Assembly (NCBI GenBank): GCA_015066205.1 | Contig: SVOV01000003.1 | Coordinates: forward strand, 48,461-112,460 | Reading direction: 5' to 3' | From: Oscillospiraceae bacterium | GTDB lineage: Bacteria; Bacillota; Clostridia; Oscillospirales; Acutalibacteraceae | Length of the DNA: 64,000 bases | Shown here: one piece after another, positions 1 to 64,000 of the stretch | Numbering within the stretch: the first letter of the stretch is position 1 | Layout of the letters: the number at the start of each line of letters is the position of its first letter | Notes under the pieces: model-generated | The model's database searches: none | Told to the model about the DNA's origin: nothing | What the model saw: only the letters and a program-made list of their open reading frames with translations | Program-made: the position numbers and the translations under genes

Positions 1-479
1 ATGTAAAACCCGGTAAGGGTGCTGCTTTTGTTCGTACAAAGATCAGAAATGTTATTCAGGGCAGCGTTGTTGAAAAGACCTTCTCCCCCACAGATAAGTT
101 CCCCACAGCTTTCGTTGAGAGAAAAGAATGTGAATATTCCTACAACGACGGAGATCTTTACTACTTTATGGATCCTGAAACATATGATATGATTCCCGTA
201 GGTGCAACAGAGCTTGACGATAACTTCAAATTCGTTAAAGAAAATATGGTTTGCCGTGTTCTTTCCTACAAGGGCAAGGTATTCGGCGTTGAACCCCCCA
301 ACTTTGTTAACCTTCAGGTTACAGAAACAGAGCCCGGCTTCAAGGGTGATACAGCAACAAATACTCTTAAGCCCGCAACTGTTGAAACAGGTGCAATGGT
401 TAAGGTTCCCCTCTTCATCGAAGAAGGCGAAATGATTCAGATTGATACACGCACAGGTGAATACCTCGGCCGTGCATAA
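1..479 (+). CDS. efp: Elongation factor P, C-terminal part (5' end outside window)
   Basis: Frame 3 is open from the window edge: [33 protein letters not shown]...[13 protein letters not shown]...[42 protein letters not shown], characteristic of EF-P. Confidence 0.97.
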
Positions 480-550
480 ACAATGAATTTTTGCGGCTGC
501 AGATTCTGCGGCCGCTTTTATTAAATACTATAATAAAGGAGTGTTCTGTT

Positions 551-991
551 ATGACAATTACAGAAAAGGTAGCATATCTCAAGGGTCTTATGGACGGACT
601 TGAAATTGATAAGTCAACAAAAGAAGGAAAGGTTCTCGCTGCTATGGCTGATGTTCTTGAAGACATCGCTCTTACAGTGGCTGACAACTGCGATCAGATA
701 GACGCTATTGACGAAGACCTTGAAAATCTTGAAGAATTCGTATATGAAGGCGACATCTTCGACGACGAAGACGATTATGACGATTTCGATGATTACTGTG
801 ACGGTGACTGCGAAGGCTGTGACGGCTGTGACGATTTCGATTATGACGAATATGAATATGAGATCGAATGCTCAAACTGCCACGAAACAATCTTCATCGA
901 CGAATCCGCTTTTGAAGAAGGAAAAACCTTCGAATGTCCCAACTGCGGAACTCTTCTCGAAGCTTACACAGAGCTCGACGACGAAGAATAA
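551..991 (+). CDS. CD1247 N-terminal-domain-like protein: helical N-terminus, Asp/Glu/Cys-rich linker, C-terminal zinc ribbon
   Basis: ATG at 551 after AAAGGAG; MTITEKVAYLKGLMDGLEID... then very acidic linker and CSNCHETIFIDESAFEEGKTFECPNCG zinc ribbon. Confidence 0.8.
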   Translation: MTITEKVAYLKGLMDGLEIDKSTKEGKVLAAMADVLEDIALTVADNCDQIDAIDEDLENLEEFVYEGDIFDDEDDYDDFDDYCDGDCEGCDGCDDFDYDEYEYEIECSNCHETIFIDESAFEEGKTFECPNCGTLLEAYTELDDEE

Positions 992-1009
992 TCATTAAAC
1001 ACACAAAAA

Positions 1010-1036
1010 ATCCCGACATTTGTCGGGATTTTTTTT
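1010..1036 (+). terminator. Rho-independent terminator
   Basis: tcccgac-attt-gtcggga followed by T run. Confidence 0.85.
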
Positions 1037-1039
1037 ATA

Positions 1040-1107
1040 TATAGGAAATTGCTCGCATTGTGAGAAATTTCCCTTATATCAAAAAACACCTTTTCGCCCC
1101 CAAGACC
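1040..1107. repeat. Dispersed ~60-bp intergenic repeat, copy 1
   Basis: aaattgctcgcattgtgag...cttatatcaaaaaacaccttttcgcccc; inverted copy near 22574-22637. Confidence 0.75.
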
Positions 1108-1138
1108 CGGGGCCGGGGGGTTGAAGCATAATGCTTTT

Positions 1139-2260
1139 TTATTTTTCTTCTGCTGTTCTTTCCGCAAGCTCCACAAGATCGATTTCCGCAGCAATATTTG
1201 CAGGATAAGGCTCATTTTTCAAACAACGGGCGAATCGCTCCCGAAATTCAGACGCTTTTTTTATATCCTTATAGTATAAAAGCGCAAGTGCAAATTCAAG
1301 ACGAATCACCGTAATGAAATCTCTGTTCTGCGACATAAACATACGGATATCATCATTCAGCAAAGCTTCTGCTTCAGAAGAATTGACGGTTTTATTAATC
1401 AGCGTTATATAAATCTTTTCAAGAACCGCGGATTTTTTCTTAAAATCTGAAATCGCACATTTGTCACTTATCATAAAATCGATAAGCCTGTCTGCTTCTT
1501 CAAAGCTTCCCTCATCAAGAAGACGGTTCATTCTGAGCCAGGCAATTTCAGCAGCAACAGGATTACTCATATATCCTTCCGCAGGAAGAGAAAACAGTTC
1601 ATCCGGCTGCTCGCGGAGTCTGGTTCCTTTCAGCAGTCCGGCATAAGCCATACTTGATTGCCAATAGGCCCGGCGAAGCTCAATACTGTTTTTAAGAGTG
1701 CTGATTCTTTTAAGCACGCCGATGCTTTTTTTGTCAACAGGAAGCAGGTACAGCACGACGTGACTGAAAAACCATATAAAAACACAAAACCAATATAATG
1801 CCGGCAAAGGTATGTCTGATAAAAAGTAAAACAGAACAAAAAAGAAAGTAATTAATGACACTATACTGAAAGCAATAACTGCACCCGCATTATACAGCGC
1901 AAAAGGAAATTTTCCGTCAGAAAACTCAGGCGGACTCATATTGACAAAAATTCCGTGTCTGCCTTTATATTTGCGGATTGAAAATTTTCCGTTTTTACAC
2001 CTAAAAACGAAGCCGTGCACTTCAACCGAAATAAGCTCATATCCGCTTATTTTCCCGCAGATAAAATAACCTGCGAAATGCGCAAAATATGTGCCGAGCA
2101 TAGACAAAAAAAGAATTGCGGCGCAAATCAATAATTGATACTCCATATCTGAAAACAGATAATAATCGTATACACCGTACTCTTTATAAAAACATATATG
2201 AGCAAAAACTACTATTGATGCCGCCATCAGCATTGTGGCAGTTATCCGGCGTGTTTGCAT
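1139..2260 (-). CDS. Multi-TM protein resembling M50-like metalloprotease-fold proteins but without HExxH
   Basis: Hydrophobic N-half with YFAHFAGYFICGKISGYELISVEVHGFVF...MSPPEFSDGKFPFALYNAGAV; position of HExxH occupied by FAHFAG. Confidence 0.55.
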   Translation of the reverse strand: MQTRRITATMLMAASIVVFAHICFYKEYGVYDYYLFSDMEYQLLICAAILFLSMLGTYFAHFAGYFICGKISGYELISVEVHGFVFRCKNGKFSIRKYKGRHGIFVNMSPPEFSDGKFPFALYNAGAVIAFSIVSLITFFFVLFYFLSDIPLPALYWFCVFIWFFSHVVLYLLPVDKKSIGVLKRISTLKNSIELRRAYWQSSMAYAGLLKGTRLREQPDELFSLPAEGYMSNPVAAEIAWLRMNRLLDEGSFEEADRLIDFMISDKCAISDFKKKSAVLEKIYITLINKTVNSSEAEALLNDDIRMFMSQNRDFITVIRLEFALALLYYKDIKKASEFRERFARCLKNEPYPANIAAEIDLVELAERTAEEK

Positions 2261-2313
2261 ACAAACAAACCTCCTTCTTCTGTTTTTATGTTATCACACC
2301 CCTCATTAAGCAG

Positions 2314-2847
2314 TCAACTGTTTATTACTGTTGCTTTTTGTCTGTTTTTCTTAATACTTGCAGCAACAATGCCCCCTATGGGAGCCATAGCGGCAATTAT
2401 CATATATAAAATATAGAAAAAATCTAAAGATCTGTTATTTACATCAAGCACCGCAAAAGCAATATCAGCACCATAAACAACAGCACCCATAAACGGCACG
2501 GACAATATACCGCTTGCAGCAGCAAGGGTATCAAAGCTCTCAATGCCGGTAGAATTCTCAAGACTGCTTAAAATCACCGAAAAAATCAAAGCCAGAATCG
2601 GAATCAGAAGCACCGCCGTATACGAACTGAAAAAAACCTTTTTCCCGTTTTTTGCCGTCTTAATACCTGTAAACACACAAGAAAGCCACATAACAGCAGG
2701 GAAAAATATGGAAAGAGCAGAAACATATCCGAATTCAATGCCGTCTCCAAAGGTAGGTAAAAATCCCGACATCAGAATTCCTGTTCCCCACAGCAGAATG
2801 CCAAAGAACGAGCCTGAAAAAAACTGACCGGTTTTAGTAGCACCCAT
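2314..2847 (-). CDS. Hypothetical membrane protein (about 177 aa)
   Basis: ATG at 2847 preceded by GGGAGGTG; several TM stretches; same strand as HAAS/PadR genes. Confidence 0.65.
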   Translation of the reverse strand: MGATKTGQFFSGSFFGILLWGTGILMSGFLPTFGDGIEFGYVSALSIFFPAVMWLSCVFTGIKTAKNGKKVFFSSYTAVLLIPILALIFSVILSSLENSTGIESFDTLAAASGILSVPFMGAVVYGADIAFAVLDVNNRSLDFFYILYMIIAAMAPIGGIVAASIKKNRQKATVINS

Positions 2848-2860
2848 AAAAAACACCTCC

Positions 2861-4333
2861 CTATTTTTCAGGGTTAAGTCCCAGCTCCTTATAATCATAA
2901 GTCATATCCTTACCAAAGCCTGTAATCTCGGAAAACATCAGCTTTCCGTCAGTAAAGCAAAGGCTCGTATAAATATCAGCATTTATTGAATAATCACTCC
3001 TGCTTTCATATGACGAAGCAAAATTCAACACTTCCGTATCACTTTCAAAATCAAAATAAGCTGTCTCAAGGAAAGCTACACGCGACGGGAATTTCTTCAG
3101 AACATCCGCTCTTACATCTCCGTTTTTAAGAGAGATATAGTTTTCATAGCATTCAGCCGTATCCTCATTTCTCCAGATACCGAGAGCCAGAGTTCTGTTA
3201 TTATACAGATAAACCTGTTTGAAGCTCAGCTTGTTATCCGAAAAAGCAACAATAATAACTGTATCATTATACAGGTCTCTGAAGGCATAAGAAGTATCTT
3301 CAAGCACATAGACCTTTGAAGCTTCCTTTGAATATCCCGGTTCAAGTTCGGGAAGATAATATGCACCGTCAGGCTTCGGGTACTCCTTAAAGCCGTATTT
3401 TCTCAAAACTACCCATGTGTCGGTTACACTCATCCCGCCTTCAAGCTCTTCATATGCATCTCTTCCTTTTTTACCGTCGATTATTCTTGTAATACTTCCG
3501 ATCATCATATTGTTATTCATAAATGAGTATTCCCGTGAGGTAAAATAAAAAAGAACGGAAGAAGAAATAACGAGGGAAAATATCAGTACAAAATACATTA
3601 TCAAAGGCTTTTTTCTTCTTATTTTTTTCGAATTCTTTTTTCTTTTGGATTCCGTAAAAACCCTTACAGTCACAACAAGCCCCCAAATAAACAGTGACAG
3701 CATTATTATAACGGTCAGATAAAATCCGCCTATATCAACAGCAGATTCGGCGTCGGAAATTATACGCTCCGAGTAAGGTGCATTCTCGGGAATTTTCAGA
3801 AGCGCACAGACCATCACAATTATACCTATGGATACGCTCTGAAAGATTCCGCTGGTAAAAATCAAGGTTATAAGATTCAGAGCCATATAAACAGTTACCG
3901 ACAAAAGAAGATATGCATTTTTCCGTCTGTATCCGTATATATACATAAGAATTATACTGCCCGTAAATGCAGCACTTATAAAATAATGGTAAACCGTGGG
4001 GTAATCTGATGTATTATCCGCAGAAAAAAGAATGAATCCTGTAAAAAATGCAAAAACGCATACAGCCGATAACAATAAAAAAGCGATTATGCCGGGAAGC
4101 CTTTCAAATCTGTATATTTTTCCGAAAGACTGTCTGATAGCATAAGGCTCACCCATGCTTTTTACAGCTTCAGAGATACTCTCTTCCTCACTCATTCCAG
4201 AAGCAACAAAAAAGTCTGTTTTTTCATATATGTGCGAAAGCAATTCCTTTTTTAAGTCCTCCCGTCTGTAACGCGGAAGTCCTTTCGGGAAACATTTTTT
4301 AATAAAGCTATCAATCTCTTCATGTAGCTGCAT
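2861..4333 (-). CDS. HAAS/permease-prefix-type membrane protein
   Basis: N-terminus MQLHEEIDSFIKKCFPKGLPRYRREDLKKELLSHIYEKTDFFVASGMSEEESISEAVKSMGEP is HAAS-like; overlaps the PadR gene; multiple TM. Confidence 0.7.
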   Translation of the reverse strand: MQLHEEIDSFIKKCFPKGLPRYRREDLKKELLSHIYEKTDFFVASGMSEEESISEAVKSMGEPYAIRQSFGKIYRFERLPGIIAFLLLSAVCVFAFFTGFILFSADNTSDYPTVYHYFISAAFTGSIILMYIYGYRRKNAYLLLSVTVYMALNLITLIFTSGIFQSVSIGIIVMVCALLKIPENAPYSERIISDAESAVDIGGFYLTVIIMLSLFIWGLVVTVRVFTESKRKKNSKKIRRKKPLIMYFVLIFSLVISSSVLFYFTSREYSFMNNNMMIGSITRIIDGKKGRDAYEELEGGMSVTDTWVVLRKYGFKEYPKPDGAYYLPELEPGYSKEASKVYVLEDTSYAFRDLYNDTVIIVAFSDNKLSFKQVYLYNNRTLALGIWRNEDTAECYENYISLKNGDVRADVLKKFPSRVAFLETAYFDFESDTEVLNFASSYESRSDYSINADIYTSLCFTDGKLMFSEITGFGKDMTYDYKELGLNPEK

Positions 4334-4667
4334 TCAAAGCACCCCCCATGAGAACTGCATTAACAGCCCCAACATATTCCTCCCATTCTTTTTTTGATTC
4401 ACTCAAAAGCTTAATCCCTTTATCTGTGATATGATAATATTTTCTCATACGGGAAGCTTCAATAGCATTCCAATAAGAGGTTACCATACCGTCCTTTTCA
4501 AGAGCATGAAGTATGGGATACAGTGTCCCTTCGTTAAATTTGAATACACCTGAAGACAGCCCTTCCAGATAGCTCATCATCTGATACCCGTATAGGTCCT
4601 GTTTTTCAAGCACCGACAAAACCATAAGTGAAACACTGCCCTTACTGACATCTTTCTTTAATTTCAT
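4320..4667 (-). CDS. PadR family transcriptional regulator
   Basis: KGSVSLMVLSVLEKQDLYGYQMMSYLEGLSSGVFKFNEGTLYPILHALEKDGMVTSYW. Confidence 0.92.
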   Translation of the reverse strand: MKLKKDVSKGSVSLMVLSVLEKQDLYGYQMMSYLEGLSSGVFKFNEGTLYPILHALEKDGMVTSYWNAIEASRMRKYYHITDKGIKLLSESKKEWEEYVGAVNAVLMGGALNAAT

Positions 4668-4743
4668 AATAAATCATCCCTTCAAAATAATTTTATATAA
4701 CAAGCAATATGCCTGTAATAAACAAAAACAAAACACCGCGTCC

Positions 4744-5040
4744 ACAAACCCTCGATTACCGAGGTATCTTTATCAAAAAGCTACCATCTCAAGTCAATCA
4801 TCTGATAATATCATCAGCATAACAGATACAGATACAAACCCTCGATTATCGAGGTATCTTTGTCAAAAAGCTGCCATCTCAAATCAATCATCTGATAATA
4901 TCATCAGCATAACAGATACAGATACAAACCCTCGATTATCGAGGTATCTTTGTCAAAAAGCTGCCATCTCAAATCAATCATCTGATAATATCGTCAGTAT
5001 AACAGATGCAGATACAAGACCTCGATTACCGAGGTATCTA
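4744..5040. repeat. Direct tandem repeat, 90-bp period, about 3.3 copies
   Basis: Units start at 4744, 4834, 4924 and 5014 (acaaaccctcgatta[c/t]cgaggtatctt...cagatacagat); each carries CCTCGA-TTA-TCGAGG-type dyad and ctgat-aatatc-atcag dyad. Confidence 0.95.
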
Positions 5041-5188
5041 AAAAATACAGCAACGGAAAAACTTACTTTTAAATATAATTTGCATAACTGAAACGATTAC
5101 AAATCCTCGGTTAGCAATGTTTTATTGCTACGGTGCAAAAAGAAAATTGCGATATGCAATTATTTCATTTATGCGTTATTGTCCGGGC

Positions 5189-5391
5189 TTTGTTATCGCA
5201 GGGATTTGTTATCGACGGGGCTTTGTTATCGACGGGTCTTTGTTATCGGTGGGGCCTTGCTATCACTGGGGCTTTGTTATCGGCGGGGCTTTGCTATCAC
5301 CAGGTCTTTGCTATCACCGGGGCTTTGTTATCGGCGGGGCTTTGCTATCACCAGGTCTTTGCTATCACCGGGGCTTTGTTATCACCGGGGC
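5189..5391. repeat. Minisatellite, 17-bp period (12 units) with a 51-bp higher-order repeat
   Basis: TTTG(T/C)TATC starts at 5189, 5205, 5222, 5239, 5256, 5273, 5290, 5307, 5324, 5341, 5358, 5375; 5273-5323 and 5324-5374 are identical. Confidence 0.95.
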
Positions 5392-6184
5392 TGCTAAAAC
5401 TCTTTACTTTTTGATATACCTTGTATCTCTATGTATATATTAACTCAAGAAACTGCACTGTTTCAAGATGCAAAGTTAACAAAAAGAATCGGCTGTTTTG
5501 TCGCTTTTTCACAAGCAATAATATGTGTTTTCTTTCCTACGCAAAACTGTATATAGTTTTTTTACCGGTCCATTAATTCTTTCCGACCATATTGTATAGT
5601 CTATTATCAACACCGATTCAACGGTAAACGGAAGTATTAGTTATGTCTATTAAAGCAAAAAAGAGCTATGGCAACATAGCCGCCAACGGACAGGAGTAAT
5701 CATAGGGAACAGACATTACATATCGGTCAGACGGCAGATTCGATTATAATATTACATCACTTGCTGCAAGCTTTTCCCTTTGCTCTTTTTGCAAATTCAA
5801 GGAAGCCTGCCTTCGCTTTATGAGATTTTGAAAAAACGGATATAATCTGAACGGGAGCTGACTATATAAAATCTGTGCGTTACCGTTTCCGGCACACCTG
5901 TGTGATGTAAAAAGGTAAAGAAAACATAATAAGAAAAGTGAATGGGGCATTTCGGTATTAGTTACAAAAGTTCCCCACTTAAAACAAAAAACAACTTAAA
6001 GCATAAGAGTCATACTCTAAAGGACAGTAAAAGCGCTGTGCAGAAGATTTCTACACAGCTCGTAATTTTGTCTTATACCGTAACAAGCAGGACATTTTGG
6101 TGCCCAAATGTCACTTGTAAGAGAAAGCTGAAACCGTTCGATAAATCAGAATCTATAAAACTGAAATTGTCATAAAAATGCATA

Positions 6185-7291
6185 TTATCGATTATGGAAA
6201 TACTGTTCAATTTCCGCCATTCTGCTTTCTTGCTTTACACCGAAGGGGCAGCGGCTTTCACAATGCCCGCACTTGAGGCAGGCATCAGCTTTTACTGATA
6301 ACTTTGTATAATGGTTTGCGGCAATACTGTCACCTGCAAGAGCAAGATCATAATACTTATTTACAAGACCGATGTCTATTCCTGCAGGGCAAGGCTGACA
6401 ATGGTTGCAATAAACGCAAGTGCCTGAAATAGTATCCACTGTAAATGTGCCGATAGCAGAATAATCCTTTTCTTCATCGCGTGCCGTAAGAAATTTAAGT
6501 AATGTATCAAGATGTTCCATCGTCTGCACACCGGGAACAACAGTCAGAACCCCCGGACTGTCAATGGCATACTGCAGACATTGTGTATGAGTAAGTGCCA
6601 CACCGAAGGGGGACTGTTCATCAGACAGAAGCTGCCCTGCGAAAAACGGCTTCATAACGCTGATGCCGATTCCTTCACATTCACAGCGTTTGAACAAATC
6701 GAAGCGTTCCTTTACACTTCCGATACCGTAATCATCACCCTTCTCAAGGTCATAAGCAGGGTTTATTGAAAACATCATCATATCAACAAGTCCCGTATCA
6801 ATGATTCTGTTTGAAACACTCGGCGTATGTGAAGAAAATCCGATATGTCGGACAACACCTTGCTCTTTTAATTCTTTCAGGTAATCGCGAACACCAATTT
6901 CACACAGTGTGTTAAAATCTTCATCTTCATCAACACAGTGTAAAAAACCAAAATCAACATAATCAGTACCGAGAGCCTCAAGCTCCCACAAAAAAGTCTT
7001 TTTTATTGTTTCAAAATCACGGCACCAACCGTATTCTCCGTTTTCATCATATACCGCACCGAAATGTACCTGTAAAAACACTTTGTCACGACAATTACGA
7101 ATGGCTCTGCCGATAGGAGCATATGATGCACCTGCCGTGCAAAGATCGAAAAAATTAATTCCGTTGTCTATGGCTTTGCGGATGATTGCTTCAATCTCAT
7201 CAGGCGGTGTCTTTCCTATACCGCCCATACCAAGACCAAGTACGCTGTATTTTTCGTTTTCATTTCCGTGAGGAAGCTGTCTGTATTCCAT
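6185..7291 (-). CDS. Aldo/keto reductase with C-terminal 4Fe-4S domain
   Basis: LGLGMGGIGKTPPDEIEAIIRKAIDNGINFFDLCTAGASY...; CVYCNHCQPCPAGIDI and CLKCGHCESRCPFGV Cys motifs. Confidence 0.93.
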   Translation of the reverse strand: MEYRQLPHGNENEKYSVLGLGMGGIGKTPPDEIEAIIRKAIDNGINFFDLCTAGASYAPIGRAIRNCRDKVFLQVHFGAVYDENGEYGWCRDFETIKKTFLWELEALGTDYVDFGFLHCVDEDEDFNTLCEIGVRDYLKELKEQGVVRHIGFSSHTPSVSNRIIDTGLVDMMMFSINPAYDLEKGDDYGIGSVKERFDLFKRCECEGIGISVMKPFFAGQLLSDEQSPFGVALTHTQCLQYAIDSPGVLTVVPGVQTMEHLDTLLKFLTARDEEKDYSAIGTFTVDTISGTCVYCNHCQPCPAGIDIGLVNKYYDLALAGDSIAANHYTKLSVKADACLKCGHCESRCPFGVKQESRMAEIEQYFHNR

Positions 7292-7555
7292 ATTGCACCT
7301 CTGCAATTTCTTATTTATCGGTTAGTTGTATTATATTACAACTTGACTAACAAAGAAACAAAATATTAAAATCACCCACAGTTTAAAAACTACGGATATT
7401 TTCGTATCTTGTTATACTGTTCTTAAGTGTACATCTCGTATTAAAACAGAGCTTTTTGTTTTATTATCCCCCTCAAGCCCTCGGAGCACCCTTTTTCCTT
7501 GTCAGGTGCACAGAAATAAGAATAAAAACTCATTTTGTCAAATCTGCGTATTTTT

Positions 7556-8689
7556 TTACAGCCAAAAACTTTTCCGTAATTCTTTCTGTTTTTCCACTGC
7601 AATAAAGGGGACTGTCATTTCCTCTTCGGTGAGTCCCGCGTGAATTCCCTTGAAAATACGCTCTTCTCTTTTTAAGAACAAGGACTTATTACCCGTTGCG
7701 ACAGCAAAAAAGCTTCCTATAAATTCATCGGTCTTTTTATTCATAACACCTTTTCCGAAAAGGCCCTCGGAGAATGCCTCTTCTTTTGTAAACAGACGGA
7801 AGCTGTCACCTGCAATACGGGTAAATTCTTTTCTGAATTCATTTTCCTTCCCGTCCTTTACAAAAAGGCTGAGAGCTCTCGGCTCGACCGACGGAGTTCT
7901 TTCAAGCATTGAAGAAAGCTCGGGATAATCCTCGAGATACAGATTCTCACCGTCTGTTTGTCCGTGGTCGGCTGTTATTATCACAAGTGTGTTTTTAAGC
8001 TTTTTGCAAAGCCTTTCGACTTCCCTGCTAATTTCAAGGATCTGTTCGTGCACCTGCTCACTTTTCACTCCGAAATCGTGCATAGCCGTATCAGGCTGAT
8101 GCCAGTAGGTATAAATATACTTTTCCTTACGCTTTTCGGAAAGGCGTTTTACAGTCCTACATATATGCTTTACGCTTTTTGAATGAAACTGTGAAAAAGG
8201 GGAAACACAGTAGGCACTCCCCTTGCCGTTAATTTCTTCAATTCTCGTAAATATGCTTTTCACGGGAATAAAACGATCTGCGACATTGTAGTCTGCGGCT
8301 TTTTCCCTGCTTACCTGCTCGGTGTTTCTGAAAACAGCAACGGTCTTATCAATTTCCTTGAAATACAGATCCCAGCCAAGCCACGCAGATTCAAGGGGAG
8401 AAAGTCCGCTTGTGATACTTGTTGTAGCGGCAACTGTGGTCGAGGGGAAAACGGAAGAAACGGGGCAAATGAGATTTTTTCTCAGGAAATCATTTTCCCC
8501 GAGATGCTCTTCAAGAGCTGAAACGCCAAGTCCGTCAAAGAGCATAACCACTACATTTTTATAATTTTTTTCAAGAAGCTTATCAAATTCGGGAAGCGTT
8601 TCGTGAGGGCAGTCGGACACTCCGAAATGCTTTAACACAGATGACGCCACTGACAGAATACTTCTTTCATATTCGGGATATTTTATCAT
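7556..8689 (-). CDS. Alkaline phosphatase superfamily / type I phosphodiesterase-nucleotide pyrophosphatase-like protein
   Basis: VVVMLFDGLGVSALE...FPSTTVAATTSITSGLSPLESAWLGWDLYFKE...YWHQPDTAMHDFG...LVIITADHGQTDGE. Confidence 0.88.
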   Translation of the reverse strand: MIKYPEYERSILSVASSVLKHFGVSDCPHETLPEFDKLLEKNYKNVVVMLFDGLGVSALEEHLGENDFLRKNLICPVSSVFPSTTVAATTSITSGLSPLESAWLGWDLYFKEIDKTVAVFRNTEQVSREKAADYNVADRFIPVKSIFTRIEEINGKGSAYCVSPFSQFHSKSVKHICRTVKRLSEKRKEKYIYTYWHQPDTAMHDFGVKSEQVHEQILEISREVERLCKKLKNTLVIITADHGQTDGENLYLEDYPELSSMLERTPSVEPRALSLFVKDGKENEFRKEFTRIAGDSFRLFTKEEAFSEGLFGKGVMNKKTDEFIGSFFAVATGNKSLFLKREERIFKGIHAGLTEEEMTVPFIAVEKQKELRKSFWL

Positions 8690-8694
8690 TACAT

Positions 8695-9516
8695 TTACTC
8701 CTTTCTAAATATATCAAGCATATGTATTGAAAGACCTGTTACATCTTCTCTTTCACAAAGTGATTCAATAAATTTCATATATTCCGAGAATTCTCTGTCA
8801 CTCAGCTTATCAAGCCTGTCATCATAGAGATATGACAGCATATCAACACCCACGAAATGTAGCCTCGTAACATTGAACTGCTTCATAAACCCGTCAATCT
8901 CAGGCTTGCGGTATAATTCAAAAACAAGCTCGGGCTTCGACAGCCCCTTATAGCTTTCATCAATAAGCCCCTTATCAACAAATTCCAGTATTCTTCCCGT
9001 ATAAAACAGCTTATAAACAGATGTATCGCTGTTACAGTATGAAACGAATATAACGGCTCCCTTTTTTGCGATTCTTATAGCTTCACTCATTGCCTTTATC
9101 TTATCTTCATCAGAAAACAGATGATACATCGGACCGAGAAGCAAAACTACATCAAAGCTTTCATCCGAAAATGCCGACATATCACAGGCGTTTCCCTGAT
9201 TTATACTGATTTTGTAATCAGGCTTCACCTTTTTCTTCATAATTTCAATATTATGAGGCACAAGCTCAACAGCCGTTACATCATACCCCTTTTCACAAAG
9301 GGAAATGCTGTATCTTCCCGTAGCAGCTCCTATCTCTATTATCTTTGAATCCTCATTAAGATATTTTTCAATATATTTCATAGTGATAAGATATTCGGGA
9401 CTGCGGCTTCTTTTAAGAAGTCTTCCGTCCTCATCATATCTGTTATAAAAACCTACTATGGGATTTTCTGCGGCATCAGCCTTTGGTTTTCTTCTGAAAA
9501 GATCAGATAATTTCAT
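8695..9516 (-). CDS. Class I SAM-dependent methyltransferase
   Basis: IIEIGAATGRYSISLCEKGYDVTAVELVPHNIEIMKKK...FDVVLLLGPMYHL. Confidence 0.88.
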   Translation of the reverse strand: MKLSDLFRRKPKADAAENPIVGFYNRYDEDGRLLKRSRSPEYLITMKYIEKYLNEDSKIIEIGAATGRYSISLCEKGYDVTAVELVPHNIEIMKKKVKPDYKISINQGNACDMSAFSDESFDVVLLLGPMYHLFSDEDKIKAMSEAIRIAKKGAVIFVSYCNSDTSVYKLFYTGRILEFVDKGLIDESYKGLSKPELVFELYRKPEIDGFMKQFNVTRLHFVGVDMLSYLYDDRLDKLSDREFSEYMKFIESLCEREDVTGLSIHMLDIFRKE

Positions 9517-9540
9517 AAAAATCTCTCCTTTAAAAATAAA

Positions 9541-9584
9541 TTCGGTGCAGACCTTATAAAAAAAGCCTGCACCGATATTTTCTT
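9541..9584. terminator. Hairpin / likely terminator
   Basis: tcggtgcag...ctgcaccga, 9-bp perfect arms. Confidence 0.55.
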
Positions 9585-9598
9585 TCCTAAAAAATATA

Positions 9599-9706
9599 CT
9601 ATTTCAAAAAAGAGAATAACAGCACAGACCTGCAAGCGGGCTGATAATCAGCCTGTGCAAGCCACATCATATCATTATTATGCATATTAAAACGATACGA
9701 AGCCAT
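9599..9706 (-). CDS. Putative 35-aa small protein MASYRFNMHNNDMMWLAQADYQPACRSVLLFSFLK
   Basis: ATG at 9706 preceded by AGAGAGGTAATACT, good SD spacing; hairpin after stop. Confidence 0.45.
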   Translation of the reverse strand: MASYRFNMHNNDMMWLAQADYQPACRSVLLFSFLK

Positions 9707-9862
9707 AGTATTACCTCTCTTTATTTTCGTAAATATAGCATATCGGTTTTTCTTTGTCAAGACATAAAAATCTTGATCTGTATAAAAAAATGCATAACAG
9801 AATCCCATCAATGGTACTGCATAGGTAATATAATAATAAAAAAACACTCTCGGGAGGATATT

Positions 9863-10735
9863 ATGATTTTTCTCAAAGCATTCAGCTTACCTACAGAGGA
9901 CATGGAAATAGACTATTTATCAGTATGCGGTAAATTCAGAAGGACCTGTTATGATACAAAATACCCTTTCGGAATGTTTTCGGGAAGAGAATTTCCCGAA
10001 AGCTTTGAATTCAGCGATATTACGGTTTTCTGCGGCAACAACGGAAGCGGAAAAAGCACCGTCCTGAACCTTATTGCCGAAAAACTGAAGCTTAAAAGGG
10101 ATACCCCCTATAACCGCAGTGAATTCTTTGATGATTATGCTTCTCTTTGCAGATACAGTCTTCTTGATGACATCTCTCCCGACAGCCGTGTGCTTACAAG
10201 CGACGATGTTTTTGAAAGAGTTCTTGACATCAGAAGAATAAACAACGGCATTGATTCAAAAAGGGAATCAATAATCAATGACTGGGTTGAAAAAAGAAGC
10301 GAAAATGCAGACACCCGTCTTCACGGAATCGACGATTATGAGCGTTGGAAGGGTATAAGAGATGCGAGGAATAAAAACATAAGTCAGTCGCAATATATCC
10401 GTTCACGCCTTATGAGAAATGTAACGGAACGATCAAACGGTGAAAGTGCCTTATCGCTTTTTGTTGATGCCATTCACGATAATGCTCTTTATATTCTCGA
10501 TGAGCCCGAAAACAGCCTCTCACCGGGAAATCAGCTCGAATTGAAATATTTTCTTGAGGACTCTGTAAGGCATCACGGCTGTCAGTTCATAATCTCCACC
10601 CACTCCCCTTTTATACTGTCACTTAAGGGAGCAAAAATATATGACATAGACTCCGTCCCCGTAAAAACACTCCCCTGGAAAGAGCTGCCTTGCGTAAAAG
10701 TATATAAGGAATTTTTCGATAATAATACATTCTGA
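9863..10735 (+). CDS. AAA/ABC-type ATP-binding protein
   Basis: Walker A VFCGNNGSGKSTVLNLIAEKLKL, ...NALYILDEPENSLSPGNQLELKYF... Walker B, ISTHSPFILSL; GGGAGG before ATG at 9863. Confidence 0.9.
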   Translation: MIFLKAFSLPTEDMEIDYLSVCGKFRRTCYDTKYPFGMFSGREFPESFEFSDITVFCGNNGSGKSTVLNLIAEKLKLKRDTPYNRSEFFDDYASLCRYSLLDDISPDSRVLTSDDVFERVLDIRRINNGIDSKRESIINDWVEKRSENADTRLHGIDDYERWKGIRDARNKNISQSQYIRSRLMRNVTERSNGESALSLFVDAIHDNALYILDEPENSLSPGNQLELKYFLEDSVRHHGCQFIISTHSPFILSLKGAKIYDIDSVPVKTLPWKELPCVKVYKEFFDNNTF

Positions 10736-10770
10736 TTACAGATAAAGCCACCCTTTTTGTTTTTGAATAT

Positions 10771-11244
10771 TTACAGGCACAGAAGACTCTTTATAAACTC
10801 AATCTTCTGATTATCCTGCTTTTCTTTTACATTCATTCTGTAACCGTCTTCTGAAGATTTTATATAGACCTTAAGATACTGCTCCAAGGATAAAAGCATA
10901 TATTCTGTCCCCGATGAATTGCGGATATTGATGTCACGGATATCAATATCCGCAAAATCTTTCAGCCCCTCAACAGAAGCATAGGAATAATCAACACCGT
11001 CTTTTCTGAATGTATGCTCGTGTTCATCGGTCAATTCATAACCGTTATTCTCCAGAAACGACCTGAATTCCGTCCACCGCTCCCCCGTCACAAACACCTG
11101 AGGCACAAGAATATCAATATCATCCGCATTAAATGTTATGTTTGTTAAAACCTCTAATCCTAACGAGCCATAAAGCAACGGAACGATATTAAATTTATCA
11201 TTAAGCATTTCTGCATTTTGTAAAAAACAATTAAACTTCGTCAT
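10771..11244 (-). CDS. Nucleotidyltransferase-fold-like hypothetical protein
   Basis: LLYGSLGLEVLTNITFNADDIDILVPQ resembles GS...DxD minimal nucleotidyltransferase motifs. Confidence 0.5.
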   Translation of the reverse strand: MTKFNCFLQNAEMLNDKFNIVPLLYGSLGLEVLTNITFNADDIDILVPQVFVTGERWTEFRSFLENNGYELTDEHEHTFRKDGVDYSYASVEGLKDFADIDIRDINIRNSSGTEYMLLSLEQYLKVYIKSSEDGYRMNVKEKQDNQKIEFIKSLLCL

Positions 11245-11255
11245 ATTGCACCCTG

Positions 11256-11807
11256 TTATAAATCAAATCTTTCTTTTATCATTTTAGCAACAACATCCGG
11301 TGCCAAGTTTGAGTTATCAATTTTTATATAACTCGGGAATGTTATTTCACCATCATAACTTTCTGTACGATATTTTTCATCAGTATCAAGCAAATCCTTC
11401 CTTGCAAAATCAAGGTCACGCTTTGATGGTTTATTGTTAAGTCGGTTTTCGGTTGAGTTTCGCTCTAACCTGATTTCCTGAGTAGCAACAAGTTCAACAT
11501 AATAAACTTCTGCACCTTGCTCTTTGAACAAATCAGAAACATATTTTATGTAATCCCAATCCCCTTTATGGTCAAGCGCCCATACATAAGTAAATATCAT
11601 TCCGTAATTGTTGCTCTTTGAAAACTCTTCAAAGAAAACCTGTCGTAATCTATTGACTGTTTTTCCCTCGTAATATCCGAATATTTCTATTACTGGTTCT
11701 ATAGTCATATGATTATGGAATAATTTAAGGTCGGTAATTTTTGCAAGTTCTTGTCCGACAGTCATTTTCCCAACTGCCAAATTACCGAATATTACAACTA
11801 ATTTCAT
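11256..11807 (-). CDS. P-loop kinase-like protein
   Basis: MKLVVIFGNLAVGKMTVGQELAKITDLKLFHNHMTIEP; Walker A-like GNLAVGKMT. Confidence 0.75.
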   Translation of the reverse strand: MKLVVIFGNLAVGKMTVGQELAKITDLKLFHNHMTIEPVIEIFGYYEGKTVNRLRQVFFEEFSKSNNYGMIFTYVWALDHKGDWDYIKYVSDLFKEQGAEVYYVELVATQEIRLERNSTENRLNNKPSKRDLDFARKDLLDTDEKYRTESYDGEITFPSYIKIDNSNLAPDVVAKMIKERFDL

Positions 11808-11825
11808 AGTATCAAATCCTTTAAA

Positions 11826-12611
11826 TCAAATTTTTCTTGCTAACTGTAAATCTATAGTATCATAAATTGTAATCTCTCCGCCGTGTCGGTTAATTGCATC
11901 CTCTATCTTTGAAAAGAATTTGTTTCTGATAGTTTCTTCAATAGCGATGTGGTCTGAATATGTACCGAGAAGCATTATATATTCCTTAGCAGAGAATGTT
12001 CGTGTTCGGTGAAACAATTTATACTGAACATCCGTAAAACCATATTTTTCCGCAATTAAAGCTCTGTCGTATGCTTGTTGTTCTGTGTATTCAATAAGCG
12101 GTTTGGGTTCTTTATTGTGATATTTACAATAATATTCTGCATAGATTCTGTCCATTTCTGCCGTAAGCTTTGGCTTTCCTTTATCACGGAACGGATGATT
12201 TGCAAATCGGGCAAACACTCCGCCGTCTTTCAGCATATCATAAACCTTTTTATAGCCGATCTCTTCGGTTATCCAATGAAAGGCAGAGGCAGAATAAATT
12301 AAGTCATATTCATTGCCCATATCAATATCTTCAAACTTTCCCGATATGGCAGAAAAACTCGGATATTCTTTGAATTTTTCACGGCAGATTTCACAGAAAT
12401 TCTCGCCGTAATCAATTGATGTAAGCTTGCAACCTGTTTTTAAGAAAGGTAATGTTGCCTGACCGCCGCCGATACCGATTTCAACAACACGGCTTGTATC
12501 ATCAATTGGTTTATATTCAAAAATAGTCTGATACAATTCATCAACATATCCGGGACGTAGTTTTTCATAAGCAACAGCCACTGTATCAAATGTCCAATTC
12601 AAGCTACTCAT
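11826..12611 (-). CDS. Class I SAM-dependent methyltransferase
   Basis: VVEIGIGGGQATLPFLKTGCKLTSIDYGENF...YDLIYSASAFHWI. Confidence 0.88.
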   Translation of the reverse strand: MSSLNWTFDTVAVAYEKLRPGYVDELYQTIFEYKPIDDTSRVVEIGIGGGQATLPFLKTGCKLTSIDYGENFCEICREKFKEYPSFSAISGKFEDIDMGNEYDLIYSASAFHWITEEIGYKKVYDMLKDGGVFARFANHPFRDKGKPKLTAEMDRIYAEYYCKYHNKEPKPLIEYTEQQAYDRALIAEKYGFTDVQYKLFHRTRTFSAKEYIMLLGTYSDHIAIEETIRNKFFSKIEDAINRHGGEITIYDTIDLQLARKI

Positions 12612-12612
12612 T

Positions 12613-13356
12613 TTATACCTTTCTTGCTTTTACAATTAAAAAGTTGGGTTTTATGTATTCCTTAACTATTGTAGGAAGCTTTTCAACTGCCCATTCTTCG
12701 GGAACTGGCTCACAAATTTCATCAATCACAAATCCTGCTTTTGCAAGGGCGTTTATAACATTACTGAATGTTCGATGATATTTTATAACACCGTCAACAT
12801 ACCAATGAACTTTTCTTTCTCCGGGCTCATTGTAATTTGAGAATGTATAAGAAACTCTTTTGCCTTTTAAATTCTTATTAAAATGACCGTTGCCGTCAAT
12901 AGTAGCAGTTATAATGGGATGTTCCTGTGAAAATAACAGTTGTCCACCATTATTCAAAACTGAATACATTTCTTTTGCAAAAGCATCAAAATCTTTGACA
13001 TAATGAAAAGCAAGTGAGCTGTAAATAAAATCGAACTTTTTACCGAGCATCGCTATATCTGTCATACTCATATTTACATATTCAATTTTCTCATCAGCTG
13101 ATTCAGTCTTTGCGACAGCAAGCATTTTTTCGGATATATCAACACCGACAACACTTTTTGCACCGCGACGGACAAAATCAATACAGTTGTGTCCGTAGCC
13201 GCAACCGAGGTCGAGAACATCTTTTTCCGTTAAATCGGGCAGCATCTTTGCCATAGCAGGCTGTTCAAGCAGATCATTATAATTTGTTTCACCTGCCCGC
13301 AGTGCTTTGTAACCCTCAAAAAATGTTTCATTATCATAGATATTCTGGTTGCTCAC
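12613..13356 (-). CDS. Class I SAM-dependent methyltransferase (GTG start proposed at 13356)
   Basis: VLDLGCGYGHNCIDFVRRGAKSVVGVDISEKML; GAGGAG upstream of GTG at 13354-13356 giving MSNQNIYDNETFFEGYKALR. Confidence 0.88.
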   Translation of the reverse strand: MSNQNIYDNETFFEGYKALRAGETNYNDLLEQPAMAKMLPDLTEKDVLDLGCGYGHNCIDFVRRGAKSVVGVDISEKMLAVAKTESADEKIEYVNMSMTDIAMLGKKFDFIYSSLAFHYVKDFDAFAKEMYSVLNNGGQLLFSQEHPIITATIDGNGHFNKNLKGKRVSYTFSNYNEPGERKVHWYVDGVIKYHRTFSNVINALAKAGFVIDEICEPVPEEWAVEKLPTIVKEYIKPNFLIVKARKV

Positions 13357-13604
13357 ATAACCCAACTCCTCAAAAAATTCAGGCACCTCCGAAAAATGCG
13401 GAGATGCCTGTAAGTTCAGAAAGATACTATATCAATCGCAAACGGACAAAACGGCTCTCCTGTTTCGGATGTTGAGATACTTCTTCATTTTGTCCACCTG
13501 CCTTTCAATTTTTTTACTTAATTTTAATACTATTTCTGATGCTTGTCAATATTCTGAAAACATAAGTGCAAAAGTGTTGAGTTTAAGTGCAGAAATTAAC
13601 AAAA

Positions 13605-13635
13605 AAAGGAAGACCGGTTTTTACAGTCTTCCTTT
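13605..13635. terminator. Bidirectional-looking terminator downstream of dnaJ
   Basis: aaaggaagac...gtcttccttt. Confidence 0.75.
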
Positions 13636-13652
13636 ATATTTCGGTCATCCGA

Positions 13653-14819
13653 TTATTTTTTCTTTTTACCGAAAAGTCCCTTGCCCTTGTCTTCGTTAAG
13701 GGTCTTCATATTTGCGGGGTTAAGGTCAGCTTCAAATTCTCTTAAGATATCCTTCTGCTTTTCGGAGAGCTTTCTCGGAACTACGACCTCAACACGGACA
13801 AGCTGATCGCCTCTTCCTCCGCCGTTGAGATTCTGAATACCTCTGTCCTTGAGCTTGAATACATCACCGGGCTGTGTGCCTGCGGGAACCGTGTATTTAA
13901 CATCACCGTCAAGAGTGGGAACAACAAGCTCACATCCGAGAGCGGCCTGTACAAAGCTGATATTTGCCTGATACCATACATTATAGCCGTCTCTTTCAAA
14001 ATGGGGATGGCTTCTTACATTGATACCGACACGAAGATCGCCTGCGGGACCGCCGTTTACACCCTTGTTACCCTGTGAACGGACAGTTATTGCCTGTCTG
14101 TCATCGATACCTGCGGGAATATTTATATCGACCTTTGAAGCGCGTCTTACTCTGCCCTGACCGCGGCATTTGCTGCAGGGATTGGGAATAATTGTACCCT
14201 TACCGCCGCAGGTGGGACAGGGCTTCTGCGTCTGCATAACACCCAAAATAGTTCTCTGCTGACTTGTTACCTGACCTGAGCCGCCGCACTGGGAACAGGT
14301 CTGTGTTGTAGTACCGGGAGCGGCACCTGAGCCTGAACAGCCGTCGCAGACCTCAATTCTGTTGACCTCAACCGTCTTTCTGCATCCCTTTGCCGCTTCT
14401 TCAAAGGAAATAGTGATATTTGTCTGAAGGTCGGAGCCTCTCTGTGGGGCATTGGGATTATTTCTCTGACCGCCGCCGAAGCCGCCGCCAAAGCCTCCCC
14501 CGAAGCCGCCGCCGAAGATAGATGAGAAAATGTCACCCATATCAAAATCCATACCGCCGAAGCCGCCGCCTGCACCCGCACCGTAGTTAGGGTCAACGCC
14601 CGCGTGGCCGAAACGGTCATACTTTGCCTTTTTATCGGCATCGGAAAGCACCTCATAGGCTTCATTGCATTCCTTGAATTTTGCTTCTGCTTCAGCATTA
14701 CCGGGGTTTAAGTCAGGGTGGTACTGCTTCGCCATTTTTCTGTAGGCTTTTTTTATTTCATCGTCCGAGGCGCCTTTTGAAACACCGAGGACTTCATAAT
14801 AATCTCGTTTATCTGCCAT
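13653..14819 (-). CDS. dnaJ: Chaperone protein DnaJ
   Basis: J-domain [41 protein letters not shown]-rich region, four CxxCxGxG zinc-finger-type motifs. Confidence 0.98.
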
Positions 14820-14906
14820 AACATTTTTCCTTTATGTTTTGAGATTCAAACACCGAAAGCCGCGGAAAACGGAGAGTCTTCCGCAGCCTGATTCAAGTCG
14901 GTTTTA

Positions 14907-16760
14907 TCAGACATCTGTATAGGATGCGTCATAGTAGCCGTCTTCACCTGAAGCACCGTTATCAGCAGCACCGCCATTAAAGCCTGCGCCTGCGCCGAAA
15001 TCGGGAGCACCCTGTGCTCCTTCGGGAGCGGCAGCCTTATAGAGCTTTTCAGATATTTCATAGAATACCTTTGTAAGCTCCTCCTGACGGGACTTGATGA
15101 GATTATAATCCTCACCCTTGAGAGCTTCCTTAAGAGCATCTACTGCAGTATTGATGTTTGCTTTATCGCCGTCTTCGAGCTTATCTCCGCTTTCGGAAAG
15201 AAGCTTTTCACACTGATAAACCATCTGGTCTGCATTGTTCTTGATGTCAAGCTCTTCCTTGCGCTTCTTATCCTCTTCAGCAAACTGCTCTGCTTCTCTT
15301 ACAGCCTTATCTATATCTTCCTTGCTCATATTTGAGGAAGCTGTGATGGAGATAGCCTGCTCCTTGCCTGTTCCGAGATCCTTTGCGGAAACATGAACGA
15401 TACCGTTTGCATCTATATCAAAGGTAACCTCGATCTGAGGAACGCCTCTTCTTGCGGGAAGAATACCGTCAAGCATAAACATACCGAGGGTCTTGTTGTC
15501 CTTTGCAAATTCTCTTTCACCCTGAAGAACATGAACCTGAACAGAGGACTGATTATCTGCTGCAGTTGAGAATATCTGGCTCTTCTTTGTGGGGATGGTT
15601 GTATTTCTTTCGATGATCTTTGTGCAGACACCGCCGAGAGTTTCAATACCGAGAGAAAGAGGAGTAACATCAAGGAGAAGAAGTCCCTGAACATCGCCGC
15701 CGAGAACACCTGCCTGAATTGCAGCGCCTACAGCAACACATTCATCGGGGTTGATGCCCTTGAAGGGTTCCTTGCCGGTGAAAGCCTTGATAGCTTCCTG
15801 AACAGCGGGAATTCTTGATGAACCGCCGACCATAAGAACCTTGTCGATCTCTGCGATCTTAAGACCTGAATCGCTGATAGCCTGACGGACGGGACCCATT
15901 GTAGCTTCAACGAGGTCAGATGTGAGCTCATTGAACTTTGCACGGGTAAGAGTAAGCTCAAGATGCTTGGGGCCTGTTGCATCTGCTGTGATGAAGGGAA
16001 GGCTTATTGCAGATGTGGTAACACCTGAAAGCTCAATTTTTGCCTTTTCTGCAGCTTCCTTAAGTCTCTGCATAGCCATTTTGTCGCCGCGGAGATCAAT
16101 TCCGTCGCTCTTTAAGAATTCGGAAACGATCCAGTCAATAATTCTCTGGTCAAAGTCATCACCGCCGAGACGGTTATTACCGGCTGTTGCAAGAACCTCC
16201 TGAACACCGTCACCCATTTCGATGATGGAAATGTCGAAGGTACCGCCGCCAAGGTCATAAACCATAACCTTCTGGTCATTTTCCTTATCGATACCGTAAG
16301 CAAGTGCAGCCGCTGTGGGCTCGTTGATAATTCTCTTTACTTCAAGACCTGCAATTTTACCTGCATCCTTGGTTGCCTGACGCTGTGCGTCTGTGAAATA
16401 TGCGGGAACAGTGATAACAGCTTCTGTTACTGTCTGTCCGAGATAGCTTTCTGCATCACTCTTTAATTTCTGAAGGATCATTGCGGAAATTTCCTGAGGA
16501 GTGTATGCCTTATCATCAATTTTTGCACGGTACTCGGTGCCCATCTGTCTTTTGATGGAAGCAACAGTCTTATCGGGGTTAGTGATAGCCTGACGCTTTG
16601 CTACCTGACCTACCATTCTTTCACCTGTTTTGCCGAAAGCAACAACAGAGGGAGTTGTTCTTGCGCCTTCTGCGTTAGCGATAACTACGGGCTCGCCGCC
16701 TTCGATAACTGCTACGCAGGAGTTTGTTGTACCTAAGTCAATACCTATAATTTTTGCCAT
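14907..16760 (-). CDS. dnaK: Chaperone protein DnaK
   Basis: [42 protein letters not shown]; full HSP70. Confidence 0.99.
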
Positions 16761-16793
16761 TTGTTTTTTCCTCCAAATATATATTGAATAATA

Positions 16794-17336
16794 TCAGTTT
16801 GCAACTATTACAGTGGCGTGGCGGATAACTCTGTCACCCATTTTATAGCCTTTCATATAGACCTCTGAGATCTCGTTTTCACCGAGCTCCTCATTATCTA
16901 TATGCATTATTCCGTTATGAATATTAGGGTCGAACTGCTCACCCTTTTCGCCGAAGGCTTCAACTCCGAAGGAGGAGAAGACCTCAAGCAGCTGACCGAC
17001 TGTCATTTCGATACCTTTTTTATAGCTTTCAAGGTCGCTCGCAGCGGCTGAAGCTCTTTCAAAATTATCAATAACAGGTAAAAGCTTTGCTATTATATCT
17101 GTTTTGGAATCGGAATATATTGCTTCCTTTTCCTTATGGCTTCTTTTACGGAAATTATCATATTCCGCAACCGTGCGAAGAAGCTTGTCATTTGCCTCAA
17201 GAAGCTTGGCATTAAGCTGTTCTATAAGTGCATCCTTTTCATCGGGAGCATCCTTTTCAGCTTCTTTTTCTGCAGCTTCTTCTGCCGGTGTTTCTTTTAT
17301 TTCTTCTTCGGCATTCTTTTTCTTTTCCTTAGCCAT
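16794..17336 (-). CDS. grpE: Nucleotide exchange factor GrpE
   Basis: LLRTVAEYDNFRKRSHKEKEAIYSDSKTDIIAKLLPVIDNFERA...YKMGDRVIRHATVIVAN. Confidence 0.96.
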   Translation of the reverse strand: MAKEKKKNAEEEIKETPAEEAAEKEAEKDAPDEKDALIEQLNAKLLEANDKLLRTVAEYDNFRKRSHKEKEAIYSDSKTDIIAKLLPVIDNFERASAAASDLESYKKGIEMTVGQLLEVFSSFGVEAFGEKGEQFDPNIHNGIMHIDNEELGENEISEVYMKGYKMGDRVIRHATVIVAN

Positions 17337-17352
17337 TAAAAACAATCCTTTC

Positions 17353-18381
17353 TCAGTTATCAATGGTTTCAGCGAGAATAAGTCCTGTTATTTCGCTGAT
17401 ATATTTTACAAGAGGGATAACTCTTGAATAATCCGTTTTTGTAGGCCCGATAACACCTATTGAGCCGTAAGAATTTCCGCCTGACTTATAAGGAGCTTTA
17501 ATTACAGCCGCCTGACGAAGACAGGAAAATTCATTCTCAGCTCCGATACGAAGCTCAATATTGCTGTCCTTATCGGTGTCCATAAGTGAGACCGCAGTGC
17601 TTTTATTTCTCAGAAGCTCTGCTATGTGAGGAGCATAGGGGGAAAGCTCTTCATCCGCCATAAGCGCATACTGTCCTTTGACTATTGCATCTGCCCCCGA
17701 GGCTTCAAGAGCCGCTTCAAAGAATGATACAATAAGAGGCATCATTTCAAGTGCCTTTTCTCCGAGGGAGGCCGCAACGCTCTGAAGTCTTGCCGTGGTA
17801 AATTCAGCAGTATCGACACCGATGAAGTTTGCCGCCGTTACATTATAATAAAGCTCGGCAGTTTCAAAGCCCGGCTCTTCAGAAAGCTTTGCAATACGGC
17901 TTTTTGTGACACCGTCAGAGGTCTTTACAACCACCATTGCCGTTTTATGGCTCAGGGGGATAAGCTGTGTTCCCGTGATCTCAGTCCTTTCGCTGTGGGG
18001 CGTTACAGCTACAGCGGTAAGACCCGTTATAGACGAGAGCACCTCAAGAATATTTGAAAGAATTCCCGTTACATCGCCCTCGGAGCGGTCAATGCTTGAA
18101 AGGATTCTGAACATTTCCGCATCGGACGGGGAATAATTCATCAGAAGCTTTTCTATATAATATCTGTAGCCCTTATCAGAGGGAACTCTGCCGGCAGAAG
18201 TATGGGGCTGAGAGAGATATCCCATATCCGAAAGATATGCCATTTCGTTTCTGACCGTTGCAGAGGAAACAGGAAAAGACAGGACCTCAACAAGAAACTT
18301 TGAGCCTACAGGTTCACCTGTGGTTATGAATCTTTCAATTATCGCGGAAAGAATTTTTTCTTTTCTTTCGGAAAGCTCCAC
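17353..18381 (-). CDS. hrcA: Heat-inducible transcription repressor HrcA
   Basis: MELSERKEKILSAIIERFITTGEPVGSKFLVE...SSATVRNEMAYLSDMGYLSQPHTSAGRVPSDKGYRYYI. Confidence 0.97.
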   Translation of the reverse strand: MELSERKEKILSAIIERFITTGEPVGSKFLVEVLSFPVSSATVRNEMAYLSDMGYLSQPHTSAGRVPSDKGYRYYIEKLLMNYSPSDAEMFRILSSIDRSEGDVTGILSNILEVLSSITGLTAVAVTPHSERTEITGTQLIPLSHKTAMVVVKTSDGVTKSRIAKLSEEPGFETAELYYNVTAANFIGVDTAEFTTARLQSVAASLGEKALEMMPLIVSFFEAALEASGADAIVKGQYALMADEELSPYAPHIAELLRNKSTAVSLMDTDKDSNIELRIGAENEFSCLRQAAVIKAPYKSGGNSYGSIGVIGPTKTDYSRVIPLVKYISEITGLILAETIDN

Positions 18382-18403
18382 GGTAAAACCTCCTGTTTTT
18401 CAT

Positions 18404-18430
18404 TTAGCACTCTCATAGTGCGAGTGCTAA
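18404..18430. promoter_or_regulatory. CIRCE operator (HrcA binding site)
   Basis: TTAGCACTC-N9-GAGTGCTAA, exact consensus inverted repeat, upstream of hrcA. Confidence 0.97.
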
Positions 18431-18666
18431 CTACATTTATAATATATATCCCTGAATGCTGTTTGTCAAGTGATTTTTAAATATTTTTTGCATTTTTCCG
18501 AAAAATATAGCAAACACGGCATCACTTTGCTAATCCGTAAAAAAATCCGCAAGAACAACAAATATATAATGATTTTTAAATTAATACTTGTAAAGAAGTT
18601 TATATTATGTTAAACTTTAGTGTGATATATTATTTAATATTTTAAAACGGAGATGAAATAAATATA

Positions 18667-20454
18667 ATGACTGACATTTCTAACCTTTGTATGGTATGTC
18701 TTAACAAAAAAGACGAAAACGGCAGCTGTCCCGTTTGCAAGCAGTCTGAAGATATTATTCAGGAATCCCCGCTTCTTCCCTTAAAAAGTATACTTGCTCA
18801 AAGATATATAATTGCAAAAGCCCATAAAAGAAACTGCGAGGGTATTACATATTCCGCATATGATATGAAGCTTGAAAAAAGCGTTTCAATAAGAGAATTT
18901 TTTCCGGAGGAGTTCTGCAAAAGAGATCCCGACCTTATTACTGTCATTCCGAAGCTGAACAAAGAAACCGTATACGACCAGTATCTCAATTCCTTTATTT
19001 CACTCTGGAATAAGCTTCAGCGCCTCAAGGGCATAACGGCTCTCATAACCGTGACGGAGGTATTTAAGGTAAATGCCACCGCATATGCTGTTTATGACGA
19101 ATCGGAAAGAGTTACACTCAGAGATTATCTTCTCAGCACCAAGGAGGGCTTTATTCCCTGGGAAAAAGCAAGAATGCTGTTTATGCCCGTGCTTTCTACC
19201 ATCGGAACTCTTCACACCTCGGGAGTTTTTCACAGAGGTATAAATCCCGATGCATTCATTTTTTCAAAGGACGGAAAATTAAAGCTTACGGATTTTTGCA
19301 TTGAGCCCGCACGCTCTCCTTCCGCTGCCTTTGATGCACAGATATTTGACGGCTTTGCTCCCCTTGAGCAGTACAATCCCTCCATGAGAACGAATGCCGC
19401 TTCGGATATTTATTCTTTCTGTGCAGTGCTTTACCGTTCACTTATCGGCTCTACCCCCATCGATGCAAAAACAAGAGCCGAAAATGACAGAATGATGATC
19501 CCCGCAAAATTTGCGGAACAGCTCCCTGCTTATGTGATAAATGCTCTTATCAACGGAATGGCAGTTGAGCCTGAAGACAGAACAAACAATATAGAGCAGC
19601 TTCGAAGCGACCTTTCCGCCTCTCCGAGAGCTGTCGGTGCCTCCGCTCCGAAATACTCTCCCGCAGAAAAGAAGAATACGACCGTTATTCAGAAGCCCTC
19701 ATATGTTGAGCCTTTATCCGAGGAGAAAAACACTCCTCAGCAAAAAAGGCCTGCGGCAGTCAGAACCGATCCCGCTCCCGTAAAAAAAGATTCGGGCAAA
19801 AAGAATGCTCTTATTGCATTTTTATGTGTGATCCTTGCAATTCTTCTCTTGAGCATCGGTTTTCTTGCCTATAAGCTGATCGACCTTACAGGACTTCCCT
19901 CTTCTGAGGAAAAGACTACCGTTCAGGAATCCGCAATAGTACAGGTTCCGAGCTTCATCGGCGGTAATATATCCGCTATAATCACAAATCCGCAGTACAC
20001 GGATTATTTCACATTCAAAACCGAACAGCAGAGCAGTCCCACCGTTATGGCGGGAATCGTAATAAATCAGAGCATCCCCGCCAATGCCCAGGCAACAAAG
20101 GGCGATACTATCATCCTTTATGTAAGCTCGGGTCCCCGCTCCTTCCAGCTTCAGGATGTTACGGGATGGACATATGAGCAGGCTTCGGAAACTCTTCGTT
20201 CACAGGGACTCGTATGTCAGCAGTCGCAGATACATAACGACGGAACTCATGTCGGCGGTGTTATTGCAGAAACTATCCCTGCGGCAGGAAGCATTGTAAG
20301 AGAAGGCGACACGATTACGATCGTTACCTATACCTCTCTCGAAGAGGATGAGGGCCAGACAGGTGAAAATATGGGCGGAAACTCAGTTGAAGAGTTTTTA
20401 CAGGGTATGGAAACAACAGCTCCCGCTCCTGAGAATCTCAGTCCCGTACAATAA
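18667..20454 (+). CDS. Zinc ribbon - kinase-like (probable pseudokinase) - TM - two PASTA repeats
   Basis: CMVCLNKKDENGSCPVC; kinase-like segment RYIIAKAHKRNCEGITYSAYDMKLEKSVSIREFFPEEF...HRGINPDAFIF...KLTDFCIEP; TM ALIAFLCVILAILLLSIGFLAYKLI; PASTA repeats VQVPSFIGGN.. and FQLQDVTGWTYEQASETLRSQGL... Confidence 0.88.
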   Translation: MTDISNLCMVCLNKKDENGSCPVCKQSEDIIQESPLLPLKSILAQRYIIAKAHKRNCEGITYSAYDMKLEKSVSIREFFPEEFCKRDPDLITVIPKLNKETVYDQYLNSFISLWNKLQRLKGITALITVTEVFKVNATAYAVYDESERVTLRDYLLSTKEGFIPWEKARMLFMPVLSTIGTLHTSGVFHRGINPDAFIFSKDGKLKLTDFCIEPARSPSAAFDAQIFDGFAPLEQYNPSMRTNAASDIYSFCAVLYRSLIGSTPIDAKTRAENDRMMIPAKFAEQLPAYVINALINGMAVEPEDRTNNIEQLRSDLSASPRAVGASAPKYSPAEKKNTTVIQKPSYVEPLSEEKNTPQQKRPAAVRTDPAPVKKDSGKKNALIAFLCVILAILLLSIGFLAYKLIDLTGLPSSEEKTTVQESAIVQVPSFIGGNISAIITNPQYTDYFTFKTEQQSSPTVMAGIVINQSIPANAQATKGDTIILYVSSGPRSFQLQDVTGWTYEQASETLRSQGLVCQQSQIHNDGTHVGGVIAETIPAAGSIVREGDTITIVTYTSLEEDEGQTGENMGGNSVEEFLQGMETTAPAPENLSPVQ

Positions 20455-20481
20455 AACCAAAAGCAAAGGCGGTGTCAAAGG

Positions 20482-21123
20482 ATGAACTATTTCAGACTTC
20501 TTGAAGAGGATATAAAATGTGTCAAGGACCGTGACCCTGCGGCTTCATCAATGCTTGAGATCCTTCTTCTGTATCCGGGACTTAAGGCTGTCCGTTCACA
20601 CCGCAAGGCACATTGGTTCTATAAACACAATATGCCCTTCGTTGCAAGATTCATTTCACAGCGGAGCGCAAAAAAGACAAACATTGAAATACATCCCGGA
20701 GCTACAATAGGAAGACGCTTTTTCATTGACCACGGAACCGGTGTTGTAATCGGTGAAACAGCTGAGATCGGCGATGATGTGACGATATATCAGGGCGTGA
20801 CACTCGGAGGCACCGGCAAGGATATCGGAAAAAGACATCCTACAGTCGGCAACGGTGTTATGATAGGTGCAGGCTCAAAGGTACTCGGCCCCTTCCGTAT
20901 CGGTAATAATTCAAATATCGCGGCAGGCTCTGTTGTCCTGCACGAGATTCCCGATAACTGTACTGCTGTCGGCGCCCCCGCAAGGGTTGTAAAGCGTGAC
21001 GGAAAAAGAGTTGATAACCTAGACCAGATACATATGCCCGACCCTGTAGCTCAGGAATTTGATAAACTGTATAAACGCATCGAGCAGCTCGAAAATGAGC
21101 TGTCCGTTCTTAAAGGAGATTGA
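20482..21123 (+). CDS. cysE: Serine O-acetyltransferase
   Basis: RFISQRSAKKTNIEIHPGATIGRRFFIDHGTGVVIGETAEIGDDVTIYQGVTLGGTGKD hexapeptide repeats. Confidence 0.95.
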   Translation: MNYFRLLEEDIKCVKDRDPAASSMLEILLLYPGLKAVRSHRKAHWFYKHNMPFVARFISQRSAKKTNIEIHPGATIGRRFFIDHGTGVVIGETAEIGDDVTIYQGVTLGGTGKDIGKRHPTVGNGVMIGAGSKVLGPFRIGNNSNIAAGSVVLHEIPDNCTAVGAPARVVKRDGKRVDNLDQIHMPDPVAQEFDKLYKRIEQLENELSVLKGD

Positions 21124-21128
21124 TAAAT

Positions 21129-22532
21129 ATGAAAGTGTATAACACACTGACAAGACAAAAGGAAGAGCTTCGTCCCATAAAAGAGGGCGAGTTCAGGATA
21201 TACGCATGCGGACCTACCGTCTATAACTATATCCACATCGGCAATGCCCGTCCCATCTGTGTATTTGATGTTCTCAGACGCTACCTTGAATACAAGGGAA
21301 ACAATGTCATCTTTGTTCAGAATTTCACGGATATTGATGATAAGATCATCAACCGCGCTAATGAAGAGGGCGTTACATTCTCCGAAATTTCGGAAAAATA
21401 TATTGCCGAATATAAAACCGATGCATCGGGACTTAATGTAAGAGAAGCAACCATTCATCCCAAGGCCACGGAAAATATTGATGAAATTATTTCCATCATT
21501 GAGACCCTCGTTGAAAAGGGCTTTGCTTATCAGGCAGAAAACGATGTATATTTCAGTCCTCTTAAATTCAAGGAATACGGAAAGCTTTCGCACCAGCCTC
21601 TTGATGACCTTATGGCAGGTGCAAGAATCAACATCGGCGAAAAGAAAAAGGAAAGCATGGACTTTGCCTTATGGAAGGGCTCAAAGCCCGGCGAGCCTTA
21701 CTGGGAATCTCCCTGGGGTCAGGGCCGTCCCGGCTGGCACATTGAATGCTCGGCTATGAGCCGCCGTTATCTCGGAAAGACCATCGATATCCATTGCGGC
21801 GGTCAGGACCTTGTATTCCCTCACCACGAAAATGAAATCGCACAGAGCGAATGCTGCAACGGTACCACCTTTGCAAATTATTGGATGCATAACGGCTTTA
21901 TTACCGTTGATAATGAAAAAATGTCCAAGTCAAAGGGCAATTTCTTTACAGTCCGCGATGTCGCAAAGCAGTTCGGCTATGAGCCCATAAGACTTCTTAT
22001 GATATCCTGCCATTACAGAAGTCCCATCAACTATTCTTACGATTCTCTTATGCAGTGCAAAGCATCTCTTACCCGTCTTCACACCTGCAGAGATTCTCTT
22101 GATTTTGCTCTCTCCTCCGCATCGGCCGAGGGCGGCGTTTCAGAAGAGCTCGCAAAAGAGCTTCAGGCTTTCACAGTTAAATTCTGCGAAGCTATGGAGG
22201 ACGATCTCAACACTGCCGATGCAATAGGCACAGTATTTGACCTTGTAAGATACATAAACAAAACCGTACTTGTTCCCGATACGAATAAGGCATCTCTTGA
22301 AGCCGCAATAAAGGTTTTCGATGAGCTCACAGGCATCCTCGGTATCGTTTACAACGAAAAGAGCGAAGAGGAAGACGGCGACAGTGCAGAAATCGAAGCA
22401 CTTATTGCTGAAAGAACAGCTGCCCGTAAGGAAAAGAACTGGGCAAAGGCCGATGAGATAAGAAACCGTCTTACAGAAATGGGAATCGTGCTTGAGGATA
22501 CCCCTCAGGGCGTAAAATGGCATAAGGCATAA
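21129..22532 (+). CDS. cysS: Cysteinyl-tRNA synthetase
   Basis: MKVYNTLTRQKEELRPIKEGEFRIYACGPTVYNYIHIGNARP; KMSKSKGN. Confidence 0.98.
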   Translation: MKVYNTLTRQKEELRPIKEGEFRIYACGPTVYNYIHIGNARPICVFDVLRRYLEYKGNNVIFVQNFTDIDDKIINRANEEGVTFSEISEKYIAEYKTDASGLNVREATIHPKATENIDEIISIIETLVEKGFAYQAENDVYFSPLKFKEYGKLSHQPLDDLMAGARINIGEKKKESMDFALWKGSKPGEPYWESPWGQGRPGWHIECSAMSRRYLGKTIDIHCGGQDLVFPHHENEIAQSECCNGTTFANYWMHNGFITVDNEKMSKSKGNFFTVRDVAKQFGYEPIRLLMISCHYRSPINYSYDSLMQCKASLTRLHTCRDSLDFALSSASAEGGVSEELAKELQAFTVKFCEAMEDDLNTADAIGTVFDLVRYINKTVLVPDTNKASLEAAIKVFDELTGILGIVYNEKSEEEDGDSAEIEALIAERTAARKEKNWAKADEIRNRLTEMGIVLEDTPQGVKWHKA

Positions 22533-22573
22533 AGACAAAAAAGCTTTCTGCTTCAACTCTAAGCCTCCTTTTC

Positions 22574-22637
22574 TTTGGGGCGAAAAGGTGTTTTTTGATA
22601 TAAGCAAAACTGCTCACAATACGAGCAATTTTCTATA
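22574..22637. repeat. Dispersed ~60-bp intergenic repeat, copy 2 (inverted relative to copy 1)
   Basis: Reverse complement reads aaaattgctcgtattgtgagcagttttgcttatatcaaaaaacaccttttcgcccc, matching 1040-1107. Confidence 0.75.
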
Positions 22638-22694
22638 AAATAAAAAATTTTAAGCATAGGTTTAACTGAAAAGTAAACCTATGCTTTTCTTTTT

Positions 22695-23186
22695 TCAGCT
22701 TATCTTAAAGACCACCGTGCTTCCCATATCGGCGTTAAAAAAGGACAGCCTGAATCTTCCCGCCTCGGCAAAATATGTATTCTCGGAGAAAAACTTGTTT
22801 TCATCATATATTCCGAGAGTTGTGAGAAGCCCCTCTGTATCCTTTCCGAAAACAAATGCCTTATGCACCGCCTCGCAGATTTTTACGGCAACGGGAATTA
22901 TTCCCTCCTCCTTTGTGTTAAGTATACTGACTCCCACCTCCTCGGCATATTTATATTCATCCTCCTTTACCGTCAGAAGAATTTCAGCCTCCATACCCGT
23001 TTTTACGAACAAAAACCATTGTCCGTCAGAAAAGAAGGCATCCTGAGTTTCAAAGGAGTATTCGGGAAGAAGCTTTGCCGTCCTTTTAAGAAGCTCCGAA
23101 AAATCCACTCTTTCGGGAGCAGTACAGGAGGTACCGGCAAGTAACATCAAAAAAATAACCAAAAGCGACAAAAGTTTTTTTGGCAT
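22695..23186 (-). CDS. Putative lipoprotein of unknown function
   Basis: Lipobox-like signal MPKKLLSLLVIFLMLLAGTSC. Confidence 0.65.
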   Translation of the reverse strand: MPKKLLSLLVIFLMLLAGTSCTAPERVDFSELLKRTAKLLPEYSFETQDAFFSDGQWFLFVKTGMEAEILLTVKEDEYKYAEEVGVSILNTKEEGIIPVAVKICEAVHKAFVFGKDTEGLLTTLGIYDENKFFSENTYFAEAGRFRLSFFNADMGSTVVFKIS

Positions 23187-23343
23187 AATAAATAGAATCT
23201 CCTTTATTAAGATGTTTTTTATATTTTTCTATTCCATATTTATTCTTTTTGTATTATAATTAAACTAATAATAACCTGAAAATGAAAAATTCAGATTTAT
23301 ACACAATAATCTTATGCATAGTTTCTGAAAAGGATGAAAAAAA

Positions 23344-24261
23344 ATGGCAGATAAAAACAATAAAAATGAATATCCCGATCTCACGGGTCTTTTTGATATA
23401 GATTCCGATTCTCTCCCCGAGGAGCTTATTCCTAAAGACCCCGAGTCAAAGGCAGTAAAAACTCCGTTTCTGACAGCAACTGAGCCTGAAAATCTTTCAA
23501 AAGCTGAGAAAAAAGCTGAAGAGAAGCAAAAAAAAGCAGAGATAAGAAAAAAGAAGATAAACAAATTCCGCACAGGCCTTATAATCGCGCTTGCCTCAAT
23601 ACTTGTAATTTTTACGGCATTTGAGATCATAAGCTACTTTGTAGAGGATGCCAAAAAGCCTGTTATAGCAGAGGAAAAGCCCGTTGAACAGACTTTAAGC
23701 CGATACCACGATGCAAAGGCAGTGTCCGTAACCCTCAATAACAGAATGAATGTGGTTTTTATAGATAACGACTATGATGTCCATTACATCGAAAAGGGAC
23801 AGGCTGTTGAAATTACCGACGATAAGGGCAACAGCATAAAGGGGACAGTATCAGACATCAAGGAGCAAGCCCCCGATGCGGCATATATAAAGGAATATCA
23901 TTCCTTACTTACCGACACCGAGCCATCAACCGCTGTTTATGCCGTGTTTGTCACTCCCGAAAACACAGACATCATTAAAAAAGACGGAATGCCCCTTTCA
24001 GTTAAGGTAATAACAAAAACCGCCGAAAATGCTCTTACTATAAACGCATCGGCAGTTCAGTACAGCGGAAATCAATCCTTCGTATGGATATATTCCCCTC
24101 TTAAGAAAACGATTCACCGTCAGGATGTCAAGGTAGGAATAACCGTTGACGGAATTACGGAGATTTCGGGCGGTATCGAAAAAAATGACCGTGTAGTTAC
24201 CTCATTTTCCTGTGCACCTGAGGCTCTTTATGACGGAATCAAGGTAAAGAACGGGAAATAA
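23344..24261 (+). CDS. Hypothetical single-TM protein, HlyD/efflux-adaptor-like extracellular part
   Basis: Lys-rich cytoplasmic N-terminus, TM TGLIIALASILVIFTAFEIISYF, beta-rich C-terminal half ending VKVGITVDGITEISGGIEKNDRVVTSFSCAPEALYDGIKVK. Confidence 0.55.
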   Translation: MADKNNKNEYPDLTGLFDIDSDSLPEELIPKDPESKAVKTPFLTATEPENLSKAEKKAEEKQKKAEIRKKKINKFRTGLIIALASILVIFTAFEIISYFVEDAKKPVIAEEKPVEQTLSRYHDAKAVSVTLNNRMNVVFIDNDYDVHYIEKGQAVEITDDKGNSIKGTVSDIKEQAPDAAYIKEYHSLLTDTEPSTAVYAVFVTPENTDIIKKDGMPLSVKVITKTAENALTINASAVQYSGNQSFVWIYSPLKKTIHRQDVKVGITVDGITEISGGIEKNDRVVTSFSCAPEALYDGIKVKNGK

Positions 24262-24285
24262 CAAGAAAAATTAAGGTAGGATCAG

Positions 24286-26190
24286 ATGAAAAACATATAT
24301 CTCGTACAGGCAAACGCTGTTTACGGAAATGAAATAAAAAGCACCTATATTCCTTATGCAATAGGCTGTCTTGCCGCCTATGCATTTTCTGACGAAGAAA
24401 TAAAAAGCGAATATACTCTCGGGAAATTCATTTATACAAGAAAGCCCTTGAAAGAAGCACTTCAGGAGCTCAGAGAGCCTTTTCTTGTAGGCTTTTCATC
24501 AAGCATATGGAATAACGAATACAATAAAGCTCTGGCAAAAGAGATAAAAAAAGCATACCCCGAATGCATAACCGTCTTCGGCGGACATCAGATATCTCCC
24601 GACACAAAAAAGGCGTTCTGTGAATATCAGGATGCTGATATTCTTATTCACGGCGGAGGCGAGGAAGCCTTCAGAGAAATTCTTCTTTCTCTTAAAAACG
24701 GAAAAAGCCTTTCGGAGATAAGCAATATTTCCTACAGAACCGAAGACGGCTTCAGAGTGACAAAAAGAGAGAATCCCTCAACTCCCGATTATCCGTCGCC
24801 TTATCTTACGGGAATTTTCGATCCTATTCTTTCCGACGGATACGATTTTTCAGCAATCATCGAAACCAACCGCGGCTGCCCAAATCACTGTGCATTCTGC
24901 GACTGGGGAATCCTCCGCTCAAAGGTAAGACAATTCAATATAACAAAGGTCTATGAAGAGCTTTGCTGGCTTTCGGAGAAAAAAATTGAGTATGTATATT
25001 GCGCCGATGCCAATTTCGGTCTTTTTGACAGAGATATGGACATCACCGATAAATTTATTGAGCTGAAAAAAGAAACGGGCTATCCGAAAAAGCTCAAGGT
25101 CAATTTCACAAAGAACCGCTGTGATTTTGTCGGAGAAATAAGCCGTAAGCTCAGTGAAAACGGAATGGGAAAATCCCAGACTCTCTCCTTCCAGAGCGTT
25201 GACAGTAAGGTGCTTGAGGCTATCGGCAGAAAAAATATCGCACTCCCCTATTTCAGAGAGCTTCTTTCGATGTACGAAAATGCGGGAATCCCCACATATT
25301 CGGAGCTGATATTAGGTCTTCCCGAGGAAACCTATGAAAGCTTTTCTGACGGAATATGTACTCTTCTTGAAAACGGTCAGCATAAATCCATAAATGTTTA
25401 CCCCTGTGAGCTTCTTCCCAATTCTCAGTTAGGCTCACCCGATTATGTTGAAAAATATAATATCAGAACGACCGTTCTCCCCTTCCGTCAGTTCCATTGT
25501 GAGGATGAAAATTCAGAGGTCACGGAATTTTCGCACCTTATAACATCGACCTCGTCAATGACAAAGGACGAATGGGTGGACTCCTACTTTTTTGCAACCG
25601 TCATACAAAGCTTCCACTGTCTCGACATTATAAGAGAAGCGGCAATATATATCCATAACACGAAAAACATCAGCTATAAGGATTTCTATAAAAAGCTTCT
25701 GGACTTTGCCTTTGGCAATAAGGATACATATCTTTACAGCGTTTTCACGGAGAAAAAGGTCCACCTCAAGGCTGTAAGCGATGCAACGGCATCCCTCGGA
25801 ATCTATGACAGCCGTTTCGGAAAAATTTCATACGAGCCCGATGAAAATATGTTCCTCAGCTGTATTTATGACAGCGAAAGACTCTTTTCCGAGCTTCTCA
25901 TTTTCTTAAAAACACTTACCGACGAAAAGACAGCCGAAATGCTCATCCTCTATCAGAAAGCGATTCTGAATCTCCCCGGCAAAGAAGCTGTTACACTTAC
26001 CTTCCCCGAAAATCTCCCCGCTTATTTCTCCTCTTATCTTAAGGGAGAAAACACAGCTCCCGAAGAAAAGGAAACAAAAATACATTTCATTTCTCCCTAT
26101 AAAGCCTCCTCCTGGGAGGAATATGCGAGAGAATGTGTATGGTACGGCAGAAGAAACGAAGGAATGCATATGCGTTCCGAACTGATCTGA
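24286..26190 (+). CDS. B12-binding-domain-type radical SAM protein
   Basis: TNRGCPNHCAFCDWG (CxxxCxxC) after Rossmann-like N-terminal region (ITVFGGHQISPD...DILIHGGGEEAFREI). Confidence 0.9.
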   Translation: MKNIYLVQANAVYGNEIKSTYIPYAIGCLAAYAFSDEEIKSEYTLGKFIYTRKPLKEALQELREPFLVGFSSSIWNNEYNKALAKEIKKAYPECITVFGGHQISPDTKKAFCEYQDADILIHGGGEEAFREILLSLKNGKSLSEISNISYRTEDGFRVTKRENPSTPDYPSPYLTGIFDPILSDGYDFSAIIETNRGCPNHCAFCDWGILRSKVRQFNITKVYEELCWLSEKKIEYVYCADANFGLFDRDMDITDKFIELKKETGYPKKLKVNFTKNRCDFVGEISRKLSENGMGKSQTLSFQSVDSKVLEAIGRKNIALPYFRELLSMYENAGIPTYSELILGLPEETYESFSDGICTLLENGQHKSINVYPCELLPNSQLGSPDYVEKYNIRTTVLPFRQFHCEDENSEVTEFSHLITSTSSMTKDEWVDSYFFATVIQSFHCLDIIREAAIYIHNTKNISYKDFYKKLLDFAFGNKDTYLYSVFTEKKVHLKAVSDATASLGIYDSRFGKISYEPDENMFLSCIYDSERLFSELLIFLKTLTDEKTAEMLILYQKAILNLPGKEAVTLTFPENLPAYFSSYLKGENTAPEEKETKIHFISPYKASSWEEYARECVWYGRRNEGMHMRSELI

Positions 26191-26215
26191 TAAAAAAATA
26201 CAAGGAGATGTTTTT

Positions 26216-27532
26216 ATGAGCTCTGTTCTTATTGCGGGCGCAGGCCACGGAGGACTCAGCGCCGCCGCCATCCTTGCAAAAAACGGCTACAAGGTAACCG
26301 TACTTGAAAAGCACACGAAGGACAGCATAGGCCACGACTGGCACGATGCTATGGATATTCCTGCCTTCCGTTTTGCGGATATTCCCGTTCCTGATGAGAA
26401 GGATTTCAGAAGAGGCCTTCATATGTGTTATATGAATCCTCAGAAGACCGTCAGGCTCGTAATGGACGGCGGTCCCGGAGTGGCACAGTCAAACTGCATT
26501 ACAATAGACCGCAAATTCCTTATAAACTACCTTATAAAGCACTGCGAGGACTGCGGAGTGAATTTCATTTTCGGTGCAGACATAAAAGAGGCTGTCACCG
26601 AGGGCTCAAAAGTTCTCGGCGTCAGAGCCGAAATTCAGGGCGAAGAAAAGGAGTTTCTCGCCGATATGACTGTTGACGCGGCGGGAATGTACTCTCCCGT
26701 AAGGCGTTCTCTTCCCGAAGAAATGGGAATTCAGAATGAAATTCCGGAGGAAGATACCTTTGAAATTTACAGAGCTTATTATGAAAATACGGAAAACTAT
26801 ATAACTGATCCCAATTATACGGTTATTTTCTTCAACTGCGGAAAGCCCGGTCTTGACTGGGTTATCACGGAAGAGGATTACATTGATGTTCTTATCGGGA
26901 AATTCGGTCGTCTTACGGAAGAGGAAATTGAAGCTTCCCTTGAGGATATCCGAAAAAACTACCCGGGAATGGGAGAAAAGCCCATACGGGGCGGCTCAAC
27001 GGCAAGAATTCCCCTCACCAAGACTCTTCCTCTTATAGTAGCCGATTCCTTTGCCCTTGTGGGTGACAGTGCGGGAATGACCGTGCCTCTTAACGGCTCG
27101 GGAATCGACCTTTCGCTTCAGGCAGGAAAGCTTCTTGCTTCAGCTGTTATGGCTTCAAAAAAGAACGGCTTCAGGAAAGAAGACCTCTGGCAGTATCAGT
27201 ACAGATATTTCACTCTTTTCGGTCTTGATCTTGTACCTGTCAGCATAATGAGGCGTTTCTTCGGATATCTGACAGCAGAGGATCTGGATTTCTTCCTTGA
27301 AAAAGGAATTCTTACTCAAAAGGAAATAGGGATGGCGGGAGGAATCTCGGGAATAACCCCGTCTTATGTTATAGAAAAGATCACTGCCGCTCTTCCGAAG
27401 GCAAGGCTTCTGCCCGACCTTGCAAGAAGCCTTAAGCAGCTGCCCTTATACCCTGTCATAAAAAGCACAATGCCGTCGGAGTGGGACAGTAAAAAGGTAA
27501 ATGAATGGATAAAAAAATACAAAATTTTATAA
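26216..27532 (+). CDS. FAD-dependent oxidoreductase (geranylgeranyl reductase-like)
   Basis: MSSVLIAGAGHGGLSAAAILAKNGYKVTVLEKH; FALVGDSAGMTVPLNGSGIDLSLQAGKLLASAV. Confidence 0.88.
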   Translation: MSSVLIAGAGHGGLSAAAILAKNGYKVTVLEKHTKDSIGHDWHDAMDIPAFRFADIPVPDEKDFRRGLHMCYMNPQKTVRLVMDGGPGVAQSNCITIDRKFLINYLIKHCEDCGVNFIFGADIKEAVTEGSKVLGVRAEIQGEEKEFLADMTVDAAGMYSPVRRSLPEEMGIQNEIPEEDTFEIYRAYYENTENYITDPNYTVIFFNCGKPGLDWVITEEDYIDVLIGKFGRLTEEEIEASLEDIRKNYPGMGEKPIRGGSTARIPLTKTLPLIVADSFALVGDSAGMTVPLNGSGIDLSLQAGKLLASAVMASKKNGFRKEDLWQYQYRYFTLFGLDLVPVSIMRRFFGYLTAEDLDFFLEKGILTQKEIGMAGGISGITPSYVIEKITAALPKARLLPDLARSLKQLPLYPVIKSTMPSEWDSKKVNEWIKKYKIL

Positions 27533-27572
27533 ATTGATTTAATTTTGTCATTTTTTATTTATATTTATTATA

Positions 27573-27601
27573 TTGCATTTGACTTATGGTTATGCTACAA
27601 T
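27573..27601 (+). promoter_or_regulatory. Putative sigma-A-type promoter
   Basis: TTGCAT-17 bp-TACAAT upstream of 27643. Confidence 0.5.
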
Positions 27602-27642
27602 AACTATGTATATTTATACTTCCCAAGGGAGGAAAGAAAAAA

Positions 27643-30399
27643 ATGAAAAACAAACTCGTTTATCTGTTTTTCGCGGTAACAGCTCTTCTTTGCTGCTTTA
27701 CCGTCTGTGCTTTTGCAGGCTTTGATCTCAGCAAAGATGAAATTCTTGAGCTTGAGCCTGTTGAAAATCTTGAAGAATGCTATGCATCGGGCGATGTTGA
27801 CGGCAACGGCGCCATCAAGGCAGATGATGCAAGAACAATTCTCAGAGTATCTGTAAATCTCGAGAATATCGACACCTCGTCCTTTATGAAGGCTGATGTT
27901 GACGGTGACGGTAAGATCACTGCAAAGGACGCAAGAACTGCTCTTCGTTATGCTGTCGGTCTTGATAAGCTCCCCCAGCACGATGTTGAGGAAATTGTTA
28001 TCATCCCCGCAACCTGCGAAACAGAGGGACTTACCGTAAAGATCTGCAAGACTTGCTTAAAGATCTATGCTAAAATAACTGTTCCCGCAAAGGAAGACGG
28101 CCATGTTACAACAGGACGCTGGGTAACAGTTAAGGCTCCCAATTGCTCCGAAGAGGGTCTCGGACAGCTCAAGTGCGTTTTCTGCTCTGCAGTTGTCAAG
28201 GAAGAGGTTCTTCCCAAATTAAAGACTCACAGCGGTGACTGGCTCTATCCCGACGGCAAGAGCTGTACTGATGTTCATGTAAGAAAAAGAAGCTGCTCAG
28301 TATGCGGTATTGAAGAAACAGAAGAAATCAATCCCCGCGGCGGCTGTCAGTATAAGTGGATAATCATTAAGGACAAGACCTGTACCGAAAACGGCTACCG
28401 TATTGAAAAATGCGATTACTGCGGCAAGGAAAGAGATCTCAATAATGCTGACAATATCATAAAGGCAACGGGTCACCTCTATGAAAGAGAGCTTCTTATC
28501 AAGGAAGCAACCTGCACAGAACCCGGCATAATTGCAGACCAGTGTGTAAACTGTCAGGAAACAATAAACACAAGAGAGCTTGTTCCCACAGGACATAATT
28601 TTGATAACATTCATTATAAGGTTACAAAGGAGCCCACCTGTTCAGCTGAAGGCAGTGCCGATGTATTCTGTATTGAATGTTCAACAAGTGCAACCCTTAC
28701 TCTTCCTAAGAAAGAACATACTCTCACAGAAGAATGGACCGTAACAAAAGAACCCACCTGCACCGAAGCCGGTGAAAAAACAGGTGTATGCAAGTACTGC
28801 GAAGAGGTTACTGAGGAAATCGCACCCACAGGTCATACAGTTACAAAGTGGGAAAACACAAAGCCCGCCACCTGTGCTGAAGCAGGACTTAGAACCGGCT
28901 ATTGCGAGGCCTGCGGAGAAAGCACTGTTACAGAGGAGATAGCTCCCCTGCCTCACACCTTTGACAAGAGATATATCTATGTTGCAAGCGGTGTAGCCTG
29001 CAAGGGTGTATGGGAAGGCTATTACAAATGTACAGTATGCGGCGCTCACTCTGCCACATTTGAGAATGACCAGAAGGAATGCTCTTCAAGCTATTACAAA
29101 AATACAGCTGTAGTAACAGAAGCAACCTGTACAACAAAAAAGACAATTGTTGACATCTGTGACTACTGTAAGGAAAACATTGAAGGAACCGAAAGAGTAT
29201 CAGGAACCGCTCTCGGACATTCATACTCAAACGATTGGAATGTTCTTGTTGCGGCAACCTGTACAGAGAACGGCAAAGCCGAGGTCAAGTGTGTAAGATG
29301 CGATGCTACAACCGTTAAGGTTATTGAAAAGCTCGGTCATACTCCCGGTGAATGGAACACAGTAACAGCTCCCACCTGCACAGAAGACGGCAGTGCAAAA
29401 GCAAAATGTATCAGATGCGATGTTGAAGCCACAAAGACTCTCGAAAAGCTGGGTCACAAGCTCGGTGAAAAGGAAGTATTTGTTGCTCCTACCTGTACTG
29501 AAGACGGAACAGGCGGAAAAACTTGCGTAAGATGCGATTATAAGGAAACAGAAATTCTTGAAAAGCTCGGCCACGAGCTGGGCGAATGGACCGAAACCAA
29601 GGCTCCTACCTGTACTGAAGACGGTGCTCTTACAGCAAAGTGCACAAGATGCGACCTTACAGAAACCAAGACTGTTGAAAAGCTCGGTCACGAGCCCGGT
29701 GAATGGATCGAAACAAAGGCTCCCACCTGTACCGAAGACGGTATTCTTACTTCAAAATGCTCAAGATGCGATGACTTTGATACAAAGACTGTAGCAAAGC
29801 TCGGCCACGAACTCGGTGAATGGACCGAAACAAAAGCTCCCTCTTGCTCCGAGGAAGGTGAGCTTACAGCAGAGTGTTCAAGATGCGGAGGAACTGAAAC
29901 AAAGCCTGTTGAAAAGCTTCCCCATACCCCCGGCGAATGGGTGGTTATTTCCGAAGCAACCTGTCTTACAGGTGAAATCAGCGCAAAGATCTGCACAGTA
30001 TGTAACGAAACAGTCGAAACAAAGACAGGCGCAACCGCTGCTCATACAGAAAAGAAGGCAGTTATTGCCGGCTCAGAATATACCGATGAAAACGGTAACC
30101 TCTGCATCAGATATAATGTGATCTGCTCCGTATGTCAGAGCGTCATTACAGAAAATCTCTCAACAGAAAAGGTTATTGTTGAAGGCAACGGCATCACTGT
30201 TACATTTGCTGACGGCTGTAGCACAGCAGCAGGCGGTGAAGTGACATTCACTATCAACAGCGACAGCTCACACTTCGTTATGATAACCTACGGTAATGAA
30301 GGTGCAACCGATATCCTTACAGAAAACGGCGGCAGCTACTCATTCACTATCCCCGAAGATCTCACTGATTCAGAAACCGTAACAATTATCATCCTGTAA
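27643..30399 (+). CDS. Secreted protein: signal peptide, N-terminal dockerin-like domain, then many CxxC-containing PTCTEDG...LGH repeats
   Basis: SGDVDGNGAIKADDARTILRVSVNLE...KADVDGDGKITAKDARTALRYAVGLDKL dockerin type I pair; repeats such as KAPTCTEDGALTAKCTRCDLTETKTVEKLGHEPGEWIETKAPTCTEDG. Confidence 0.9.
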   Translation: MKNKLVYLFFAVTALLCCFTVCAFAGFDLSKDEILELEPVENLEECYASGDVDGNGAIKADDARTILRVSVNLENIDTSSFMKADVDGDGKITAKDARTALRYAVGLDKLPQHDVEEIVIIPATCETEGLTVKICKTCLKIYAKITVPAKEDGHVTTGRWVTVKAPNCSEEGLGQLKCVFCSAVVKEEVLPKLKTHSGDWLYPDGKSCTDVHVRKRSCSVCGIEETEEINPRGGCQYKWIIIKDKTCTENGYRIEKCDYCGKERDLNNADNIIKATGHLYERELLIKEATCTEPGIIADQCVNCQETINTRELVPTGHNFDNIHYKVTKEPTCSAEGSADVFCIECSTSATLTLPKKEHTLTEEWTVTKEPTCTEAGEKTGVCKYCEEVTEEIAPTGHTVTKWENTKPATCAEAGLRTGYCEACGESTVTEEIAPLPHTFDKRYIYVASGVACKGVWEGYYKCTVCGAHSATFENDQKECSSSYYKNTAVVTEATCTTKKTIVDICDYCKENIEGTERVSGTALGHSYSNDWNVLVAATCTENGKAEVKCVRCDATTVKVIEKLGHTPGEWNTVTAPTCTEDGSAKAKCIRCDVEATKTLEKLGHKLGEKEVFVAPTCTEDGTGGKTCVRCDYKETEILEKLGHELGEWTETKAPTCTEDGALTAKCTRCDLTETKTVEKLGHEPGEWIETKAPTCTEDGILTSKCSRCDDFDTKTVAKLGHELGEWTETKAPSCSEEGELTAECSRCGGTETKPVEKLPHTPGEWVVISEATCLTGEISAKICTVCNETVETKTGATAAHTEKKAVIAGSEYTDENGNLCIRYNVICSVCQSVITENLSTEKVIVEGNGITVTFADGCSTAAGGEVTFTINSDSSHFVMITYGNEGATDILTENGGSYSFTIPEDLTDSETVTIIIL

Positions 30400-30413
30400 G
30401 CCTGAATTATTGA

Positions 30414-30448
30414 TTCCTCCCTGCCGATTACAGGCAGGGAGGAATTTT
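30414..30448 (+). terminator. Rho-independent terminator
   Basis: ttcctccctgcc-gattaca-ggcagggaggaa-ttttt. Confidence 0.9.
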
Positions 30449-30460
30449 TCGCAACCGACA

Positions 30461-30499
30461 AAAAAAGGACTGAAGCACCAATACGGCTTCAGTCCTTTT
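30461..30499. terminator. Terminator (bidirectional form)
   Basis: aaaaggactgaagc...gcttcagtcctttt. Confidence 0.85.
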
Positions 30500-30505
30500 A
30501 ATTAT

Positions 30506-30967
30506 TCAACCTTTTTTATTTCTCAGCTTTCTGAAAAACTCCGATAAAACAGCGGCACATTCTTCTTCTAAAATACCGCCCGTGACCTCGGGAATATGAT
30601 TATAGGGCAAATCAAAAAGCCGCACAAGACTTCTTACACTGCCCGCTTTTTTATCGTAAGCACCGAAATAAACCTTTTCTATACGGGAGTTGATTATCGC
30701 CCCCGCACACATAGGACAGGGTTCAAGAGTGACATACATTTCGCATCCGGGAAGACGCCATCCGCCGAGTTTTTCACAGGCATTGTTTATCGCCTCAATT
30801 TCAGCGTGGCACAGGGCATTTTTGCATATTTCTCTGCGGTTTATACCCGTAGCTATGATCTCACCGTTTCTCACGATAACAGCACCTACGGGCACCTCGC
30901 CCATATCAGAGGCTGTTTTTGCAAGGCGCAGAGCCTCTCTCATAAAATCCTCGTTATATGAGCTCAT
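30506..30967 (-). CDS. tadA: tRNA adenosine(34) deaminase TadA
   Basis: MREALRLAKTASDMGEVPVGAVIVRNGEIIATG...HAEIEAINNACEKLGGWRLPGCEMYVTLEPCPMCAGAI. Confidence 0.95.
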   Translation of the reverse strand: MSSYNEDFMREALRLAKTASDMGEVPVGAVIVRNGEIIATGINRREICKNALCHAEIEAINNACEKLGGWRLPGCEMYVTLEPCPMCAGAIINSRIEKVYFGAYDKKAGSVRSLVRLFDLPYNHIPEVTGGILEEECAAVLSEFFRKLRNKKG

Positions 30968-31817
30968 CTGCTTTTTTCAGGCTGTTAAGACCGCATTTAA
31001 CACCGGTCTCAGCATTCTCCATACCTTCAAATTCAACGGTGACATAGCCGTTATAGCCTGCATTTTTGAGGATTCTCAGGCACTGAACAACAGGAACAAC
31101 ACCGTGGCCGATAATAGCGCCTCTGAGGAAATTTCCGCCCCTTGTCATAAAGAAGCCGTCGGGAGCAACAAATTCATTTCCTGTCTTTTTATGAAAATCC
31201 TTTGCGTGCACATGAACAGCATAGGGAGCTACATTTCCCACTGCAACAGCCGGGTCTTCATCTGCACAAAGGAAATTTCCGATATCAACAAGAGCACCGA
31301 AATTTTCGTCATTCACTCCGTTTATTATTGCTTCAACTCGGGATGAATCCTGTGCGAAAAATCCGTGGTTTTCAATACAGGTCTTAATGCCCTTTGTTTT
31401 TGCATATTCGGTAACTGCCTTGTATCCCTTTATAATTGTCGGGAGTGCATTATTGAAGCCGAGTCCCTTTTTCTTATCCTCTTTAGAATATCCGCCCGTG
31501 GCATCGTGGCGCATTACCTTACAGCCGAGAGCCTCGCAGACATCAATTTCACCCTTGAGTCTTTCGATCTCCTTTTCGGTATCATATATAAGGTTTGCTC
31601 CGATACAGTACGCGGCAATTTCAATTTCGTGCTTTTCGGCTTCAGCTTTAAGAGCTTTTGCATATTCCTTTTTATCCGTTCCCTCGGGAGCGTGAATTTC
31701 TGCGAATTCAATACCGTCAAAGCCCATTTCCTTTGCGAGAGCAATAAGTCCCTTTTCAGTATATTTTCCGCTTGATGTGAGCTGGCTGTAGCTGTAAGAG
31801 CTGACTGAAAATTTCAT
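30954..31817 (-). CDS. Sugar phosphate isomerase/epimerase (xylose isomerase-like TIM barrel)
   Basis: MKFSVSSYSYSQL...MGFDGIEFAEIHAPEG...TCIENHGFFAQDS...VTVEFEGME. Confidence 0.85.
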   Translation of the reverse strand: MKFSVSSYSYSQLTSSGKYTEKGLIALAKEMGFDGIEFAEIHAPEGTDKKEYAKALKAEAEKHEIEIAAYCIGANLIYDTEKEIERLKGEIDVCEALGCKVMRHDATGGYSKEDKKKGLGFNNALPTIIKGYKAVTEYAKTKGIKTCIENHGFFAQDSSRVEAIINGVNDENFGALVDIGNFLCADEDPAVAVGNVAPYAVHVHAKDFHKKTGNEFVAPDGFFMTRGGNFLRGAIIGHGVVPVVQCLRILKNAGYNGYVTVEFEGMENAETGVKCGLNSLKKADELI

Positions 31818-31819
31818 AT

Positions 31820-33688
31820 TCATATCTCCTTCATAGTAAAGAATAAATAATAGCTGACCTGTTCATAGAAAAGTCCCGATGATACCTTTATATAATATGT
31901 TCCTGCGGGAAGTACCTTAAAGTCCGCCTGAACTCTTTCGGCATTTGCAGGGACTCCGATATCGGTAAATCCGCCTTCCCCGCCGACCTCTGCCGAAACG
32001 GGTGAAAGATCGGAATCATACACCGAGAAGCTGAATATCTCTTTATTCCCAGCCAGCACCTCGTGATCTAAAATTACGGAAACCTCCATATCCTTTTCGG
32101 TGGTAAAGGTGTAGTAATCATAATCATAGTCAGTTTCGCAATCGGAAATAATTCCCGTTACGGGAGTATCCGCTGTCAGCACATCGGCTTTTTCAAAGGA
32201 ATTATTCGGCTCTGATTCAAAGTCATCTCCCGGGAAAAATGTCACGGTGAGATAATAATCGTCGGGATTAAGATAAAGATTATCGCTGTCTATTAAAACA
32301 TAGTAAATACCTGTATCAAGACCTATTTCGGGAGAAGATAAAATATCATCACTCCACTTTGAGATCTCACGGTAAAGAGCTGTTCCGTTTTTATCAAGAA
32401 GAGAAATATTCCAACCGTCCTTATCCTCTTCCGTCGGTAAATGTGAAAATTCCAGCATAACAGCACCGGGAGCATCCACCGCAAAGCAGAAATAATCTCT
32501 GTCTATACCGCTCAGCATCTGCGCAACAGAGCCTGTAACGGTAGAATTAAGTGTAATCTCATTTGCCGTGGCAATAGTGTCGTTCTTTTCGTTTTCATAA
32601 GTGACATTATCAGATCTTGAAAGAGTGAGCATATATGTCATATCAGTATATACCCTGTTCCTTACAAGGACATAATAATTTCCTTTTTTAAGACCAACAG
32701 CACCGCTTCTCAGCATATTATCGGTAAAAAGAGAATTTACGGAATAAAGAACTGTCCCGTTCTCGGAGAAAAGAATTATCTGCCAACAGACCGTGGTTTT
32801 ATCCTTGACCGGAGGATGCTCAAATTTAAGCTCCGCAAAGCCATCCTCATACTGACGGAACATATACCAGTCCTCATCCTGTCTGTCGGTAAAATAGGAT
32901 GCACTGCCCTTTATGGGAACAGAGCTGAAAAGGGATGTGTAACGATAGATATTATCATTACACTCGATTTCATAATCGGAGCCCTCTTCGGTAAATACAT
33001 CAATTCTGTAATTATCCCCCGTAAATGCAGACCCCTTTGTTACGACAAGTCTGTAATTTCCGGGAATCAGTCCCAATTTTACGGACTGATCCTTTGTAAC
33101 GGAGGGCTTTGTAAGAAGAGTATTTATAAGCCTGTAGCCTGTTTCTCCGTCAATTCCGTTGAGATAGTATTCAACATAAAGAGAAACATTCCAACCCGCC
33201 GTGCCGATAATTTCCTTATGGCTTACGGTATAATAGAAGCATGTCCTGCTGTCAAGGGAGAAGGTATATACATTGGCTTCATCCGAGGATGAGAGGAAGC
33301 CCGTATTTTCGGAAAAGAAATACAATGGAAAAATATTTTCCTTTAAGGCCTTTGAGCCGTGCAGCACAGGCTCTTTTTTTTCTGAAAGAATAAGCATATC
33401 TGAAGCTTCTTCCTCTGCTTTTACGCTTTCTTCTTCTGTTTTTTCCGTTGATTCTTCTTCCGTCAAGTCTTCATCCGAGGAAAAGTCTTCCTCCTTAAAT
33501 AAGCCGTCTGTAATATCCCCCTGTGTTCCTGCCGCTTCGGAATATTCTGTATCCGTGCTTTCAGACTCGCTGACAGCTTCCGTAAAAAGAGAAACGGGCA
33601 TAAAAGCATCACCGAAAGGCATTAAGGCAGCAGTAAGAAGCAAGGCCACCGTAAGATAAAAGCCGATAATCCCTCTGAGCTTATACAT
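31820..33688 (-). CDS. Secreted protein with several pre-peptidase C-terminal (PPC)-like domains
   Basis: Signal peptide; repeats such as YENEKNDTIATANEITLNSTVTGSVAQMLSGIDRDYFCFAVDAPG and FESEPNNSFEKADVLTADTPVTGIISDCETDYDYDYYTF. Confidence 0.72.
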   Translation of the reverse strand: MYKLRGIIGFYLTVALLLTAALMPFGDAFMPVSLFTEAVSESESTDTEYSEAAGTQGDITDGLFKEEDFSSDEDLTEEESTEKTEEESVKAEEEASDMLILSEKKEPVLHGSKALKENIFPLYFFSENTGFLSSSDEANVYTFSLDSRTCFYYTVSHKEIIGTAGWNVSLYVEYYLNGIDGETGYRLINTLLTKPSVTKDQSVKLGLIPGNYRLVVTKGSAFTGDNYRIDVFTEEGSDYEIECNDNIYRYTSLFSSVPIKGSASYFTDRQDEDWYMFRQYEDGFAELKFEHPPVKDKTTVCWQIILFSENGTVLYSVNSLFTDNMLRSGAVGLKKGNYYVLVRNRVYTDMTYMLTLSRSDNVTYENEKNDTIATANEITLNSTVTGSVAQMLSGIDRDYFCFAVDAPGAVMLEFSHLPTEEDKDGWNISLLDKNGTALYREISKWSDDILSSPEIGLDTGIYYVLIDSDNLYLNPDDYYLTVTFFPGDDFESEPNNSFEKADVLTADTPVTGIISDCETDYDYDYYTFTTEKDMEVSVILDHEVLAGNKEIFSFSVYDSDLSPVSAEVGGEGGFTDIGVPANAERVQADFKVLPAGTYYIKVSSGLFYEQVSYYLFFTMKEI

Positions 33689-33828
33689 CCGAATTTCTCC
33701 TTTCAGCATTTTTATTTATTTTATCATATATAAAAAAACTAATCAAGGACAATAACATCAAAAACTTATATAAAACATTGACAATAAACCATAAATTTGC
33801 TAAAATTAGCAATATCGAATAAATATAT

Positions 33829-33903
33829 GCCTCCATAGTTAAATGGATATAATAAACCCCTCCTAAGGGTTAGTTGTGAGTTCGATTCTCGCTGGGGGTG
33901 CCA
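33829..33903 (+). tRNA. tRNA-Arg (CCU anticodon), CCA encoded
   Basis: gcctcca-ta-gtta-aatggata-taat-a-aaccc-ctcctaa-gggtt-agtt-gtgag-ttcgatt-ctcgc-tgggggt-gcca; all four stems can form (with G-U pairs). Confidence 0.9.
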
Positions 33904-34032
33904 GAAGCGGCGAGACAAGATCGCCTAAGATAAGAGGTAATAGATAATATTGAATAGATAAAAGATGTTTTTCGGCTTATCGCCGCTTCAACTATTCGTT
34001 ATTCTCTATTATCTTTTATCTATTATCTGAAC
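33904..34032. repeat. Palindromic element: 10-bp perfect IR plus heptamer (7-bp period) arrays on both sides
   Basis: gaagcggcga (33904-33913) / tcgccgcttc (33980-33989); heptads agataag-aggtaat-agataat-attgaat-agataaa at 33928-33962 and attctct-attatct-tttatct-attatct at 34001-34028. Confidence 0.85.
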
Positions 34033-34045
34033 AGGAGTTTTGAAA

Positions 34046-34402
34046 ATGGCGCAAAACAGCATTTTATTAGATAAATCCTTGTTGTTTGCCGCAAGAATAG
34101 TCAATCTCAATAAATATCTTACAAAAGAGAAAAAGGAAACAGTTATTTCAAAACAGATTATCCGCAGTGCAACATCGATAGGTGCAAACGCCAACGAAGC
34201 GATTTACGGTCAGAGCAAGTCTGATTTTATAGCGAAGATTCAGATATCTCTTAAAGAAACTGCCGAAACAGAATATTGGTTAAGACTTTTAATCTTATCG
34301 GATTATATAACCGATAAGGAAGGCAATTCTTTGCTGGATGATTGCCTTGAAATTAAAAGAATACTTATTTCTACACTAAAAACTGCAAAAGAACAAAAAT
34401 AA
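34046..34402 (+). CDS. Four-helix-bundle protein (S23/IVP, Avd-fold family)
   Basis: LLFAARIVNLNKYLTKEKKETVISKQIIRSATSIGANANEAIYGQSKSDFIAKIQISLKETAETEYWLRLL, typical of this family. Confidence 0.93.
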   Translation: MAQNSILLDKSLLFAARIVNLNKYLTKEKKETVISKQIIRSATSIGANANEAIYGQSKSDFIAKIQISLKETAETEYWLRLLILSDYITDKEGNSLLDDCLEIKRILISTLKTAKEQK

Positions 34403-34404
34403 AA

Positions 34405-34446
34405 AGAGCCGAAAAGCCTTGATTTTACTAGGTTTTTCGGCTTTTT
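34405..34446 (+). terminator. Rho-independent terminator
   Basis: agccgaaaagcctt...aggtttttcggct-ttttg. Confidence 0.85.
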
Positions 34447-34778
34447 GTCATTTTAGGGTTTCTCGTAAAAATGTCAAAAATCCATTAGCAAGAGTTTTTT
34501 GCTAATGGAATTAACTAAAATTTCGTTAAAATAACATCCACCTTCAAGGCGGACGATTTGCAAATGAAAATTAGCTCGAAAATTGGCTTTTTGCTAATTT
34601 CCTGCTAATGGGATTTTTCACAAAATCTTGCTAATTGAAAAGGCGGTTGTTGTATCCGTATATTTGACGGCAAAAGACAACTTGTAGCTACTTGTTTTTG
34701 AGATTTTATGTATGATATAATCTAATAGCAAATAAAATAGAATTGTTTTTGAAATAGCAAAGTGAAAGTGGTGATTAA

Positions 34779-35345
34779 ATGGATATCAATTTTTTAGAAA
34801 GCCCTCAATATTACAGAGATAAATTTACTGAAAAATTCTTAATGAGCTGGGACGAATTTCAAGTTGTGCTTAGAGAGTTTATCATTAATATGGAGAAAAA
34901 CAACAAAACTATTTTTGATATCAATATGTTTAATGATTCACATATGTGGGATAAAATGCACCCGGATTATCCAAGAGTGTCTTTTGCTGAAGCTTTAGAT
35001 TGCCTAAGAGGAATCAAAAGTAATGTTTTCTTTATGGGAGAGGACGAAAAGGCTCATCGTAATAGTTTCCTGAAATATAACGGAAATGAGTATAAGAACT
35101 TTGTTGCAAAAGCTGATGCAAACGAGCTTGCTGAACTGATTGAAAACGAGTGGTTCGAATCATATCGTTTAGCGGAGCAAAACATGTATAATCCGGAAGA
35201 AATTTTACCTGCTGATTTATATGTGTTTGATTCAACAATGAGTTGGTTTATTGTGTTTACTCACGAAACCACAGATTGGGAATCTGAAATCGAAGAACCT
35301 ATGAAAGCTGCTGCAAGCAGATATTGTATCATTAGTAATATATAG
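34779..35345 (+). CDS. Hypothetical protein, 188 aa
   Basis: GTGGTGATTAA before ATG, long ORF; no family recognised. Confidence 0.7.
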   Translation: MDINFLESPQYYRDKFTEKFLMSWDEFQVVLREFIINMEKNNKTIFDINMFNDSHMWDKMHPDYPRVSFAEALDCLRGIKSNVFFMGEDEKAHRNSFLKYNGNEYKNFVAKADANELAELIENEWFESYRLAEQNMYNPEEILPADLYVFDSTMSWFIVFTHETTDWESEIEEPMKAAASRYCIISNI

Positions 35346-35561
35346 ATGTTATAAAACCGGTTTGTATGGGACAGTATGTTACTGCAATAACATGCTGTCG
35401 TTTTCCTTTTTTCAGCCCTTTGCTAATTGTTTGCTAAAATGAACAGTTAAAATCAAATGATATTTTATAGTTTTTCTTGGTAAAAGAATAACAGCATAAT
35501 AAATGAAGAAGCAAGAAACAGTGGGATTTTTAGGGCTTTTATGAGCTTAAAATGCCACCCA

Positions 35562-35613
35562 CCCCCAAACTCCTAAGACTTAGATATCGGTTCGATTCCG
35601 GTAGAGGGTGCCA
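35562..35613 (+). pseudogene. Truncated tRNA-Arg-like 3' half (anticodon-loop-like ctcctaa, T arm, acceptor 3' strand, CCA)
   Basis: aaactcctaagacttagat-atcgg-ttcgatt-ccggt-agagggt-gcca; T stem pairs; no matching 5' acceptor or D arm upstream. Confidence 0.7.
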
Positions 35614-35617
35614 ATTA

Positions 35618-35663
35618 AAATATCGCATAATCCTTGTATTTCAAGGGTTATGCGATATTTTTT
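35618..35663 (+). terminator. Terminator directly after tRNA-like remnant
   Basis: aaatatcgcataatccttg-tattt-caagggttatgcgatattttttt. Confidence 0.85.
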
Positions 35664-35980
35664 TACTATTAACAATTAAAAGGTCGGGTGCGAGATTCAC
35701 GTGTTAACGATAACATCAAAATCATCATTCAAATCATAATAAAGTGTTTTATTTGCAAACAAATGTCAGCAAATAAAACTAAAAAATCAAGGCTTTTTTT
35801 CACAAAAATAGACATGATAAAAAGCGTATTCTTAATTATCTTACAAAATAATTATAAAATCAACAAATTGAGACAAATGCATACATGAAAACTTATAACA
35901 AAGAAACTTAAGAAATAACAAAACAAATTAGCTATAACATTAACAATTTCAGAGACAACAAATAAAACTATATAGAACAT

Positions 35981-36037
35981 AAAAAAAGCAATATCACAAA
36001 CATCTCAATTTGTTGTTTGTAATATTGCTCTTTTTTT
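35981..36037. terminator. Terminator (downstream of XRE gene on - strand)
   Basis: aaaaagcaatatcacaaac...gtttgtaatattgctcttttttt. Confidence 0.75.
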
Positions 36038-36042
36038 ACATA

Positions 36043-36354
36043 TTACTTGTCAGGAAAGGCATCAATAATTTTTGAGATTTTTTTCTTATCTTCTTCGGAT
36101 TTTTTATTAAGCTTTTCAGCAATTTCGCTTTCTATTGAGTATATGCTACCGTCTATAAGATATGAGGGATTGACATTAAGTGCAGAACATATATCAAGAA
36201 ATGTAAAGAAGCTGGGGACAGCTTTTCCGTTTTCTATATTAGATAAATGATTATTAGAAATATTAATTTTCGCTGCAAGTTCTTTTTGTTTGATACCAAG
36301 GTCAGTTCTGCGGCGCCTTACTCGCTTGCCGAATTGTTTTAAACTACACACCAT
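36043..36354 (-). CDS. XRE-family helix-turn-helix regulator
   Basis: FGKRVRRRRTDLGIKQKELAAKINISNNHLSNIENGKAVPSFFTFLDICSALNVNPSYLI. Confidence 0.93.
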   Translation of the reverse strand: MVCSLKQFGKRVRRRRTDLGIKQKELAAKINISNNHLSNIENGKAVPSFFTFLDICSALNVNPSYLIDGSIYSIESEIAEKLNKKSEEDKKKISKIIDAFPDK

Positions 36355-36517
36355 ATACTTACATTCCTTTCCTCTTTATTTTACCAATATGCAACGATAA
36401 AGCGAACAAAGTAACAGCGAAATAGTTTTATTATAGTTTATTTTATTAATATGTTACAGATATTATTAATTATACAATTAAGTTTCTCACTTAATAGCAA
36501 ATATTTCAACAAAAAAA

Positions 36518-36545
36518 GACCGGTTATTTAATAACCGGTCAAAAA
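36518..36545. terminator. Terminator of the sensor-kinase operon
   Basis: gaccggttatttaataaccggtc perfect palindrome flanked by A and T runs. Confidence 0.85.
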
Positions 36546-36549
36546 ATTG

Positions 36550-37839
36550 TTATGGCCTCGGAATGGCTATACTTGTTTCAAAAATCTTTGTTTCCTCGCA
36601 ATAATTCCAATCATAAATTGCATCATATTTTTTTAATTCCTTCTTAACTATACTCATTCCTAACCCATGAAGAAGCTTATCTTTTTTGGATGTAATCAAT
36701 TCTTTATTAATATGTTTCGGAGGAGTGTTGCAAGAATTCTTTATTATGATTCCGTCAAAGTTGCTGTTTTTTGAAAATATTTTTAATTCTATAAAACCGT
36801 TTTCAGTCATATCTGCAGCTTCAACCGCATTATCTAATAAATTGTTTAATAAAGTCGACAAGTCAACATCATCAACATAGTGTAAACTTGCAAGTTTTAC
36901 TTCAGGAGTAAATCTTATATTCTTCTTTTCACAAATTGCAGAATACTTGCTGATAATCAGATTTAACATTTTGTTACTGCTGATTCTTACATAAGATATT
37001 TTTTCAACATCATTTATTATAACATCAAGATACTTGTGAATTTCTTCAACATTATCAAGATATCTGATTTGCTGTAAATGGTTTTTTGTATCATGAGAAA
37101 ACTGTCTTATTGCCGTTTGTGACTGTTCAATAGCCTCAAAATATTTTTCGTCAATCTCCTGCTGGAATTTTGCGGTTTTAAGTTCATATAATTCCATTCT
37201 GTTTTTAACGGCATTTTCGTACACTAAAAATATAACTAAATCAGCAAAGAGTAAAAATATAAAAATTCCGGATATGCAAATTCTAAGCGCATCTGACATT
37301 TCAACATTATCCGCAACAAAGAAAATCAAAATACATACGGGTATGCTAATCAAAGGAAACAAAAACAACATCCAATAAAAGCTGTCTTTTTGTTTTCTGT
37401 CATTTTGGGTAACACACAGTTTCTTTATAATTAGCATTGAGGAAAAGTAAATGATTTTACTTGTTACTATGACAAAAATGTATGCATTGATATCTTTGTT
37501 CATTGCATTGAAATCATCAAATATAACAGAACAAAGATTTAGTATAACAATTTCAGAAAGCAGCATTATACTAATAAATAAAGTTGAATGAAAAAGTGCT
37601 TTTCTGAGATGAGCACCAAAAACATACCATAGCGTGAAAAAATACATAATTAACAAGGATGAGATATTAAAAACGGAATTTCCCGTTTGGTAAGTAAAGA
37701 ACAGAATAATATTTACTAAAATAACCGAAATAATTTTAAATATAGTTTTCTTCTTTCCCGGAAACAAATCGTTTGCGTAATTATAGAGAAGCAAGGCTTC
37801 AAAAATATACATAAATATATCGCATATTATTTTTGCCAT
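36550..37839 (-). CDS. AgrC-like sensor histidine kinase (GHKL)
   Basis: Six or so TM segments; FSHDTKNHLQQIRYL H-box; LSTLLNNLLDNAVEAA N-box; HGLGMSIVKKELKKY G-box. Confidence 0.9.
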   Translation of the reverse strand: MAKIICDIFMYIFEALLLYNYANDLFPGKKKTIFKIISVILVNIILFFTYQTGNSVFNISSLLIMYFFTLWYVFGAHLRKALFHSTLFISIMLLSEIVILNLCSVIFDDFNAMNKDINAYIFVIVTSKIIYFSSMLIIKKLCVTQNDRKQKDSFYWMLFLFPLISIPVCILIFFVADNVEMSDALRICISGIFIFLLFADLVIFLVYENAVKNRMELYELKTAKFQQEIDEKYFEAIEQSQTAIRQFSHDTKNHLQQIRYLDNVEEIHKYLDVIINDVEKISYVRISSNKMLNLIISKYSAICEKKNIRFTPEVKLASLHYVDDVDLSTLLNNLLDNAVEAADMTENGFIELKIFSKNSNFDGIIIKNSCNTPPKHINKELITSKKDKLLHGLGMSIVKKELKKYDAIYDWNYCEETKIFETSIAIPRP

Positions 37840-38547
37840 TTATTCACCCTCCCCGATAAAAGCTATAAATCTACGCTTAAATTCCGGTTGTTTTCTGTTT
37901 GATATTTGTATGTTAATTTCTTTTCCTTTCATATCCAATGTAATTTCTTCCCGTCTGAATTTTGAGATATAATTCATGTTTACAATAAAACTGTTATGCG
38001 GTATTGCAAAATCAGAAGAGGCGAGTAAGACTTTAATTCTTTTCAAAGGTTCTCTTACATAATACTTATCACTTGTCGTATAAACTGTGACATATTTAAG
38101 CTTTGCTTCAACATAAATTATGTCACGATTCTTTACTCTTATAATCCCATTGTCTTTTGTGGAAAAGGTGATTAAGCTTTCGTTAATTTCCTGTAAAGCT
38201 TTCTCTAATGCCGAATAAACCTTGTTTTGTGCAACGGGCTTTTTCAGAAAACGTATAACTTGTAAATCCATTGCATCATCAAGATAATCTGTGTATGAAG
38301 TTACTACAATAATAACTGAATTTGAATTTCGGTATTTTAATTGCTTTGCTACTTCTATGCCTGTAATATCTCCTAATTCTATATCAAGAAAAATTATGTC
38401 AAAGGTTTGTTCGGCTTTTAGAATACTTTCACCGTCAATAAATTCTGAAATCTCTGCATTTATTTCTTTAATGCGAAAAAACTCTTCGATATAAGGCTTT
38501 AATACTTCTATGTGTGCAATCTGATCATCGCAAATAGCAATTTTCAT
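37840..38547 (-). CDS. AgrA-like response regulator (REC + LytTR)
   Basis: MKIAICDDQIAHIEVLKPYIEEFF...FDIIFLDIELGDITGIEVAKQL; LytTR domain IIYVEAKLKYVTVYTTSDKYYVREPLKRIKVLL...RFIVNMNYI-like. Confidence 0.93.
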   Translation of the reverse strand: MKIAICDDQIAHIEVLKPYIEEFFRIKEINAEISEFIDGESILKAEQTFDIIFLDIELGDITGIEVAKQLKYRNSNSVIIVVTSYTDYLDDAMDLQVIRFLKKPVAQNKVYSALEKALQEINESLITFSTKDNGIIRVKNRDIIYVEAKLKYVTVYTTSDKYYVREPLKRIKVLLASSDFAIPHNSFIVNMNYISKFRREEITLDMKGKEINIQISNRKQPEFKRRFIAFIGEGE

Positions 38548-38838
38548 ATTTTTTCTCCTTAATATATTTATGTTCCTATTATACAAGAATACTTTTCTTT
38601 TTTCAAATTTTACCAATACCTAAAAATTGCAATAATTTCCCAAAAATATAAAACTATCTATTTTCTTGGGTTAAAATAAAAATGCTTATTGAAAATTTTT
38701 GCTTTTATTCAAAACTTTTTCTATGTAGGATTATTTTTCTTTAATTATTACATAAATTTAGCATATTGTCAAATTTTGTTGAATAAATACGCTTTTTTTA
38801 TTAATTTAAAGTCAAAAAAAGAAAGGAGAAGAAGCAAA

Positions 38839-38985
38839 ATGTCAAAGAAATCAACTAAGGTTCTCAATAAGCTTGCAGAAAAAGTTCTCAAGACCAATAT
38901 CGCAGGTACTACAAGTGGTTTTGCATATCAGCCTGCTGTTCCTGCAAATGCAAAGCAGTTCTTAGACAAGAAAGCTGACAAATGA
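38839..38985 (+). CDS. AgrD-like cyclic autoinducer peptide precursor (48 aa, no cysteine)
   Basis: GAAAGGAGAAG SD then MSKKSTKVLNKLAEKVLKTNIAGTTSGFAYQPAVPANAKQFLDKKADK; amphipathic N-term and QPxxP C-term; ATGA overlap with agrB. Confidence 0.82.
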   Translation: MSKKSTKVLNKLAEKVLKTNIAGTTSGFAYQPAVPANAKQFLDKKADK

Positions 38986-39605
38986 TAAGTCGGCTTGCCA
39001 ATTTTCTTGTTTCTGTCGCTGTAAAAGATACTGAAAACAGTGAAGAAGCGCAATACCGGGAAGTATACCAATATGTATTATTTATAATACTCAATTATAT
39101 TTTATTTTTTGGGTATTCATTGATACTCGGTTTGCTTCTCGGTATTCCTTTTCAAAGCATTGTCTTTTTTGTTTCATTAGCAATTCTCCGTAGATATGCC
39201 GGAGGATATCATGCCGATACAGAAACACGATGTCTGATTATTTCAACATCATATTTTACATTGGGAATACTCCTTATAAAGTTGTTGAACGATGGAAGAT
39301 TCCAAATCAATTTATATTATGTTGTTGCAGCAATTATCTGTGCACTCATAATACTTTTTCTTTGTCCCTGCGATTCTCCCGAAAAACCGATTGAAGGAAA
39401 GCTGCGCCGGGTAATAAGAATTAAAAGCACCATATTAGTTGTAGTTTTTCTTGCGTTGATTTTGGTGCTGTGGTTCTGTAATAAGCAGATTTGGGCTTTT
39501 GCGTTTGTTGTTGGTTTGTTTATTGAAACAGGACTAATCGTTACAGGAACAATCAAATTCAGAAAAGGAAAGCTGTATTCACACATTAATAACACTAAAG
39601 AATAA
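38982..39605 (+). CDS. agrB: AgrB-like accessory gene regulator / peptide-processing membrane protease
   Basis: FVSLAILRRYAGGYHADTETRCLIIST motif and TM pattern of AgrB. Confidence 0.93.
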   Translation: MISRLANFLVSVAVKDTENSEEAQYREVYQYVLFIILNYILFFGYSLILGLLLGIPFQSIVFFVSLAILRRYAGGYHADTETRCLIISTSYFTLGILLIKLLNDGRFQINLYYVVAAIICALIILFLCPCDSPEKPIEGKLRRVIRIKSTILVVVFLALILVLWFCNKQIWAFAFVVGLFIETGLIVTGTIKFRKGKLYSHINNTKE

Positions 39606-39644
39606 GTATTCGTAAGTGCTGGATTGCGGATGCTTATTTTTTTT

Positions 39645-39680
39645 GCAGTTTTTTCTTCATTTATGTCGGTTTTTTCGTCA
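39645..39680 (+). promoter_or_regulatory. Putative LytTR-type direct-repeat binding site
   Basis: gCAGTTTTTTCTTCA (39645) and tCGGTTTTTTCGTCA (39666), start-to-start 21 bp, upstream of the stand-alone LytTR gene. Confidence 0.5.
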
Positions 39681-39767
39681 CTTTTCAAAACTTATTGAAA
39701 ACAATATGCAATTTTATTAAATTACTTTATATTAGTGATTTTTGTTATTCAGGTAAGGAATACTGTT

Positions 39768-49156: not shown

Positions 49157-49765
49157 ATGGGTTTGTTCGATTTTCTGCAAAAAAATAAAAAACAGCAGGA
49201 GCCTGTTCCGACAATAAAGATCGGCTCCTGGGTAACACAGTACAGTGCAGGCTATTGGCAGGTTGTAAAAACCTTTCCTAAATATGCGGATGAGGACTAT
49301 AGCTCTGAAGGAGCATCATGGAAAAAGGGTGACCGTCTCGGCGAATGGGTAATACTGAAAAAAGGCTTTACAAACAAAATGAAGCCCTCTAATGCCTGTG
49401 ATTTTGTTGATTCACAGTGGTGTAAGCCTGTGTCAGATGATACCATAGCAGCTATTGAAGCAGAGTTCAGAAATAATCCGAAGGCAAAGCAAAAATTTGA
49501 CAGCGCTCCCGATATGCCGAATCCTTCTGTTGCAAATCTATGGTTGAAGCTCTCCGATGAACAAGCACGATCCCTTTCAGAGCTTTTATCGGCTTTGCCT
49601 GAACGGTTTACCAAAAATGAATTCCTCGGCTATGTAAAAGGCTATAAGGAATGTACAGCCGACCCGTCAGAAGCCACCCATATTGTATATATTATGAGCT
49701 ACTTATGGGAGATCAATGAAGCTTTTGAGCCGCTTAACTTCAAGGCGGAAATAAAGAAGCTTTAA
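49157..49765 (+). CDS. Hypothetical protein, 202 aa
   Basis: ATAGGAGAAGG SD before ATG; long ORF. Confidence 0.75.
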   Translation: MGLFDFLQKNKKQQEPVPTIKIGSWVTQYSAGYWQVVKTFPKYADEDYSSEGASWKKGDRLGEWVILKKGFTNKMKPSNACDFVDSQWCKPVSDDTIAAIEAEFRNNPKAKQKFDSAPDMPNPSVANLWLKLSDEQARSLSELLSALPERFTKNEFLGYVKGYKECTADPSEATHIVYIMSYLWEINEAFEPLNFKAEIKKL

Positions 49766-49911
49766 TTAAATTATTTACATACTAACTGATAAAATGACAG
49801 TATGCTTTTAAGGCAGCATACTGTCATTTTTGTTTTTCCGTACTATCAGTAAAAACAGCTGATATAAGCAATAAAAATGCAGTGTCCGTCAGTAAAAGAA
49901 GCATAAAAATA

Positions 49912-49940
49912 TTGACTTTTTAATTTACATATGCTAATAT
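49912..49940 (+). promoter_or_regulatory. Putative sigma-A-type promoter of TetR-like gene
   Basis: TTGACT-17 bp-TAATAT. Confidence 0.5.
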
Positions 49941-50003
49941 GAACCAGAAAACAAACCACGGTTTATTTTGCTTCCCAAAAAAATATTATCAGGAGTTATA
50001 CGG

Positions 50004-50714
50004 ATGTCAAACATAAGAAGCGAAGGTGCTACAGCAGAATTGCACAGAAAGGTGCTTACAGCCGCAACCGCTATGTTTATACAAAAAGGCTTTGAGCGTA
50101 CCACATTTATGGATATTGCAAAGTTTTCGGGCGTTCCGAAAAGTAAGATTCTTTATGAATTCAGCAGTAAGGAAGATATTTTAGGCATACTTGTGACAAA
50201 ATTTCTTGACGGTGTAACTGCGGCATCCGATACAGTATCAAAAAAGCTCACCGATGACAAAGTGCTTATCCTTCTTTCCAATGAGGTCTTACAGCTTTAT
50301 ATGGCTGAAATGAATGAGGATATGAGAAATCTCTATCTTGCAGGCTATTCAATGCCGAAAACAAGTGAAGAGGTTCTTAAACGAAGAACGGAAATAATGT
50401 ATGATACCTTCAGGCTCATATTTCCGGAGCAGGAATTAAAAGACTTTTATGAAACCGAAATCGCTTCAATGGGCATAATGAGAGCATATATGACAATCCC
50501 CTGCGATATGTATTTTACTATTGAGGCAAAAGCAAAAAGACTGATAACAATGCTTCTGCGGATATATAAGGCAGAAGAGGAAAAAATCACCGAAGCGCTT
50601 GAGTTTATCGAAAAAATAGACTTTGAAGCTGTGGCGGAAAAAGCTGTTAAAAGTGTATTCAATGAGCTCAGTATAAAAACGCTGAACGTTTTGCACTCGG
50701 CACACAACAAGTAA
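50004..50714 (+). CDS. TetR/AcrR-family transcriptional regulator
   Basis: LHRKVLTAATAMFIQKGFERTTFMDIAKFSGVPKSKILYEFSSKEDILGILV. Confidence 0.92.
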   Translation: MSNIRSEGATAELHRKVLTAATAMFIQKGFERTTFMDIAKFSGVPKSKILYEFSSKEDILGILVTKFLDGVTAASDTVSKKLTDDKVLILLSNEVLQLYMAEMNEDMRNLYLAGYSMPKTSEEVLKRRTEIMYDTFRLIFPEQELKDFYETEIASMGIMRAYMTIPCDMYFTIEAKAKRLITMLLRIYKAEEEKITEALEFIEKIDFEAVAEKAVKSVFNELSIKTLNVLHSAHNK

Positions 50715-50846
50715 ATCTTTGCAAAGTGTAAACTAAGGAAACAGAACAAAAACAATGCAGATTGTAAAAAATAAAGCAGGTCTAACGGTTAAACTCGTTC
50801 TGCATTCTGCACTCTGCACTTAATAAACCCCGAAAGGAGCAAAACA

Positions 50847-53800
50847 ATGAACAAAACCTTAAAGAAAACTCTATCAATCATCCTCTCAATCTTAATGATT
50901 GTGACAACAATTCCCTTTGTCTTTGCGGCAGATGTCAGTCTTGTGATCAATATGGCCGACAGCTACGGTGACGGCTGGAGCGGCAATGCAATTCAGGTCG
51001 GCACTGTTTCCGGCGGTGAATTCACAAAAATTGCAGATGTGACATTTGACGAAGGCTCAACTGCCACCTATGAGGCAGCTATATCCGACGAAAATGTTTA
51101 TGCTTTCAGATGGACCAAGGGTTCTTTTGCCGAAGAATGCAGCTTCAGCATCGTTATAGGCGGTGTGACTGTTTTAGAGGCATCTGATTGCAATGCTTAT
51201 GTACCGGATGGTATTTTTTATGTTACTTGCAATCACAGCTTCAGCGACAGCATCTGCTCAATATGCGGACTTGAATGCGGTGTCGATTTTACACATACTA
51301 TAAACAGTGACAGTGAATGTACCTCTTGCGGATATGTATGCAGCCATAGCTATACTAACCATTATTGCAAAACCTGCGGTAATGCCGAGAACGGATATTA
51401 TGCCGGTGTCTGCGGTGCAGAAAACATTAACGATGCAATCTGGTCACTTGATTCACAGGGAACTCTTACTATCAGCGGTACAGGTAAGTACAATGTAGAA
51501 TATCTTAACGCTCCCTGGCGGGCTTATGAAAGCAGCATTAAAGATGTTGTAATTGAGGAAGGTATAACTAATATTCGGCAGGGGTCTTTTAATGAGTTGT
51601 CCAATGCTGTTTCTCTGTCAATCCCTTCAACTGTGAATGAGATAGGTACTTATGCCAATAACTATTTTGCCGAGTTTAAGCTCGCGGAAGGAAATTCTGC
51701 CTACTCTCTTATTGACGGTGTTCTTTTCAATGCCGATAAAACTGAGCTTATTATGTATCCTGTAAGAAAGGCAGACGAAACCTATACCGTTCCGGCAGGT
51801 GTTCTGATCTTAGGCAATGATTCATTTTCGTATTCTGAAAACCTTAAAACAATAAACATTTCTGACGATGTTACTACAATTAATGAGTATTGTTTTAATG
51901 ATTCTTCGGTTGAAACAGTTAATTGCGGAAAAAATGTAAATTCAATAGACTTTAACGCTTTCTGTTATTCAGACATTAAAAATATAGTTTTACCTGAAAA
52001 GCTTACTGAAATGTCCTCGTATATATTTTATGGCTGCAGTTATCTTGAAAACCTTGTAATCGGCAGTAATGTAATTTCAATTGAGAACGATATAATAACC
52101 TATTGTCATGCGCTTGAAGCAGTGCACTTCACGGGAACTGAAGCACAGTGGGAAGCAATTGCGAAACCTGAAAGCGAAACAGATAAAATTAACACCGTTC
52201 CCGTTCATTTCGGTGCATTGGAAGAAAAGCCGGGGCAGGATGCAACCTGTGCAACTGACGGACGCACAGCCGGTCTTTACTGTGCAGAATGTGATGACTA
52301 TGTTACCGGTGATATAATTCCTGCAACAGGTGCATGTACAGACGAAAACAGTGACAATGTATGTGATGTTTGCAATGCTCTGATCGGTGCCCCCGAGATT
52401 TGCGTCGGCGGAATCTATGTAGACGGCAGTAATTATACAGATATTCTCGGTGATGCAGATGAGGGAGCAACGGCATATTATGTTCCGGAAACAAATACTC
52501 TTGTTCTTGACGGCTTCAATTATGAGGGTGAGGACTGCGGTATTATTTGTGACGGCTCGCTGAATATAGAAATCAAGGGCGAAAATAAAATTGTTGCTAA
52601 TGACGGACTGAATTTTTATGTATCAGAAGATACTGTTATCAATATTGTCGGAACGGGCAAATTAGACATTGCAGCGGATTCTAACGGAATATATGCCGAT
52701 TCTGACAATGAGGTAAGCTTCGAAATAAACATTAAAGACAGCGTAACACTGAACATAGATTCCGAAAGTGACGGTATGGATATTGACGGTAAAAAAGCGA
52801 ATAAAATTACCGTAAGCGAAAACGGAACATTAAATATAGAGGCAATTTCAGAAGGTATCACTGTGTCGGAGACTTCCGAAAGCGTTGAAATACTCGTTAA
52901 GGATAACGGCACATTAACAGCAGACTGTGAAGATGAATGTATCTATATCGTCGATACTGAGAATTCATTGGTAACCTTTACCGATAATGCAAAGGTTTCG
53001 CTTGTAAACAACGACGAAGAGGGTATTTATATCTCTGCACTTGAAGGCTCAACAGTAAAAGTAAGCGGCAGTGCTGATGTTTACATTGATGTTGAGGAGC
53101 AAAGTGTTCAGGCAGAAACAGTTATTGTTGACGGCGGAAGTCTGAACGCCCACAGCAAAGAAACCTATGAGGGAATTGTTGCCGCAGATGTTACCGTTAA
53201 CGCGGGCAAGTTAATTGTAAAAAGTGAAAACAATAATGCAATTTCAGCTGACTCAATAAAGATTACCGGCGGTACTTTTGTTGCAGGCAACGGCTCAGCG
53301 GAATTTCCTGTGTGTACTGTTACTCCCGATTTCAGCGGATACACCTCCGAGCATACGGTTCTCGCAAGTGAACAGCCTGACAGTCATTTCTTTGTCGAAT
53401 ATGACAGTGCTGATGCGGATAATTACAGAGTTATCAGCATTCAGTGCAAGCATGAGTTTGACGGAAATGTCTGCAAAAAGTGCGGTTTTGAATGCGGTGT
53501 TGATTGCGGCCATTATTTACAAGAAGGTGCTGTATGTGCAATATGCGGGAGTTATGTTTATGCAATTACTCATCAGCCTTCAGAAGCAGAGCCTTATGTA
53601 GAACTCAGTGATGATACGGGAGCTTCTTATCAGTGGTATACCGTTCAGGAAAACATATCAGAAATCACGGATGAAAATGCTGCCACCGTTTCTTATGCAT
53701 GGGGCGAGAGCTCTTATGACAAAGAAACAGGCTGGACAGGTATTGCGTATCAGGAAAATTATTACGGACAGGATTTCTTCACAGTTGAGCTTAAAGAAGG

Positions 53801-54749
53801 TGAAAGCTTAACTGTTGAAATTACAGGTGATTTCGTCAGCGGTGTCGGACTTTATGATTACGATACCGAAAAAGGTGTTTGGAAGGAACCTCAGGAGGGT
53901 GCAACCTCTTACGAATTAACAGTTGAATCAGACGGTAATTATACATTCTATACTTATGTAAACAGCGGTGTTGTTACTGTTAAGGCATATAAAACTACTG
54001 CCCATAAAAACGCAATCGACGGCGAAACCTCTGCAGAGCTTAAAAATCCCGTAATCGGTAATAATCATTTCTGCGAGGTAACCTTCGCTGACGGTACAAC
54101 CGAAATATCTGACATTTTTAAGGTAACGCATATACACACCTTCACAGAATACGAAGTAACAGAAGAAGCAGAATGCGGAAAGGCCGGTAAAGAAGTTGCA
54201 TATTGTGACAATGGTTGCGGTGCGACAGACGAAAAGGAAATTCCTGCTCTCACTCACGAGCCTCTTGAAGCAGTAAAAGAAAACGAGGTTGCTCCCAAGT
54301 GTGGTGTTGCAGGCTCATACGACCTTGTAGTTTACTGTGATATTTGCGGTGAAGAGCTCGACAGAGACACAACAACAGTTGATGCTCTCACTCACTCCTT
54401 CACAAAGTACGAAGTAACTGAAGAAGCAGAGTGCGGTAAGGCAGGTCTTGAAAAAGCTGACTGTGACCACGGCTGCGGTGCAACAGACGAAAAGGAAATC
54501 CCGGCACTTACTCACAAGGACGACGACGGCGACTATCTCTGTGACCACGGCTGCGGACACGAATTCCCGAAGCCCGATACACCTGATACACCCGATGAAC
54601 CCACGGACGAAGCTTGTGACCACCTTTGCCACAAGGACGGTATTCTCGGCTTCCTCTGGAAGATAATCAGATTCTTCTACAGACTCTTTAACATCCAACA
54701 GTATTGCGATTGCGGAATTCTTCATTATGATACTCCGCTCTTCGGATAA
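50847..54749 (+). CDS. Large surface protein: signal peptide, BspA-like leucine-rich repeats, carbohydrate-binding-domain-like beta region, CxxC repeats, Cys/aromatic C-terminal tail
   Basis: GYYAGVCGAENINDAIWSLDSQGTLTISGTGKY...VVIEEGITNIRQGSFNELSNAVSLSIPSTVNEIG; ICVGGIYVDGSNYTDILGDADEGATAYYVPETNTLVLDGFNYEG; tail CDHLCHKDGILGFLWKIIRFFYRLFNIQQYCDCGILHYDTPLFG. Confidence 0.85.
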   Translation: MNKTLKKTLSIILSILMIVTTIPFVFAADVSLVINMADSYGDGWSGNAIQVGTVSGGEFTKIADVTFDEGSTATYEAAISDENVYAFRWTKGSFAEECSFSIVIGGVTVLEASDCNAYVPDGIFYVTCNHSFSDSICSICGLECGVDFTHTINSDSECTSCGYVCSHSYTNHYCKTCGNAENGYYAGVCGAENINDAIWSLDSQGTLTISGTGKYNVEYLNAPWRAYESSIKDVVIEEGITNIRQGSFNELSNAVSLSIPSTVNEIGTYANNYFAEFKLAEGNSAYSLIDGVLFNADKTELIMYPVRKADETYTVPAGVLILGNDSFSYSENLKTINISDDVTTINEYCFNDSSVETVNCGKNVNSIDFNAFCYSDIKNIVLPEKLTEMSSYIFYGCSYLENLVIGSNVISIENDIITYCHALEAVHFTGTEAQWEAIAKPESETDKINTVPVHFGALEEKPGQDATCATDGRTAGLYCAECDDYVTGDIIPATGACTDENSDNVCDVCNALIGAPEICVGGIYVDGSNYTDILGDADEGATAYYVPETNTLVLDGFNYEGEDCGIICDGSLNIEIKGENKIVANDGLNFYVSEDTVINIVGTGKLDIAADSNGIYADSDNEVSFEINIKDSVTLNIDSESDGMDIDGKKANKITVSENGTLNIEAISEGITVSETSESVEILVKDNGTLTADCEDECIYIVDTENSLVTFTDNAKVSLVNNDEEGIYISALEGSTVKVSGSADVYIDVEEQSVQAETVIVDGGSLNAHSKETYEGIVAADVTVNAGKLIVKSENNNAISADSIKITGGTFVAGNGSAEFPVCTVTPDFSGYTSEHTVLASEQPDSHFFVEYDSADADNYRVISIQCKHEFDGNVCKKCGFECGVDCGHYLQEGAVCAICGSYVYAITHQPSEAEPYVELSDDTGASYQWYTVQENISEITDENAATVSYAWGESSYDKETGWTGIAYQENYYGQDFFTVELKEGESLTVEITGDFVSGVGLYDYDTEKGVWKEPQEGATSYELTVESDGNYTFYTYVNSGVVTVKAYKTTAHKNAIDGETSAELKNPVIGNNHFCEVTFADGTTEISDIFKVTHIHTFTEYEVTEEAECGKAGKEVAYCDNGCGATDEKEIPALTHEPLEAVKENEVAPKCGVAGSYDLVVYCDICGEELDRDTTTVDALTHSFTKYEVTEEAECGKAGLEKADCDHGCGATDEKEIPALTHKDDDGDYLCDHGCGHEFPKPDTPDTPDEPTDEACDHLCHKDGILGFLWKIIRFFYRLFNIQQYCDCGILHYDTPLFG

Positions 54750-54759
54750 ACCTCGTTAA

Positions 54760-54795
54760 GAAGATCCCGTTCACGGAAGTGAACGGGATCTTCTG
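54760..54795 (+). terminator. Strong hairpin / terminator
   Basis: agaagatcccgttcac-ttcc/ggaa-gtgaacgggatcttct perfect 16-bp arms. Confidence 0.8.
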
Positions 54796-54816
54796 TTGCC
54801 GGTTAGTATTCTGTAA

Positions 54817-55551
54817 TTAATTTATCCCCTTATACTGAGCCTTTACCCTTTCGTAGCTTTCAAGGTTACCTATATCGTAACGGCTTCCGGGCATTTCCAT
54901 AGCGTGAACGGGAGTTTTTGTACAAAGCCAGGCGACAAAGCTTCCGGGAGCATCTGTTCCGCAGCCGCTTTCAATTCCCTCTTCGACAAGTCCCGCATCA
55001 GTCTTTGTATAATAATAGAAGGGAGGACAGCACCAGTTTGTTGCGGGTTCGGGAGATTTTTCCGTCATAAGAAGAACCTTGTCGTTTTCATCAACGGTAA
55101 CGACACCGCACCCCCGAAGCTTATTACGGTCGCCCTCAAAATAGCGCATTATACAAGAGGTGTTCTTTTCTTTTGCATAAGAAATAAATTTTGTAAGGCT
55201 GAAATCAAGGACATTATCTCCTGCAATTACAAGAAGGTCATCATCAATACCAAGCTTTTCTATAGCAAACTGAATATCCTTTACGGCACCGAGTCTTGTT
55301 TCGTTGGTTTCGGTCATATCGTCAACAACGGTGATCTTCTGCTTCTTTTCTCTTGCCCAGTTTTGGAAATGAACAAAATACTTATGATTTGAAATCACAA
55401 CATATTCATCAACCGCACCGAGAGTATCAATATCGTCAATGAGCCAGTCAAGAATCGTTTTTTCGCCTACCTTAAGAAGAGGCTTCGGAAAGTTTTCTGT
55501 CAGCGGATAAAGCCTTGTTGCATAGCCTGCCGCAAGAATAAGACATTTCAT
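54817..55551 (-). CDS. Sugar-1-phosphate nucleotidyltransferase
   Basis: MKCLILAAGYATRLYPLTENFPKPLLKVGEKTILDWLIDDI. Confidence 0.93.
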   Translation of the reverse strand: MKCLILAAGYATRLYPLTENFPKPLLKVGEKTILDWLIDDIDTLGAVDEYVVISNHKYFVHFQNWAREKKQKITVVDDMTETNETRLGAVKDIQFAIEKLGIDDDLLVIAGDNVLDFSLTKFISYAKEKNTSCIMRYFEGDRNKLRGCGVVTVDENDKVLLMTEKSPEPATNWCCPPFYYYTKTDAGLVEEGIESGCGTDAPGSFVAWLCTKTPVHAMEMPGSRYDIGNLESYERVKAQYKGIN

Positions 55552-55553
55552 AA

Positions 55554-56732
55554 TTACACCTCAAGCTTTACTCCGTCTGCACTTTCGCAGATATGAACGG
55601 AGAATTTTCCCGTAAGACGGGGGAATGTATCAAGATATTCCTTTGTTACCTTTTCTATGATGCTTTCTTCATATGAGGGGTCAATAAGAGCCATACTGCA
55701 GCCCTTGAAGCCCGCCCCCGAGAATCTTCCCCCGTAGATTCCCTTTGTTTCTCTCATTATCTCATAGAGCTTTTTAAGCTCGGGAGAGCCTGTTTCCCAG
55801 TTATATATTGAAGAATATCCGCTTTCAAAGGAAAGTCTGCCGAATTCCTCAATATCGCCCTCGGTCCAAGCCTTGGCCCCCTTTTCAACGCGGAAAAATT
55901 CCTCATACCAATGAGTGGCACGCTTACGCCATGGCTCGGGAAGACGGTCCTTATACTGCAAAAAAACCTCATAGGGAACATCACGGAGATTTGTTTCCTC
56001 AAATTTTCCGTATTCCATACCCGAGTATGCCTTAAGGGCATATGCGGCACTTCGACATTCGTCAACTCTCATATTAAAGGCAGAGCCTGCAAGGCTTCTT
56101 TCAAGACCGCTGAAAAAAACAGCTATCTTATAAGGCTTCATATCAGCATGAGCGGGTATAAGCTTATATGTGTCATCCTTGAGATCCATATAAAGCAGAT
56201 GGTCCTTTCTGCAATACACCTCGCAGGACTGATCAAGCTTTCCGCAAGCAATTCCCACATAGAGGTTTTCTGCCTCCTGTGAAATGGTTATCAGCTCACT
56301 TTCTGTAAGTCTTATCTCATTCATTTTGCAAAGAGCGGATAAAAATGTAATAATTACCGCCGCAGAGGATGAAAGACCGCCAATAGGAAGCTCTCCGTCA
56401 AGCACGGCACAAAGTCCGCGTCTTAAAGGATATCGCTTATTGAGAGCTATTGTTGCACCTCTGAGATGATCAGCCCAATCTCCCTGAGGAGTGTCGGGAG
56501 TGGCGGCGACATGCCACTGTGCTCTTTTTTCAAACTGCAGTGACTGGATCTCGACAACGCCGTTTTCCTTAGGACCGTATGCGATATGAATTCCCTTATT
56601 TATTGCAAAGCCCGTGATCTTTCCCAGCTGATGGTCACTGTGAGCACCGATGGGACAGACTCTGTAGGGCGTAAAGGCTTTATATCTCGGTTCTTTTCTA
56701 TATGTTTTTTCAAACATTTCAGCTGCATTCAT
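55554..56732 (-). CDS. Galactokinase-family (GHMP) sugar kinase
   Basis: AFTPYRVCPIGAHSDHQLGKITGFAINKGI; GELPIGGLSSSAAVIITFLSALC; GGRFSGAGFKGCSMALI. Confidence 0.9.
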   Translation of the reverse strand: MNAAEMFEKTYRKEPRYKAFTPYRVCPIGAHSDHQLGKITGFAINKGIHIAYGPKENGVVEIQSLQFEKRAQWHVAATPDTPQGDWADHLRGATIALNKRYPLRRGLCAVLDGELPIGGLSSSAAVIITFLSALCKMNEIRLTESELITISQEAENLYVGIACGKLDQSCEVYCRKDHLLYMDLKDDTYKLIPAHADMKPYKIAVFFSGLERSLAGSAFNMRVDECRSAAYALKAYSGMEYGKFEETNLRDVPYEVFLQYKDRLPEPWRKRATHWYEEFFRVEKGAKAWTEGDIEEFGRLSFESGYSSIYNWETGSPELKKLYEIMRETKGIYGGRFSGAGFKGCSMALIDPSYEESIIEKVTKEYLDTFPRLTGKFSVHICESADGVKLEV

Positions 56733-56886
56733 CTGTTTTCCTCCACAAAATACGGACACAGACAGGATATAAGAGCTTTTTCATATACTTTCTGTTAATA
56801 TCCGATTAATAATAATTATTATATAATTTATTGCAATAAAAATCAATATCTGTTAAAATTACTTTATAACTGAAGGCGGTGGTTCT

Positions 56887-59091
56887 ATGAAAAAGTATAT
56901 GTATGTTGACCCGACTATCGGAACTGTTGGAGAGGATTACAGCAAAAGTCCTCACGGCGGAGGAAAAACGCACCCCGGAGCCTGTATCCCCGGCGGCATG
57001 GTACAGCTGTCCCCCGACACCGTAACGGGCGGAGATAACGGAACAGGCTATAATTACTGTCACGATACAATAGAAGGCTTCAGCTTTAATCATATGAGCG
57101 GTATCGGCTGGTACGGAGATCTCGGAAATCTGCAGATAATGCCTGTAACAGGCAAAACGGAGCTTCGATCGGGCTCAAATGAAGAGGTTCCCTTTACAAA
57201 GGGGACAGACGGCTGGAAATCGCCTTTTTCACACGAAAAAGAAACAGCGTCAGCGGGATATTACTCTGTTTTCCTTGAAAAATACAAGATATTAACGGAA
57301 TGTACCGTAGCACCTCACACGGGAATTATGAGAATAAGCTATCCCGAAAATGCGGATGCAAGGGTTATATTCAATTTTTCGAGAAGAATAGGCGGACACG
57401 CTGATTTTGAAGAAATTACAATAGTAAATGACAGCCGTATTGAAGGAAAAATCATCTGCACCCCCAAGGGCGGCGGTTTCGGAAGAGGAAACGGACATAT
57501 AAACTATAATTTCTGTTTTGTATGCGAGTTTTCACGCCCCGCAAAGAAAATGCAGTTTTTCTCGAATGAAGAATTTCAGCAGGAGGAGCTTTCTTCCTTT
57601 AAGAATGAGGATGCGGGACTTTTAGCCTTTTTTGAAGAAAACGGCGAGCCTCTTTACATAAAGTGCTCTGTTTCCTATACAGACATTGACGGCGCAAGAA
57701 AGAATTTCTGCGAAACCGAGGGCTTTGATTTTGATAAAATCAAGGAGCAGGCACAAAACAGCTGGGAAGAGGTTTTTGACTGTGTAAGCGTTGAGGGAGA
57801 AAATGAAACTGACCTGACCTTATTCTACACCTGTCTTTACCACACTCTTTTAGATCCGAGGATCACAGCCGATGTTGACGGAAGATATGCTATAGAAACA
57901 GATGTTTTTCAGGACGATTCCTACACCCACCGCACGGTTTTCAGCGGATGGGATGTATACAGAAGCGAATTTCCTCTGCTTACACTTATCCGTCCCGACA
58001 TCGTAAACGACACTGTCAATTCTCTTCTTAAAATTGCCCTTAAAAACAATGCCTCATTCCCTCAGTGGGAGCTTCTCGGCATAAACGCAGGCTGTATGGT
58101 CGGTGACCCCGGTCTTATTGTTGTAGCCGATGCATTCGTCAAGGGAATAAGAAATTTTGACACCCAAAAGGCTTATGAAATTGCAAAAGCTTCCGCTCTT
58201 TCAAAAAAAGAGCTCTTCGGCAAGCCCTTCAAGGGCGTTCATCCGGATTGCAATCAATATGTAAAGGATGTATATGTTCCGAAAAAAATCAGTGATACTC
58301 TTGAATTCTTACTTGCAAATTACACCTTATCCCGCTTCGCAGAGGCTTTGGGCAAAACAGAGGATGCGAAGCTTTTCAAGGCGAGAGCAGACCGCTATCC
58401 CGAAAACTATAATCCCCTTCTCGGCTTTATGGCTCCGAGAAAGGAAAACGGAAAATTCATGTGGATATGGGGCAGATATGACGACAACTGCTGTGTAGAA
58501 AGTAATATTTTCCAGCAGTCCTGGTTTGTCCCCTATGATGTAACGGGACTCAGCCGTCTTTTCGGCAAAAAGAGAATGATAAGACTCCTTGAAATCTTCT
58601 TCAAAAAAGCAAAGCTCAGCGCATTATGGAGTAATGACTACAACCACTCAAATGAGCCCTGTCACAACATAACCCATTATTTCAGTATGCTGGGACTGCC
58701 CCACCGTACTCAGTACTGGACAAGAAGAGTTCAGAAGGAATCCTATAATCTCGGAGCATACGGCTTCTGCGGGAATGAGGATGTAGGCCAGCTTTCGGCG
58801 TGGTATGTTTTATCTGCTCTCGGCTTTGCGCAGGTCTGCGCCGCCGATCCGCGTTATTACATCAATACTCCCCTCTTCAGAAATGCAACCGTCAGGCTCA
58901 ATAAGACCTACCATTCCTGCAAGGTATCCGACACATTTACCGTAGTATGCGATAAGGATCCTCTTAAATATCCATATATAAAAAGTGCAACGCTCAACGG
59001 CAGAGAGATCAAGGAAGCTTATCTCACATATGACGAGATCACTGCAGGAGGCACCTTCTCTCTGACTCTCACCGATACCCCTGAGATCTGA
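56887..59091 (+). CDS. GH92-family glycoside hydrolase (alpha-mannosidase-like)
   Basis: VDPTIGTVGEDYSKSPHGGGKTHPGACIPGGMVQLSPDTVTGG...YNYCHDTIEGFSFNHMSGIGWYGDLGNLQIMP; FSGWDVYRSEFPLLTLI; NEPCHNITHYFSMLGLPHRTQYWTRRV; GNEDVGQLSAWYVLSALGF. Confidence 0.93.
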   Translation: MKKYMYVDPTIGTVGEDYSKSPHGGGKTHPGACIPGGMVQLSPDTVTGGDNGTGYNYCHDTIEGFSFNHMSGIGWYGDLGNLQIMPVTGKTELRSGSNEEVPFTKGTDGWKSPFSHEKETASAGYYSVFLEKYKILTECTVAPHTGIMRISYPENADARVIFNFSRRIGGHADFEEITIVNDSRIEGKIICTPKGGGFGRGNGHINYNFCFVCEFSRPAKKMQFFSNEEFQQEELSSFKNEDAGLLAFFEENGEPLYIKCSVSYTDIDGARKNFCETEGFDFDKIKEQAQNSWEEVFDCVSVEGENETDLTLFYTCLYHTLLDPRITADVDGRYAIETDVFQDDSYTHRTVFSGWDVYRSEFPLLTLIRPDIVNDTVNSLLKIALKNNASFPQWELLGINAGCMVGDPGLIVVADAFVKGIRNFDTQKAYEIAKASALSKKELFGKPFKGVHPDCNQYVKDVYVPKKISDTLEFLLANYTLSRFAEALGKTEDAKLFKARADRYPENYNPLLGFMAPRKENGKFMWIWGRYDDNCCVESNIFQQSWFVPYDVTGLSRLFGKKRMIRLLEIFFKKAKLSALWSNDYNHSNEPCHNITHYFSMLGLPHRTQYWTRRVQKESYNLGAYGFCGNEDVGQLSAWYVLSALGFAQVCAADPRYYINTPLFRNATVRLNKTYHSCKVSDTFTVVCDKDPLKYPYIKSATLNGREIKEAYLTYDEITAGGTFSLTLTDTPEI

Positions 59092-59099
59092 AGCATTTT

Positions 59100-59126
59100 C
59101 CCACCGAAAAATCGGTGGGTTTTTGC
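59100..59126 (+). terminator. Rho-independent terminator
   Basis: cccaccg-aaaaat-cggtggg-ttttt. Confidence 0.9.
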
Positions 59127-59258
59127 ATTTGTTGTAAAAAACAGGGCATTTTTTCCGCATAAAGTGTTATTCTGTTTTTTTAAGCTGTAAGTTATTATAT
59201 ATTCAAGGGCAATTATCATCCCCCTTAAGTTTTCTTAATATATCAAGGAGTGAAAAAA

Positions 59259-64000: not shown

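Follow-up and report, generated by a model that had tools for sequence, protein, structure and literature searches.

The gene under study lies at positions 18667..20454 (+ strand) of the window, by which we mean the whole 64,000-nucleotide stretch of DNA that was analysed, and encodes a protein of 595 amino acids with an ATG start. It is flanked on one side by a hrcA-grpE-dnaK-dnaJ cluster in divergent orientation and on the other by cysE-cysS. One CIRCE operator (18404-18430) was located between hrcA (- strand) and the gene (+ strand), with 0 mismatches and no occurrence in 100 shuffled sequences; it adjoins a near-consensus hrcA promoter, and the pairing of the gene with the hrcA region is not conserved. 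The hrcA-grpE-dnaK-dnaJ cluster, cysE and cysS were considered as operon partners and discarded, since this arrangement is common to the second species of the genus and is absent from other genera. Elsewhere in the window, positions 27643-30399 encode a protein of 918 amino acids, predicted to be secreted, whose N-terminal repeats are dockerin-like and which also has Cys-rich repeats; Tandem Repeats Finder detected a 117-base unit in about three copies within that gene (29485-29918).

A sequence-only reading had described the product as a PASTA-domain pseudokinase with an N-terminal zinc ribbon, and all the parts of this layout were recovered, each on the + strand. The N-terminus, predicted to be cytoplasmic, carries the zinc ribbon C8-x2-C11 ... 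C21-x2-C24 (18688..18738), recognised by the conservation of its cysteines, and is followed by a kinase-like domain at residues 40-322 (18784..19632). The Pfam Pkinase model matched residues 92-278 with 46.8 bits (cut-off 31.7), and the PpkA structure 5hnv was matched by profile with 128.7 bits. The Pkinase match spans both lobes, and both PpkA and PknB chains were matched by profile, which places the domain, by sequence, within the Hanks-type fold. The segment of 21 residues at positions 381-401 (19807..19869) is hydrophobic (mean Kyte-Doolittle value of 3.0), as expected for a transmembrane helix, and a Lys-rich stretch stands just before it. Two PASTA repeats follow, at about residues 426-489 (19942..20133) and at residues 495-555 (20149..20331), which together reached 69.1 bits with Pfam. 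The Lys-rich stretch and the hydrophobic segment indicate that the zinc ribbon and the kinase fold face the inside of the cell and the PASTA repeats the outside, the same order as in PrkC. Hence, the claim that scaffold, transmembrane helix and PASTA repeats are intact is well supported by Pfam and hydrophobicity. An AlphaFold2 model, computed on a two-sequence input (the window protein and its orthologue L034), gave a pLDDT of 30.5, too low for a usable structure.

The catalytic motifs are degraded throughout this fold. The four stretches quoted in the sequence-only reading (KRNCEGITY, VSIREFFP, HRGINPDAF and DFCIEP) were all found. The glycine loop (18826..18843), GxGGFG in active kinases, reads KRNCEG in the window protein and xxNG(E/D)G in the family when the motifs are aligned; the beta-3 Lys is replaced by Arg76 (18892..18894); the catalytic Asp of HRD is lost, residues 189-191 reading HRG (19231..19239); and the DFG motif is DFC at residues 209-211 (19291..19299). 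The loss of the DFG Gly (C211) stands, and the Asp (D209) is kept, unlike in most homologues, where the motif is GFS or GFC. One further loss, absent from the earlier list, is that of the alpha-C Glu, replaced by Leu113 (19003..19005; FIQEARLL in PpkA aligned with FleLwrkl). The Lys-Glu pair of active kinases is thus represented by R76 and L113, the HRD Asp and the loop Asn by G191 and A196 (HRGINPDAF), and the active form of DFG is missing. With R76, L113, G191, A196, C211 and a degraded glycine loop, the protein retains no recognisable phosphotransfer centre.

A survey of orthologues for the same substitutions was performed with loci gathered from searches of the family, order and class and by direct retrieval; open reading frames were aligned to the profile and the motif columns were read. 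The pseudokinase set comprises 138 full-length proteins with zinc ribbon and PASTA repeats from 112 genera, a large but not exhaustive sampling; 120 belong to the window's family (f1), 17 to a sister family (f26) and one to the family f23. Neither the HRD Asp (Gly in 116, Ala in 17) nor the alpha-C Glu was present in any of the 138 proteins. The beta-3 Lys was missing in 122 and kept in 16, with Arg in 109 and His in nine, and the DFG Asp was missing in 118 and kept in 20, among them the window's genus, as DFC (position 209 is Gly in 94; position 211 is Ser, Cys or Ala in 111). All five residues counted were missing in 75/138. The first Gly of the loop was lost in 97% of the proteins, and an acid (Glu or Asp) had taken the place of the Phe of GGFG in 94%. 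In the nearest zinc-ribbon kinases (n=41), by comparison, Lys, alpha-C Glu, HRD Asp, loop Asn and DFG Asp were present in 41/41 and the DFG Gly in 38/41. An HMM alignment with the solved kinase domain of PpkA (5hnv) supports the same motif columns. The four zinc-ribbon Cys occur in all 138 pseudokinases and in the 41 active paralogues, where they were required for entry into the set, and they were also invariant in a 29-row alignment in which they were no entry criterion. Judged by these alignments, the protein falls within the general definition of a bacterial pseudokinase, in which at least one of beta-3 Lys, HRD Asp and DFG Asp is lost and the loss is shared by the orthologues.

One question raised by these counts is whether the protein could still be an unconventional active enzyme, with the nucleotide bound via Arg76 and the acid at position 58 of the glycine loop in place of the Lys/Glu pair, and with phosphorylation or some other transfer as the outcome. 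Residue 76 is kept positive (R/K/H) in 134/138 pseudokinases and the gained acid at residue 58 (E/D) in 130/138, which indicates that the pocket is under selection. Active or predicted ATP-binding degenerate kinases do exist, such as SelO, SidJ and DYD (PMC12599244), and 41 phosphoproteins of Clostridioides difficile depend in vivo on the degenerate kinase CD2148 (PMC9674922). Against this stand the absence of the HRD Asp and the alpha-C Glu from the whole set and of the DFG Asp from 118 members; no conserved relocated Lys was found in the glycine loop or beta-2 among the 138 proteins, and the catalytic loop shows no newly conserved alternative acid. We therefore consider catalysis of this kind unlikely, and the conserved positive residue 76 and acid 58 may instead reflect residual nucleotide binding.

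The losses of the catalytic motifs could also be those of a pseudogene or of a recently inactivated kinase devoid of function. The reading frame is open, however, the same losses occur in 112 genera and in one old clade, the zinc-ribbon Cys are invariant, and a Nei-Gojobori dN/dS of ~0.1 was estimated over the kinase-like domain, a rough figure with dS near saturation. The second species of the genus, a Clostridia MAG from water deer cecum, carries an intact gene 61% identical to that of the window; between the two species the kinase-like domain is 71% identical, the PASTA region 57% and the juxtamembrane linker 37%. From the dN/dS value and the higher identity of the kinase-like domain than of the PASTA region, we conclude that purifying selection acts on the dead kinase fold. 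The intact gene in this second, independent MAG of the genus, the dN/dS and the recurrence of the losses across 112 genera indicate that neither chance nor an assembly error is responsible. With the HRD Asp absent from all 138 orthologues of a single clade, the recent mutation that the earlier reading had named as a possible refutation is ruled out by the survey, and a functionless relic is extremely improbable.

The gene was read and confirmed in 121 of the 150 sampled f1 genomes, and none of these genomes had more than one copy among the loci read. Several of the further f1 genomes gave strong matches, and some, mostly small (1.0-1.4 Mb), gave weak matches only. Full-length matches were obtained in most of the 41 genomes of the sister family f26. 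In a maximum-likelihood tree of 103 kinase domains, built by a quick search, the sampled pseudokinases form one clade (SH-aLRT 99), which splits into an f1 part and a part rich in f26 and is separate from the PrkC clade; its support was 100 once the motif columns had been taken out along with two long rows. Degenerate PASTA proteins were found only in f1, in f26 and once in f23, which belongs to the same order; in the rest of the class and phylum, active zinc-ribbon kinases were the only high-scoring profile matches. The single clade and this restricted distribution argue for one old loss of catalysis in the f1/f26 ancestor followed by vertical inheritance as the most likely origin. A second small group of degenerate zinc-ribbon proteins (L096 and L203), with the motifs HGNIRPENI and LTG(L/F), is present in other families beside tandem active paralogues, and it was the nearest neighbour of the pseudokinase clade in the first tree (support 94).

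The active Clostridia zinc-ribbon kinases (GxGGFGITY / VAIKEYxP / HRDISPDNI / DFGAAR) share the zinc ribbon and are the nearest relatives of the kinase domain; they differ in that their catalytic residues are intact (41/41), in that they often form tandem arrays and in their variable C-terminal parts. Arrays of this kind, in which the active zinc-ribbon Ser/Thr kinases differ in their C-terminal parts, were seen at L090, L096, L097 and L103. Catalytically intact zinc-ribbon kinases with PASTA-like repeats occur at L090, L091, L092 and L195 (several in L195), so that the architecture of the pseudokinase also exists in live form. The closest solved kinase domain by profile, that of PpkA (5hnv), has its active motifs intact, and the matched chain has neither zinc ribbon nor PASTA repeats.

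The protein resembles PrkC, PknB, StkP and IreK (model NF033483) in its Hanks-type fold inside the cell, single transmembrane helix and outer PASTA repeats, and the model match extends over residues 136-560 with the same order of kinase fold, transmembrane helix and PASTA. It differs from them in its N-terminal zinc ribbon, in the lost phosphotransfer features and in its separate clade, and it scored 157.4 bits against the equivalog cut-off of 450, whereas the PrkC of genome G074 reached 560.8. It shares the change of beta-3 Lys to Arg with the DYD and ActPs2 pseudokinases, and DYD, found in Firmicutes, also lacks the alpha-C Glu (PMC12599244); the motif is nevertheless DFC in the window protein and GFS or GFC in most homologues, which sets it apart from the DYD family. 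ActPs2 has HRN, a DFG deletion and a 250-amino-acid insert in the activation loop (PMC12599244), while the window protein has HRG, no DFG deletion and no 250-residue insert. The pseudokinase domain of MviN (ActPs3) of M. tuberculosis has links with peptidoglycan synthesis and with a PASTA kinase (PMC12599244); it forms part of the MviN transmembrane protein, has VALT/Y-- motifs and relays through the FHA protein FhaA, in contrast to the single transmembrane helix and PASTA repeats found here. A search for FHA proteins in the window genome (85% complete) found none, which makes a relay of the MviN-FhaA type unlikely. By these features, the protein lies outside the PrkC equivalog, DYD, ActPs2 and ActPs3.

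A closer parallel is offered by CD2148 of C. difficile, a membrane-anchored degenerate Hanks kinase, encoded monocistronically, that lacks the catalytic D and N; it does not autophosphorylate and was phosphorylated in vitro only when PrkC was present (PMC9674922). Compared by that paper's description, both proteins are membrane-anchored degenerate kinases beside PrkC, and CD2148 has no PASTA repeats, so that it may be taken as a partial precedent for a pseudokinase linked to PrkC.

The sequence-only reading had also suggested a search for a second, active PASTA kinase elsewhere in the genome. The window genome (2.7 Mb, 83 contigs, 85% complete) does contain a PrkC (G000:C24; loci L001 and L204), within the order def-fmt-(Zn peptidase)-rsmB-rlmN-stp-prkC-rsgA, and a PrkC-type match to NF033483 was obtained in every sampled member of the family (150/150 f1 genomes), above the strict cut-off in 134. 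The only PF00069 matches in the window genome were PrkC, the pseudokinase gene and one sub-threshold phosphotransferase-like match (L003). PASTA repeats were limited to PrkC (four), the pseudokinase (two) and one further protein; the latter, outside the window, has two repeats (G000:C43:47563-47919) in a 754-amino-acid frame and is possibly a penicillin-binding protein.

Linkage between the two genes was seen in one lineage. The pair of neighbours in G074 was not taken as evidence on its own, since one such pair in ~130 genomes is near chance expectation by our estimate; hence, the whole genus (g75, at least 30 species) was checked. The pseudokinase gene was found 3' of prkC, on the same strand and within ~8 kb, in 19/30 species, usually in the order stp-prkC-rsgA-thiN-pseudokinase (thiN was assigned from sequence), and the pseudokinases of this genus are ~50-70% identical to that of G074. 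The count comes from 19 species of one genus, is shared partly by descent, and other neighbours persist there too; it supports a link to PASTA-kinase signalling in that lineage only. No conserved neighbours of the pseudokinase gene were found outside g75, and it is unlinked to prkC in the other f1 genomes compared. As the juxtamembrane linker is poorly conserved, no conserved PrkC phosphosite was visible in it between the two species of the genus.

A gene that stands alone, with neighbours that are not conserved and, in most genomes, no linkage to prkC, is what would be expected of a stand-alone wall-binding scaffold, of which EssB/YukC, a structural pseudokinase, is a model. In such a scaffold the PASTA repeats would localise to nascent peptidoglycan, and the pseudokinase domain and zinc ribbon would recruit division or wall-synthesis proteins independently of PrkC. 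The conserved C-lobe stretches GYAAIEQY...DIYAF and ND..M.P..FAEQ.PAYVINALINALQ resemble a binding surface and agree with this explanation. The stp-prkC linkage in g75 and the co-occurrence with PrkC favour a PrkC connection instead, although PrkC is near-universal in these genomes anyway, and we regard the scaffold as a real but minority alternative, with perhaps one chance in a few.

Our preferred reading, held at a probability of roughly 0.55, is a non-catalytic PASTA receptor that would work with PrkC in the control of the cell envelope. By analogy to the PrkC-type kinases, its outer PASTA repeats would probably bind peptidoglycan or muropeptides of the cell wall, the single transmembrane helix would carry the wall signal inward, and the pseudokinase domain and zinc ribbon would together form a docking or allosteric surface, with no phosphate transfer. 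The most likely client would be PrkC, the one canonical Hanks kinase that the window genome was found to contain; the pseudokinase would either (a) tune PrkC activity through contacts of the PASTA repeats or the N-lobe, or (b) deliver the substrates of PrkC to the septum or the wall. The role of cell-wall sensor or allosteric partner, put forward in the earlier reading, is one that we infer from the domain make-up, the co-occurrence and the linkage in one genus; wall binding, PrkC as partner and the direction of the effect are likewise presumptive for the pseudokinase. A more specific and more tentative form of the idea is a receptor/pseudoreceptor pair, in which an ancient, lineage-wide PASTA pseudokinase would dimerise with PrkC and control it allosterically, by the same logic as HER3 with HER2, and the zinc ribbon would be an added interaction module.

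In a 2025 review, seven families of bacterial pseudokinases are distinguished, none described with PASTA repeats, and their functions are said to be largely unknown; pseudokinases such as MviN and EssB/YukC are able to act as wall regulators and scaffolds (PMC12599244). No description of PASTA repeats combined with a pseudokinase or zinc ribbon was found in the open literature, a provisional statement whose scope leaves aside subscription papers and the primary 42-kinase-family classification.

Nearly all members of two related families carry one copy of the gene beside a working cell-wall kinase, which indicates that selection maintains the dead form, probably as a regulator. Wall synthesis and beta-lactam tolerance are controlled by PASTA kinases, whose mode of activation is still debated. 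A dead PASTA kinase beside PrkC in nearly all the members of large families would constitute a natural separation of sensing from catalysis, and since the window genome yielded just two proteins that are clearly of the Hanks kinase type, a live one and a dead one, the question of the partner is unusually simple in this organism.
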